Origin: Gonocerus acuteangulatus
Taxonomy: Eukaryota > Arthropoda > Insecta > Hemiptera > Coreidae
DNA length: 64,000 nucleotides
Assembly: GCA_946811695.1 (NCBI GenBank)
Contig: OX328132.1
Location: 100,930,935-100,994,934, forward strand
Reading direction: 5' to 3'
How positions within the stretch are numbered: the first letter of the stretch is position 1; every line of letters starts with the position of its first letter. This document shows, piece after piece, positions 1 through 64,000 of this stretch. Both the position numbers and the translations under genes were made by a program. The notes beneath the pieces were generated by a model that was not told the origin of the DNA, ran no database searches, and worked only from the letters and a program-made list of their open reading frames with translations.

Positions 1-1339
1 TTTTCCTTCTCTCCTCTTCTTCATCTGCCTACCTTGAGGTGCTGGGCCTCGCGTCATCCTTCTTGACTGTAGCATCCCCAGCCTTCCTCTCCTCTCTGCC
101 TCCTCCTTCCGCTCCCTCAGGAATCCGGGCTACGTGCTTATCCTTTCCTTTTTCCTTTTCCACCGTAACTACTCCTTCTCTCTCTTGCACCATCTCCTCC
201 TTCCCAACTACAGGCACGGAATCTTCGCCTTCCTTTGCTTCTTTCCCTTTGCGGCCTCCAATCACCCTAAATTTTAGACTGTGAAAGCCGTAGTGCAGCA
301 TATCTCTGCCTTCCAGAAGCTTGTGGGCTGTATCCTCATCGATCCCCATAGCAAGCTGAGTGATTCTAGGCATCGAATCATCTCTACTGTAGACTTTCCA
401 GGATTATATTCTTAACTCCCTTGGGTTCTGAGCCCTTAGCAAATTAAGAAGCACTTTGTCCTCTTTATTTGTTTTGGGGAGATACACAATTCAGGTACTC
501 CTACGAGGTAGATCTTGTTCCTTCAGGACCTTTAATCTGGCCCCTTCCCACGGTGTTAGAACTGGGCCATTTTCCAGGACCCAGTCAGCTGACTCCTGGT
601 TCGAACATAATAGCTGTATCTAGCCGCCCTTCCATATAATGTCGTAGAACCGAACCTTCACCTCCCTATCCGGTTCCTCGCATATTTTCAATAACAGAGC
701 CTCCTTAATCAGTTCAAACTGCTCTCCTTCAAGTTGAACTGTGGGGTGTTCCTGGCAGCAGATGCCAATCCCCACCCCTTCAAGGGCTCTCCGGTACGAG
801 AGAGCTGGAGCCATGTCCTGCTCCCGTTCCTTTTCTTCTTGTGACTGCTGCACAGATGAGCTCAGCTTAGCCCTTTTGCTGCGCGCGACCGGAGTGACCT
901 CACTGGAGCGAGTCCTCTCGCCCTCCCTCACAGATCTACTCCTCTTCTTCTTGGTCACATACGTTCCCATAGGGTCCCTGCACATCTTGGTAGCCTCTTC
1001 CTTGCTGTACCCATGTCTTCGGAGCCAGCGAAAGCGTCTCCTAGTGGCTCCACCAAGCTTGATCTTCTTATCGCTGGTGGTAGGGGGCATGGATTTCTCC
1101 TCCCCCTTGTCAGTATAAGAATGCTCCACCTCCTGTACAGGTGGTGGGATTTGCATCCCTTCTGTTTCCAACTCCATGTTGGCGTTTCCTTCTTCTTCGG
1201 AGGCAACCCTCTCCAGAAGGTCGAGATTAAACTCGATTCGGTACATGTTAGAGCCTCCGTTGTTGATTTGTCCGAAGACAACGAATCTATATTTAACTCC
1301 TCTATTATTCCCACAAGCAAGAATTGTTCCCAGAAGCAA
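1..1339 (-). pseudogene. Non-LTR retroelement ORF1-like gene with DUF4780-type domain, broken
   Basis: Read on the minus strand, an open frame runs from 1339 to 620 (239 codons) and a second from 373 to 29. The first holds an acidic N-terminus, a basic motif RRRFRWLRRHGYSKEEA, a Ser/Arg-rich linker, and a segment around VGIGICCQEHPTVQLEGEQ. The frames between and after it give LLNLLRAQNP and GIDEDTAHKLLEGRDMLHYGF, which resemble the DUF4780 domain found in arthropod retroelement ORF1 proteins. I infer a nucleic-acid-binding ORF1 of a jockey/R1-like LINE. The stop at 620 and the frame change break it, and it runs off the window edge. The family call rests on remembered sequence patterns only. 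Confidence 0.5.
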
Positions 1340-1854
1340 GGGATCTACAGTTCACCTGCAGCAGAGCCCCGCTTACTGCAGTAAGGCAGTTCTTGAAACT
1401 GGAGGTCGCCCGGTATCCAGAGTCCGCATGGTAGGATTGAGTTCCCCTCAGCCATTCGTCCAACGGCCCATGCTGTTTCACCTTGGATTGGGGGATGTTT
1501 TATTACCATCCATGTCATACGCCTAGGGAAGGTGATCCTAGGTTGTGTACTGTAGATGTCCTTAGTTTTTGGTGTGGGGTGTGTGTAGTGTGCTGTATTT
1601 AGTGTACTGTGTGTGTGTCGGTGTTTATGTTCCCCCAACCTGGAGGGCCAGTGGCTGACTGCGGTCAAAAGACCGGGCGATGGGACCGCCACCTCCCTAC
1701 GCCTAAGGGAGAGGGTTAGCTTTATGCCTGTTTCTTCAATGGACTGGATGTTTAAGCCGCAGTCAGGCTTGTTCTCTTCAGCTCTTGATTCTGGAGCTTC
1801 TTACAGATTAAAGCAGCGCTTTACACTACTGAATCTTAGTTCTCTCTAGTGGCC
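1340..1854. other. Retroelement non-coding sequence between ORF1-like gene and LINE C-terminus
   Basis: This stretch has no convincing coding frame. It has higher GC than the introns and a GT-rich block near 1570-1625. By position it is either the 3' UTR of the LINE whose C-terminus ends at about 1855 or the 5' leader of the ORF1-like gene, both on the minus strand. Confidence 0.35.
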
Positions 1855-2155
1855 ATGATTAGGCTGACATATTTTCTGGTTTCAGAGTCCCTTCCAGTTT
1901 CCTTTCTAAATCTTTCTTTTCTACGGAGAAGCGCAGGCAGCCAAAGAACATATGGTCCGCAGTTTCATCCATTTGGGTGCATAAAGGGCGTAGGGCCCCA
2001 TTTATCTAACTTAAATTGAGTTAGATATTCTTTGAACCAACCATGCTCAGTGAACAAATAAGTGAGAAAATTGTATGCTTCTCCTAGTTTTGGATCTATC
2101 GATTTGTGGGTGTTAGGTGGGAATTAAACTGTGTATCTCTACACAGCAAGAAATA
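1855..2155 (-). pseudogene. LINE ORF2 C-terminal fragment
   Basis: On the minus strand the sequence encodes LFTEHGWFKEYLTQFKLDK. After a frameshift it encodes DETADHMFFGCLRF and then KPENMSA with a stop near 1857. The pattern HGxFxxYLxxF followed by a Cys/His-containing 'ETADHxxxxCxRF' block is typical of the C-terminus of jockey/R1-like LINE ORF2 proteins, after the reverse transcriptase and RNase H. It is 5'-truncated and frameshifted, so not functional. Its orientation matches the ORF1-like gene at 1-1339, so these may be two head-to-tail copies of related elements. Confidence 0.6.
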
Positions 2156-2512
2156 TTGATGTTTAATAACGTCTTTGCAGCCTCTCCATTTTCTCTTCCG
2201 CTTCACCGTCGGCCTCCTCTTCTTCTGTATGTCTGGGTCTCTGCTTCTTTGGAATCTCAGACAACAAGGAAAGCGCTTTGTCGATAAATACAGTTACACT
2301 TACATGTGTATATCTTTGGTGTGTGTGTGTTTTAACTCTGTCCATTTTTACTGTTATATAAAATTGTAGTATTATTTATTAAATGAACCACTTCTTGGGA
2401 AAAGTGCCATTTCATATAAAATAATATTATATAAAGCTCACCTAATTTTTAGGTATTTATTTTCCCAAAATAAAATTAAGTAAATTGTCTTACAAATATG
2501 TATATTTTTCAG

Positions 2513-2559
2513 GAAGCCAGCGAGATGAAAAGCCCAAACATTCCTCACAGGATATGGAT
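2513..2559 (+). CDS. FoxP: FoxP candidate upstream exon
   Basis: After an acceptor (tatatttttcag) there are 47 bases: two completing a codon, then SQRDEKPKHSSQDMD, then a GTATGA donor. The exon ends in phase 0, as the next exon at 4026 requires. The hydrophilic Ser/Lys/Asp-rich content suits the disordered N-terminus of a FoxP protein, but the peptide is too short to identify by itself. The support is splice sites and phase only. Confidence 0.45.
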
Positions 2560-3579
2560 GTATGAGAGTATTTTGTATAAGTACACATAATTTCATCATA
2601 AATATTATAATATTTATATCTGCCATAAATATAAGTGACATGAGGGAAACACTTGGTTTGGAAGGAGGAAAAGCCATTACCAAAAATAATTCATGATTCA
2701 CTACTTAAATTATAAATTTAAGTCTCTTCTTTCATACTATTATTTGTTCCTCTTTCTATATATATATATTTGAATTTAGATTCGGTACATGTCCTGAAAT
2801 GTGCTCTTTTATTGTTCCTATTTGGAATAATGCCATCTCGTAAACACTAAAACTAATGTAAAAAGTGATCAAAAATGATTAAGAAAAAATATGAAGGTAG
2901 GTGTAATATGTTTGAAGTATGTTTAATTATTTCATTTGACTACACTACTTACATTTATACACACCTGTTCAAAAACACACAATGCACTTGGTTAAACCGA
3001 TGTATTTAATTTTTTCTTTTAAAATAAATTGCATTGTTTGCATTATTTTAACTGCATTAGAAGAACTATGTTCTACTATTTATACCTCTTTATTCAAAAG
3101 ATAATCGTTGAAACAATCAATTATCCCTAGGTTTAAACAAGATATTTTCAGCACAGTGTTTTTACTCTTTATATTTTGTTGATCAATTTTGGACTCTTCG
3201 TATGTAAATAAATATTTTATATGTAGGGAGTACAAAACCTAATGATGGCTGATCAGATACCATTTGATATGTGTTGCACCAATATCTGTACATAAAATGT
3301 AGCTTGTTTGTACAAAATATTCAGGTATGGCACTTTTCAAATAGTTTTATATAGCCACTATGATTAAATGTTTAGATATAACAAACGGTCCATAAGGAAG
3401 TAAAATTATTTTTAAATATCTATGGACATAAATTCTGGCTGAGAACTATGTGTTTATGCATGACTTTTTTTTTTAACTTAGTTAAAAGAGGAATTATTTT
3501 TAAGTTTGATTTTTATTACATTAATGTCATCTTAATATTTTTTTTAAGAAATTAGCTAAAAAATGTAAATTAATATTAA

Positions 3580-3638
<59 letters not shown>

Positions 3639-4025
3639 CTGAACTCTCCTTTCTAGCATTATGATGATAGCCTGATTTAAGGTCTCAAAATCTTTTTACT
3701 TATAATTATCATCATAAAAAAAAAAAAAATCTTTCTGAAAAAGCCTGAAGTTTCCATTCCTCTGTTTAAATCAGAGAGAACAATTTAATAAATCTGAATT
3801 ATATCAACTAGTTCTTTGTGATGATAATATTTCAATAAAATATTATTATATCATTTTCAACATTTAATGAATAATTTATAAAATTATTTGTTTCATAAAT
3901 TCTATAATTTATTTTAAATAAGAAATTAATCAGATATTACACCACGCTTCTATTTCCAATGTTCACCCATTTTATATTAGATGTACCTGTACCCTTCTAC
4001 TTATAACATATACATTTGATTTCAG
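2560..4025. other. AT-rich intron, nothing recognised
   Basis: The sequence is low complexity and AT-rich, with a run of about 54 A at 3583-3636 and a shorter A run near 3717. No open frame or repeat family was recognised. The polypyrimidine tract and 'ttcag' before 4026 form the acceptor of the next FoxP exon. Confidence 0.6.
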
Positions 4026-4287
4026 AAATCTGAAAATTTAGAAGATATTTATAAAAAAGAAGTTGAACGAACAATGCAACAATTACAAGACAAACTCCAG
4101 TTAAATATTATACAACAGTCTCAACTTGTACAAACACATGATAAAACAAATAATGTCGAAACACTTCAGCAAATGGTTGTCCATCAACAACAAATTGTTC
4201 AACAAATACAGATGTCTCAAAGACAATATGCACTACAACCTGGCACCTCTCAAATAGATAGTTCCAGCTGTGGAGCTAAGCAGACAG
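4026..4287 (+). CDS. FoxP: FoxP exon: Gln-rich N-terminal region
   Basis: An 87-codon exon starts at KSENLEDIYKKEVERTMQQL and carries repeated Gln-rich blocks (QQMVVHQQQIVQQIQM). FoxP proteins have a Gln-rich region with an 'FYKKQQEQ'-like segment before the zinc finger, and IYKKEVER corresponds to it. The borders are ttcag|AAA and CAG|gtaaag. It starts in phase 0 and ends with one base of a Gly codon completed in the next exon. The internal ATG at 4074 is not needed as a start. Confidence 0.85.
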
Positions 4288-4359
4288 GTAAAGTCAACGT
4301 ATATTTAATATGTTAGCTTATATTTTTGGTTTTATATAAAAGTAGATTCTTTTTTGCAG

Positions 4360-4449
4360 GAACTCATAGTGAAAATGAAGAAACACCTCCAGGAAAAATG
4401 ACAAGGGAAGAGGATAAAACAAACGCTGAAAAAACTTCCAACGTACCAG
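4360..4449 (+). CDS. FoxP: FoxP exon: acidic linker before zinc finger
   Basis: A 90-base exon encodes a hydrophilic stretch with HSENEETPPGKMTREEDK between the Gln-rich part and the zinc finger. The borders are tttttgcag|GAACTC and CCAG|gtaata. It starts and ends in phase 1 and so could be skipped without changing the frame. The intron before it is only 72 bases. Confidence 0.75.
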
Positions 4450-4505
4450 GTAATAATATTCTTTTCTTTGTGTCTGACTGTCTTTGTAACATATCGGTAT
4501 GGATA

Positions 4506-4704
4506 GCATTTTTTTTTTTTTTTTTTTTTTTTAATTAAAAATCTATCAATTAAGAAAGATTCTCTACTTGTTGAGCAATTAAGCCTATTTTTTATAAACA
4601 GTTAATCATAAAATAATCTACAAGATTTTAATGTGTCATAGAAAAGTTTTGTTTTTTTTTTTTGTTTTTTTTTACGGCGCATCTACATCTAGGTCATTAG
4701 CGCC
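4506..4704. repeat. T-runs and SINE tail fragment (minus)
   Basis: Poly-T runs at about 4509-4530 and 4647-4671 flank a fragment at 4672-4704 (acggcgcatctacatctagg ... attagcgccgatcat). This is the reverse complement of the 3' tail shared with the SINE at 7934-8111 and the fragment near 20480. It appears to be a severely 5'-truncated SINE copy. Confidence 0.55.
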
Positions 4705-4910
4705 GATCATAGAAAAGTTGTTTTCATTTTGATAAGTATTTACTGCATTGTACAGATTATGTATGTAATTTGTATAAATTGAAGTTTATTTATGTACTTG
4801 ATGCTTGACTTCCACTTTTTAAGAAAAGATACTTGATTTTTTCTAGCATCATGCACACTTACATACTCAATTGTGCTTACTAAATATATATATTTTTTTA
4901 AAAAACACAG

Positions 4911-5079
4911 GGACCATTGGTCCAGCAAGGAGAGACTGCTTAAATGGAAACTTGCCCTCTTTCAAGGATGATTTAAGTATAGAGAACAAAAATGATAAAG
5001 TTCAACTACTTTTTGGGCATGGCGTATGCAAGTGGCCTGGTTGTGATACTCTATGTGATGATATGAAAAGTTTTTTAAA
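4911..5079 (+). CDS. FoxP: FoxP exon: C2H2 zinc finger
   Basis: The exon encodes [14 protein letters not shown] followed by [20 protein letters not shown], the start of the FoxP C2H2 zinc finger. The Cys pair is CKWPGC; the two His are completed by the next exon (KHLNNEH), giving C-x4-C-x12-H-x5-H. In FoxP proteins this finger sits next to the leucine zipper and helps dimerisation. The borders are acacag|GGACC and TTAAA|gtaagt, ending inside a Lys codon in phase 2. Confidence 0.93.
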
Positions 5080-5144
5080 GTAAGTGTTTTTATTAAAAGG
5101 TTTTTTCCCTATTGAAATGAAAGTACTTTTAGACACTTCATTTT

Positions 5145-5269
5145 AGCGTGGTTCCTCCCTCCCTTCATAGGGAGGAACCCCACTTATAAGGTTGACCTCA
5201 TGAAACAATCCGGAAGTGCTGACTAGAAAATTTTACGTTTCAGAACCCCTAGAGAACGAAAATAACTTG

Positions 5270-5309
<40 letters not shown>

Positions 5310-6503
5310 TTGCCTGTTCGCTGTTTCCTGGCCTCAATAATGGTCCGATTTTGATGAATTTTGGTACAAAAATCTTTTATCTAATTTAAGAGGTCAAGTT
5401 TGTTAACCAGCAGAATCCGCCAACCGGAACATGTTTTTTGGAGCGAAATTTGCGCAAAAAAAAAATGGTTCCGCTTACTTCATATGCGTTTCGGCCTAGG
5501 AAAACGAATGAAACCCTTTTTAAGGCGATAGCTTTAGCCGTGTTCGAAAAGTTGGAAGAATAGTTGTTGAATAACGTTTTTTGTTTGGGTACTTAGAATC
5601 ATGGGATTCAGTTTGTTGCCGTGCCGATTACTACGGCGGGTGCGGCAACTGGGTGTGTTCGGGGCTTCTGTGCCGCTGAGAGACTAGAGGCTTGAAGGGC
5701 TTGAGAGAAAGAAGAGGCAAGTCACAGTTGTTCCCAATTCAGTGTGCAGGCCTTGAGAGTGTTCCAGGAAGACTCGCCGACCCGTTAGACAACCAGTGGA
5801 GGGGGTAGTCAGTCGTGGTGGGGACTTGCTACCGTCGTGGGGGTAGAGGGGTAGGTCGCCGTCAGACGGTGAGAAGTTGAAACATTTTCTGCATGTTCGA
5901 ATTTCGTCAAAACCAACATGTTGAAATTTTGGTTACGTTTGGAGTTAAGGAAGGGTATTATAAAATATTTTATTAACAGACATGAGAAGTTTTGGGAACT
6001 TCGTATACTTTCCTTAATATCTCGAAAACTATTGAGAATCTTGGTAAGCGGAGGGTTACCATTCGAAAGCTTACTAAATGCTCTACAAAAAAGGTTCTGG
6101 AGAAAGTTTTGATTAGGCGATGTCAATCGGAGAAATAAGTGCTTAAAACTTTGAAGTAATTGATATTCGAACGGTTCTTTTTGTCTGTTTTTATTCCTTG
6201 TTATTTTTTAATTGCTTATAGTTGGATAATGTATTTGACAATAAAACAGTTTAAATAAAATGAGAAAAACAATTTATTGTTAGAAAAATAGCTTTCCAAG
6301 AGAGAGATTCGAAGACCTTGTGACTATTTTCAACAGCCTTTATGCGGGGGCCTTTCTGGGGTTGACCGACCCATCCAGCTAAGATCATAAAACCTTTTCA
6401 AGAAAGGTTGAACCAAAATAATAACTGTTTCTATTTTAATCTTAATTCGACTAGGGATAAGAACGGAACTGTGCTTTAGTGATGCAGTTCCTGCGAGTCG
6501 GAC
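5145..6503 (+). mobile_element. Repeat family A, full-length non-coding copy
   Basis: This 1359-base unit begins AGCGTGGTTCCTCCCTCCC, has a short hairpin at its start (cctccct...agggagg), a (TA)n tract near 5271-5305, and ends GCGAGTCGGAC. It is flanked by TTTT on both sides. The same start, end and body recur at 44759-57717 (interrupted) and, in reverse, at 59914-61341 and 62119-63440. Diverged copies lie at 14945-17630, 31475-31950 and 43110-43320. I see no protein-coding frame. The recurrence shows it is mobile, but the class is not recognised; TTTT may be the target duplication or simply a preference for T runs. Confidence 0.8.
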
Positions 6504-7010
6504 TTTTTTGGAATTATAAAGGATTTATTGTAAATATTTTATACTTAAAACTTTGAGTTGTATTGATCTTGTTTACAAATATTTGTTTTGTTTACTATTT
6601 GTAAAGTGGATTGATGTTTAAAGTCAGCTTTGTCCCTATATGATTCAGAAGTTTATTTGTCCATCAATAAACTTTAATTAAGCATAATTCTCATGGTGAA
6701 ACGAGGGAATTTTATAGTTTTTACATTTTTGGACCAGGCTATAAATAGATGAATTTAATTATCATCTATTAGGTCAGTAAGTAAATTCATGTGCAAGAAA
6801 AGCTTGCATAGGATTCGCTATGACTCACTAAGAGACCAGAGACCAATATGATTTCGAACCTTTCAACACTTACCTTTGCTTGATAAATTAGTCAGTCCCT
6901 CGCCATATTTGAAAACATTACACACATATTAGTACCCATATAAAATAAATGTTCATTATCGATACGAACATGCTGTGTTACATTTTTATTTTTGTGTGAC
7001 AAATCTTAGG
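6504..7010. other. Intron, nothing recognised
   Basis: AT-rich sequence without a recognisable repeat family or coding frame. Confidence 0.4.
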
Positions 7011-7011
7011 A

Positions 7012-7215
7012 CATTGCTCCAAAAGATTTTCACTTATTTCGTGCCTTACAAATTTTGTTATTAGGGAAATGTTAAATTCTAAACAGGATGTGCTAAATGA
7101 ACTTTCAAATTGTTTTGCATCAAAACCAGTCTTTCTACAGGAATGAAATTTAAAAGCTCCTTGTAAAATGGCGAGAAATTTTTTATCGTAAAGAAAAATG
7201 TTATATGTGTAGATC
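7012..7215 (+). pseudogene. mariner transposase C-terminal relic
   Basis: The + strand encodes DIAPKDFHLFRALQ and, further on in the same frame, NQSFYRNEI and KLLVKWRE, with several stops between. Mariner transposases carry a 'D-hydrophobic-APxDxHLFRSLQN' motif holding the third catalytic Asp, followed by 'FYxxGIxxLPxRW'. The order and spacing fit. Stops and apparent indels show it is long dead. Confidence 0.65.
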
Positions 7216-7272
7216 CTAAGTTGAAAACTAACATGTTATAGGTAGTTGGTAACATTTTATTCAGTCTTCATT

Positions 7273-7929
7273 TATTTTATATTACATTTTTGTTGTAGAA
7301 ACATTTCGGCTATAAGCCATTTTCAAGACTAAGTCTTGCACATCTAGTCCTCCTTTACAGAAGCAGACTCAAATATATAAAATAATATGTAATAATTGAG
7401 ACACGAACCATACAATTTAAAAAAATGAAATTTCCTCCTCGAACTAAATAACATCAAATTTACAAGCACATAATCAGAAGATTATAATTTATAAAAAATA
7501 ATGCAAAATAATACCAAACAGGTGAAGAATAACCCTTCAAAAATTTTTCAAACTTTCCATTTATTCCTCCATCACAACGTTTCGGACACACAGGTCCATC
7601 CTCAGGCAATCTACAATAGTATATTAATTTCAGACATTACATCCTCCAAAACCATTTACTAAATTTTATTGTCATAATTTTAAACTCACCATGTCCTGTT
7701 CATTACTCTAGTTACACTAAACAGTCATACAATAAATAAACATGATTCCTGTAAGGAACCAAGTCAAAATTTTTTTTAAAAAATGTTTGAAGGGTTATTC
7801 TTCACCTGTTTGGTATTATTAATTAATACCCTTCATTTAGTAATCGTTATAATGCAAAATCATACAGATAATTGGATTGAAAATGACTTATAGCCGAAAC
7901 GTTTCTACAACAAAAATGTAATATAAAAT
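7273..7929. repeat. Nested inverted repeats with hammerhead-like core
   Basis: The outer arms, about 7273-7325 and 7878-7929, contain 'ttgttgtagaaacatttcgg' and its reverse complement. The inner arms at 7507-7550 and 7784-7820 contain 'accaaacaggtgaagaataa' and its reverse complement. On the minus strand 7605-7579 reads CTGAGGA, then a hairpin TGGACC/TGTGTGTCC, then GAAAC, the layout of a hammerhead ribozyme core. Penelope-like and related elements are known to carry such motifs. No coding region is present. Confidence 0.55.
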
Positions 7930-7933
7930 ATAT

Positions 7934-8111
7934 TTTTTACGGCGCTTCGACATTTAGGCTATTAGGCTATTAGTGCCGACATCCAGGGAGCAGGGAGGAA
8001 TTATCCCAACGAGCCGTTAGATGAGAAAATTCCTGCCTCTGGTGGGAATATAACCCACCATCTCCCGCTTATGAATCTAAGGCTCTAGCCACTAGATCAT
8101 GGGAGACCCCC
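7934..8111 (-). mobile_element. tRNA-derived SINE, near full length
   Basis: Read on the minus strand it starts GGGGGTCTCCCATGATCTAG, with an A-box-like TGATCTAGTGGCTAGAGCC, an anticodon-loop-like TTAGATTCATAAGC and a B-box-like GGTTATATTCCC. It continues into a body with GGATGTCGGCACTAATAG and ends GCGCCGTAAAAAATA. The same head occurs at 19279-19360 and the same body or tail near 4672 and 20405. The head looks tRNA-Met-like. Confidence 0.75.
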
Positions 8112-8470
8112 TATTTTTTTTTTTTTTTTTAATTAATATTAGGAAGTGTCGATAATGTTTGGCTCCTTCCATATACTGTTTTACACTGATATGTATACAT
8201 AGGCCAGCACAATTAATTATTGTACTTTAAATTGTACAGATTTTAAATAAACATGAATTAAGAAAAAAAAATGTAATGAATATTCTTTGTTTTGTTAGTC
8301 AAGAACAATAGGTCTTTATACATTCTATGTGATGCTAATTTTTTGCAAATGGAAAGTTTCTTCTTAACAAAAGCAAGGTGTTAAAGATACTCTGTTAGAA
8401 TTCATATTATTATATTTTCAAGCAATGATTTAGTTAAAATTATTTTTGAGTTATTTTTGCACTATTTCAG

Positions 8471-8660
8471 ACATTTGAATAATGAACACACATTAGATGA
8501 TCGCTCAACAGCTCAAGCTCGGGTTCAAATGCAAGTAGTCTCTCAACTAGAACTTCAATTGCAAAAAGAAAGGGATAGGCTACAAGCAATGATGATTCAC
8601 CTTCACATGTCAAAACAGCAACCAGCTCCTGAACAAGATGCTAATACGGAATTATCAAAT
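8471..8660 (+). CDS. FoxP: FoxP exon: zinc-finger His pair and leucine zipper
   Basis: The exon begins by completing the zinc finger (HLNNEH) and continues into the FoxP leucine zipper: [20 protein letters not shown] then [11 protein letters not shown], with hydrophobic residues at heptad spacing. FoxP proteins need this zipper to form dimers and bind DNA. The borders are atttcag|ACATTT and AAAT|gtaaga; it ends in phase 0 at TELSN. The open frame beyond the donor is intronic. Confidence 0.95.
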
Positions 8661-8765
8661 GTAAGAATAATCATATCACATTTAGTAATATATTTTATGT
8701 ACCATGCATTTTGGTAAATTAAAAACCATTGTATTTATTTATTTATTTTTTTTTTTTTAAAAAAG

Positions 8766-8922
8766 GTTTTAAGGAATGCAAGTGTCCCTAAAAGAAGTTC
8801 ATCTCCTGGGTATGTTGGACCTAATCCTGGAAACACACCTACAAGGTCACCATTAAGGCCTCCCACACCCAGCTCAGCCAAGCGAAGAATATCTGACAAA
8901 TCTTCCCTCTCAATAGCGGGAG
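8766..8922 (+). CDS. FoxP: FoxP exon: Ser/Pro-rich linker
   Basis: The exon encodes VLRNASVPKRSSPGYVGPNP, then TRSPLRPPTPSSAKRRISDK, a basic Ser/Pro linker between zipper and forkhead that includes a KRR cluster. The acceptor is aaaaaag|GTTTTA behind a T run and the donor is GGAG|gtattt. It ends in phase 1 and joins the 9714 exon to restore a Gly codon. The linker is compatible with phosphorylation (SP/TP sites), which is inference only. Confidence 0.85.
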
Positions 8923-9713
8923 GTATTTCAAGAATATTTTCTTTGCATTTAGAGAATGTTTTCTAACTTGTGAAATTTTTTTAATTTTGTTTGTTTGTGA
9001 AGTGGGACAGGAATGATTATATAGAAAGGAAATTTATAATTGACAAATATGAACTTTAATGATAACAGATAGACAAACATGAGTGGCATCAGATAACAGA
9101 CTGTGGGAGATGTGGGGGTGACCAAAAGCCTAACTCATTAGAAAACATGGCTGACCAGATACTTATACAATAATTATTATAATTATAATTAACAATAATT
9201 CTTATAATTAGAATTAGAATTAATAATTATAATTAATATTAATAATTATAATTATTTCCCCAACATCTTTCCTGTACTCTTCACATTCTGTTAACCATAA
9301 AATACATCAACTTAGCTTATTTCAAATGAAATACCAAGAGTATTTGGTATTTTAATGATTTTAAATTTTGTAATAAAAACGTCTGGCGCATTGGTTATTA
9401 TTCAATATTCACGTAATATTAATACATGATAATTTAAAGATATCATTTAACTTTGAAATATTGAAATAAAGAAATTAATAATAAAATTATATTTATGCAT
9501 ATATTGATATATAATAAATTTAAAGAATATCAATTTTAGAGTTTTTATTAGATGAATTTAACATTTATAAAAGTATTAACTAATTAAGAAAATGATTTTA
9601 CGAGTATTAATTAAGTTTAATTTTTATATATTACAGCCCTTTTCTATTCTTCTTTTCTTTTAATTATTTTATGAACCTATTCTGTAGATTGTAGTTGATA
9701 ATTATGGTTTCAG
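8923..9713. other. AT-rich intron, nothing recognised
   Basis: There are short direct and inverted AATTATAATTA-type repeats near 9170-9260. No coding frame or known element is visible. Confidence 0.5.
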
Positions 9714-9758
9714 GCCTACCCTACATGCTGGAGAGAGCAGGTCTTGATGTACAACAAG
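9714..9758 (+). CDS. FoxP: FoxP micro-exon before forkhead
   Basis: A 45-base exon encodes LPYMLERAGLDVQQ. FoxP proteins have a conserved 'LPYMLDRAGLDVQQE' block immediately N-terminal to the forkhead. The borders are gtttcag|GCCTAC and CAAG|gtaaaa; phase 1 at both ends. It is too short to appear as a long open frame but the match is clear. Confidence 0.93.
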
Positions 9759-9867
9759 GTAAAAAATGTTATCTAATATCTTAAATTGATAAACAAGGCT
9801 CTATCATAATAATGTTGTATTTTTATATTTATACTATAATTATATATTTATTAGATTGCTGTGTAAA

Positions 9868-9868
<1 letters not shown>

Positions 9869-9905
<37 letters not shown>

Positions 9906-9950
9906 TATATATATATATATACACTATATATATATATACATATATATATA

Positions 9951-9993
<43 letters not shown>
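9869..9993. repeat. (TA)n microsatellite with CA-rich interruptions
   Basis: A tract of TA repeats broken by 'tatacac' units. The open frame here (IYIYIY) is an artefact of the repeat. Confidence 0.95.
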
Positions 9994-9996
<3 letters not shown>

Positions 9997-10012
9997 TCAC
10001 ACACGCACACAC

Positions 10013-10202
10013 GTATATCCTAAAATGGGGTCACATTAGTACAGTGTGGGGAAATTGGTACAAACCTACACTGCTTATATATGCTTATATGTCTATTTGC
10101 ACCCTTTGGGCAAAGTTCAACCCTTTGGTATCAGTTAAATGAAAATAACCTAGCAGTAAAGGTTTGTAACAGTGTACTAATGTGACCCCATTTTACGGTA
10201 TA
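10013..10202. mobile_element. MITE with about 28-base inverted termini
   Basis: The left end TAAAATGGGGTCACATTAGT and the right end ACTAATGTGACCCCATTTTA are inverted copies about 175 bases apart, with flanking TATA. The interior is non-coding. The structure fits a small non-autonomous DNA transposon, perhaps Tc1/mariner-like given the TA-rich target. The family is not recognised. Confidence 0.65.
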
Positions 10203-10226
10203 TATGTATATTTACATACATATTTT

Positions 10227-11201
10227 TGGGTGTGCCCAAAAACTAAACTTAGGGAATCGATACAGGATGAAAAAAGAAATAAAAAAGCCCTTTGGCAAAA
10301 ATCTCGTTTTTGCTTCGGTTCTGAGAAAAATGCAAAAAAACTAAAACACAATTGTGAAAAGGCATTCTTTCATATTGCCTATATAAAAATCATTAAAAGT
10401 ATATGTTTTATCTCCCGACCCCTCTACCCACCCACCTCCTCCCCCAAAAAACAAGGAAAAATCTTCTTGGTCGAAACAATTGGGTTTGGCCCCTTGCAGC
10501 AATACAGGCATCAAATCGCACATTGACAGACTTGATGGCATTTGTGCCTTGATCTGCTGTAATCTGTTCTCAGGCCCATCTCAGCGACGGATGGCCCTTG
10601 ATCCAATGGGCTCTCTGTAGACCAAATCTTTAATGTGTCCCCTTGTTAAGAAATCCAAGGGCGTGAGGTCTGAAGATCGAACCGGCCAAGATACTGGCCC
10701 ACCACATCTTATCCAACGCCATGGATAGTTAGTGTCCAACCTATTTCGGACGCCCTTGCGGTAGTAGGCTGGGATATCAGTGACTTGGAACAAGCTTCCC
10801 AATCTCTGTGCCAAAGAGACTTCCTCCCAGAAAAACGACAGTGTATTATAGAGGAATGTGTGGACAGACTCTGCGTTAAGTCGAGGGGTTTAAAAATGAT
10901 TTCATTATTCCACACAAAATCAGAGGCATACTCACTCCTATATTTTTGGGGTGGGGGGATTAAAGGAGATGGAGGTGAGAGCATGAGTGGAGGAGGTGAG
11001 GAAGTGAAACTATACATATAGTTTTAACGATTTCTATATAGGCCTTATGAAAGACTATCTTCTCATAACTGTTTTTAGTTTTTTGCGTTTTTCTTTGAAA
11101 CAAAGCAAAAACAAGATATTTGCCAAAGGACTTTTTTTCTTTCTTTTTTCATCCTGCATCGATTCCCAAAGTTTGGCCGTTTATTTTGTGGACACCCTGT
11201 A
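10227..11201. mobile_element. Foldback DNA transposon carrying a DDE transposase relic
   Basis: The ends are imperfect inverted copies (left gggtgtgcccaaaaacta; right ...gtggacaccctgt). The arms extend to about 10460 on the left and 10945 on the right, sharing 'aatcgatRcaggatgaaaaa'. Between them, minus strand 10860-10500, are the peptides RWIRCGGPVSWP and RSSDLTPLDF, matching the 'RWIGRGGPxxWPxRSPDLTPLDFF' region of IS630/mariner-related DDE transposases. Stops and the missing N-terminal half show it is inactive. Confidence 0.65.
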
Positions 11202-11500
11202 CAAACAAAAACATCCAATGATATCCGTGTGTCATGTTCCCAAAACTTTTAGAAGTCAAGTTGAAAGCAGGAGTTTTTATTTGCCGCAACATATGAAAAC
11301 CATTATCTGATCCCCTCTTTTCAGAAAAAAAAACATGGGTAATAAGGAAAAGAAATGAAGGACCCTTTTAAAAGACTGGAATAAAGTTCTTTTTGCGGAA
11401 TATTAAAGACCCTTTATACAAAACCATTGTGCAATGCATGCTGGATGCTTAAGGCACTCAAGGGAGCAACATGAGCTTCAAAGTTTATTTCCTACTCCCA
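11202..11500. other. Intron, nothing recognised
   Basis: Mixed AT-rich sequence with no clear repeat or coding frame. Confidence 0.4.
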
Positions 11501-13040
11501 TGTTGATTACTTACTTACAGGCGGACACCAAGTCCGTGAAGGACCAAGGCCTTGATGAGCCAACAGCTCATTCCAGGCAGCTCTATCTGTTGCAAAACAC
11601 CTCCAACGGCGTATTCCCATTTCCTTCAAATCGTTCTCCACATCATCTGGCCAGCACAATCGAGGTTTTCCTGCCTCCTTCCACCACTCGGCATCCCATA
11701 CCGGAGCTTTCTTGGCAATCTCTCAGGTGTCATTCTCTCAATATGTCCCAACCATTTAAACCTTAGACGTTTTATGAAAGAAATTTTTTCTGGGTCTTCA
11801 TACAACTGTTTAAGCTCCTGACTGTTTTTTATTTTCCAAAAGTCACCACACTTTACTGGGCCATATATCCTTTGGAGTACCTTCCACTCCCAGAATTGTA
11901 GAATTCTTGTACTTTCTTTTGTTCGTGCCCATGCCTCGCTTCCATATGTGACTACTGGGCATATAACTTATAAATAACTTATAAATGTGGATCTTTGCTT
12001 TTCTGGAGAGCCCCTTGAACCTCAACAGTTTCTTCGCTCCAAACAGACATCTATTTCCAGCAGTAAGGGTGGGTTTACACTTGCTAGTTATTGCAGGATA
12101 TTTATATCAGAGAGAAATTGCGACTATTGAAACCCCATGTAAAATGTATGTCGGCAATAAATTCTACCATGAGCAATTTATTGCCGACATACATTTTACA
12201 TGGGGTTTCAATAGTCGCAATTTCTCTCTGATAGAAATATCCTGCAATAACTAGCAAGTGTAAACCCACCCTAAGACGGGCTTTATGTCTGGCACTACAT
12301 TGCACTCAGTTGAAATTATGCTGCCCAAGTACTTCAAATGTCTGCAGCTTTTGAAAATGACCCCTCCAAATTCTACAGACTCTTCTTCGTCGTGCTGTGT
12401 TGCCCTTGGTGTGCTCATGTACACAGTCTTGCTTTCACTGATTTCAAGTCCAAATTCCTTGGGAGCTCTAAGAAATCCGCCTGCTAACACTGATACTGTT
12501 CTCCCTCAAATCACTAAATCGTCAGCATACACCAGGTGATGTGTCAATCTATTGAAAATGGTGCCTCCGGGGTTTGTCCTTATTTTACGTATGCCTAATT
12601 CAAGGGCCAGATTAAATAAAACTACTGACAGGGGATCCGAAGTATCTTGAATATTAAAAAGCTTATATATTATCATTGACTTTTATCCTGCAACTAGTGT
12701 ACTTTAGGGTAATCTTAATTAGACGTATTATTTTACATGGCATACCCAATGAGTCTAGACCTTGACACATTTCTTCACGATCAGCATTGTCATATGCTTG
12801 CTTAAAGTCTGTCAAAAGATGATACAGCATTACATTATGCTTGTAAGTCCTTTCCAACATCTCCCTAAAAGTGAAAATATGATCAGTAGTTGACCTCCCT
12901 GGTTTAAAACCACATTGGTACTCTCCAATCTCTTTCTCAGCCTACATAAGGAAATTCCTCTGTAATTTTCGTATTCAAGTATATTTCCTTTCTTGAAGAT
13001 TGGGTAGACAAAAGCTTCAGACATTCACTTGGCATGTTCC
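11500..13040 (-). pseudogene. LINE reverse transcriptase relic
   Basis: Minus-strand frames give, in order, FVYPIFKKGNILEYENYRGI (RT motif), LLTDFKQAYDNADREEM (RT palm), GLEISESKTVYM with HLKYLGSIIS, RFKGLSRKAKIHIYK, and near 11750 a segment corresponding to 'RLRFKWLGHIERM'. This is the usual order in the RT and C-terminal part of RTE/craniofacial-type LINE proteins. Multiple frameshifts and stops are present, the catalytic region is degraded, and a small MITE interrupts it at 12068-12274. Confidence 0.75.
12068..12274. mobile_element. Foldback MITE inserted in the LINE relic (TAA target duplication)
   Basis: An almost perfect palindrome of about 207 bases starts GGGTGGGTTTACACTTGCTA and ends in its inverse. 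It is flanked by TAA on each side and splits the LINE coding sequence. A 3-base TWA duplication is typical of PIF/Harbinger-type elements, so a Harbinger-derived MITE is the best guess. No coding capacity. Confidence 0.75.
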
Positions 13041-13440
13041 TGGAGGTCCATAAGTAAAACATTATCACAAACAGTAGACGTTTTCTAGTCCTAGTTACTA
13101 GAACCTCTATTGACCCTTAATTACAACTTGTTTCAGACATTTCCATCTTCACTCTGCTGTATTATCATTTGAAGCTTGTAATGCTTGCTCTTTTTACTCC
13201 CATAACATTTTTCTGAAGGTATTTCTTACCATTTCATCCTTCAGCTTTTCTGTATTAATTAAAGTGACAGTTTCCGCTGGGAGTTTTGATCTTCTAGAGA
13301 CCCTTTGTCTTTACTTGCCTATAACTAGATTTTGATAACTATTACAATCCGCTCCTCTATAACTTTGTACATCCATTACATAGTCCAGTCATCTAGGACA
13401 TCGAGTTTGCAAAAAAAAAAAAAAAAAAAAAAAGAAGATT
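13041..13440. other. Probable LINE-derived or intronic sequence
   Basis: No readable coding frame. It may be decayed upstream LINE sequence. It ends in an A run at 13410-13432. Confidence 0.3.
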
Positions 13441-13689
13441 TCTCGGGGTATTGTTCGGGACCACCTCAGTAGTGTGTACCCAATTTGTCAGCTTCAAAAG
13501 ACCTGTGCTCACTGCGCACGAGTCGAAAAACCTTGAAATTTTAGGACGTTTTTTTGGTTTTCGCTTATAACTCGTAAACCATGCATCTTACAACAATTTG
13601 TACTCTCAGCTTTTTAAAAGTACAAATAATTTACAAGCTTCACCAATAATGTTAGGCAACGCACAAAGAGATTGGCTTAGGCTATATTT

Positions 13690-14080
13690 TTTCATTTGAT
13701 CAATCTCATCACTGTAAACGTATATGTTGTTTACAAAGACATCACTGGATTCTGGAAAGCAGATGGTAAGAAGAACTTTTTGAAAGGCTTAGGTCACCAA
13801 TTAATCACGAATTATGGCATCTGTTGGTCGCAAATTATTTTTCTATCTAGGCCTATCAATAAAAATATTAAGATATGTATGGAAGAACAAGGTTTGATGG
13901 TTATTCAGCCTGGAAATGAAGATGAAGTAGGAGAATGAAGCAGAAAGAAAAGGAAAAGGTGTAGTTTTTGTCCTTCCCCTAAAGACAATAAATATTCTTA
14001 ATTTTGTGACACTTGTGGCAAATGTGTATGCAAGTAGCATTGTTCCTGTGTTTGCAATTAATGTTATATTTTTTGATTTT
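13690..14080 (+). pseudogene. piggyBac transposase C-terminal relic
   Basis: The + strand encodes FFHLINLITVNVYVVYKD and later RKRCSFCPSPKDNKYS, then FCDTCGKCVCK and HCSCVC. PiggyBac transposases have a 'FFHLIDLxxVNAYILYK' segment and end in a Cys-rich zinc-binding domain (C-x2-C ... C-x2-C ... C). The order and spacing fit. Stops between segments show decay, and the catalytic Asp region is absent. Confidence 0.65.
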
Positions 14081-14706
14081 TCCTTATTAAATAAAAACTA
14101 CATAAATTTGAATTTTGTTAACTAATAACGTTCTCATTTTCATATTTTCAACTTCAATTAAGTACTTTTTTTTTTAAAGAAATGTTTATGTTAATTTTGA
14201 TAAGTATTGTATTATTTTAATAAGCGACAAGTATTTCAATAACTATTGGAGTTTATAATTATTTTTTTTAAATTACCTTACCCCAAAAAATCAATTTAAA
14301 ATATGGGTCACAGGAGACCCGACGCCACTAGTTATGGTGGGGTTTTAGACATCACCCCCTATTTCACCACTTCTCCCCCTCCATCTGAACCGCTTTCTCC
14401 AACATATTGCCCTTTCTTCCGGCCCATGCCTCTCGAATTTGGCCAATATTTCTTCACAAGTACTTAATAACTAAAATTTAGCCATTAAGAAGAGTGAAAA
14501 TATTTTCAAAACAGTAAATACCCTGAGTGGTCAAAGTGTCTAAAAATAAGAAAAATTTAGGATGTAAACAGTGGCGTTGGGTCAAGAAAGCATCGGGTAT
14601 TCTACACAGACTGGCGTCGGGTCAAATAGACAAAAAAACTACTCCTTTGACGAAGGTGTCACTATAACTAAAACTTGACGAAAACAATTCTAGGAGATAA
14701 CAATGG
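14081..14706. other. Intron, nothing recognised
   Basis: AT-rich, with a slightly GC-richer block near 14310-14440 that has no coding frame I recognise. Confidence 0.4.
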
Positions 14707-14949
14707 ACAGTGGCGGCTAAAGTGGGGGGGGGGGCGCTTGGGGGGCCTAGCCCCCCCTAGAATTAAAATGGACAATCTTTTTCAATTAAGTTAGAAAAAT
14801 AAATTGTTTAGGCAAATTAAGAGTAATAAGTTCTGATTAATGTATGTTCTTAGTTTATCAAATACTTCCTTAATGATTTCCAGGTGCCTGGTTATAAAAA
14901 TTTGACTCTACACCCCCAGGCACAGCGGTAAGCCCATACTAAATTAGCC
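14707..14949 (+). mobile_element. MITE family H copy (right end lost)
   Basis: It starts CAGTGGCGGCTAAAG with a G-rich block (ggggggggcgcttggggggc), then aattaagagtaataagttc and ccaggtgcctggttataaaa. The same order occurs at 59371-59630, where the right end still pairs with the left (CTAGAGCCGCCAATG). Here the right terminus is missing and the sequence passes into repeat A. Confidence 0.65.
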
Positions 14950-17630
14950 CACATGCTCAAAAATGGTCCAGTTTTGATGAAATTTGGTACAAAATTACTT
15001 TGTCTAGTTAATTTATTTATTGTATGCAAGGTTTCCCCATTGCAAGGAGTCGGCCTTATATAATGATTTTAGTCCTATATTAGTATTAAATTCATATACA
15101 TATATAGACACAGATCCAAACTTATACACATATTTTCTATTTATATAAGTCATAGGTTTGAATATAAGACTATAAGAAATAATAAAATTTAACTAAAAAT
15201 AAGTACCAGCTTCTGAGCATTAAATTCAAGGAATATTTACACACATTTACTAAACGTATAATAAAACTTCATTAATACAATGTAAAAAGAATTAAAATTA
15301 TTCCTAATTAGTGAAAACATTCCTAAAAATGGATTACTTAATATTAAATGTTTATTTTTATTTGCAGTTCTAAGTTTTTTTAAATTTGTTTTTATTTTTA
15401 TTTTTAGTACAATTATTATTTGGGAGGAGGATTATCCTCAGTCTCCTGGTAATTATTATTACTAATATTATTATATTAACACTTTCAGTGGCTATTTACA
15501 TCTAAAACTACTGGTTTTATTAGTTTGGTGTTAGATAATATAAGCAACCCACCACTCGCTCTCCCATGACTCTTCTCATCAGCTGGTAGTGTAGGTGCAG
15601 ATGTTAGCCAAATATTTGAGCAGCATACGAGCCCACAATTGGTAAAATGGTTGACTTCTTTAATTAGGTTTTGGAAGCTAGAACTATTCCAAAATAATAT
15701 CGTAAATTTAAATTCACTCCATTTTCTTCTTTCCTTCAGCTTTTCTTCCTGAGACTGTAATGATAATTCTGTAATTGATAATCATTTTCATTAATATTTC
15801 CTACTGAGTCGAGCCATTGCTTCAGCGCACTATTCCCAAACTGCTTATGCTTATTGGTGGTTCCAGACTTGTTGAATAAATACTTTTCTGAGGCTTCAGT
15901 CTCAGGGCTTGATTTTTTTCCCCCTCTTTTTCTTTCTTCTTGATTTTTTCTTGATTTTAGTTTGCACTTCATTCGAGCCATCCTTAAACAAAGTTTCTTT
16001 CGCCTCATCGATGAAGAATTCTTTACCATTTATCAACAGTTTATTATTGATCAACTTTACAGACATTCCTCTCTTTCTTGCCTCCGTTCTATATAGTACA
16101 TTCAATTCTCTACAAATGTTTCTAATTTCTACCAGCAAATCCTCGGATATATTAATATTGGTATTTTTCAATTTAGGCATTAATGTCAGTATTTTTTTGT
16201 TTTTTCTTTAGTGCTAAAAATCTAACCAGTACAGGTCTATTCCCTTTGACTCTCCTAAGGCGTCTATCAAAGTCAATATCATGCTCATATATTTGTCTAA
16301 TTTCAAAGCTCAAGTTCGCTAACCAGCAGAATCCGCCTAACGGACCACGGTTTTATGGGTGAACAAAAATCGTTGCGCATAGTTCTTCTTGTTTATAGAC
16401 TTGCATTTTTATAGGTTCTAAAACACTGGGAAACGAATGAAACTATTTCCAAGGCATTATCTCTAACCGTTTTTTGAGAAAAGTGGACCAAACAATTTTT
16501 TCTAACTAATTCCTAAGAGGTACTTATAATTGCTTAATTCAGTGAAATATTTTCTACATGTTTGAATTTTGTCCAAACAATGGTTTTTAAATTTTGGTTA
16601 GATTTGGAGTTCAGGCAGTATTAAACAAAAATATTTCCTTGCATAAAAAGTTTTGGGTTCTTCTTATATTTTCTTAAATATTTTGAAAATGGCTGGGAAA
16701 TTGTATTAAGTGGAAGGTGACCATTCAAAGGCTTACTAAGTTTTCTACAGAAAAGGTTCTCAAGCAATATTTGATTGGGCGTCATTCCCAGAAATAAGTG
16801 GTTAAAACTTTAAAGTTGTTGGTTTTGTTTAGTTGAACGGTTTGTTTAGTCTGTTTCCCTTAGTTTTTTCTTGCTTGTTATTTCTGTAATTGCTTATATA
16901 AGGAAAACGTACTTGTCTGTAAGAGAAGATACGTAAAATGAGAACCAATTTTCTGTTTTTTAAAATAGAACTTTCCGAGCGCAATTCCTAGAGTATTTAC
17001 TGTACGAGTAAAGGCAGTGTTAGTATTTTCTACAGACTGTACTGTTTGTTGGTTTTTTTCTTTTGAACCTTTTTTTTCTCTATTTCCATCTCTTTTAATT
17101 GGCTGTTTTTTTTTCATTTAGCATTAAACTGCTAATTACCTGAACAGCCGATGCACCAAAATAAAAACCATTTTATTTTATTATTTTAAAAAACGTATTT
17201 ATAATTTGTCACAAAAGATCAAAACAAACTAATAACTGTTTATATTCCTATTTTTGTCTCTGTTTACCTCAGTTTTTAATTGATTGTTTTTGTTTCTCAT
17301 TTTACCTTAGTTTTTATTTTCATTGCATTTTTTCAATAAGATATGACTAATAAAAGAGACGAATGTTTTTTATTTTGAATTGACTTATAGAGCCTTGCTT
17401 TAGAATGAGGGAGAGCCAGATTGAGTTATTTCCTCTTCTGTGTAAGTTGGCTACTTTCCCGTGCCTTGGTACCTTAATATTGATTTTATTTGGTGTTCCT
17501 CGAGTGGGTGTTGACAATTTTCATGGAATTAAAAATAAATAAACAAATGTTTATTTCTATTTTAAGTTTTCCAAATGACACTAAAGATAAGAACGAAAAA
17601 GCCTTAAGATGCAGTTCCTGAGAGTCGAAC
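14945..17630 (+). mobile_element. Repeat A, old copy interrupted by a LINE
   Basis: Sequence like 'ggtccagttttgatgaaatt' at about 14966 and 'agttcgctaaccagcagaat' after 16303 matches consecutive parts of the intact copy at 5145-6503. The end at 17575-17630 (ataagaacg...gcagttcctg...gtcgaac) matches the repeat A terminus. The 5' end is missing and substitutions are frequent, so this is an older copy. Confidence 0.65.
15004..16292 (-). pseudogene. LINE insertion with ORF1-like relic and 10-base target duplication
   Basis: Flanks are TTGTCTAGTT (15000-15009) and TTGTCTAATT (16293-16302), an almost perfect target duplication. On the minus strand the 5' part encodes FDRRLRRVKGNRPVLVRF, then ISEDLLVEIRNICRELNVLY and LINNKLLINGKEFFIDE, the layout of the RNA-binding ORF1 of arthropod LINEs. 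A basic, Lys-rich stretch follows. The 3' end (plus-strand aatttatttattgtatgcaaggtttcccc) is shared with the short insertion at 29652-29715. It is internally deleted or truncated and lacks reverse transcriptase. Confidence 0.6.
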
Positions 17631-18639
17631 TTGCAAAAGTTTAGCTGCCTGCTGGAGAGGAATATTCACCACAGACATCGTCTTAACAAGTAAACATTCT
17701 CTGTTTGGAGTGTACCACTAGATCAGATATCTGCTCGGGAGGAGGTACTAGGAAGGCTGGAGGGTTTTATTGCACTCCCTAAATGAAGAAGCAGCCTAAG
17801 AGAGCTGACAGCTATATTCCTGAGGTCCAGATTTGTACAATCTCTCTATCCTTCAGGAAGTCATGCAGCCAAATGCTTTCGCAGAAATATGATTACATTT
17901 TTTTGGTTGTATGCTGCGTAGCTCATTAAAAAAATAACAATTCTGTCTGTTTATCTTGTACATTTTTTTTTAAAATTCATTTAACAGTACTATGAGTATT
18001 TTAGTATTTTTAATGCATTTAACACTAAAATTAATATTTTAGTAATGGAAGTTAAATAAATTAGAAACATATTTGTAATAGTGTCTTCCTAAAAAATGAG
18101 AAAAGCATTTGCAACATTGTTTTCCTAGAGTGAGGCAGAGGGAAATATTTCCGATTAAAATACTGTTTCCTGTGCCGTTCCGACAATATTTTTTTTCTTT
18201 GAGATTTCATGAGAATAGGTTTTTACATTTTTCATGAAAGGTCATGTGTATAATTAAGTGTCCATTTATATATTCAAATTCCTTCTCAAGGATAATTATT
18301 AGACTGCTTGTAGCTAAATAGTTGTATTTATATTACTTAGAACTATATGATTGTTTCAAGTGGGTTTTTATACAGTACTATTTTTTATTTATAGGAAATT
18401 CAACTAGTTTTCAGAGTCAACTACTTACAGAACTACTCCAATAATACACGGATCACTTTTTCATTAAGAAACATTCTTGTGTTGAAAGCTATAAGTAACT
18501 CTCCTTGTATCTCTTATTATTAATTGTTATCATATTAAACGTGTCAAATTGCACATACACCATTATTATAGCTAACCTCGCCCCATTATAATCATAAAAT
18601 GAGAAAATTATTATGATTTAATGCCATACATTGTTTCAG
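17631..18639. other. Intron upstream of first forkhead exon
   Basis: No gene or known repeat is recognised. A GC-richer block at about 17640-17870 has no readable frame. The acceptor region ends in 'ttgtttcag'. Confidence 0.45.
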
Positions 18640-18716
18640 AGATTGAGAGGAATAGGGAATTTTATAAAACAGCAGATGTACGCCCTCCTTTTACATATGC
18701 TTCTTTAATTAGGCAG
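18640..18716 (+). CDS. FoxP: FoxP exon: start of forkhead domain
   Basis: The exon encodes [20 protein letters not shown] then ASLIRQ, the N-terminal part of the FoxP forkhead (helix 1, '[12 protein letters not shown]'). The borders are tttcag|AGATTG and AGGCAG|gtgagt. It ends in phase 0. The intron beyond begins with a long T run (18735-18790). Confidence 0.97.
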
Positions 18717-18731
18717 GTGAGTCCAGAGCGA

Positions 18732-18769
<38 letters not shown>

Positions 18770-19278
18770 TTTTTTTTTTTTTTATTTTTTAGCATATGAA
18801 CCTTTTACATTATGCCACAAATGTAAGAGGAAGCTTCAAGTTTACCAAAATACTAATAAAATAACTAAATATTTTCCAATGCGTTCTGAGGTATGGGAAG
18901 TATATTTCAAATTTTTCATTACTAAACTCATCCCTTCACTCTTGACTGAGTTCTATGAATTGTATGCTAGTTGGTTTCTCCCTCCGATGTCCAGATTTTA
19001 AAGCCTTATTTCATAATCAAATTATAGGGGCCTTCAGTGCAGTTTAATTTTTATTCACATTAAAAAGTGATTCTATAGTAATTTCTATTTGATATTGAAT
19101 ATTATAATTTAACATTTGTCTCTTCTTTACAATTCTTTTAATTAGTTTTTGTAATATAATACAAAACAATTTTTAAAGAAAAATAAAGATTTAATTCTTC
19201 ACTGTTTTGATATTAATATTGAGAATAATAATTATTAGGATTTAATAATTATTAGGATTTAAATCATAATAATTATTA
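18717..19278. other. Intron with T run
   Basis: It holds a T-rich low-complexity tract (18735-18790). The apparent open frame across it is not a gene. Confidence 0.6.
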
Positions 19279-19360
19279 GGGGGGTCTCCCGTGGTCTAGT
19301 GGCTAGCGCCTTAGATTCATAAGCAGGAGATGTTGGGTTTGATCCCCACCGGTGCACAGT
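19279..19360 (+). mobile_element. SINE tRNA-like head fragment
   Basis: It reads GGGGTCTCCCGTGGTCTAGT then GGCTAGCGCC, TTAGATTCATAAGC and GGTTTGATCCCCACCGG. A-box, CAT anticodon loop and B-box-like blocks line up with a tRNA, but the acceptor stem is incomplete and the same head occurs in the SINE at 7934-8111. It is therefore a SINE head rather than a tRNA gene. Confidence 0.7.
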
Positions 19361-20404
19361 GTAACGAAGTAGTGAGGATTATGGACAAAAATCATTAACC
19401 ACTAGTTACTTTCAAATAAACATTTTTATCAATTGAAATCAACTCAAAACAAGGTAACAATAGTATAATAATGCATACTATATGGCTATAATTATATTAA
19501 TTGTAATATTTGTAATATTAATAGAAATAATATAGCAAGTAATTATATTATTAATAACAATATCATAAAATATATTATAACTGTAACATATAATGTAGTA
19601 ATAGTATGGTAGTAAATTATACTTATAGTAATATTGCCATAGAATAATAATATTTTACCATTTTCTATGAAATTATTAAATAATTTCTTAATTACCAGTA
19701 TTTATGTAAGAGTTTTTTCTCTGTGGTGAACATGTTCCCACATTTTTTACATATAATATAGGACTAAACTGGCAGTCTTTTTAATATTGCTTAATATTTC
19801 TTTAGGATCATCCTGCAGATTAAATTTAATCATTTGCCCAAGGATTAATACCGTTTTCTTGGATTTATCCACATTTTTTTTCGAATTTGGAAGAAAAAAT
19901 GATGATGGATCTAAAAATAAAACTCTTTGGAATCGGCAAATTTAGGCAAACTAAATTGCCTTCAGTACATTATACTTGAGGTAAACTTTAAGCTCTAAAA
20001 AACTTGGGATGTGTTCTGATGAAGTTTTTTTGCTATGGTCTATAAAAATTTTGTACTTAAAAATAAATTAAAAGATCAATGAAAAATAATTCAGGATAAG
20101 CAATAAGGGAGTAATTACCCATTATCAATTATATCAGATAAAAAAGGAATAGTTTTGACGTAATTTCCTTCAGATGACTTAATAAAAACACTGTCCTGTC
20201 TTCAACGAGAGAGGCTCAAACTTATTGTTGGTATAAAGCAGGTTTTAAAGACTTTGCCTTGTTTATAATTCTGCTAATGTGTTTGTAGATCTAAATAAAA
20301 CTAATATTTATTAGTTTTATACGATTTTAATTCCTTGAATAGTTTCTAAACATAGCTAGAGGATTAAAAATTAAATATAAGAAACAAAAATTTAGATTTT
20401 TGTC
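19361..20404. other. AT-rich intron, nothing recognised
   Basis: Very AT-rich, with many short TAATA-type repeats at 19480-19660. No coding frame. Confidence 0.5.
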
Positions 20405-20495
20405 CATTGGACGTTACACTGTGCGGTGGCAGGAATTTTCTCATCTCAGGGAAAATTCCTCGCTGCACCCTGGATGTCGGCGCTAATGATAAAAA
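20405..20495 (+). repeat. SINE body fragment
   Basis: It contains ggcaggaattttctcatctc and ctggatgtcggcgctaatga, both found in the SINE at 7934-8111 on the opposite strand. The tRNA-like head is absent. Confidence 0.6.
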
Positions 20496-20619
20496 TAATA
20501 ATAATAAAAAAAAAATTATTAGGGAATACATATAAACAAGGAAGGACAGAAACCATACTAAATATACTGCTTTCATCTTTTTAATATTTAAAAAAAAATG
20601 TGATATGTTTATATTTCAG

Positions 20620-20721
20620 TCAATAATTGAATCGCCTGATAAACAATTAACCTTGAATGAGATCTACAATTGGTTCCAAAATACATTCTGCTACTTCAGG
20701 AGGAATGCTGCCACATGGAAG
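20620..20721 (+). CDS. FoxP: FoxP exon: forkhead helices 2 and linker
   Basis: This 34-codon exon encodes [20 protein letters not shown] then [14 protein letters not shown], the middle of the FoxP forkhead. The FoxP-specific [10 protein letters not shown] block, which in vertebrate members supports domain swapping, is present. The borders are atttcag|TCAATA and GGAAG|gtaatt; both phases are 0, so it can join either 25801 or 26409. Confidence 0.97.
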
Positions 20722-21797
20722 GTAATTGTAAAAATTTCCTATTATTAATAAGTCAAGGGAAGAAATTTATTACAATTTCTTCTTCAAATACATGCTAAAG
20801 GGTCATTTTTTGAATAATATACTCAAGGAAATGCTTATTATAATGAACTCTACTGGATATATTATCACAATTAAAGTATGTAACACTCAAGGGAGGAACT
20901 CTTGTGGAGCTGTTGTAGGCATTCATCTTTTCTGATGGAAATTATGTATTTTTTTTTCTTCTGAAAGTACTGCTATTAAATATTAAATTTTTATATATTT
21001 TAAATTTTGTTGGTAATTGTCATGGTTTTACAGGGATTTCAGATATTCATGACAATTCAGACTCTTCTCTGGCAGAATATTGTAAAATATATATATATAT
21101 ATATATAAAATTCTTCTGTGTGCGAGTGTTTACTTTTTTTTTGTTTGCTTGTATTGGCACCTACATTTGAGCGTGACAAAAAAATGACACTTGCGGCCTG
21201 CAAGAATGAATAGCATTAGTCATTATCTTAAGGCTAAACTGTCCTTGGGTTTATCACAGCCTAAAAGGACTCTCAGAATAAGATTAATAATCAAACATGT
21301 TAAGTATATAATCATCTCTGTATTCTGAGTTGTTATCTGGGGATATGAAAGCACAGAGCAAGAACACTATTCACTTCAGTGCATTTTAATATTTGTAGAA
21401 ATATCCGTTATTTTAAGACTCTAAATATGCACAAGGCTTATATTATGAAAGCTCATCAGCCAGAACGAGTTTCTCGGGGGATTAAGTTTCTAAAAGAAGG
21501 ACTGAACGTTATAGGTATGAATGGTGGATTAAAGTTGAAATATGTTACTTTAGCAAAGATGAAGAGTAATGGAAGAAAGGCTGTGTAGCTACATAGTTTC
21601 AACTGTTTTACAAAGTTTTGAATTTTAGGAGGAGTGTCGTAGTGTAATCTTAAATAGCGAACTATTTTATTTTATCAGCTAGATTAATGGTGTTGCATAT
21701 TAATGAAAATAAAATAACTTAGTGAAGGGGAGAGAAACAACTACTGTTTCATGTGCAACCTCAATGAAAAAATGGATGTCAGTATCTGGTCTTAGTA
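20722..21797. other. Intron, nothing recognised
   Basis: It has a short (TA)n near 21088-21107. An open frame at 21379-21588 has no recognisable homology and lies in an intron. Confidence 0.45.
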
Positions 21798-23530
21798 TAC
21801 AGGGTGTCCCGTAAATGTCTAGTCATATTGTGAGGGATGATAGAGGACCCTTAGGGGAACAAAAAATGTTCTATGACGATTTCCCGAATTCTACCCCATA
21901 AGGGAGAAAACGTTGTTTTATTGTTTTTTCGAGACAAACGTGGTTTTTAAAAGAATAATTGTTGTAGCTCCGGCCCAGTTGGTACTACTAGAAAGGGAGT
22001 GAAACCAATCGAAAGCTGAGGGAATTTACTATAAGACTAATTGGGAGTAAACATAAAAATGAATGAATTTAAGTATGTATATCTTACCAAAAGAAAGCTA
22101 TTCTAAATTTCCTGACATTTTATTGATATTTCTTTCCAGCGTTACTCCTCAATGGGCAGGATCTGAGATTTCCGGGTTTCATAAAAACTTCCTCATTTAA
22201 CCAGCTTTCCATTCATGTATCACAACCCTGTGTTATTGAAGTATTTGAACGGTTGAAGGACAAAAGTTTGAAAAAAAAACATGGATCTGCGAAAAGAAAA
22301 TTATATTTTTTTCTTCAGTTTATTCAAAAAGCTGAAGAGAAAAATTTATTTTTATAAATGTTTACATAAATATTAAGTAAATATTTACTTAAAACAATAA
22401 AAAAAATTACTTCCACGAATATAAAAAAAATACTAAAAATGTAAATAAATAAAATACACATATATTTTGAATTTGTTAATTACAGTAACTAATACTGGGT
22501 CCAGGAGGTGGCCATTAATGAACCCCAACCATACATTAACCTCAAAAATTACTATTTTTACCTAGATCATGCATTTGAACAAATTTTTACAGGTATTTAT
22601 ATTTAGAAAACAAATGCTTGACCTTGAATTGATACTGATGGCTACGCTTGTGAAACTCACTGGGATTCTCGTGAGCCCATGCGTTTTTGTTGTGGTAATT
22701 AAAAATTCTATCCCTCATAAATAAGATGTACATAGTCCTGTAAAAATGTTTTCAAATGCGTGATATAGGTAAAAATAATAATTTTTGAGGTTAATGTATG
22801 GTTATGGTTCCTTAATGGCCGCCTCCTGGACCCAGTATTAGTTACCTGAATTAATAAATTCATAATAAATGTGTATTTTATTTATTACTGTTTTAGGATT
22901 TTTTTTATATTCGTGGAAGTAATTTTTTTTATTGTTTTAAGTAAATATTTACTTAATATTTATGTAAACATTTATAAAAATAAATTTTTCTCTTCAGCTT
23001 TTTGAATAAACTGAAGAAAAAAATATAATTTTCTTTTCACAGATCCATGTTTTTTTTCAAACTTTTGTTCTTAAACCGTTCAAATACTTCAATAACACAG
23101 GGTTGTGATACATGAATGGAAAGCTGGTTAAATGAGGAAGTTTTCCTGAAACCCGGAAATCTCAGATCCTGCCCATTGAGGAGTAACGCTGGAAAGAAAT
23201 ATCAATAAAATGTCAGGAAATTTAGAATAGCTTTCTTTTGGTAAGATATACATACTTACATTCATTCAGTTTTACGTTTACTCCCAACTAGTCTTATAGT
23301 AAATTCCCTCAGCTTTCGATTGGTTTCACTCCCTTTCTAGTAGTACCACCTGGGACAGAGTTACAACGCTTATTCTTCTAAAAACCATGTTTGTCTAGAA
23401 AAAACAATAAAACGACGTTTTCTCCCTTATGGGCGAGAATTCGGGAAATCGCCATTGAATATTTTTTGTTCCCCCAAAGGTCCTCTATCACCCCTCACAA
23501 TATGACTAGACATTTACGGGGCACCCTGTA
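21798..23530. mobile_element. Large foldback element with arms of about 0.8 kb
   Basis: It begins TACAGGGTGTCCCGTAAATG and ends in the near-exact inverse (CATTTACGGGGCACCCTGTA). Matching inverted blocks continue inward, for example 'aatactgggtccaggaggtg' near 22492 and its inverse near 22830, leaving a loop of about 140 bases around 22600-22740. TAGTA-like flanks are seen on both sides. No coding frame is present. The ends resemble other elements here that start ACAGGGTGT. Confidence 0.8.
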
Positions 23531-25800
23531 TAGTATATAGTATTCATTGTACTCTCCAAATGTACAGATGTACAGATAAACGTATTACTAAAAAAAAAAA
23601 AAAATAAAAAAAAAAAAAAAAATAAAAAAAAAAAAAAAAAATAGTATTAAATAGGGTGTTGAATGACAAGTGTGGGGATGTTTTTTATCCAGGTGTGATA
23701 ATTGAAATATTAATTGATTAGACAATTATTTTTAAATTTAGTAACACTTTTCTTGTATGCTATTTATTTCTAAATAATATAATGTTACTGCATATGTAGA
23801 AATAATGCTGGCTCTTCTAAAATGTTGAAGTTATTGTATTTTTAACTATGTTATTTTATGGAAACATTTAATTCGTTCATTCATTCAAATATTAATCATA
23901 TATTTCCTCTCCATTCTAAAAGGTTTTATCTAATTACTTTAGTATTATGTTGAACTAAGGATATATTTCATTGCAACCTTTATGGATACTTTGTGATTTG
24001 AGACCTCACAGTGATAAAACTATTACTATCGATTTCCTTTATTACCTTACATAGTACTTGTTCCCAAAATTAATGTTTTGCAATTTGAGTTTAGTACTCT
24101 TTGTAATTTCTAACCATGGGTTTATTAGTATTAACAAAATTTAAATAGACACTATTAACTGTAGCTTCTAAATAATATAAGAGCAGGTTGAAATAATAAG
24201 ATGATTATATGAGTTTACCCTCCCTTTTTTGTTCTAGATAGAATCCAATGGATTTCATTGGCAAATTTCTAGCAACAAGATTTTGTGATAAAAAAAAAAA
24301 CCTTGAGTGATAAAAGTAGACATTGAAAAAAAAAAATCGTTAGTAATATTCTTTAGAAAAGTTCTTTAGAAATTTCTTCAAATCAATTTTCAATTTCTTT
24401 CACGTTTTCACTCATTGCAGCAAGAGGATTATATTTCTTTGCACAGTGATTAAGTTTTGTGTTTGAAAAAATCTTTTCATGCAACATCAACAACATCGTA
24501 TTAAAAAAACAACTTCATAATATTTATAATAAAATTATACTGCAGAAGATATTATCTATATTTTTAGGAAGGACATTCAGTTAATTAAAACATTTTGATA
24601 AGCAAGTAAAATTTAGACATGAATATGAGCATAATATAATTTTATATTTTATGTTCATAAATATTTATAAATTCATTCTCGTCATTTTTTATGTTAATTT
24701 TGAACCCAAAACTTGGCATTTTCTCACTCTAAGGTTTCACAAAATAAAAACTGAAAGTAAAAATTATATAAGTGGGAAATATGGGTGGGGAAGGATCAAT
24801 GGATTCTTGAAGTAGCTAGCAGGAGCTGCTCCTCAAAATTGTTTAAAACATGAAGTTTCGAACCTGTTTAGGTTCATCTTCTGGCATTTAAGATTCGATT
24901 AAAAACGTCACAAATATAACTTAATGTTATAAACAATTTTGGGGAGCAACTCCTGCTAGCTACTTCGAATAAACTTATAATTTATTATTTTCTCTGCAAA
25001 ATGTTTTTTATTCAAGAAAAAGAGAAATTGAGATATTTAACTTTGTTCTACTTAATTAGATAAACTATATAGATATATACTGTGCTCTGAAATTTGATTT
25101 GCCACAGTAATTATCTCTTATTGAAATACAATTCTGACTATCGTGATTTAAAATTATTGGCTTACTCCTATAAAAAAACAGTACAATTTAGATATCAAGA
25201 TAAGTAGGTTCAGATACAGTTTTTTATTTTTATTTTATGTCATGAATTATTTTCCTGAGAGTGAGTAAATAAATTGGATGTCAAGGAAAATAACCACCAT
25301 TATGAATGCAATATCTTGAGAATATGAAATTTGTAGTTTCATATTTTGGGTTTATTGACTGCCAAGGTCATTAACGCAAGTTGCTAACGTTTAAAATAAT
25401 CTTATATATATTTACCTTGTGCATGATAAACTTGTTTTTTGTTGCTTATGGATTTTGACATTTGAATTGTGGGCTATGATAAATACCCTGTTTCTTATAT
25501 TTTTTTAATGTGAAGAAAATACTAAGATAAAATAATAATTTATATAAATAATATTTAACATTGCAGATTCCATTGAAAAAAGCAATGATCAAATACTGAA
25601 GCTTATGTAGATGTATTTCCAAAATAATGAGTTTATTTAATAACATTTGTACATTAATTTGTGATAATTCATTATCAAACAGGTTATTTATCGAATAAAC
25701 GTAATTGATATATTTTGTATTTTGTTCAATAATCATTTTAATCAGGAGAGGCAGGAATCATTGGAGTTATAAGCGTTGACAGTTTTCTCATGAATTATAG
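23531..25800. other. Intron before alternative forkhead exons
   Basis: It holds A-rich runs at 23590-23641 and a small foldback at 24806-24969. No coding frame is recognised. The acceptor 'catgaattatag' ends at 25800. Confidence 0.5.
24806..24969. repeat. Small foldback with hammerhead-like core
   Basis: The arms are 'gaagtagctagcaggagctg' and its near inverse at about 24940-24968. On the minus strand 24883-24855 reads CAGAAGA, a hairpin GAACC/GGTTC, then GAAAC. This is one base off the CTGANGA consensus, so a decayed hammerhead-like motif is possible. Confidence 0.5.
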
Positions 25801-25925
25801 AATGCAGTCCGGCACAACCTATCCCTCCACAAATGTTTCATGCGGGTGGAAAACATTAAAGGTGCCGTATGGACTGTTGATGAGGTTGAATTCCACAAAA
25901 GGCGACCCCAACGCTGTACCAGCGG
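25801..25925 (+). CDS. FoxP: FoxP alternative exon 1: canonical forkhead recognition half
   Basis: The exon encodes [20 protein letters not shown], then [20 protein letters not shown]. This is the canonical FoxP recognition helix ([13 protein letters not shown]) and wing, including the Arg and His that contact DNA in FOXP structures. The borders are attatag|AATGCA and AGCGG|gtatgt. It starts in phase 0 and ends in phase 2, so it splices in frame to 33469. It pairs with the alternative exon at 26409, only 483 bases downstream. Confidence 0.96.
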
Positions 25926-26408
25926 GTATGTCTACAACGAAAAGGTTTAAGCAACTACACTATTAACTTCTTACAAACATACCGATTCAGGGTCTTTTAT
26001 ATATGAAATTATTTCTTTTTGTTCATGGTTTACACTATGTGTGGCTTAGCATGTTTTGGCATCTCAAATTTCAGTATATAATGTATATCTCATCATATAT
26101 GTGTATACGTAGGTGTATATACTTATATGCCTTTCATTTTACACCTTCATATGTCTATACACAACACCCACATCACTGATAGGAATGGGATGGTGGCTGA
26201 AGACAGGTAAACCTCAATCGGATATGTTTTGTGAGACAGAGAATAGTGATAGTTTAGTTTTTCTCTATTTCTTTTTCTTTTCTCTTTTTATCTTTATTCC
26301 TTTTTTACAAAAAAAAAAAAAAAATCTTTATACCCCCTCTTCTCTGTTATTGTTCGAGTCGGGAGTTTTTGTTCTACAAAAGTTGTGTTCTCTGTGTACT
26401 TTATACAG

Positions 26409-26573
26409 AACGCTATCCGCACGAATCTCTCTCTCCACAAGTGTTTCGTCAGATATGAAGATGATTTCGGTTCTTTCTGGATGGTCGACGATGCTGAGTT
26501 TGTCAAGAGGAGGCACTTGTCCCGGGGAAGGCCAAGGAAATACGACCCTGCAACTGCCCTCCCATCTCTGTAA
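26409..26573 (+). CDS. FoxP: FoxP alternative exon 2: divergent forkhead recognition half
   Basis: The exon encodes [20 protein letters not shown], then [20 protein letters not shown] and RPRKYDP. It aligns residue for residue with the exon at 25801 but carries Thr in place of the recognition-helix His and a different wing. The acceptor is tttatacag|AACGCT. A donor GTAAGG begins at 26570, which would end the exon at 26569 in phase 2 and join 33469 in frame. If not spliced, the frame stops at TAA 26571-26573, with an AATAAA at 26695. From memory, insect FoxP genes have an exon of this type, so it is probably a conserved isoform. Confidence 0.93.
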
Positions 26574-26694
26574 GGCCCCAACAGCCAATCTCTATCTCTC
26601 TCTTTCGCCTGCCGCTCTGCTTGCCTTATTCTCATTATTATGGCTGCTAAAAAGCTGTTTGGATGTGCCTTGCATATATAATTACTATCCTTTG

Positions 26695-26700
26695 AATAAA
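26695..26700 (+). promoter_or_regulatory. Candidate polyadenylation signal for a short FoxP isoform
   Basis: AATAAA occurs 122 bases after the stop codon of alternative exon 2, so a transcript that fails to use the 26570 donor could end here. An A-rich genomic stretch follows directly, which could also cause internal oligo-dT priming in cDNA data. Confidence 0.45.
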
Positions 26701-27099
26701 AAAAAAAAAAAAAAGAAAAGAAAGAAAAAGAAAAGACACATTACCAATATTTTTTTCTCTATACTCTTTTCCAAGTTAATAATGTCAAACAACAAGCATA
26801 AATAAGCGAAAACCTAGTAATTGTTGAATTTTGATTTCCTTTATCCTGAATAACAAATTTGTCTACACATTAAATGTGTTTAATGCAAAAAAAAAAAGGT
26901 GAGACAAAAGAGAAAATTAAATATAATAAATTATATGTATTGAGAACATAAAATGAAAGTGGGCAATGATAGCCACGTAGTTCTTTGCCCTAAAAAACAA
27001 ATAAACAAACAACATGAAATGAAAGAAGTTTTTTGAATTTCTTGTGCCACTAGTCACTCGATAAAAGTATTTTTCCCATATTTAAATTATTTTAATTGC

Positions 27100-27149
<50 letters not shown>

Positions 27150-27479
27150 AACAGAATGTTTTTTTTTTTATTAATTCTTCAGTCGGGAGAAAACTAATTT
27201 GGGGCCCAGAAGGTACCAAATTGAGCAGAATCCTGGTAGAGAATCCTAATTAACATCGGTTATGATTCTCCCTGAAAAAGAAATGAAAACCATTCAAAAC
27301 TAAAACAAACATAGCCAAATTGAATCATTTCGATTAAAATTTGGGGAATGGGTGAATTGAGGGCCTCAAAACTCAATGGGATAAATCATGAAAATATTTT
27401 TATTTTCAAAACTATTATTGGGACAAAACATTAAACGAATGAAATGAACAATTCTCGAAAATCAATGATTTTTGGGTGC

Positions 27480-27512
<33 letters not shown>

Positions 27513-27700
27513 ATTGGATTTATTTTCAATTTTTTAAAAGTCAATACTTATACTTTATTCTTACAAGTAAGAATTTTTAGATCAAAATTATAAAATAATT
27601 TTTATTAGCAAAACTTTTATTTAAAAATGTCAAGAGAATTTTTAAGAACAAATTCTAGCCTATAGAAATTCAAATAAAGTGAATTGAGGTATTGAAGCCC
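26701..27700. other. Intron, low complexity
   Basis: It holds an A-rich tract after 26700, (TA)n at 27102-27145 and an A run at 27482-27509. No gene is recognised. Some of it may be decayed Helitron sequence adjoining the next feature. Confidence 0.4.
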
Positions 27701-27708
27701 TAACGTGC

Positions 27709-27880
27709 ATCCACGGGATTGGCGATTGCGTTTTCGTAATCCTCACCTCCAACGAAGTAAATTTTTAAAGATTGATGTGGTTCGTTTGGCATTGGCAGCA
27801 ATGATCCCACTTTGTGATAAATTTGGCCTTTGATTTTGAATGTTGAATTAAATTGTTGACCATTAGCAGCATTATGTTAC
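27709..27880 (-). pseudogene. Helitron-like helicase N-terminal fragment
   Basis: On the minus strand it encodes FNSTFKIKGQIYHKVGSLLP, then SLKIYFVGGEDYENAIANPV. The pattern 'FxFxIxGQIYHRIGSLLP...IYFxG' is typical of the N-terminal domain of Helitron Rep/helicase proteins and related ATP-dependent helicases. Only about 55 codons survive, with stops on either side. Confidence 0.6.
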
Positions 27881-28274
27881 TATTTCCATTGCTCCGAATG
27901 ATTTCCTTTGGAAACATGAATTGAATGTTGGAATTAACTTAGGAACAGGTTAGAATCTGGAGCCATATTTCTCTTTGTCAAAAGATGATAAATTGAATAA
28001 AACTAAATTTTATAATTAAAATGTATTTATTATAATTCAAGTACTAATAGCGTTATTAAAAAATGGGGATTGGTTGTAGAAGGTTGAAAATTTAGGGTTG
28101 TATGTATTTTTTAATGCCGAATCATAAAAAAATAAAAAATATTTTGTCGAAAAAATGAAAAAAATATTTTTTGGGGTAGGCCATCCTTAACACTTAGGAG
28201 TATAAAAATTAGTTATAAACATATTCTCAGACCTACTGAATATACATACATTGGACTGAATATATATAATCACA

Positions 28275-28390
28275 TGTTTTGCCCTACATGTTTCTATATG
28301 TTTTTAACATGTTATTAAAAAGTGGAAAAATATATATTTCCACTTTTTAATAATATGTTAAAAACATATAGAAACATGTAGGGCAAAACA
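28275..28390. repeat. Short foldback repeat
   Basis: The arms 'tgttttgccctacatgtttc' and its inverse at about 28370-28390 meet at a centre of 'aaatatatattt' near 28330. No coding capacity. Confidence 0.7.
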
Positions 28391-28470
28391 TACCAAATAA
28401 AGTAGTAAATGTGAACCAAGTGTATATTGCTCTATCGACCCCCTGCCAGAAAAAGAAACAAGAAAAAGTG

Positions 28471-28506
<36 letters not shown>

Positions 28507-29636
28507 GCATATATACGTACTTTTTTGTTTAGATTTGGTTATAAGATTTGCTTCTCTAGACATATCTATCTTCGAATCATGACTATTTATCCGTAACAAT
28601 GAATTTCTCATTAATATATAAATATACATAAAAAAAAAGCATTGATAACATTTAATGAGACTATTTTTAATTAATAATGATCATTAATATCCACAAGGTT
28701 GTAAAACTCTTTCAACATACTTCACTTTGAGTGAAAACCTCACATTTCAAGGAAAAGGTATAGTGAAAAAAATACTGGTTTTATATGTATCTTAAATTTC
28801 ATGAGGCAGGACAACATTGAAAAATGATGAATACGTTATTGTACCCTAGTGCTCGAGAAAATGCTCCTGATTGTATGGACTTCAGATGGGGATTTTACTG
28901 TGATTACCCCCTCAGGTAGGTGGTACAAAAAGTTTATAAGTGTGTACCTAGTTTCTGCAATAACAATCACATGCACGCTCTCACTTAAACAATAAGGATT
29001 AAAGTTAAAGAGTTTTGTTCTCTCACTGTCAGTGCATCCTGAAAATATAAATCTTATATACGTATATAATATAAGTCTTCTTTAGATTTTTTGCTGAATA
29101 TCAAAACTTTTACAGATTAATTATATTTTTAATGACCCTGGCAGTCGGAGCACTTATAATTAAAAAAATAATGCTATTTTATATATTCAATAAGGAAATA
29201 AATTCTAAAAAGTTAAATCATCAATTAAATTAAATTTAAAGAATTATGAAAACAATATGTTGCTTACAGGTGTACTTTATTAGAATAACACATACATTTA
29301 TGATAAGCTTGCAAAAGCTCCAAAATGTCTGCGTACTACACACCTCTTCCTTAGTGAAACACACACACATAAATAATAATCTACACTACCACGTAATAAT
29401 TCCAGTAGCAGTGTCTCTAAAACATAGATCAAATGTTTCAGCGATACTGCATGGTGTGCATGTTAGTGAATTATTCAATTTCATTTTTATTTTTTTATTT
29501 TTTTTTTAACATAGGTTAGCTATTTATGCGACATAAATATTTTATGAAGTTTTGATTGTCTAATATTAGCCCAGAAAACTACTGCAGAATAGACATTTTT
29601 GTTCGTGCTTGGCCATGTACAAATATGTTTATGGCA
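28391..29636. other. Intron, nothing recognised
   Basis: It has (TA)n at 28470-28502. Open frames at 29246-29509 and elsewhere look random. Confidence 0.4.
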
Positions 29637-29651
29637 GGTAAGGGAAATTTT

Positions 29652-29715
29652 TTATTTTATTTTTTTATTGCATACAGGGTTTCCCCATTGCAAGGAGTTG
29701 ACCTTATATAATGTC
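29652..29715. mobile_element. Extremely 5'-truncated LINE with 15-base target duplication
   Basis: GGTAAGGGAAATTTT occurs at 29637-29651 and 29716-29730. Between them are 64 bases containing 'tttccccattgcaaggagtt' and 'accttatataatg', the same 3' end as the LINE at 15004-16292. This is the classic result of aborted target-primed reverse transcription. Confidence 0.85.
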
Positions 29716-29935
29716 GGTAAGGGAAATTTTACTCTTTTAGTTATCTTGAAGTATCGAATACAATTAAAATATTTGCATTTAAAGCTACGTAATAGGGCCA
29801 TATTTGTTTCCATATGTGCTTTATTTTTTCTCTATATACAAAAGGAGTTTTGATAAAAATTAGAAGAAGTATCAAAAAGAAATAGATTCATTGCAAATAT
29901 TTTTGTAAAGGTAAAGAAAATAGTTTTTCTCTTAT

Positions 29936-30203
29936 CATGGGCGTATATAAGGGGGAGCTCAGGGGGCTGCAGCCCCCCCCCGAAATCGGTGAAAATGCGT
30001 CATATAATCCTTAAAAATAAATTAACTAAGAACATTTAGTTCAGAAAAAATAATGCTTTAGGGTTGGATAGCGTTTTAATTGGGAAACTATTCCTAGTAA
30101 CTAAGTTCTAGATTGTTAGTATTTCATACTCCCCAAATGCTTTCAGCGCCCCCCCCCAAATTCTCTCAGCCCCCTCCAAAATTATTTTCTATATATGGCC
30201 ATG
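29936..30203. mobile_element. hAT-type MITE family I, copy 1
   Basis: It starts CATGGGCGTATATAAGGGGG, has runs of C near 29975 and 30150, and ends TATATATGGCCATG, the inverse of the start. The flanking 8-mers TCTCTTAT and TTTCTTAT match at 7 of 8 positions. An 8-base duplication suits hAT-derived MITEs. Confidence 0.75.
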
Positions 30204-30732
30204 TTTCTTATCTATTCTGTTAAACCATTCTCATGGCTTTTTATTTGAAAATTAATGATTATATGGAATGGATATTTAGAGCAAGATACAAATGTATTTT
30301 TATTTTTTTTTTTGTGAAGAAGACTGTATTTATATTGTTTTTTATTTTATTATTTTTTTTTATGGGGAGAAAGGATATTTTATTGTAAGGTTAACTGTTA
30401 ATAAGTTTTACTTATTCCAAATATTTAATATCCTTAATGGTTTGAGCAATAGCCAGTTTGGTTTCTGCATAAGAAGACTTTTCTTTTGTCAAGTTTTATT
30501 AAAATCATAAGTTCGATTTGACATTATTTACTTTGAAATAACTTTAAGAACTAAGTTTTCTTAAGATGTATATATTCAGGGTTAGGTTAGAATAGGAAAA
30601 AACTACTTTTTTTAAAAATATGAGTTTGTTTTTTGCAAAATTTCAGCTTGACTTTTAAGCCTCCATGAGATCTAGGAGGAGAGGAAGGACTGATCCAAAT
30701 GGAATTTGCTACAACGCTGAGTGCTCTGCTTT
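30204..30732. other. Intron, T-rich, nothing recognised
   Basis: The open frame at 30292-30510 is low-complexity Phe/Tyr-rich translation of T-rich DNA. Confidence 0.45.
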
Positions 30733-31005
30733 CATGGGCATATATAAGAGGGGGGCTGCGGCCCCCCCCCCCCGAAATTTTGATTTGATCGTTAAAAATT
30801 TCATAAAACCCTTAAAAATAAATTAAATAAGATCATTTAGTTCATAAAACATATTCTATTTTGGGTGTGATAGCATTTAAGTTGGCTAAAACTCTTCGAA
30901 GATCTAAATTGTTAGTATTCCATACACCAGAAATGGTCTCAGCCCCCCCCCCCCCCCCGAAACTTTCCCAGCCCCCTCCGAAATTATTTTCTATATACGC
31001 CCATG
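30733..31005. mobile_element. hAT-type MITE family I, copy 2
   Basis: It has the same ends as the copy at 29936 (CATGGGCATATATAAG ... TATACGCCCATG). It is flanked by perfect 8-base copies of TCTGCTTT (30725-30732 and 31006-31013), clear evidence of transposition by a hAT-like mechanism. Confidence 0.82.
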
Positions 31006-31286
31006 TCTGCTTTCAATCGAATCAGTTCTGACAAAGGATTGAAAATCAAACCAAATCGTTGTCAAATATACGAACTCATTTTTTTAAATGTAATCTTCTT
31101 AATCTATTATGGCTAAACCCCAACTATAGCTTTCTTGGTAATCTCTACACTTAGCTATCTCTTCTGAACTAAGTTTTCTTAATCAGTTTCTTCAGCATAC
31201 ACTAGAGAGTTAATATATGCTGTAAATCTGTGCTTATATTAATTCTTATATAATCTCGCTCAATTAGTGAAATCATTTTATAACTG

Positions 31287-32463
31287 TTACTAGCTGAATA
31301 TCCGTGCTTCACCACGGCCGATAAGTATTTTTTATATTAAGTTAAATAAGATCAAAATTAACGCTGTGGAGTTACCATGTGGAGGTAACCGTGCTTGTTT
31401 CCGTTGGAGAGTAAAAAAAAAAAAAAAATACAATAACCTCTTAAAAAGTTAGGTAAACAGAGACAAATACACGTTGGAAAGCATAAAACTAACAAATTTG
31501 AAGTTATAAGCACTTATCTCTTCGATTGACATCGCCCCACCGAACATTACAATCTTATTGTAGAGAATTTCGAATAGCCGCCTTCCACTTACTATGAGTT
31601 CGCAACCGTTTTCAAGATATTTTAGAAAATATACTGAGATCCGAAAACTTTGTATCACCATTCATACAATTTTTTTCCATATACTTCGTTTCTGAATACC
31701 CAAACAGAAAATTAGTTTTGAAAAGTATTTCTATCAATTTTTCTGGTAAATGGCTACAGAACTCGCTTAAAAAATGGTTTCATTCGTTTTCCTACGTTAG
31801 GGAATCTTTCGCACAAATTTCGCTCCAAAAACCAGGTTCCAGTAAACGGATTCAACTGGTTAATGAACTTGACCTTTTAAATGAAAAGAAAGATTTTAGT
31901 ACCTAATGTTATCAAAATCGAACCATTTTTGAGCCGATGAGGAACTTCTTAATAATTCAAACCCCCCTAAAAGTACTTAAACATTTGAATATCAAAAAAA
32001 CCTTTCTTAGCGAGTGTTTACACTCTAAACGTATTGTCCGTGCAAAATTTCAAATTTTTGTGTCAAGTGGTTCGGGATATTATTACCTTGGATGGACCAT
32101 CACCAGAGCGTAAACTCTATGAGGGACAAAATCACATTTTATTTCTAGTAATTCAAGGACTGCCATCATAGTGGAAATTAACCTCAATTAAAAATAATAC
32201 TATGGAACAGATAATGTACGGTAACAGCTGTTCTTTGTCGTCCTAGCAACGCATGCTGCCTAGGCTTGCCTGCTCTAACCAGCTAAAACTTTAAACCCCT
32301 CTAAAAATACCTAAAAATTTGAATGTCAAAAAATCCTTTCTTAGTGAGTGCCTACGTTATATAGGGAGTGTCCATGCAAAATTTCAAAATTTTTTGTCGA
32401 GTGGTTTGGGCTGGGGGATGATAGGTCAGTGAGTGAGTGAGTGGTATTTGACAAATATATAGT
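31287..32463. repeat. Composite interspersed repeat interrupted by repeat A fragment
   Basis: It starts ACTAGCTGAATATCCGTGCT and ends with 'ggtcagtgagtgagtgagtg' and 'acaaatatatagta'. Ends of this kind recur in arthropod repeats that I cannot assign to a class. From about 31475 to 31950 a minus-strand fragment of repeat A is embedded (tttcattcgttttcctacgt, aacttgaccttttaaatg). No intact gene. Confidence 0.5.
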
Positions 32464-33245
32464 AGATTTTAAGAAGAAACAATTTAACAAGTTTTTTATT
32501 GGTAAAATAATTTTCTGCAGAGCCATACTAAAGTAACTAAATACTTCTTCTCATGTAAAGAGGAAAATTCTGCCTCATTTGGTTTCAAACTGTGAGTTTA
32601 ATGACCTTTATTTACTCATTAGGGGTAATTTTTTTTATGAGTTATGAAAAACATCAGTATACATTTCTTCTTGCTGAAATAATAGCTAGTTTGAATGAAT
32701 TAATTGTTTTGAATGTTATTCCTTCTCAAAATTTATTTAATGAGATTTTCAGATTTTTAGTTTGTGGAATGTACCAATACAAAACCTAGTCTCTTATGTA
32801 AGACCAATTTAACTGGCTAATTTGCACCATAAAAGATATTTGTAGGGGGTCTTGAAAACAAAATGAGGGGCTAGTATGTTAGCCCAGAGGTGTATATTTT
32901 TTCAAGAACTTTCATATTAAAGATTTTTAAAATCGTAGTTTTTTCAAGGGAATGACAAGACTAGAGTCTTCATTCAAGTATTTCTATGCATTATGGTTAA
33001 GTTTTATTGAATCAAAATGTTGTAAAATTTGTTATTAGAGCATTTGGACTTTAAGATTGACCTTTTTACAAGTTCTTAATGTTTTATTACAAGTGGCAAA
33101 TAGAACTAAGAGTAGGGAATGTTTATACTACCAGCATTAGTGGCTTTAGTCTGGCTGTAATGTAATTTTGAGGATACAGGCTCTTTTTTGAAAGCTTATT
33201 GTTATGCATATCTGTTACCCAATTATTTTATCATTGTGAATTTAG
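32464..33245. other. Intron, nothing recognised
   Basis: AT-rich; the open frame at 32592-32789 has no recognised relatives. Confidence 0.4.
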
Positions 33246-33307
33246 GTGCATAATTCAGCTATTAATTCAATTATTGATCCAATAACTACCTGGTATCCAT
33301 TAAGAAG
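33246..33307 (+). CDS. FoxP: Doubtful FoxP exon (phase-incompatible)
   Basis: Between an acceptor 'gaatttag' and a strong donor AAGAAG|gtaagt lies a 62-base frame encoding VHNSAINSIIDPITTWYPLR. It would join the 33469 exon in frame, but its phase-0 start does not fit either alternative forkhead exon (both end in phase 2). In the phase they impose, a TAA stop follows after 12 codons. It is a cryptic exon, a poison exon, or not an exon. Confidence 0.25.
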
Positions 33308-33468
33308 GTAAGTATGCTATTACATTTTTTTTTCTTGATAGTAGTTATTTTATGTATTTTTCTTCTTTGTAAATGTAATCAGATTTTACCAAACTAATGC
33401 AATGGGGGAAATATTTCCTTATGCTAATTAGTTCTATTTGTATAAAAGCTACTTGTTCTTATTTTCAG

Positions 33469-33541
33469 GGATTCAGTACCAGATGATAATACGTCAAAGT
33501 GTTCAAGGTTGTATAATGATGCAATCAACTCTTCGCTTCAG
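33469..33541 (+). CDS. FoxP: FoxP exon after forkhead
   Basis: The exon encodes DSVPDDNTSKCSRLYNDAIN then SSLQ. FoxP proteins have a 'YGDALNASLQ' block soon after the forkhead, and LYNDAINSSLQ matches it. The borders are attttcag|GGATTC and CTTCAG|gtgagt. It accepts phase 2, so both alternative exons (25801 and 26409) join it in frame, as GGG Gly or CTG Leu at the junction. Confidence 0.85.
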
Positions 33542-33625
33542 GTGAGTTACAGCGAGCAATAAGCACATACTATTAAAAGAATTATAGAAAATTGGTAACA
33601 TTTATTATTTTGTTTAAGATGAGTA

Positions 33626-33697
33626 GATTAGATTAGATTAGATTAACTATTGACTCATACCCTCCGCTTCTCACGGGGTGCACATCGGCCATTCGTC
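33626..33697. mobile_element. Truncated LINE or SINE 3' end with 14-base target duplication
   Basis: GTTTAAGATGAGTA flanks the insert at 33612-33625 and 33698-33711. The 72-base insert carries (GATTA)n at its left and 'ctcacggggtgcacatcggc' inside. On the minus strand it ends in TAATC repeats, a tail type seen in some non-LTR elements. Confidence 0.8.
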
Positions 33698-33711
33698 GTT
33701 TAAGATGAGTA

Positions 33712-34789
33712 ACTTAATAAAAACAAAAATTTGGAAACTTAGTTATGATATTATCAGCCTGACATTGCGAATCAAATTTGCATTCTGAAAATGTATGAAG
33801 AGAATTTAATGCATTTTTCAATGTTTACCACAACTCGTCAATTGTTTGTTCTCAAGATATTTGGCAAAATATGCAAAAATGTTGAAACTGCAATCAGTCT
33901 TACATGTATATCTGGCATTATTGTAAATGTATGACTAAAAATTATTTTTGCACGTTTCTTCTTGGAGAAGAAATTGTTCTTGGGCCTGTTTGATTCAATT
34001 ACGCTTGTTAAAATGTATATGTAAAGAGTACGCAGATGACTATAAATTAAGTAGTCTTTAACATATTTTGGTAAGCATTACAAAGAAAGGTAGTGTTTCA
34101 GTGACCAGATTCTGCTGATTAAGAAGCAATAACTGTTTTAGAAAACCTATCGTTTATAAGATGATCTCAGTGTCCTCAATTTGACATGAGTTATCTGTTC
34201 CTTGAATAATGAGGACAATGTGTATGGGATTTGAATTTTATTTGTTCACCATTCACACAACTGACCTTACTGACTGAAAGACTCAGCCAAGTCATGGAAA
34301 TTTGATACAGTTGGATTTTTTCTTTCAAATCAAAATTGGAGAATTTATATGGACATGAACATGAATAGGAAAATGTAAAGAGAAATGAAAAATTAATTGC
34401 AGACAAACGCAGAGGGACATATGTGAATGTCTCTGTGTAAAATGCAGCCACAGACAATTTGATCTTGTATTTTTGTCAACTATGGATCATGTTCTGGATT
34501 CCAGACTGCACCTGGCCACCCAGCTCTACATGGATACTATGGGAAAAGTCTTATTTCAGGAGCAAAGCTCCATCTCCATCACATCATTTCAGCCATGTGC
34601 TTTATGGCTATGAATCACATAACTATACAGTATCCGACCCTTCTTACTCTTGTAGCCTTGTGATCAGGCCAATTTCTTTACCTAATTTATTTGTCAGGAA
34701 ACAACAGCTAAGTAGTGACCAATTTCCAAAATGTAGTTAAAAACGAAAAATATCTTAAATATTATTGTCTAGACACCTAAATATTCCAG
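33712..34789. other. Intron, nothing recognised
   Basis: No repeat family or homologous frame is seen. The open frame at 34459-34740 has no FoxP-like features. Confidence 0.4.
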
Positions 34790-34902
34790 GTAACAAGAAC
34801 TGAGGGCTCACCTTACAAGAATCTACTAAGCCATCCCATCCCACCACCTCCTTCGTCACATCCGGATCCCGATGAAGCTCCACCTTCACCAAAAAAAAAA
34901 AG
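34790..34902 (+). CDS. FoxP: FoxP exon: Pro-rich segment with basic KKKR end
   Basis: The exon encodes VTRTEGSPYKNLLSHPIPPP, then a Ser/Asp/Pro stretch ending PPSPKKK plus an Arg codon split by the intron. PSPKKKR could act as a nuclear localisation signal (inference). The borders are attccag|GTAACA and AAAAG|gtaata; it ends in phase 2. The 11-A run at the exon end is a site prone to length variation. Confidence 0.8.
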
Positions 34903-36320
34903 GTAATAAATCATGTTAACCCATTTAATTGAATTAGAAAATTCTCTTTTATAATACAACTTGTTATATGTAACAAATATTTATCTACTTACACACTAGA
35001 CTTTTCTAACCACACACTTCTTACACAAGGAGGCATGTGTGGCTCTTTGTGCTTATTTTCAACTGTACTAATTTTGTTTATTATTTATTAATTCCCTAGC
35101 TTTAATGCATATTTTATTTCAAATTAACTTTTTACTATCCAACATTTCCTGATTAAAGTTATATATATATTTTTTATTTATTTATTTGGAATTTACAACA
35201 ATGTATAAGATACATTTCTAGTAAATATAAATATAGTTAAATAATTTAATAATACATGGTTTTTCTGTGGTATTATTTATTTTATTAAATATAAAGAATA
35301 TTATGATATCACTATAGATAAAAACTATTATGCAAGACATATTTACGTTATTTACTTGTATTAATAACAAAACTTTCATCATAATTATTCACATGATTAG
35401 CTTGAGATATTTTGGAAGAATTTATTTACTCATTCTCCTTACTTTAAATAATGGTATCAGAAGTTAATCAGGTTACTTATGTTTTCTCATTGTATGTGCC
35501 TGGGATCAAAGATATATAATCTCTGGCATGTTCGAACACAATGAGTTCAAATTCCGAAGTAGTAGAGGATAAAAAAAAATATACTTACCAATAACGTTGC
35601 TTGCTGGCAAAGACTCAGGGCCCTGAGTAGTAGTGCTCCAGGAATGTTGAAGAGGGACCCCTCAGTAGGCAGCGTACTTTGGGAAAGTAAATAGTGAAAT
35701 ATGAGAAAATTTGCGGTGCATGCGTAGCAGTGCAATGTGAGTGGCCTTCAGGGGGGGGGGGTGATCAAGAGCACCCTTTTGTTCTACATGAAGCATTTTA
35801 TACAACAGCCTGCATGCTGGGTGGTTGAAGAAAAAAATGAATCTTTTAGAGGCCCTGGAATAATATTTTCGTTTACAATGTGGTTGTAAGCTTTGAATAA
35901 ATTTAAGATTTAAGAAGTAATTGTTAGGAGTCAAATCTCAAATGGATACTTTTTTCCTTAACATTTATATTGCATTTAATATAATGCTTATGTACATTTT
36001 TATCTATTTGTTTTTATTTGAATGTACACACAACACAACAATCGATTAATTTTATGAACCCAAATCAATCAAATATATCTCTTGAAAATCTTGGAATTTA
36101 AACACTTTTGGTAAAATTTATTTGAGATAAAATTAGCTTTATGGTATTAAAATGGTTAAAAATCCAAATTATTTTATAGAGCATTTAATAAGAGCTCTCA
36201 AAGAAATTCTCGTTATGCTGATCTACTCACTGAAGTTTATGATTCATAGAAAATGTGGCTTATTGTGATCTACATGAATCTCATAAATAAAAGTTGAAGA
36301 TAATAATAAGTGCATGCTAG

Positions 36321-36393
<73 letters not shown>

Positions 36394-36394
36394 A
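34903..36394. other. Intron upstream of Gypsy-1
   Basis: AT-rich, with a G run at 35751-35760 and (TA)n at 36326-36384, into which the Gypsy element appears to have inserted. No gene is recognised. Confidence 0.5.
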
Positions 36395-36547
36395 GATAAG
36401 AGTTTACTGCACTAAACTAGGTTTTTAAAAAGGAATATATAGAGTACACCTTGAAGTCTGATAAGCAACTAACTTTATTTCCTCTCACATCTCCTTTTAT
36501 ACCTGTCTAGACTGTTTACATCCTGGAGGTCTGATATCCTCCTAACA
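36395..36547 (-). repeat. Gypsy-1 3' LTR
   Basis: On the minus strand it starts TGTTAGGAGGATATCAGA and ends TAAACTCTTATC. It is 153 bases, short for a Gypsy LTR, and shares 'ttactgcactaaactaggtt' and 'gtacaccttgaagtctgata' with the copy at 41553-41669. Confidence 0.85.
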
Positions 36548-37040
36548 GCCCCCCTCAGTTCCTGGCAAGCCAGGAACTACAATAACAATAATAATAGGTA
36601 CAGTTTACGATAAAAATAATGTACAGACAATAAACAAAAGAGAAGGAAGGAAAGAGAAAAGACAAAAAAAAAAGAAAATAGAATTGCTAACCAATATACA
36701 TAGAATATTTAAACACTAGAAATTTGGCTATGTTAAACAAAAACAACAAAAAAACAAAAACAGAAATATGACTTATGACTTACAAATTCAATATGCTTTA
36801 TAAGCCTGGAACATGAAGGTAAATAAAATTATCACTTACATAAATAGGACTTTGTATGCCTGGTTTAATTATAACAAACACAAATAACTAAGAGTAAAGA
36901 AAACTGTAGCTTAGATATTTAACACTAATAATTAGACTGAATTATTTCACTACCATTGATTGATTTTATCAAGAGTTTCCTGGTTCATCTGCAGGCTTAC
37001 GTGGAGTTGTTTCCTCCGATAGGAGCGGCCTCTTGAGCTG

Positions 37041-37961
37041 CTAGACGTGATAGGATCGTCTCCGCCCCAGGTCTTCTACATCCTCCAAGGTGACGGCGTT
37101 GTGTTCTCTAATAGTAACGACTCTGTATGGTCCATCATACAGAAATGGCATCTTCTTCCGATTTGAAGGGATACGTCTATAGACAATCTCACCAATACGC
37201 AGCGGGTGGGCTATATCTCGCAATTGGTTGTTTGTGCGTGTCACTCTCTTCCTCTTTTCTTCTTCAAGTCTACGTTTCGCTTCTTCCCTCGTTCTTTTCT
37301 GAATTTTGTGTATGTCGCGAATGGCATTATTTAGTTCTTGGTCTTCGCTCGACTGTGGGACTGCTCGACGTAAGCACCCCATACCGAAAAGGACTTCAAG
37401 AGGCGTAAAGCCTGTGGCTGCGTGGACCGAGTGATTGTTGGCCAAGATAGCTCGTGCCATGCTGTCTCGATCATTGAGTGTTTTGCTGGCTGCTAAGATG
37501 CGAAGATGCTCCGTGAGAGTGCCGTGTAGGCGTTCAACTACTCCACGGCCTTGAGGGTGTCCTGGAGTAGTGAGGTGTAATTTCGTGTCCCATGATGATA
37601 ACAACTCTCGAAGGAGGCGATTGTCAAACACACGACCACAATCAGTGATGATGGTCTTTGGAGCGCCGTATTCTTGTGCCCACTAGAGTAGAGCCATTCG
37701 GATTTACTCTGCTGACTTCCTTTATGCTGGAACTGCCATGGCGACCTTGTTGAAGCAGCCCACAATGGTTACCCATTTTTGTCCGTTCCAAGTGAAGGTG
37801 TCCATCTGGATTGTTAGTAGGGGTTTGTCAGATGTTGGTGTGACCTCTTGTCTTGTATGCTCCGGTCGGCGTTGATATTTAACCTGTTGGCACACTCTGC
37901 AATGACTGATGACTTGATGGACGGTTTGGCGCATGGACTCCCAGCCGTAAGATCGCTTCAA
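37041..37961 (-). pseudogene. Gypsy-1 integrase, broken
   Basis: Two frames remain. 37961-37722 has the zinc-finger Cys pair (CRVCQQVKY) and the start of the catalytic core (IQMDTFTWNGQKWVTIVG). 37631-37041 has the core end (HPQGRGVVERLHGTLTEHL, with the catalytic Glu) and a C-terminal GPYRVV segment. The frame is broken between them, around 37680. Integrase joins element cDNA to the genome; this copy cannot. Confidence 0.85.
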
Positions 37962-38287
37962 CGCTGCGAGGGCCTCTGCTTCACCTCGGTGGTTTGTTTT
38001 ACCTTGGTGTTACGCTAAAGTGAATTCCTTTTGCCTAGACTTGTCATTTACGCGTTCCCCAAGTTGAGTGCATCGGACGAACCCTCTATCGAGGCCAATG
38101 CGTTAATTTCTCCACAGCATAGCGACGCGGTTCCACAACCGCGTGCCTGCCGTGGATGCATCGTTTATGAGGCGAATGATGGTTTTTTCGTTGACAGTAG
38201 CTTCTGTTCGTACCGTGCACTCTTTCATGCCTCGCTTCTGCCTTCCAAACAAGACCTGGGGTGTTCCAGACGAAACAGTTTTCCAAA

Positions 38288-39070
38288 TTACCAAATTATA
38301 TGTCTCTTGTGACTCACTACTAGATCGTCGATTTCTGGCATTTCCGGGGGTCGTTCCGTCGCAGACTCCGTTGAATCGCTTCGGCGATCCACTTCCTCTT
38401 CATCTCCTGGGGTCCACTCTTGAAAGAATCTACGCAGTGGTGGTTCAGGGTCTTCTTCGTCGGAGGATAACACGTTAACCGGAAGCTCCCGAGAGAGCCA
38501 GTCGGCTACCACGTTTTCCTGTCCCGGGGTGTGGACTACCTGAAAGGAGTATTGTGCCAACTGGTGCTTCCATCTGGCAACTCGAGCGGAAGTTTCTTTT
38601 AGGGATGCTACCCACTGCAATAGCTTGTGGTCGGATTTCACTAGAAATCAGCGGACAAAGACGTACGGTCTAAAATGATCCACGGCCCATACACTGGCGA
38701 GTAGTTCTCTTTCCAGGGCGCTGTACCTAGATTCTGTGGGTGTTAATCTCCTGCTGCTAAACGCGATTGGCTGGTCTCCGTTTGGTCCGGACTGTGACAA
38801 GACTGCTCCGAGAGCGTACTCGCTAGCGTCTGTGGTAATAATGAACGGTTGTTTGAAGTCCGGGAAAGCTAAAAGAGGTGCTGCTTGTAGATGTTGAATG
38901 CATTCCTGAATGTCCGCCTTCATCTTTTCCGTAATCTGAAACCTTTCTCCTTTGCGAAGAAGCTGATAGAGTTGTGCGACTCTGTGGGCCATTGCTGGTA
39001 TAAACCTCCTATAGTAATTAAGCACACCCAACGTTCTTCGTACTCCTTTCACATCTTTGGGAACGGTCAT
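38288..39070 (-). pseudogene. Gypsy-1 RNase H region, broken
   Basis: The frame 39070-38648 begins in the connection between RT and RNase H (RRTLGVLNYYRRFIP) and carries TTDASEYALGAVLSQ and ERELLASVWAVDHFRPY. After a stop, 38641-38288 continues with SDHKLLQWVASLKETSARVA and an acidic tail. The region normally degrades RNA in RNA/DNA hybrids. Stops show it is inactive. Confidence 0.85.
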
Positions 39071-39244
39071 TTGTTGAAGGGCTTCAATTTTTGTAGGATC
39101 GCGTCGTACCCCTGCTTCCGATATTAGGTGTCCTAAAAACTTTATTGACGCTTCTCCGAGCTTCGTCTTATTTGGGGATAATTTAAGTCCGAAGTCTCTT
39201 AACCTGTTGAAGGCTTGCCGTAGATGATCATTGTGCTCGCTTGA

Positions 39245-39907
39245 TTATCTACTGAAAACCAGGAGGTTGTCCATGTAGACTTGTACGAAGTTTTCACTAA
39301 GCCCACGCAGAAACTCGTCCATAAGCCTTTGGAAGGATGTTGGCTCATTTTTCAAACCAGACGGCATCCTGGTGAAGTGATAATGCCCGCGCTCGAACGA
39401 AAAGGCTGTTTTCTCTGCGTCTTTAGGGTGTAGTTTGATTTGGTGATATCCTGCTTTTAGATCGAGTGTGCTGAACACTTTGGCTCCGCGCAATCTATCG
39501 AGTATGTCTTCTAATCTTGGTAGAGGGTACTTCTCATCCACCGTTAGAGCATTGAGTTTCCTGTAATCGACTACAACTCGATATTTTCCAGTTTCTCCGG
39601 CCTTCGGCTCTGCCCAAAGTGGACTATTGTATGCTGATTTACTGGCGACGATGATTCCCTGTTCTAGTAGAATCTCGACTTCTGTCCGGATGACGTTTTT
39701 CAACACGTGCGGGTAACGACGTTCTTTCACGTTTACCACTCTGTCTTCTTTTAAGGGTATTTCGTGCAGTGTCCGTCCTGTAACTCCTAGTGGTCGACCA
39801 TCATGCCAAAAGATGTCCTTATAAGCTCTCCGCAATTCTTCAAACTTGTTGGTCACTTTAGATACTGCCCCTAGTTGACGGTTGGTTTGAGAGCTTTCAC
39901 TATCCAC
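39245..39907 (-). pseudogene. Gypsy-1 reverse transcriptase, catalytic motif mutated
   Basis: A 220-codon frame has the Gypsy RT motifs YRVVVDYRKLNALT, FSTLDLKAGYHQIKL and FTRMPSGLKNEPTSF, and ends soon after VQVYMDNLLVFSR. The canonical YxDD box reads YMDN, so one catalytic Asp is lost, and a stop follows. It lies in a different frame from the protease region upstream. The neighbours are protease (39871-40242) and RNase H (38648-39070). Confidence 0.9.
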
Positions 39908-40242
39908 AATGTATGCCCGCGAGCCAGCACATTCCAGATTTTGCCGTTATGTTTCACTCTTCCCCCAACTCTCGCGACGAGGTCACATCCAACTATGCCT
40001 TCGAACCCTGTTGGCTGGCTTCTCACCACGTGGACCTTAATATCTTCTCCTGGGCGGCCCCATGGAAACAAGTTCCACCGTGTTTCTCCTTCCACTGCGT
40101 AGCGGCCGCCTAGTGTTGACAGCATACAACGACATTCCCGTAGTTCCCCATCGTTCAGCTGGAAGGATTGCTGGCTGATTATCGTGCAGGATCTCCCCGT
40201 GTCGACTAGCCAGCGGCGTCCTCCTTCCTCGATGATCGGCAA
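39871..40242 (-). pseudogene. Gypsy-1 protease region
   Basis: The frame encodes RRWLVDTGRSCTIIS with the aspartic protease DTG motif (Ser/Ala position changed to Arg-Ser), and FEGIVGCDLVARVGGRV, which corresponds to the 'ILGxDxL' flap-side motif of retropepsins. It is separated from RT by a frameshift. Confidence 0.75.
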
Positions 40243-40314
40243 CCGTCCTCTCCTCTTTTTGTTGCGCCCGATGTTGTTGATTTGCTCCTGGTTGCCGCTC
40301 CGCTCACACTTTTC

Positions 40315-41445
40315 TCATTGGGTTTTGGGCTCCGCTCGTTGGTCTGGTTTCCCACGCCCCGGCCATCTTTTCCAACTATTTTCTGACAATGCACTGCTTT
40401 CGCTGCCCGAGTCCGAGGAATAATTTTCTCCTCTTATCGCATTAGCAAAAGTACGTTTTTCTCGTTGTGCATTGATTTCCATTGGTTCGCCTTTGTCACT
40501 GTTTCGCCGTTTGATGTATGGACAGTTCCGGGGGACATGCCCACCGATTCCGCACTCAGAACACTTTGTTTTCTCGCACTGGGCTGCGAGGTGCTTGGTG
40601 CTCCCGCACTCGTAACAGCGTTTTTCTTGATCGCGCCGAGGCTTCCTGTCGTTTCTTTTCTCAAATTGTTCTCGCCTACCGTCTCTTCTGTCATTTTCTC
40701 TCCATTCCCGCGGTAGTCCTCCGGATCTTCTAGGCCGACGTGGTTCGGCGAGCATCCACAATTCACCTCCTCCGTTTACTTCCTCCTCGGCGTGTTTTTC
40801 GTCCTCGTCCATTAATTCTTGCGCGCATTCTCCGAACGTTTTATCGGTTGCGACATTCCTGGTTGTCTCCCTCTTCAGTTGTACCTTTAGGATCGACCCA
40901 ATGAAATCGAGTTGTTTTTCGGCTTCGACGGCGGTTAACTTTTCACTTAGTTTGTCCGCGATTTTTGCATACCATTCCAGTAACTTCATTGCGTAGTTTC
41001 TTATGGATTGGATTGGTCGTTTTGTCTCCCTAAACATGCGGATCAGATCATCTTCAACTGCCCATCTTCCTCCTCCATAAGCTTTTTTCAATCTTTCCTT
41101 CACCGTCTGCCATGGTGTATCTTCATCACTTTGAATAAGGTTAAGGACACGCCTACTGATGCGGTTTACTAAAGCCGCTTGGAGCGCAGGTACTTCTGCT
41201 GCATCTAACCACCCTACTTTCTCCTTATCAGAGATGGCTTTATTAACTCTGCCCCCAGCTTTTAAGAAATGAGTTAGATCATCAACCTCTCCTGTGAACC
41301 TTTCTACTTCCGAGATTGCCGTCCTCATATCATGGGCGTTAGAGGTTTGTATCTTGATCCACGTGAGGGCTGTGGTAAGATCCATTTGAACTACACCTTG
41401 TTCGTGTGCCATTCTTATATTATTACGTCTATCTTGTAGAGACAC
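40315..41445 (-). CDS. Gypsy-1 Gag
   Basis: A 376-codon open frame begins MSLQDRRNNIRMAHEQGVVQ. The middle has a retrotransposon capsid-like helical region with TGEVDDLTHFL. Near residues 275-310 are two CCHC zinc knuckles, CYECGSTKHLAAQC and CSECGIGGHVPRNC, which bind element RNA. The knuckle region is flanked by Arg-rich sequence, and the C-terminus is Ser-rich and basic. Gag is the most intact part of this element. It starts about 110 bases inside the 5' LTR and primer-binding site. Confidence 0.9.
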   Translation of the reverse strand: MSLQDRRNNIRMAHEQGVVQMDLTTALTWIKIQTSNAHDMRTAISEVERFTGEVDDLTHFLKAGGRVNKAISDKEKVGWLDAAEVPALQAALVNRISRRVLNLIQSDEDTPWQTVKERLKKAYGGGRWAVEDDLIRMFRETKRPIQSIRNYAMKLLEWYAKIADKLSEKLTAVEAEKQLDFIGSILKVQLKRETTRNVATDKTFGECAQELMDEDEKHAEEEVNGGGELWMLAEPRRPRRSGGLPREWRENDRRDGRREQFEKRNDRKPRRDQEKRCYECGSTKHLAAQCEKTKCSECGIGGHVPRNCPYIKRRNSDKGEPMEINAQREKRTFANAIRGENYSSDSGSESSALSENSWKRWPGRGKPDQRAEPKTQ

Positions 41446-41534
41446 GTGATGAACGCTGGTTTTTTTTCATCCACTACTTTTCCGTCGCACTGTACGCGCA
41501 CCGTACCGGTAGCGAACTCGGAACTCCGGGATTA

Positions 41535-41552
41535 TCCCGGGTTTCGGCACCA
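41535..41552 (-). promoter_or_regulatory. Gypsy-1 primer-binding site (tRNA-Phe)
   Basis: TGGTGCCGAAACCCGGGA on the minus strand is the reverse complement of the recalled 3' end of animal tRNA-Phe including CCA. It directly follows the 5' LTR. Confidence 0.8.
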
Positions 41553-41669
41553 GATAAGAGTTTACTGCACTAAACTAGGTTTTTAAAAAGGAATATATAG
41601 AGTACACCTTGAAGTCTGATAAGCAACTAACTTTATTTCCTCTCACACTTCTCTGATATCCTCCTAACA
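41553..41669 (-). repeat. Gypsy-1 5' LTR, internally deleted
   Basis: This LTR is 117 bases against 153 in the other copy. The missing part lies between 'tttcctctcaca' and 'ctgatatcctcctaaca'. The remaining sequence is nearly identical. Confidence 0.8.
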
Positions 41670-41687
41670 CATATGTATATAAAATAT

Positions 41688-41737
<50 letters not shown>

Positions 41738-41994
41738 CATACATACATAAGAATATGGATAATAAAAGAAGTACTCATTCATTCCTCCTTGACTCATCAC
41801 GTTTTTAGGCGCAAATATTATATCTGAGGACGAATTGCATCTTTTTTAGCTTTTTTTTTTTTTTTTTTTTTAGTTAGATGTGCTTGTTCGTTTGCTTATG
41901 TTAGTGAATGAGTGCAGAAACCTCTGAAATGTTGTAAATATCTGAAAATCGACAATTAATGTACTGTGGTCATACATTTAACTATTCATTTTAG
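41670..41994. other. End of last FoxP intron
   Basis: It holds (TA)n at 41694-41730 and a T run at 41850-41871, then the acceptor 'ttcattttag'. Confidence 0.6.
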
Positions 41995-42205
41995 GTTAAA
42001 TCAGGAAAGAAGTTCACCATGTGATATGGGACTGAAAGTGGAACAAGGGCGTCTGATGTATAGCAATGAACAAGAATCGGAAAGCAGTGAATCCCTTCAA
42101 ACTGACTATGCCATAAAGCAAGAAAGCCAAGGAATTATTGACAATCCTGTTCAAGACTTATCTATCAATGAACAGTTAACACAAAGTGATTTAACTGAAT
42201 CCTAA
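41995..42205 (+). CDS. FoxP: FoxP last exon and stop
   Basis: After completing an Arg codon it encodes LNQERSSPCDMGLKVEQGRL, an acidic Ser/Glu-rich part, YAIKQESQGIIDNPVQDLSI, and ends SDLTES with TAA at 42203-42205. LKVE and IKQE fit the SUMO-site pattern, and vertebrate FOXP proteins also have acidic tails with such a site. The acceptor is attttag|GTTAAA. The intron before it is 7.1 kb, three-quarters of it Gypsy-1. Confidence 0.85.
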
Positions 42206-42720
42206 CATTAATGTAATTATTTTAAAATTTCTATGTGTATTTATATCTATAGATATTTATATACATATAAATAATCCATCATAATTAAATGATATGAATT
42301 ATTATAAATAATGTTTATACTTTTTATACTTACAAAGTGAGGTACAAATGGTAGTATATATCACTTAAAATAAGGAGTGTAAATAAATTACCATGATTCT
42401 CAATTTTTGAAGGATATATTTGTAAAGTACTAGGAACGTTTTTATTTTAAAATAGTTTGAAAAATTTATGTAGGTCTCAAATTTTGTACCTATTTGAAAT
42501 TGTCTCTAATTTTGTTTTGTACAGAAAAAGTTTATGAATATATTCTTAAGACGGGTACGGGTATAATCATACTTTTGTTATGAAGAAATTGTTTTTGTTG
42601 TTTATATCTTTAATTTAAAATAAATAACTGTGAGCATTTAATGCAAACCCATGACAAAATTAGTGATTGCATGTGCTACTGTCAAGCACAATAAACCATA
42701 ATATATGTCTGATTAATAAC
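42206..42720 (+). other. FoxP 3' UTR with candidate polyadenylation signals
   Basis: AT-rich untranslated sequence after the stop codon contains AATAAA at 42382-42387, 42619-42624 and 42690-42695. Any of these could end the long transcript; which is used cannot be read from sequence. Confidence 0.6.
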
Positions 42721-43373
42721 GCAGACACACAAAATATTCTTCAATACATTTCATTTCATGAATAATATGTTTTATTTTGAAACCTTTCCTACATTCTACA
42801 ATACATTAGAAACTATATGATACATTTTAAGGGTCAATACAGTTTATAACTCATTAGTGGTAGTGCCTTTGCACTCAACTTTCATTGAAATCTCTTCACA
42901 CTTTAAATGCATACCAAGAGTATAGCATATCACCAGGCTCTGCTTGTACAGGGTGTAACAAAAATAATGTTCATCCGTTCAATGCAATTTTAAAATTTCC
43001 TTCGGAGGAAAGTGCTAAAACAATAGTAGTAGAAAATACTCATATGGCATCTTTGAATTCCACTTGGAAAGTTCTATTTCTAACAATAAGCAATTACAAA
43101 AATAGAAAGCAATAAAAAAACAAGGAAAAGAGACAAAAAGAACCGTTCAAATAAACGGAATCAACTACTTCAAAATTGTATGCACTTATTTCTCCAAATG
43201 TGACCGCCCAATCGAAAATTACTTCATAGCTTTTTTGGTAGAGAATTTAGTAAGTTCTTGAATGGTCATCTCCCTTTTACCACAATTTCCTAACCGAGAT
43301 ATTAAAGAAAATATACTTCCTGTTGGCTGTTCTTAATAATAATTATGTGAAATATACTTACATGGGGAGTATA
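42721..43373. other. Intergenic repeats downstream of FoxP
   Basis: At 42947 a fragment starts TACAGGGTGTAACAAAAATA and continues 'aatgttcatccgttc', matching 63564 onward, so it is one end of an element. From about 43110 to 43320 there is a minus-strand piece of repeat A (agaccgttcaaataaacgga-like, ttatttctcc). Confidence 0.5.
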
Positions 43374-44892
43374 CAGCGATGGGGTCACCGATTTGGACCA
43401 ATTTTTTTTCTGGTGATTCTACATCGAAAAATAGTCGACACGTATCCGAGCGTTCCGTCCAATGCGCCTTAGGAACCGAGAAATAAAATAAAATAGGTTG
43501 AAAGTGCTTTATTTTTTATATCGAGTTTAGAAAATGATATCGACATGATTCTTTCACCAATTCATTTGTTTTATAGAGTAGATTAAAAGAAAAATATAAT
43601 CGTTAAAAAATAATTTATATTTCCTCAAATATATTCAAAAATATGCTATCGTTTTCAGGTAAACTAGTATTATACATTTTTTTTACACCAAAAATAATAG
43701 CAGATTTAAAATCAGCACCCCAAGAAACCCTAATATATTGAATATCATTGAAAACAAAAAATAATGATTTTTCCTAGTCTGGAAGAGACTAAAAAATTTG
43801 TAAGCGAAAAGGTAATGTAACGTTTTGAAATTCAATATCTCCCCTTGAGATAATCCGATTTTTACATCATTGAAATCTTTCGAATGAAGAAAGATTCATT
43901 TTTCTAACCATATAAATGACTATTGTATTATCTCAAAAGCAAAATTTAAAATATATTTTTTTTTTTTGTAATATTCCCAAAATTTGAATTTAGGGGTTTT
44001 TCAATGTGCTAAAAACAAATCTGACATCCGTTTTTAAATCAAAAATTGTTTCATAATCGATAACTTTTTATATGTAGGTTTATGGAATATTTGGGCATAA
44101 TAATGACTTCTACAGAGTCGACTATGTAAAACATTTTTTTATTTAAAAACGGATGTCAGATTCGTTTTTAGCACATTGAAAACCCCCTAAATTCAAATTT
44201 TGGGAATATTACAAAAATAAAAAAAATGTATTTTAAATTTCGCTAAGGGGGACCCTTAAGATTTTGTTAAAGATTCAAGAATCCGGCCATATTTCAAATA
44301 ATATTTACCCGATCCAAACCAAACTTGGAGCGTCAATAAAGGCCATAATGTGACACATTTCCGTCCAATCGGAGTGTTTCTACGTGTTCTGAAATTGACG
44401 TTATATGCAAAAAAGTTTACATTCTATTTTTATTTTGAAAACCATTTTTCGCAAGTACCTTTTGAGATAATACAATAGTCATTTATATGGTTAGAAAAAT
44501 GAGTCTTTCTTCTTTCGAAAGATTTCAATGATGTAAAAATCGGATTATCTCAAGGGGAGATATTGAATTTCAAAACGTTACATTACCTTTTCGCTTACAA
44601 ATTTTTAGTCTCTTCCAGACTAGGAAAAATCATTATTTTTTGTTTTCAATGATATTCAGTATATTAGGATTTCTTGGGGTGCTGATTTTAAATCTGCTAT
44701 TATTTTTGGTGTAAAAAAATGTATAATACTAGTTTACCTGAAAACGAAAGCATATTTTAGCGTGGTTCCTCCCTCCCTCATAGGGAGGAACCCCCCTTAT
44801 AGGGTTGATACAATGAAACAATCCGGAAGTGCCGACTAGAAAATTTTGCGTTTCAGAACCTCTGGAAACCGAAAATGATGGTAGTTCAAATT

Positions 44893-44945
<53 letters not shown>

Positions 44946-45954
44946 CTGTTCGCTCATTTCTGGCTTCCCTGATGGTCCGATTTTGATGAAATTTGGTACA
45001 AAAATCCGTCGTCCAATTTGAAAGGTCAAGTTCGTTAACCAGCAAAATCCGCCCACTGGAAGATGGCATTTGGGGCGAAATTCGCGCAAAAAAAAATCGT
45101 AACGCTTACGTTTTTGAGTTCATAAGCTTGTAAGTACTCTTTTTATAGGCTTCTTGGGCTAGGAAAACGAATGGAACAATTTTCAATGCGATAGCTTTAA
45201 CCGTTTTTGGGAAAATTGGAAAAATAATTTTTGAATACCGTTTTTGGTTTGGGTACTTAGAATTACGGGATTCAGTTGAAACATTATCTGCATGTTCTAC
45301 TTTCATTAAAACTAATATGTTGAAAGTTTTGTTACGTTTGGAGTTAAGGAAGGGTTAGAATAAAATATTTTATGAACAGACAAGAAGTTTTGGGAACTTC
45401 GTATACTTTCAGTAATATCTCGAACACGGTTGGGAAATCGTGGTAAGTGGATAGAAACTATTTGAAAGCTTTCTAAATTCTATTTTTTTTTTCTATTTTT
45501 GATTAGGTTATGTCAATCGGAGAAATAAGTGCTTAAAACTTCAAATACGTCTGTTTTGTTCTTAAGAACGGGTTTTTGTCGTTCTTTTTGTAATTTTTGT
45601 CTCTTTCCCTTTGTTTTTTATTGCTTTTTATTTTTGTAATTTCTTATGTTGGGAAAATTTTGTGGGTAAAACAGGATATGAAAAATGAGACCAATTTTCT
45701 GTTGCTAGAAATAATGTAAATTTTGGGAACTTTCATTAATATCTCGAAAACGGTTGAAAATCTTGGTAAACGGAAGAATACCATTACAAAGCTTATTAAA
45801 TGCTCTACATAAAAGGTTCTAATGAAAGTTTTGATTAGGCGATGACAATCGGAGAAATAAGAGCTTAAAGCTTTAAAGTAATTGATTTCGCTTATTCGAA
45901 CTGTTCTTTTTGTCTGTTTTTTATTCCTTGTTATTTTTTAATTGCTTATAGTTG

Positions 45955-46408
45955 TGTAACCATAGTTATAGGAGTAGTTGTAGAATATTTTGTAGTTGTA
46001 TGTCTTTGTTTGTAGAATGCTTGTAGTGTGTAAATATTTGGTGATAGCCATAGATAGTGGACTGCCCTGCTATCTATGGGATATAGGAACTAGCTGCCCA
46101 GGCCTAGGAGGAGAGGGGGTCCTAGACAATAGGAGAGCAGTGTCATCTGGACCAGATAAGCAGGCAGATCTTGTGACCGGTGGACTGGCGAAGAAGAGAT
46201 GCAGACCCTTGGTAAGTCTCTGCTACCACTTGCCAACTCTTATTAGGCCTGGGCACAGTTCAAGTTTTGAAAGGGCTATTAAAAATTAAAGGGGTACTAA
46301 TATTAAATAATAAAAATAAGTTTCATCATGCTAAACCTATTTCATTTAGCCTTTCCTTTTTTTATTATTTTATTTATTTTTCCTGCTCCTGGTTTCCTAC
46401 ATGTTACA
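45955..46408 (+). repeat. Gypsy-2 5' LTR
   Basis: It starts TGTAACCATAGTTATAGG and ends TTTCCTACATGTTACA, and should carry the promoter. It differs from the 3' LTR by one G in a G run (near 46120) and one A/C near 46313. Confidence 0.95.
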
Positions 46409-46731
46409 ACTGGTGTCAGGTGTGGGGTTGACTGCGAATAATTTTAAAGAAGCGAGTGAAGGAGCTTGCAGAGTAGCGAGTAGCTAGGAGGCGGGGGGGG
46501 AGCTGAGAAAGCGACTCTTATCTTCTCGCGAGGCTGTAGCGGGCAGCGGGGGGCTAGCTTATCGTGTTCGCTGTAATCGGACACGCTGTTTACATCGGGC
46601 ACTCTGTTGATGATTACGGTGTAAGATATGGGATAATATCTTAGCGTATTATTATACGGCCCGTGATTTAGTTTTTTTTTTAAGGGTTTTTGTAATATAG
46701 GCGTGCGGGTACTTATTTTAAAGCACATAAG

Positions 46732-47766
46732 ATGGCGAATCCAGAAGAACTAATTACGAACCTGAAGGGCCAACTAGAGGAGGCTTTAAAGGCTAATCAG
46801 TTATTTAAGGAAGAACTAACAAAGTCCCGGGAGTCAGCACGAATGTCGGGGTCTATGGCGCCGAGGCGGGATATGTCCTTACAGGCGATGGTAGCACCTT
46901 GGTCAGGCGATGATTCTTCGGTCCCTGTCACTGACTACTTGAACGGACTGGAATTAGTAGCAGATAGTGGGCAATGGGAAGATAAAGATATGGCGCTCGT
47001 GGTCCGGATGCGCCTCAAGGGCTCAGCCGCGTCTTTTCTGGCGAGTCGTACCGATTTACAAGGGCCCGGGGTGCCCTACGACACTATTAAGGTGGCTCTC
47101 TTGGAAAGGTTCAGGGAGGTTAGGCGTCACGAACAGTTTTTACTACAATTGAGCAACATGAGGCAGGAAAAAGGGGAGGGGGTCAGAGCGTTTGCCGACC
47201 GCTGCCGTAAGCTAGGGGAAAAATCCTGTGGGGCATCAGGTTCCGAGGAGGAACGCAAGGGTGCAAGGAACCTTTTGGACAAAGTTGTCCTGTCAGCTTA
47301 TTTGTCGGGGCTGAAGGGAGAGATAGGACAGCAAACCCGTCTTAGCTTCCCTTCTAATTTGCAAGGGGCTGTCGAAAGGGCCACTGCTATCGAGGAGGAG
47401 CTGGGCCGAGGAGAGTCGCAGCATTTTACGTGTAGAGAAGTGGTAGCTGTGGAATTTTGTGAGGAAGATGAACCTCTAGGACTTGAAGAAAAGGGAGTAG
47501 CCGTTGCAGCGAGCGAGCGAAAGGAAGCGTGTTTTAGGTGCGGAGTCAGGGGTCACTTCGCCCGTGACTGTCGAAGGGCATGGCAACCAGTTAGAGGTAC
47601 AGGCCGTCAGAATATGCGGTGCTACCAGTGTAATGGGGTTGGTCATATAGCCAGAGAGTGCAAGGGCAACCAAGATCGGGGGGCAAGGGGGGAAAGTCCT
47701 AAAATTCAGGGGCGTTACCCAAATGCGAACGGCCGAGGGATGCCCCCTGCCCGAGGCCCACAATAG
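46732..47766 (+). CDS. Gypsy-2 Gag
   Basis: A 344-codon frame begins MANPEELITNLKGQLEEALK, a short coiled-coil-like start. It has a capsid-like middle (DYLNGLELVADSGQW, RMRLKGSAASFLASR, LLERFREVRRHEQFL) typical of Gypsy Gag. Two CCHC knuckles lie near residues 266 and 297 (CFRCGVRGHFARDC and CYQCNGVGHIAREC). Gag packages element RNA into particles. It ends TAG at 47764. The pol frame is open from 47703, so a -1 frameshift in a 64-base overlap could express pol; no obvious slippery heptamer was found. Confidence 0.95.
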   Translation: MANPEELITNLKGQLEEALKANQLFKEELTKSRESARMSGSMAPRRDMSLQAMVAPWSGDDSSVPVTDYLNGLELVADSGQWEDKDMALVVRMRLKGSAASFLASRTDLQGPGVPYDTIKVALLERFREVRRHEQFLLQLSNMRQEKGEGVRAFADRCRKLGEKSCGASGSEEERKGARNLLDKVVLSAYLSGLKGEIGQQTRLSFPSNLQGAVERATAIEEELGRGESQHFTCREVVAVEFCEEDEPLGLEEKGVAVAASERKEACFRCGVRGHFARDCRRAWQPVRGTGRQNMRCYQCNGVGHIARECKGNQDRGARGESPKIQGRYPNANGRGMPPARGPQ

Positions 47767-50700
47767 ATCGGGGGGACAAGCGTATAAATGACCTACGAAA
47801 AACTTGCGGGGTGCCCCGCCTTATTATCCCAGTAAAGGTAAATGGGCAAGACTTGGAGATGATGGTAGATACGGGAGCGGACATCACAGTTCTTAATCGG
47901 CCTGCGCCGGGGGCGGGGCTTCAGCCAGTTTCTTTTAAGGTCCGCGGTGTAACAGACCATTTATTGCCGCTGGAAGGGGAACAAGTCGTGGACATTGAAC
48001 TCCCAGGGTTTTCTTTCCGACACAGGGTCGCCGTAGCCCGGGTGCTCCCCTCGGGAGGGGGAATCCTCGGTCGAGACTTGCTAGGCCGCGTCGGAGCTAG
48101 AATAAGTATAGGTGGGAGGAATTACGACTTGGGGACCCTTACCACTTCTCTTGGGGTGACTTCGACAGAGACGGTAACCGAGGCTCAAAGTGAAGAAAGA
48201 GACAGGAAGTGGATCGAGGGGGTCGTGGCTAGGACCCGTATCTTGGAAGAGAAGTGGTCTTGCCCCGGTTCAGGAGTTAGTTCGTCAAACATTGTCAGTG
48301 CTGCCGGATCCGCAGGGGGTTGTACCGTTAGCCAGAAGAGTAGCTCCGGAGACGCTCATACAATAAGTAATGGCTCCGGGCGCAAAGCACGCCGGAGGGA
48401 ACGGAAATCTCCTTATGTCAGATTGTGCCAGGAGGTATCCCTTCCGGCTTATTCTGAGGCGACAGTGGCTGTTCGAGTGCCTGCGGCCATAAGGCGGGGT
48501 AATATTTTAATTGAGCCACTAGAAGGGCTTACATCTGGAGTGCGCACAGGGCGTAGCGTGAGTGAGGTCGTGGAGGGATCCGCGTGGATACAGGTGGTTA
48601 ATCTCAGTGGAGGGTCAGTCGTACTACGTCGTGACTCCCCTCTTGGTAGGGTTGAGGAAGGTAATTGGTCACTGGCAGAAGGTCAAGGTGAGTCCCCCAC
48701 CAAAGCGAAACAAACCGTAAAGACAGGGTCGGACCTACAGGAGAAGCTCCGACACCTCCCCGTGGTAGAAAAGAAGCCCTTGTTGGAGCTTCTTTCTCGC
48801 TTCCAGGATCTCTTCGAAGAGCCCAGAGGGGAAGGTTGCGCGCTACCCGTCCAACATCGGATAGTTACGGGTAATGCCCGGCCTGTGGTGAAGAGACCGT
48901 ATAGGGTCCCGTACGCGGAGAAAGCCGTGGTGGCGGAGCAGCTGAATTCTATGCTGGAAAGGGGTATAATTACGCCCTCCACTAGTCCTTGGCAGGCTCC
49001 AGTTTTACTAGTAAAAAAGAAATCGCCGGATGGGGAGGTGCGATATCGGTTTTGCACTGATTTCCGGGGGCTTAATGCCGTTACTCGGGTGGACACATAC
49101 CCTCTGCCCCTGATTCAGGAAACACTAGAACAGCTCGGCAATTGCCGGTACTTTAGCACACTGGACTTAGCCAGTGGATACCATCAAATCCCCATAGCCC
49201 CGGAAGACCAGGAGAAGACAGCGTTCACCACCGAGGGAGGCCATTTCGAGTACAGGAAAATGGCTTTCGGATTGGCAGGGGCTCCGGCTACCTTCCAAAG
49301 GTTGATGGAACAGCTATTAGGTCGTCTAAAGGGTACCGGCTGTTTTGTATATCTCGATGACGTAGTGGTGTACAGCGCCACACTCGGTGAGCATATCGCC
49401 CGGCTGGAGGAAGTATTTAACTTACTTCGCGGGGCGAATTTAAAGGTCAACCTACGAAAGTGTACATTCGCGGCCAAGGAGGTCATGTACTTAGGGCATG
49501 TGGTGACTGACAGTGGAGTCAAACCCGACCCTGGAAAGGTGGAAGCAGTAAAAACCTTTCCGAAACCACGGAATGCACGCGAGGTACGTAGCTTCCTCGG
49601 TTTAGCGAGCTACTATCGCCGTTTTATCCCGGAGTTCGCAAGTAGGGCGAAAGCCCTTACTGAGCTAACAAAGACTCGAGCTACTTTTGTCTGGGAGCCT
49701 GCGCAGGAGAAATCATTCGCGGACCTGAAGGAGGCCTTGACCTCCGACCTCCTACTAGTGTATCCGGACTTCCGAGACCCCTTCGTGCTCTCTACGGACG
49801 CTTCCGGAGTAGCTCTTGGGGCTGTGTTGTCTCAAGTGCAGGGAGGCGTCGAGAGGCCCATTTGCTATGCCAGCAGGCAATTGAAGGGGCCGGAATGTAA
49901 CTACTCTGCCACTGAACGAGAGTTGTTGGCGGTCGTTTGGGCGACAAAGCTCTTTCGATGTTACTTGCTTGGGCGAAAATTTAAGTTAATTACCGACCAT
50001 GCTGCTCTTAAATGGATGCTAAGTCTGAGGGACCCCTCTTCTCGGCTGACTCGATGGGCCTTGCGCCTTGAGGAATTCGAATATGTCGTTGAACACAAGC
50101 CCGGAGTGAATCATAAAAATGCAGACGCGCTAAGCCGCTCCGTTGCTGAGATACGGACCCGGTACCCCCTCACCCGGAGCCACATCCGGAGGGCCCAAGA
50201 GCAAGATGGCTGGTGCCAGAAGCTGGCAAGGGAGGGCGGTAGTGTCAGGGCCGATGCAGAAGGATTGTGGTACTGGGCTGTTGATCTCGAAGGGAGTGAT
50301 TGGCGTCTCCTAGTTCCGGAGTCGCTTAGGCTAAAGATCCTCGAATACCACCATTCGAAGCCATGGGCGGGACACCCGGGTATAGAACGCACGCTTGCCA
50401 ACTTAAGGGGGTCCTTTTATTGGCCCTCTATGGAGAAGGATGCACGGAACTTCGTTGAGAGCTGCCATAGGTGTGCTCAGCGAAAGAGCCCACCAGGCCT
50501 GAAGGTGCCTCTGGAAGTGCCGTATGTGGCCAGTGGCCCATTCGAGCAGGTGTCATTAGATATTTTTGGCCCTCTACCAAGGTCAAGGAGAGGGCATAGA
50601 TATCTACTGACTTTTATCGACAATTTTACGAGGTACGCCGAAGCAATCCCTATAAAGGAGCAGACCGCTCAAGAGACGGCCGTAGCCTTTGTGGAGAATA

Positions 50701-52004
50701 TTGTGACGAGACATGGTGTGCCAAAGAGGCTGCTCACTGACCAAGGGAGAAACTTTGTTTCTTCTCTCTTCAAGGAAGTATGCAGAGCTCTTGGGATAAA
50801 AAAGCTGCAGACTACAGCCTATCATCCGGAGTGCAATGGCATGGTAGAACGCCTCCATCGCACGATCACGGATTCGATCACACATTTTGTGCGGCGGGAT
50901 GGTAGAGATTGGGACCGTTGGGTCCCGTATGCAGTTATGGCGTACCGAGCCATCCCCCACTCCTCGACTGGGTACTCCCCCAATTACCTACTTTTAGGAC
51001 GGGAGTTAGTCACCCCTTTCGACTGCGATCTAGGGCCTAGCTTGAACCAGGAGGACCGAGATAGGCTCTTACCGGAAGATCATGTGATACAGCTACGGAA
51101 GCGGCTTTCGGAAGCATATCGAGAGGCGCTGGTACGATCCGAGCGATGTTATCAACGTCGAACAGCCTTCGTAAACTCTCGGAGGAAAGAGCGCGAGCTA
51201 GCAGCGGGTGACTGGGTGTACTTAAATGTGCCAGCGGTCAAACCGGGTCACTGTCCGAAGTTCCACCGTCCATGGACGGGGCCGCATCAAGTCACCCGTG
51301 TACTCTCCCGGGTTAATTATGAGGTCGAGCTGTCTACCGGGGCGCGAGCAGTTGTGCACATCAACCGCCTTAAGAAGGCCGCGACTAAGGGGAATATGGA
51401 TCCGGAGAGAGAGGAGGCTGAAACGACTAATAGGTCGTACCGCGAAGAGCAGGACGAGGAAGAGGCAAACGACGAGTGGTCTTGGGCGATGGAGCCAGGG
51501 CGTCCATATGACTTGAATTACCAGACGCCAGACCGGGCTGGTGACGCGGAAGAAGGGGAAAGCGAGGCAAGGGCGACCGATCATTCTGACTGTCCCGTGA
51601 GTGCGGGGGCATCCCCTTCGTGTCCAGATCCTAGTTGTCCTCTCGGCGGCCAGTTTTCGTCGCCACCTTCGGAAACGACTACCCCCGATGAGGTCCTATC
51701 CGACTCAGCCCCTGAGGGAGAAGTAGGTCAAGAGGAGGAAGCCGAACGGAGCGGTTCACCCCAGCCTATAGGACGGGAGGAGGGCGCAAATGAGGGGGGG
51801 AGGCACCGCGAAAGATCCAGACGTTTATACGGCCGACGGGGCGTAGACTCCCAACCTTCGAGTGAGCGTCGTTCCTCCTCTAGTTCTCCGAGCAACGACC
51901 CCAAGGATGCGACCTGGACGCCAGGAGTGCGGGAACAGGGACCCCGGCCACGATCACCATATTCCCTCCGGAGGAGAGGCGTTCAGAGACCTAACGATGA
52001 GTAG
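47703..52004 (+). CDS. Gypsy-2 Pol (protease, RT, RNase H, integrase)
   Basis: A continuous frame of about 1,400 codons, read from the conserved region at 47811. Domains by residue from 47811: aspartic protease, VDTGADITVLN (about 18-28); reverse transcriptase, FSTLDLASGYHQIPI and FVYLDDVVVYS (catalytic Asp pair about 515); RNase H, LSTDASGVALGAVLSQ (about 660) and TERELLAVVWA (about 700); integrase zinc finger, HHSKPWAGH ... CHRCAQRK (about 846-890); integrase core, DIFGPLPRS, LLTDQGRNF and HPECNGMVERLHR (about 916, 977, 1012). An acidic and Ser-rich tail ends PYSLRRRG. It has no internal stop and appears coding-competent. Confidence 0.96.
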   Translation, partial: NSGALPKCERPRDAPCPRPTIDRGDKRINDLRKTCGVPRLIIPVKVNGQDLEMMVDTGADITVLNRPAPGAGLQPVSFKVRGVTDHLLPLEGEQVVDIELPGFSFRHRVAVARVLPSGGGILGRDLLGRVGARISIGGRNYDLGTLTTSLGVTSTETVTEAQSEERDRKWIEGVVARTRILEEKWSCPGSGVSSSNIVSAAGSAGGCTVSQKSSSGDAHTISNGSGRKARRRERKSPYVRLCQEVSLPAYSEATVAVRVPAAIRRGNILIEPLEGLTSGVRTGRSVSEVVEGSAWIQVVNLSGGSVVLRRDSPLGRVEEGNWSLAEGQGESPTKAKQTVKTGSDLQEKLRHLPVVEKKPLLELLSRFQDLFEEPRGEGCALPVQHRIVTGNARPVVKRPYRVPYAEKAVVAEQLNSMLERGIITPSTSPWQAPVLLVKKKSPDGEVRYRFCTDFRGLNAVTRVDTYPLPLIQETLEQLGNCRYFSTLDLASGYHQIPIAPEDQEKTAFTTEGGHFEYRKMAFGLAGAPATFQRLMEQLLGRLKGTGCFVYLDDVVVYSATLGEHIARLEEVFNLLRGANLKVNLRKCTFAAKEVMYLGHVVTDSGVKPDPGKVEAVKTFPKPRNAREVRSFLGLASYYRRFIPEFASRAKALTELTKTRATFVWEPAQEKSFADLKEALTSDLLLVYPDFRDPFVLSTDASGVALGAVLSQVQGGVERPICYASRQLKGPECNYSATERELLAVVWATKLFRCYLLGRKFKLITDHAALKWMLSLRDPSSRLTRWALRLEEFEYVVEHKPGVNHKNADALSRSVAEIRTRYPLTRSHIRRAQEQDGWCQKLAREGGSVRADAEGLWYWAVDLEGSDWRLLVPESLRLKILEYHHSKPWAGHPGIERTLANLRGSFYWPSMEKDARNFVESCHRCAQRKSPPGLKVPLEVPYVASGPFEQVSLDIFGPLPRSRRGHRYLLTFIDNFTRYAEAIPIKEQTAQETAVAFVENIVTRHGVPKRLLTDQGRNFVSSLFKEVCRALGIKKLQTTAYHPECNGMVERLHRTITDSITHFVRRDGRDWDRWVPYAVMAYRAIPHSSTGYSPNYLLLGRELVTPFDCDLGPSLNQEDRDRLLPEDHVIQLRKRLSEAYREALVRSERCYQRRTAFVNSRRKERELAAGDWVYLNVPAVKPGHCPKFHRPWTGPHQVTRVLSRVNYEVELSTGARAVVHINRLKKAATKGNMDPEREEAETTNRSYREEQDEEEANDEWSWAMEPGRPYDLNYQTPDRAGDAEEGESEARATDHSDCPVSAGASPSCPDPSCPLGGQFSSPPSETTTPDEVLSDSAPEGEVGQEEEAERSGSPQPIGREEGANEGGRHRERSRRLYGRRGVDSQPSSERRSSSSSPSNDPKDATWTPGVREQGPRPRSPYSLRRRGVQRPNDE

Positions 52005-52818
52005 ACGTGGGACGCGGATCTTTGGGGTGATAAAAAGGGTGTTCCGGGAAGAAGGCCGTCACATGAGGGTGTTGCAGGGTAATCCCACGGCTATTGGACA
52101 CCAACCCTCCCTATCCTTACCCTTTTCCTCCTCTTTGAGAAGCTTGGGACTGGGCTTCACCGAGTATTTGGTGAAACTTAGGAGAGTAAAGTTAGGAGTA
52201 GAGGGGTTGATAGATGGAAGGTTCAATAGAGAGCTGGTAAGCCCCCAGGAATTAATAAGTGTTTTGGCAGGTATTGCGGAGGCTAGCCCAGCAGATTTGG
52301 CACTATTGACCCAAGATGGCCGGCTCCATGAGCAAGTATACTACGCCGCAGCAACGGTCCAGGTTATAGCGAGCGCAGATGGGGTACTAGCCTTCATTGA
52401 TCTGCCTCTGATGCCATTGGAACAACGAATGAAAATGGAGAGGCGCCCGGTCCAAGAACTATCTGCAAGGCTTTTGGTAGAAACGAGACACCAAGGAAGC
52501 TACCTCTTCGTTAGTCAAGAGCGGACTGCTCAGTCCGTGCTACAAGAAAGAGGCTTTGCGGGTGTCGACAAAGTCAAGTATGGCTTTCCTACAACCGTCC
52601 CTCTCCACAATGGCGACGTTCCACCCTGCGTGTTTGCCAGCTTGGAGCAACCTTTATCAAGAATTGGCCACAAGGGAGAGCTCCATGAGATTCTGGACCT
52701 GGGGAGGTGCATCTACTGCAACTACTTGTGTGGCAGCTATTATAGTCGGGGTGGCGGTGAGGAGGTACTTCAAGAAGAACCAGTCTGTGCGAAATGTGGA
52801 AACGGCAGCAAGAACTGA
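51997..52818 (+). CDS. Gypsy-2 third ORF, envelope-like
   Basis: The ATG at 51997 overlaps the pol stop (ATGAGTAG), a common way to start a downstream ORF, and the frame stays open for 273 codons. A segment with SPQELISVLAGIAEAS, VYYAAATVQV and VLAFIDLPLMPLEQ resembles the post-fusion-region pattern of errantivirus/baculovirus F-like envelope proteins. No signal peptide or N-terminal half of such a protein is visible, and the 3' part of this frame has no membrane anchor; a hydrophobic segment lies in another frame. It is probably a truncated or frameshifted env-like gene. Confidence 0.5.
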   Translation: MSRRGTRIFGVIKRVFREEGRHMRVLQGNPTAIGHQPSLSLPFSSSLRSLGLGFTEYLVKLRRVKLGVEGLIDGRFNRELVSPQELISVLAGIAEASPADLALLTQDGRLHEQVYYAAATVQVIASADGVLAFIDLPLMPLEQRMKMERRPVQELSARLLVETRHQGSYLFVSQERTAQSVLQERGFAGVDKVKYGFPTTVPLHNGDVPPCVFASLEQPLSRIGHKGELHEILDLGRCIYCNYLCGSYYSRGGGEEVLQEEPVCAKCGNGSKN

Positions 52819-52870
52819 GTGCGCCGGGGTGAGGATCTTTCGCCCGGACGATGCTTCACTTACAGTGTAG
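52556..52870 (+). CDS. Overlapping frame with a predicted membrane segment
   Basis: This frame overlaps the end of the third ORF by 262 bases. It encodes a hydrophobic stretch, TTCVAAIIVGVAVRRYF, with basic residues after it, as expected for a C-terminal transmembrane anchor. It may be the original C-terminus of the env-like protein, displaced by a frameshift between about 52520 and 52640. It ends at 52870, before the 3' LTR. Alternatively it is chance. Confidence 0.35.
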   Translation: MRVSTKSSMAFLQPSLSTMATFHPACLPAWSNLYQELATRESSMRFWTWGGASTATTCVAAIIVGVAVRRYFKKNQSVRNVETAARTECAGVRIFRPDDASLTV

Positions 52871-52940
52871 TGATAGTGCTGTGTAGTGACTTGGAAAGTA
52901 TTTATCAGAAGATAAAATACTTTAGTGAATTAGGGGGTAA

Positions 52941-53395
52941 TGTAACCATAGTTATAGGAGTAGTTGTAGAATATTTTGTAGTTGTATGTCTTTGTTTGTA
53001 GAATGCTTGTAGTGTGTAAATATTTGGTGATAGCCATAGATAGTGGACTGCCCTGCTATCTATGGGATATAGGAACTAGCTGCCCAGGCCTAGGAGGAGA
53101 GGGGGGTCCTAGACAATAGGAGAGCAGTGTCATCTGGACCAGATAAGCAGGCAGATCTTGTGACCGGTGGACTGGCGAAGAAGAGATGCAGACCCTTGGT
53201 AAGTCTCTGCTACCACTTGCCAACTCTTATTAGGCCTGGGCACAGTTCAAGTTTTGAAAGGGCTATTAAAAATTAAAGGGGTACTAATATTAAATAATAC
53301 AAATAAGTTTCATCATGCTAAACCTATTTCATTTAGCCTTTCCTTTTTTTATTATTTTATTTATTTTTCCTGCTCCTGGTTTCCTACATGTTACA
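52941..53395 (+). repeat. Gypsy-2 3' LTR
   Basis: 455 bases, almost identical to the 5' LTR, ending TGTTACA followed by the GTTG duplication. Confidence 0.95.
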
Positions 53396-53728
53396 GTTGG
53401 ATAATGTATTCGAAAATAAAACAGGTTTAGTAAAATAACAAAAACAATTTATTGTTAGAAATATAGAGTTCCAAGATTCCAAGACCTTGTAACTAGCGGG
53501 AAAGTTTCTAGTGATGCCGACCCTTCCATGTAAGATTGTATATCCTACCTTTCAAGACTGTTGGAACCAAAACAATAACTGTCGGGGTTCGGTCACTGCT
53601 ACTGTTATCGTAAAAATGGTTTTATTGTGCCGACGTTTCGGCTTGAACTTCAATCCTTCATCAGGGCTGTAAATACAAGTAGGACATATTTAACACTAAT
53701 ATATGCTCATATCTATGTAAATATACCT

Positions 53729-53853
<125 letters not shown>

Positions 53854-53904
53854 GCATATACACATACACATATAAACGCACACATATGTACATATATATG
53901 CCCA

Positions 53905-54688
53905 TGTAGCGGATGGGTGTCGCTACTAAAGGTAGGCTAGGAAGGGTAGGAAGGATGTGTCGGGAGAAGGTAACCAGGTAAGTACTGTGTCCCGGTTAAG
54001 GGCGCTTCCTTGAACCTGGGGGATACCGACTAGGTACTAGGCCTTAGCTGTTCCACTGAGTCGGGGAGAAGGTGTTCGGTACTGAGCCGTAGCCGTTCCT
54101 CGAAGCAGGAGTGAGAGGGGTAAGGAAGTAAATAAATAAGCCAGGTATTGACTAGAGTTGGGGGAAGTAGGAGTCGGGAGTGTAATGACTGGAGGCTGGC
54201 TTGACCACTGGGGACATCGAGACGGCGGCTTCGTACTTTGTCCAGAGAGGTCGAGCAGGTAGCTAGGTCCTTGGTCCTGAGTGCATGGCTGGGTGGCTAC
54301 TGGAACGCCGGTTGCTTGGTCCTGAGTGCATGGCTGGCTGGAGTCTGGTCTTGAGAGAGCTGAAGTGTCCTGGAGGGAGAGCTGGATCGGAATGCCCTCT
54401 GGCCTTTTTTTTTTTTTTTTTTCTCACCCTCCAAATTTATTTCTCTGTACATAAAGAACCCCAGGCCCAACGGATTGGAACCTGGGGCTGGACTTAAAAC
54501 TACACCTTATGCTACGCTTACGTACTAGAGGCCCTCTGGCCAGCAGAAACGCCCCTAGTCATAGGCCAAGGTCGGGGCGCCTCGGTCGAAGTCGGGGAAG
54601 CTCGGCTGAGCGCTCGTTCCTATTGGCTGTTCCTGGATGTTTCTCATTGGTCGCCAGTGGTCACCTGACCAGTCATTACATCTCCACA
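53905..54688 (-). repeat. Element F 3' LTR with poly-T-headed insert
   Basis: The 784 bases include an insert at 54405-54530. With insert and one 11-base target copy removed the LTR is 647 bases, the same as the other LTR. Confidence 0.85.
54405..54530 (-). mobile_element. Retrocopy-like insert 1 in the LTR
   Basis: GCCCTCTGGCC flanks it on both sides (54394-54404, 54531-54541). It begins with 18 T on the + strand, so on the minus strand it ends in poly-A, with AATAAA (54441-54436) 14 bases before the A tail. This is the hallmark of a processed mRNA 3' end inserted by LINE machinery. Source gene not recognised. Confidence 0.75.
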
Positions 54689-55057
54689 TAGTCCCCCCCC
54701 CAATGGGCGGAGCCCTTTATTGGGTATAAATTTTACAAAAAAAATAGTAAATAAAATATATACACCTTAAACCTATAACGGCCCTTATAGGGGCCACAAA
54801 AGTATCAACTTTTATTTTAGTAAGATACGTTAACATATTTTGAAAAAGACATATATTGTGGAACTAAATGTAAGAAAAAATGAATGAATATAATACTTTA
54901 TACTTATACTATTTACCTTAAGACTACAAATTTAAACGGCCCTTATAACCGCCACAAAAGAGCAAAAAATATAAGAAAATTATATAAATATAAACTAAAA
55001 TAAAATAATACATATATACATAAAATAAACAAGTGCTACACACGTATATTATCGAAT
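54689..55057. other. Element F internal 3' non-coding region
   Basis: Between the Gag stop and the 3' LTR (minus strand) the sequence is AT-rich, with 'cggcccttataggggcca' and a similar copy near 54939. A G-rich polypurine tract abuts the LTR. No pol remains. Confidence 0.6.
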
Positions 55058-56509
55058 TTACATTGCTAAGAATAAGTTTAGACGGACCTTCCAAGGGCCA
55101 CAAGAGAGTAGCAGTTGTACTCTCTCTAAAGTCAGTTTTCCATCCGGCGGCCGATCCACCGGGTTTGGTGGCACAGCTTTCCGTAGCCTCGGCACTTTTA
55201 TAGCTACACGGTCCCGGTACTTGACATTGCTGCTCTTCGGGGGATTTTTAAAATGGAGATCTGAAGTGTAACTATCCGGGCCTAGAGATTCTGAATAATT
55301 CGAGACCGCCTCGTCTAGGGACTTCGTAGGAGTACTGAGCCAGCGGTGATCAGTGTGCTCGCTTTGCAGCTCATTCTCAGACTGCTGGCTTACCTCCGCT
55401 GCCTCTTCTTCTTGTCGGTGATCTGCTGGCGGTAACTGTACCGTGGTGTCACCCTTGCTGTTCTGCTGTTCAGTCTCCATAGTCAGCTGCGTCAGCTCCC
55501 TAAGAGGCTGCTCGATGACTTTAGGCGGCTGGCTAATCTCGGTAGGCAGCTTCTCTGTAATTGGCTGCTCAGTCTGTGTAATTGGCTGCTCAGTCTGTGT
55601 AGTTGGTTGCTCAATCTGTGTAGTTGGCTGCTCAGTCTGTGTAGTTGGCTGCTCAGGGTGTGTAATTGGCTGCTCAGTCTGTGTAGTTGGCTGTTCAGGC
55701 TGTGTAGTTGGCTGCTCAGTCTGTGTAGTTGGCTGCTCGATCTGTGAAGTTAGCTGCTCAGTCCGTGTAGTTGGCAGCTCAGTCTGTGTAGTTGGCTGTT
55801 CAGGCTGTGTAGTTGGCTGCTCGATATCCGTAACATGCTGTCCCGTCTCTGTAGTCTGCTTCTCGATGTCTGTGATCAGTTGCTTGGAGGCAGAAGTCAG
55901 CTGCTTGTGGTCTCTACTCAGCTCCTCGGGCTCAGAACTCCGCTGTTCAATCGCTGAAATTGGCAGGGTTATTCGCACGGCTCTGGGTTGGGGTTCCATC
56001 TGCTGTAGGTCCGGTCGGGGTTGGAGGACGGCTGAGCATGATGGGGGTTTGGCGATTGCCGCGATTTTGTCCGCAGTGGCCGTGAGGGTTTCGATGTCGG
56101 TCGATGGGAAGGCGGCCAGGAGTTCTTGTATTCTCTGGGGAAGGGCTTTGAGCCAGAGCGATGTGAGAGCCTCCGTGGTCACTAGTTGTCCCCCGAGCCA
56201 TTTCATGCTCCTGTAGAGCTGTGAGGGGGTCTGATCGCCGAGAACAGAGTCAAGCAGTTTCTGCATTTTGACCGCCGGTGGGTCGGCATATACGGAGAGA
56301 AGTCTGTTCTTGAGGTCCGAGTAAGGGTCAGCTGATGAGGTGTTGATGAGATCTGCCACATGTTCGAATACATCCAGGTCCAAGTTCCCTACCACCATGG
56401 AGAATTTGCTTGAAGAGGTCGTTATGTTGGAGAACTGGAAGATGCACTCGACTTGCCTAAACCATAGTTCCGGTGCATCTCTGGAAAACGCTCGTAGTTT
56501 CAGGGACAT
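55058..56509 (-). CDS. Element F Gag with heptapeptide repeats
   Basis: A 483-codon intact frame starts 27 bases from the LTR edge. The N-terminal half, MSLKLRAFSRDAPELWFRQV ... FSMVVGNLDLDVFEHVAD, then LLSVYADPPAVKMQKLL, is a typical arthropod Gypsy capsid (PELWF motif). Residues from about 230 hold about a dozen copies of EQPTTQT-like heptads, encoded by a 21-base tandem repeat at about 55530-55830. The C-terminus has FKNPPKSSNVKYRDRVAI and lacks CCHC knuckles. The opposite strand is also open over the repeat, as expected of a 21-base unit. Confidence 0.88.
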   Translation of the reverse strand: MSLKLRAFSRDAPELWFRQVECIFQFSNITTSSSKFSMVVGNLDLDVFEHVADLINTSSADPYSDLKNRLLSVYADPPAVKMQKLLDSVLGDQTPSQLYRSMKWLGGQLVTTEALTSLWLKALPQRIQELLAAFPSTDIETLTATADKIAAIAKPPSCSAVLQPRPDLQQMEPQPRAVRITLPISAIEQRSSEPEELSRDHKQLTSASKQLITDIEKQTTETGQHVTDIEQPTTQPEQPTTQTELPTTRTEQLTSQIEQPTTQTEQPTTQPEQPTTQTEQPITHPEQPTTQTEQPTTQIEQPTTQTEQPITQTEQPITEKLPTEISQPPKVIEQPLRELTQLTMETEQQNSKGDTTVQLPPADHRQEEEAAEVSQQSENELQSEHTDHRWLSTPTKSLDEAVSNYSESLGPDSYTSDLHFKNPPKSSNVKYRDRVAIKVPRLRKAVPPNPVDRPPDGKLTLERVQLLLSCGPWKVRLNLFLAM

Positions 56510-56538
56510 GGTTGCTGTTCCAGTCTGGGGTCACCACT

Positions 56539-57522
56539 TGTAGCGGATGGGTGTCGCTACTAAAGGTAGGCTAGGAAGGGTAGGAAGGATGTGTCGGGAG
56601 AAGGTAACCAGGTAAGTACTGTGTCCCGGTTAAGGGCGCTTCCTTGAACCTGGGGGATACCGACTAGGTACTAGGCCTTAGCTGTTCCACTGAGTCGGGG
56701 AGAAGGTGTTCGGTACTGAGCCGTAGCCGTTCCTCGAAGCAGGAGTGAGAGGGGTAAGGAAGTAAATAAATAAGCCAGGTATTGACTAGAGGTGGGGGAA
56801 GTAGGAGTCGGGAGTGTAATGACTGGAGGCTGGCTTGACCACTGGGGACATCGAGACGGCGGCTTCGTACTTTGTCCAGAGAGGTCGAGCAGGTAGCTAG
56901 GTCCTTGGTCCTGAGTGCATGGCTGGGTGGCTACTGGAACGCCGGTTGCTTGGTCCTGAGTGCATGGCTGGCTGGAGTCTGGTCTTGAGAGAGCTGAAGT
57001 GTCCTGGAGGGAGAGCTGGATCGGAATGCCCTCTGGCCTTTTTTTTTTTTTTTTTTTTTTTCCTAAACCCCACTTTAGATAAAAGAGAAATAAAAAGCAT
57101 GCAAGGAAGGGCATGATGAAAACGAAAGTGAAAGAAAAACGTGCAGAAACGCAAAGAAAAACTAAGGACCTCGAACGACACAGGCGGGCGTAAGGGCCAC
57201 AGGTAGAGGGAGGATGAGGGAGGAGGTGTCCTTATTCTGCATTAATGCACTTGAAGGCGGTAAGTAAAGGAGAAAAAGGTGTAGGATTCCCAAAGGGAGG
57301 TATGTGTAATGTGCTGTGTGGGGCACAGCGATAGAGGAGGAGGTAAAACGAAAGATAGTCGGAGGCCCTCTGGCCAGCAGAAACGCCCCTAGTCATAGGC
57401 CAAGGTCGGGGCGCCTCGGTCGAAGTCGGGGAAGCTCGGCTGAGCGCTCGTTCCTATTGGCTGTTCCTGGATGCTTCTCATTGGTCGCCAGTGGTCACCT
57501 GACCAGTCATTACATCTCCACA
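56539..57522 (-). repeat. Element F 5' LTR with a different poly-T-headed insert
   Basis: The 984 bases include an insert at 57039-57364. Outside the insert it matches the other LTR at almost every base (differences near 56791 and 57474). Confidence 0.85.
57039..57364 (-). mobile_element. Retrocopy-like insert 2 in the LTR
   Basis: The same 11-base GCCCTCTGGCC flanks it (57028-57038, 57365-57375) as insert 1, and it begins with 23 T on the + strand. The body (326 bases) shares no visible similarity with insert 1 and has no canonical AATAAA before the tail. It looks like another processed RNA copy; source unknown. Confidence 0.65.
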
Positions 57523-57994
57523 CCCACATACATACACATATGGGGTATGTATTATTAAGTAGCAGTGACCGAACCCGGACAATCCCTACCTTGCATCATC
57601 AACGGTCAACGATCTCCTCTCAACAAAATAATAACTGCTTCTATTTTAATCTTTCGAAATTAGACTAGGGATAAGAACGGAACCGCACTAAGATGAGGCA
57701 GTTCCTGCGAGTCGGACTTTTTGAATATATTTGAGGAAACATAAATTATTTTTTAACGATTATATTTTTCTATTAATCTACTCTATAAAAAAAATGAATT
57801 GGTGAAATGATTCTTTCGATATCATTTTCTAAACTCTATATAAAAAATAAAGCACTTTCAACCTATTTTATTTTATTTCTCGGCTCCGAAGGCGCATTGG
57901 ACGGAACGCTCGGACACGAGTCGACTATTTTTCGATGTAGAATCACCAGAAAAAAATTGGTCCAAATCGGTGACCCCATCGCTGTATACTCCCC

Positions 57995-58355
57995 TTGTTA
58001 GGTATATAATTTTGTTATTTAAAATTATAATGCAAGTTAGAAAATAATGCCAGGCCTCCTCAGACCAAGAGCCCCTTGACCAATTGTCTGCCATCCCCCC
58101 CCCCTAACGGAGGCCATGTGGGCAAATACTTGGAAAATGTAAGGCGTCTATCAACCGACCTACATAAAGAAATGAAATAGCAGTTACCAAAGAACCTGGA
58201 GGAGATAAAGAGCGTACAGAGACATTGATTCATTAAATACAAAACCAACATATAAAATGTATCTGAAGCATTTAGAATTGAATGATTGATATTATCTACT
58301 TGTGTAAAAAATCAGCTTGTCTCTAAAATAATTGTAAAATATTAAAGTATAATAA

Positions 58356-58411
<56 letters not shown>

Positions 58412-58437
58412 TATTAAATAATATATATTTGTAGATG
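57995..58437. other. Intergenic, nothing recognised
   Basis: AT-rich with (TA)n at 58362-58407. Confidence 0.5.
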
Positions 58438-58720
58438 GAGATAGTTAGCCGCTGCAGAGATACGAAGATAGGTATAGTTGGGATTCGGCTAGGAGAAAAA
58501 CGTCAGACTTTCAAAAAGAAATCTGTATTTGGACGTTTCGACTGCACAATGGCAGCCTTCTTCAGCTAAAAACACTAGGGAATGCCTAGGGGGCATTCTC
58601 TAGTGTTTTTAGGTGAAGAAGGCTGCCATTGTGCAGTCGAAACGTCCAAATACAGATTTCTTTTTGAAAGTCTGACGTTTTTCTCCTAGCCGAATCCCAA
58701 CTATACCTATCTTCGTAATA
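58438..58720. repeat. Foldback family B, copy 1, with hammerhead-like core
   Basis: The left arm 'gtatagttgggattcggcta' and 'cgtcagactttcaaaaagaa' are repeated inverted on the right (to about 58717). The centre is 'aacactagggaatgcctagg'. On the minus strand 58565-58535 reads CTGAAGA, hairpin CTGC/GCAG, GAAAC. The right arm carries the same on the + strand but starts GTGAAGA. Confidence 0.75.
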
Positions 58721-59097
58721 TATATTTGGTTTATTGTTCTGTTTTGAGATCAATGCAAACAGAAAAAGTTCTTTCATAAAATATGTTAGAAAATGTTTAA
58801 AGCAATAAACTTGCCTAATGGCGTTGAATCTCCTTGATTTATTTGAGCTCTTTTGCTTCAGCAAGGAATTTTACTGTTATATTTTTGAGTTAAAATGGTT
58901 ACTGTAACTCAGAACATAAAATATGTTATAAAGTAAAATAATGGCCTCTGTAGAAAAACTATGGTATAAGTAACAAACACATTAGCTTATTGCCTCAGAA
59001 GGCTTGAAAATGTAGACTGAAGTGTAACTAATGTTAGCTGATGTACTCTTTTGCTGGTACTGAATTCTGTTGAATTTCATTCCCAGGCTAAAAATGT
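58721..59097. other. Spacer between foldback copies, nothing recognised
   Basis: AT-rich; no repeats or genes are seen. Confidence 0.45.
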
Positions 59098-59346
59098 GTA
59101 GATGGAGATAGTTAGCCGCTGCAGAGATACGAAGACAGGTATAGTTGGGATTCGGCTAGGAGAAAAACGTCAGACTTTCAAAAAGAAATCTGTATATGGA
59201 CGTTTCGACTGCACAATGGCAGCCTTCGTGCAGTCGAAAAGCCAGATGGCTGCCTATGTGCAGTCGAAACGTCCAAATACAGATTTCTTTTTGAAAGTCT
59301 GACGTTTTTCTCCTAGCCGAATCCCAACTATACCTGTCTTCGTATC
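59098..59346. repeat. Foldback family B, copy 2
   Basis: It starts like copy 1 (gtagatggagatagttagcc) and ends with the same inverted arm. The centre is shorter and rearranged (agccttcgtgcagtcgaaaa), so the hammerhead-like core is disrupted on one arm. Confidence 0.75.
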
Positions 59347-59370
59347 AGGCTAAAAATGTTTTATATCAGC

Positions 59371-59630
59371 CAGTGGCAGCTAAAGGGGGTGGCTTGGAGG
59401 GGCATAGCCCCCCAGAATGAAACATCTTTTTCGATTAAGCAAGAAAAATAAGAGGTTTAGGCAAATTAATAGTAATAAGTTCAAATTAATGTATGCTCTT
59501 AGTTTATCAAATACCTCCTTAATTATTTCCAGGTGCCTGGTTATAAAAATTTGTTCCTCACCCCAGACACGGTAGTAAGCCCATACTAAATCAGCCCCCC
59601 CCCAGAAATGTTTGTCTAGAGCCGCCAATG
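59371..59630. mobile_element. MITE family H, complete copy
   Basis: It starts CAGTGGCAGCTAAAGGGGGT and ends TCTAGAGCCGCCAATG, an imperfect inverse. The interior matches the copy at 14707-14949. Non-coding, 260 bases. Confidence 0.7.
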
Positions 59631-59636
59631 ATGTCA

Positions 59637-59825
59637 GCACAATTTCAAGCCATGTTAACAACTAGTCTGGTCAACTAAGCCGAGCACACAACTACCATGC
59701 TTAGCTTAGTTAGCCAGAGCCGTTGTTGACATGGCTTGAATTTGCTCAACAACTAGTCTGGCCAAGCAAAGCACAGTATTTTTTTGCTTGGCTTAGTTCG
59801 CCAGATTAGTTGATGACATTTAGTG
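59637..59825. repeat. Palindromic repeat cluster
   Basis: 'caagccatgttaacaactag' and inverse copies, plus two copies of 'aacaactagtctgg', form overlapping inverted and direct repeats. It may be a small foldback that duplicated internally. Confidence 0.5.
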
Positions 59826-59913
59826 TATACTTAGCACTGAAGGAGGCCTAACATGCTCACATAGTTTGTTTGAATATCTGCAAAATTAAAATTTTCTTAA
59901 CCTATTTTAAAAA

Positions 59914-61341
59914 GTCCGACTCGCAGGAACTGCATCATCTTAGCGCGGTTCCTTTCTTATCCCTAGTCTAATTTGGAAAGATTAAAATATTTATTTATTG
60001 ATAAGGCTTCGCAACTTTGGCGAATCGCCTTAAGATTAAAATAGAAGCAGTTATTATTTTGGTTCCACCAGTCTTGAAAGGTCTTGATTTACGATCTTAC
60101 CTGGAAGGGTCGGTCAACACTTGAAAGGGTCCCGCTAGTTACAAGGTCTTGGAATCTAGGAAATCTATATTTCTAACAATAAATTGTTTTGTTATTTTAC
60201 TTACCTAGTTTTATTGTAAAATACATTATCCAACTATAAGCAATTAAGAAATAACAAGGAATAAAAACAGACAAAAAAACCGTTCGAATAAACGAAATCA
60301 ATTACTTTAATGGTTTAAGCACTTATTTCTCCGATTGACATCGCCTAATTAAAACTTTCGTCAGAACATTTTTTGTAGAGCATTTAGTAAGCTGTCGAAT
60401 GGTAACCTTTCGCTTCCCAAGATTTTCAACCGTTTTCGAGATATTAAGAAATTATACGAAGTTCCCAAAACTTTTCATTATTTCTAGCAATAGAAAATTG
60501 GTCTCATTTTACCTATCCTGTTTTACACACAAATACATTTTCTTAACATAAGAAATTACAAAAATAAAAATCAATAAAAAACTAAGGGAAAGAGACAAAA
60601 ATTACAAAAAGAACGACAAACACCCGTTCATAAGAACTAAACAGACTTATTTGAAGTTTTAAGCACTTATTTCTTCGACTGACATCACCTAATCAAAACT
60701 TGTTTCAGAATCTTTTCTGTAGAGAATTTAGAAAGCTTTCAAATAGTTTCTATCCACTTATGAAAATTTCCCAACCGTGTTCGAGATATTAATGAAAATA
60801 TACGAAGTTCCCAAAACTTTTCATGTCTGTCCATAAAATATTTTATTCTAACCCTTCCTTAACTCCAAACGTAACCAAAAGTTTAAGATATTAGTTTTGA
60901 TAAAATTTGAACATGCAAAAAATGTTTCAACTGAATCCCATGATTTTATGTACCAAAACCAAAAACGTTATTCAGCAACTATGTTCCCAATTTTCTCGAA
61001 AACGGTTAAAGCTATCGCCTTAAAAACGGTTTCATTCGTTTTCCGAGGCCAAGAAGCCTACAAAACGAGTACTTACAAGCATATGAACTCAAAAATGTAA
61101 GCGTTGCGATTTTATTTGCGCGAATTTCGCGCCATCTTCCAGTGGGCGGATTATGCTGGTTAACGAACTTGACCTTTCAAATAACAGACAAATATATATA
61201 TATACAAATTTGAACCACTGTTATTTTCGGTCTCTAGGGGTTCTGAAACGCGAAATTTTCTAGTCGGCACTTGCGGATTGTTTCATGAGATCAATTTTAT
61301 AAGCGGGGTTCCTCCCTATGAAGGGAGGGAGGAACCGCGCT
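59914..61341 (-). mobile_element. Repeat A, reverse copy 1
   Basis: Read on the minus strand it starts AGCGCGGTTCCTCCCTCCCT (61341) and ends GCGAGTCGGAC (59914). It contains a short unrelated insertion at about 59990-60040 (gcttcgcaactttggcgaat). Non-coding. Only a short (TA)n remains at 61195-61203. Confidence 0.82.
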
Positions 61342-62118
61342 AACAATATAAACAGATCTAAGTTGTTACACGGGAGCTGGTGAAAGAAAGAATGAGGTCT
61401 CGTATTGTAAATCTCTGTATGCAGGGTCTGCTTCCAGGTAAAGTCATATACTTTTACTGCCCTTTACCGTTACTCAGAAGGCTCTTTGTGTTTACAAACA
61501 AAGGACTCGGTATAGACCGCCCGTATTAACCCAAAAGTGATTATATCAAGCTTGATAAACTTCCTCAATTGAATTAAGGAATTTAAGAGTGCTTAAATTA
61601 GGTTCTTGATCTAGTCAAAAAATTCAAGGAGAAATAGATCATGAATAGAAAATCTCGGCCAAACAGAAGGAAAATAACAATAACAAGGATAGTCAAACTT
61701 CATTTTCAAAGATTGTTAGTTGTAACACAAAAACGGTCACTCATGATTCTAATAAATTAACTGTGAAGGGTGATTACACAAATATTCCTGTTGAGGCTTT
61801 AAAGCTTCAATTTAAAAAACATATTAACCCAAAGGAATTATAGATTGGCCTAAAAACAAAAAACGATATAGAGGTTATATCAACAGAGTTTTTAAATATA
61901 TGCAAAGACCTGTTGATCAATAAAATAAAAATAAAAAATAGAGTTCTCTGTAAAAGGTTTAATGAGTTCTATTAAATACATATTTTCCAATTTAGTTATA
62001 ATTTTAACTATTGGAATTATTATCCAAGGATTCATATAATTACTCAACAATAGATTCTAATTTGAAGCACAGCTTTTTTCGATATCTACCTGTTCGAATT
62101 GTTTTTCTTATTTTAATT
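61342..62118 (+). pseudogene. Retroelement ORF remnant
   Basis: The + strand at about 61690-61960 encodes KIVSCNTKTVTHDSNKLTVK, then GDYTNIPVEALKLQFKKHIN and PKEL, a stop, then IGLKTKNDIEVIST and CKDLLINKIKI. The 'INPKELxIGLKxxxDxxVI' pattern resembles the Gag/ORF1-like RNA-binding region of non-LTR elements. Only this fragment is readable, and it is broken by a stop. Confidence 0.4.
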
Positions 62119-63161
62119 AATCTATTTTATTGTCAAATACATTATCCAACTATAAGCAATGAAAAAAAAGGAATAAAAACAGACAAAAAAACGTTCGAAT
62201 AAACAAAATCAATTACTTTAATGGTTTAAGCACTTATTTCTCCGATTGACATCGCCTAATTAAAACTTTCGTCAGAACATTTTTTGTAGACCATTTAGTA
62301 AGCTTTCGAATGGTAACCTTTCGCTTCCCAAGATTTTCAACCGTTTTCGAGATATTAATGAAAGTATACGAAGTTCCCAAAATTTTCATTATTTCTAGCA
62401 ACAGAAAATTGGTCTCATTTTTCCTATCCTGTTTTACAAACAAATATATTTTCCTAACATAATAAATTACAAAAATAAAAAGCAATAAAAAACCAAGGGA
62501 AAGAGACAAAAAGAACGACAAAAACCCGTTCATAAGAACAAAACAGACGTATTTGAAGTTTTAAGCACTTATTTCTCCGATTGACATAACCTAATCAAAA
62601 ATAGTTTAAGAATCATTTTTGTAGAGAATTTAGTAAGCTTTCAAATAGTTTCTATCCACTTACCACGATTTCCCAACCGTGTTCGAGATATTAATGAAAG
62701 TATACGAAGTTCCCAAAACTTTTCATGTCTGTTCATAAAATATTTTATTCTAACCCTTCCTTAACTCCAAACGTAACATAACTTTCAACATATTAGTTTT
62801 AATGAAAGTAGAACATGCAGATAATGTTTCAACTCAATCCCGTGATTCTAAGTACCCAAACCAAAAACGGTATTCAAAAACTATTTTTCCAATTTTCTCG
62901 AAAACGGTTAAAGCTATCGCCTTGAAAATGGTTTCATTCGTTTTCCTAGCCCAAGAAGCCTATAAAAAGAGTACTTACAAGCTTATGAACTCAAAAACGT
63001 AAGCGTTACGATTTTTTCTGCGCGAATTTCGCCCCAACCGCCATCTTCCAGTGGGCGGATTTTGCTGGTTAACGAACTTGACCTTTCAAATTGGACGACG
63101 GATATTTGTACCAAATTTCATCAAAATCGGACCATCAGGGAAGCCAGAAATGAGCGAACAG

Positions 63162-63240
<79 letters not shown>

Positions 63241-63253
63241 TATATATAAATAA

Positions 63254-63306
<53 letters not shown>

Positions 63307-63440
63307 AATTTGAACCACCGTTATTTTCGGTCTCTAGGGGTTCTGAAACACGAAATTTTCTTGTCGGCACGTCCGGATTGTTTCATTGTATCAACCTTAT
63401 AAGCGGGGTTCGTCCCTATGGGGGAGGGAGGAACCGCGCT
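62119..63440 (-). mobile_element. Repeat A, reverse copy 2 (truncated at its end)
   Basis: On the minus strand it starts AGCGCGGTTCCTCCCTCCCC at 63440, with AAAA beside it, and runs to about 62119. The terminal part containing GTCGGAC is absent. A long (TA)n tract lies at 63164-63304. Frames of IYIYIY there are artefacts. Confidence 0.8.
63164..63304. repeat. (TA)n microsatellite within repeat A
   Basis: About 140 bases of TA with scattered 'aaata' and 'aca' interruptions, at the same relative position as TA tracts in the other repeat A copies (5271, 44894). Confidence 0.95.
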
Positions 63441-64000
63441 AAAAGAAATAAAAGCTGTCATTGAAATAGATGTACACGGACAAGATGGAAATACTTGATG
63501 GTGGGGGAACAAGATAGACATAAGAATCTGCTAATATATCATTATAATCAAAGAGCATGTATGTACAGGGTGTGAATAAAATAATGGTCATCCGTTCGCC
63601 AGTTGATTCTCCAGTGCGAAATCGGAAAAAATAACCCCCATATTAACCCCCGCAAAATTGACCTTGAAATGTTATTCAAGGTCAAATTTTTTTATTGCAT
63701 ATTTTGAATCTACGAGTCATGAGGAAGAAAAAAGTCAACGGCACCATAGGGCAGAAATGGCTTCTTATGGTAAAAATTACTGTTAAGAGTGTGTACGTGA
63801 GTCACTCCATTCCAATTGACTAATGGTGGCCGATTTTGATAATTTTTTTTTTACATGTTTTACTAACATCGCCTTACGCAAAAATACCTGGTTTGAATTT
63901 TTTTAAAATGCATCTTGTAGCATAAAAAAGTATAAGTATATTGAAAAACGAGCCTCTCAACGACATTAATTGGAGGACCATGAGACATTTTTTACAATTG
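63441..64000. other. Unassigned repeat at window edge
   Basis: From 63564 an element end TACAGGGTGTGAATAAAATA continues 'aatggtcatccgttcgcc', also seen at 42947. It runs off the window, so its nature is unknown. Confidence 0.45.

Follow-up and report, generated by a model that had tools for sequence, protein, structure and literature searches.

A conserved pair of alternative forkhead exons in the FoxP gene of Gonocerus acuteangulatus

The stretch of Gonocerus acuteangulatus DNA that was analysed (64,000 nt, positions 100,930,935-100,994,934 of contig OX328132.1; hereafter, the window) contains an insect FoxP gene in which two alternative forkhead exons, termed A and B, form an ancient, conserved pair that very probably constitutes the standard isoform switch of such genes; the nearest FoxP relative found is that of a stink bug, Halyomorpha halys. 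Because alternative forkhead exons have been published for the FoxP/FOXP1 genes of fly, human, and mouse, the locus represents a known switch in a further species and is not new in kind. An earlier, sequence-only reading of this DNA had presented the occurrence of both intact exons in one locus as its finding, a novelty that has to be given up, since this arrangement had already been published for Drosophila FoxP and for human and mouse FOXP1. The locus adds one insect to those in which this well-described switch is present. Less attention has been paid to the strongly conserved short tail on one exon version, which resembles a second DNA-binding motif.

The FoxP gene is intact in the window and lies on the plus strand, where it is modelled from position 4026 on with 12 coding exons found per isoform (Table 1). 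All placed exons have AG/GT borders and a continuous frame; from the methionine codon at 4074, the isoforms would comprise 521 amino acids with exon A and 533 amino acids with exon B, each with a single terminal stop. The Q-rich part, the zinc finger/zipper, and the first half of the forkhead are encoded by the exons between 4026 and 20721. In the window's isoform B, the FOXP-CC domain (PF16159) scores 118.3 bits at a cut-off of 28.9. The Forkhead domain (PF00250; cut-off, 27) reaches 98.8 bits for the A forkhead, 89.8 bits for the B forkhead, and 85.7 bits in the full-length isoform B. The predicted product, therefore, combines a Forkhead domain with an upstream zinc finger/leucine zipper (FOXP-CC), which is the combination that assigns a gene to the FoxP subfamily.

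Table 1. Coding exons and other features of the FoxP locus, in positions of the window
Feature	Position	Strand	Basis or remark
Eight shared FoxP coding exons	4026-4287, 4360-4449, 4911-5079, 8471-8660, 8766-8922, 9714-9758, 18640-18716, 20620-20721	+	Frame, GT-AG borders, tblastn with H. halys FoxP
Exon A, wing 1 and recognition helix of the canonical type	25801-25925 (125 nt, phase 0 to 2)	+	Matches H. halys X2 at 100% identity
Exon B, alternative recognition helix, wing 1, and RGRPRK tail	26409-26569 (161 nt, phase 0 to 2)	+	Matches H. halys X1 at 100% identity (56-residue query segment)
AT-hook-like RGRPRK within exon B	26523-26540	+	Hand-counted
Splice donor of exon B, GTAAGG	26570-26575	+	Contains in-frame TAA, 26571-26573
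Cluster of seven YGCY tetramers, candidate Muscleblind sites	26606-26669	+	Just 3' of exon B
Exon C, in-frame partner of A or B	33469-33541	+	
Exon D	34790-34902	+	
Last coding exon with shared stop	41995-42205	+	

Retroelement-like sequences were noted by eye in and near the gene. Reverse-transcriptase-like frames occur on the minus strand at 11626-13024, in the intron that separates exon 9714-9758 from exon 18640-18716, and Gag/pol-like pieces with zinc-knuckle, reverse-transcriptase-like, and integrase-like frames are found on the minus strand at 37041-41466, antisense within the intron that follows exon D. On the plus strand 3' of the gene, a Gypsy-like gag (46696-47766) is accompanied by a pol-like open frame of 1433 amino acids (47703-52004).

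The exon preceding the pair (20620-20721) ends with T-W-K in phase 0 at the border ..ACATGGAAG/GTAATT, where the slash marks the splice site. Exon A has the borders ..AATTATAG/AATGCAGTC..(125 nt)..AGCGG/GTATGT, and exon B has the borders ..TTTATACAG/AACGCTATC..(161 nt)..CATCTCT/GTAAGG; the intron between them (25926-26408) measures 483 nt. Both exons follow TWK, both lengths equal 2 mod 3, and either exon can be joined in frame to exon C (acceptor, ..TTTTCAG/GGATTC..), from where the two isoforms share their frame in exon D and in the last coding exon, with a common stop ending at 42205. The coordinates, phases, and spacing given in the sequence-only reading, as well as its in-frame joining of each exon to exon C, are accordingly right. 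A and B, which it had aligned over recognition helix and wing, share 63% identity over 35 amino acids, and a search of the 1.106 Gb genome with the exon B sequence yielded two matches, namely, B itself and exon A.

Comparison with the FoxP gene of another insect, which had been proposed as a check, revealed the same exon pair in H. halys, with annotated isoforms of equal length (X2 with exon A, 521 amino acids; X1 with exon B, 533 amino acids). A and B are each 100% identical in protein sequence to their H. halys counterparts, and because of this identity the conservation of the pair is, at the protein level, judged to be far beyond chance; isoform A as a whole is 80% identical. Protein searches gave 203 matches at E ≤ 0.01 among 205 candidates for the B segment and 3415 matches among 4940 candidates for isoform A. 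Among the matches listed, the sole 100% match over the whole B segment was isoform X1 of H. halys (P0012), where B continues into exon C, and the best match of isoform A was H. halys X2 (80% identity over 96%). The best 120 of the 203 and the best 120 of the 3415 matches were combined into a set of 221 proteins, which includes several entries per species, so that counts are non-independent; among these listed matches, 125 proteins are B-type, 118 are A-type, and 22 are both. The B-type sequence is near-invariant across the 125 B-type proteins among the matches listed. That exon B might be a decayed or unused duplicate is, hence, extremely improbable, given this near-invariance, the protein identity to the H. 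halys B exon, and the ordinary splice borders.

An unrooted tree was calculated from 35 residues of 25 sequences, two from the window and 23 chosen from the set of 221. It splits A-type from B-type sequences with 99% ultrafast bootstrap, with arthropods and vertebrates on each side; the window's B groups with the B exons of other phyla, apart from the neighbouring A, and the B-type sequences of Tribolium (P0161) and Schistocerca (P0156) are placed in the B clade. Because arthropods and vertebrates fall in both the A and the B group, the tree indicates that the exon pair predates the arthropod-vertebrate split. Santos et al. 2011 reportedly traced the duplication that gave rise to the tandem exons back to the base of Bilateria.

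In Drosophila FoxP, according to passages of the respective papers, exon 7 gives rise to isoform A and exon 8 to isoform B (PMC7776582, PMC4070984, PMC6372147), and a published exon-8 primer encodes KNAIRTN, as does the window's exon B (PMC4070984). Both fly exons are alternative last exons, exon 8 being described as the last exon (PMC4070984, PMC7776582), whereas the window's A and B can continue into the shared exons C and D and the last coding exon. For honeybee FoxP, two isoforms affecting the forkhead are mentioned in a passage of PMC6219247. In human stem cells, exon 18b of FOXP1 replaces exon 18, by which the DNA preference is changed from GTAAACAA to CGATACAA, as stated in a section of a review (PMC11701043) on Gabut 2011. 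This human exon pair 18/18b (FOXP1-ES; 16/16b in the mouse) resembles the pair in the window in that the recognition helix and wing are swapped, an RGRPRK tail is present, and the reading continues in frame; however, vertebrate B-type exons begin with Gly and the window's B with Asn. Among the matches listed, Asn is the first residue in 105 of the 125 B-type exons and Gly in the other 20, all of which are vertebrate by name.

As to the combined use of the exons, the product including both A and B would meet a stop codon at nucleotides 2-4 of exon D, 111 nt upstream of the last junction found, and the product without A and B would end after GFSTR, 170 nt upstream of that junction. The usual criterion for nonsense-mediated decay is the 50-nt rule. 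Because both distances exceed 50 nt, nonsense-mediated decay is probably to be predicted for either product, if the exon starting at 41995 is the last one. Judged by frame alone, the two exons exclude each other as far as the two standard proteins are concerned, because inclusion of both exons or of neither would lead to an early stop; at the level of the individual transcript of G. acuteangulatus, one or the other exon would be expected to be chosen. Among the matches listed, 22 of the 221 protein models carry both the A and the B sequence in one frame, separated by 0 to about 100 residues foreign to either exon. We take these to be automatic models reading into the intron, yet they are counted against strict exclusivity.

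The mutual exclusivity claimed in the sequence-only reading stands for the two standard proteins; for transcripts it may be less than strict, a combination of A and B being annotated in H. halys. Its assumption that joint inclusion would add a second recognition helix was mistaken, as a preceding exon A puts exon B into a different frame (TLSARISL..), which yields no helix. It is rather unlikely, but conceivable, that A and B are not mutually exclusive and that B is added after A to give either a third protein, whose A forkhead is intact and whose tail is frameshifted, or an mRNA destined for degradation, in the manner of a dosage switch. This would be in line with H. halys X3 (P0122), also returned by the isoform A search, in which A is followed by B in the shifted frame and by a long open tail, and with the shifted frame of the window being open through B and C. 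The early stop in exon D, with decay to be expected, argues against it, and so does the finding that the shifted frame of B is identical between the window and H. halys in 38 of 54 residues only, while B itself is identical. Moreover, 15% of synonymous recodings would be expected to give an open shifted frame in B, and a search with the X3 tail matched X3 itself alone (one of 38 candidates). The H. halys A+B tail was rejected as a conserved second reading frame on the basis of the 38/54 identity and the early stop in the window. Because the A+B tail stops early there, double inclusion would at most be lineage-specific or yield a decayed product, and the choice of either A or B remains the preferred reading.

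The donor of exon B deserves separate consideration. The TAA at 26571-26573 would act as a stop only where B is not spliced to C; the end coordinate of 26573 in the earlier reading takes in this triplet, which overlaps the donor, while exon B itself ends at 26569. It is improbable that B is an alternative last exon ending at this TAA, comparable to Drosophila isoform B in its own last exon. The in-frame position of the TAA within the donor, an AATAAA at 26695, a Nesidiocoris model (P0024) ending at the corresponding place, and the terminal position of the fly's exon 8 would fit such an arrangement, but the donor is good and the frame is kept into C, H. halys X1 and a Lygus protein (P0033) continue from B into C, and AATAAA/ATTAAA is common in the surrounding AT-rich stretch, with 15 occurrences in 2.0 kb. 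Splicing of B to exon C is, thus, favoured.

Exon B would alter the forkhead in two ways. In the recognition helix, His in A (NAVRHN) is replaced by Thr in B (NAIRTN); in FOXP2, this His contacts bases. In addition, the RGRPRK tail directly follows the KRR that closes the forkhead, the vertebrate counterpart being RHIQRGRPRKY. Among the matches listed, RGRPR is present in 122 of 125 B-type sequences (120 as RGRPRK), from arthropods and vertebrates alike, versus, within 50 residues, none of 118 A-type sequences, and column conservation amounts to 98-99% in RGRPR and to 41% two residues past its end. Of the three B-type proteins without RGRP, the models P0016 and P0021 end partway through the motif; P0205 skips it. 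RGRPR is invariant across 19 aligned B-type proteins, which range from Hemiptera to shark and gorilla. An AlphaFold model of H. halys X1 based on an alignment of 19 has a mean pLDDT of 51.6, with values below 50 over residues 357-434, which make up most of exon B; these values are too low for the fold of B to be judged from the model.

The tail may be designated AT-hook-like, with a putative function in DNA binding. With the HMGA type of AT-hook, whose consensus in a review, TPKRPRGRPKK, has RGR at its centre (PMC11354804), it shares the RGRP core followed by basic residues. It differs in the absence of a Pro ahead of the core and in its Pfam AT_hook score of 11.5 bits, which is below the cut-off of 17.4; no AT_hook match was obtained in scans of full-length proteins, including the window's isoform B. 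FOXP is mentioned once in that review (PMC11354804), in a reference title, and an open-literature search of limited depth found no papers on an AT-hook in FoxP/FOXP1, although such a description may be in print already.

In the scenario proposed, splicing would normally pick A or B. Exon A would yield the canonical factor (NAVRHN), while exon B would yield the Thr-for-His isoform (NAIRTN), whose forkhead carries the RGRPRK tail at its C-terminal edge; mRNAs containing both exons or neither would probably be removed by nonsense-mediated decay. The B isoform should then read a different or looser DNA site, as FOXP1-ES does, perhaps assisted by the tail through minor-groove contact. The tail is a specific and testable clue to the different DNA binding expected of the B isoform, which bears on insect learning genes as well as on FOXP1-ES in stem cells.

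Concerning the control of exon choice, YGCY is the MBNL motif. The seven YGCY tetramers beside exon B start between 26606 and 26666, six of them inside the 80-nt stretch 26576-26655. Initially, 8 of 4852 GC-matched windows (0.16%) reached six YGCY, but these were the cluster itself, and after their exclusion none of 4832 such windows elsewhere, on both strands, did so. Per 80 nt, the best count is seven beside B, whereas none of the gene's 25 other exon flanks exceeds two. By shuffling, six YGCY are reached with P = 0.0018 (0.18%) for mononucleotides and P = 0.22 (22%) for dinucleotides; the latter value is unsupportive, dinucleotide shuffling often reaching six because YGCY is nearly made of its own dinucleotides. 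According to passages in the respective papers, MBNL1 represses human FOXP1 exon 18b (PMC8189919, PMC13044900, the latter also containing the term YGCY) and acts on it by direct binding to intronic regions (PMC4978528 citing Han 2013). By analogy, the choice of exon B may be under Muscleblind control; a literature search of limited depth found no titles on a FoxP exon under muscleblind in Drosophila.

It may tentatively be envisaged, albeit with considerable doubt, that B is a double switch predating the divergence of arthropods and vertebrates, in which the His is exchanged and a functional AT-hook (RGRPRK) is appended, so that a site-specific reader of the major groove would become a minor-groove-anchored binder of AT-rich chromatin, and that the choice of B would be set by Muscleblind via YGCY in insects, as it is by MBNL in mammalian stem cells. 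The YGCY cluster, in any case, raises the question of whether Muscleblind control of exon B is as old as the exon itself.

In the acceptor region of exon B (26384-26408), two TGTGT elements were observed at 26384 and 26393, which are possible sites for CELF-type factors. Such factors are described as MBNL antagonists in a passage of a planarian paper (PMC4978528).
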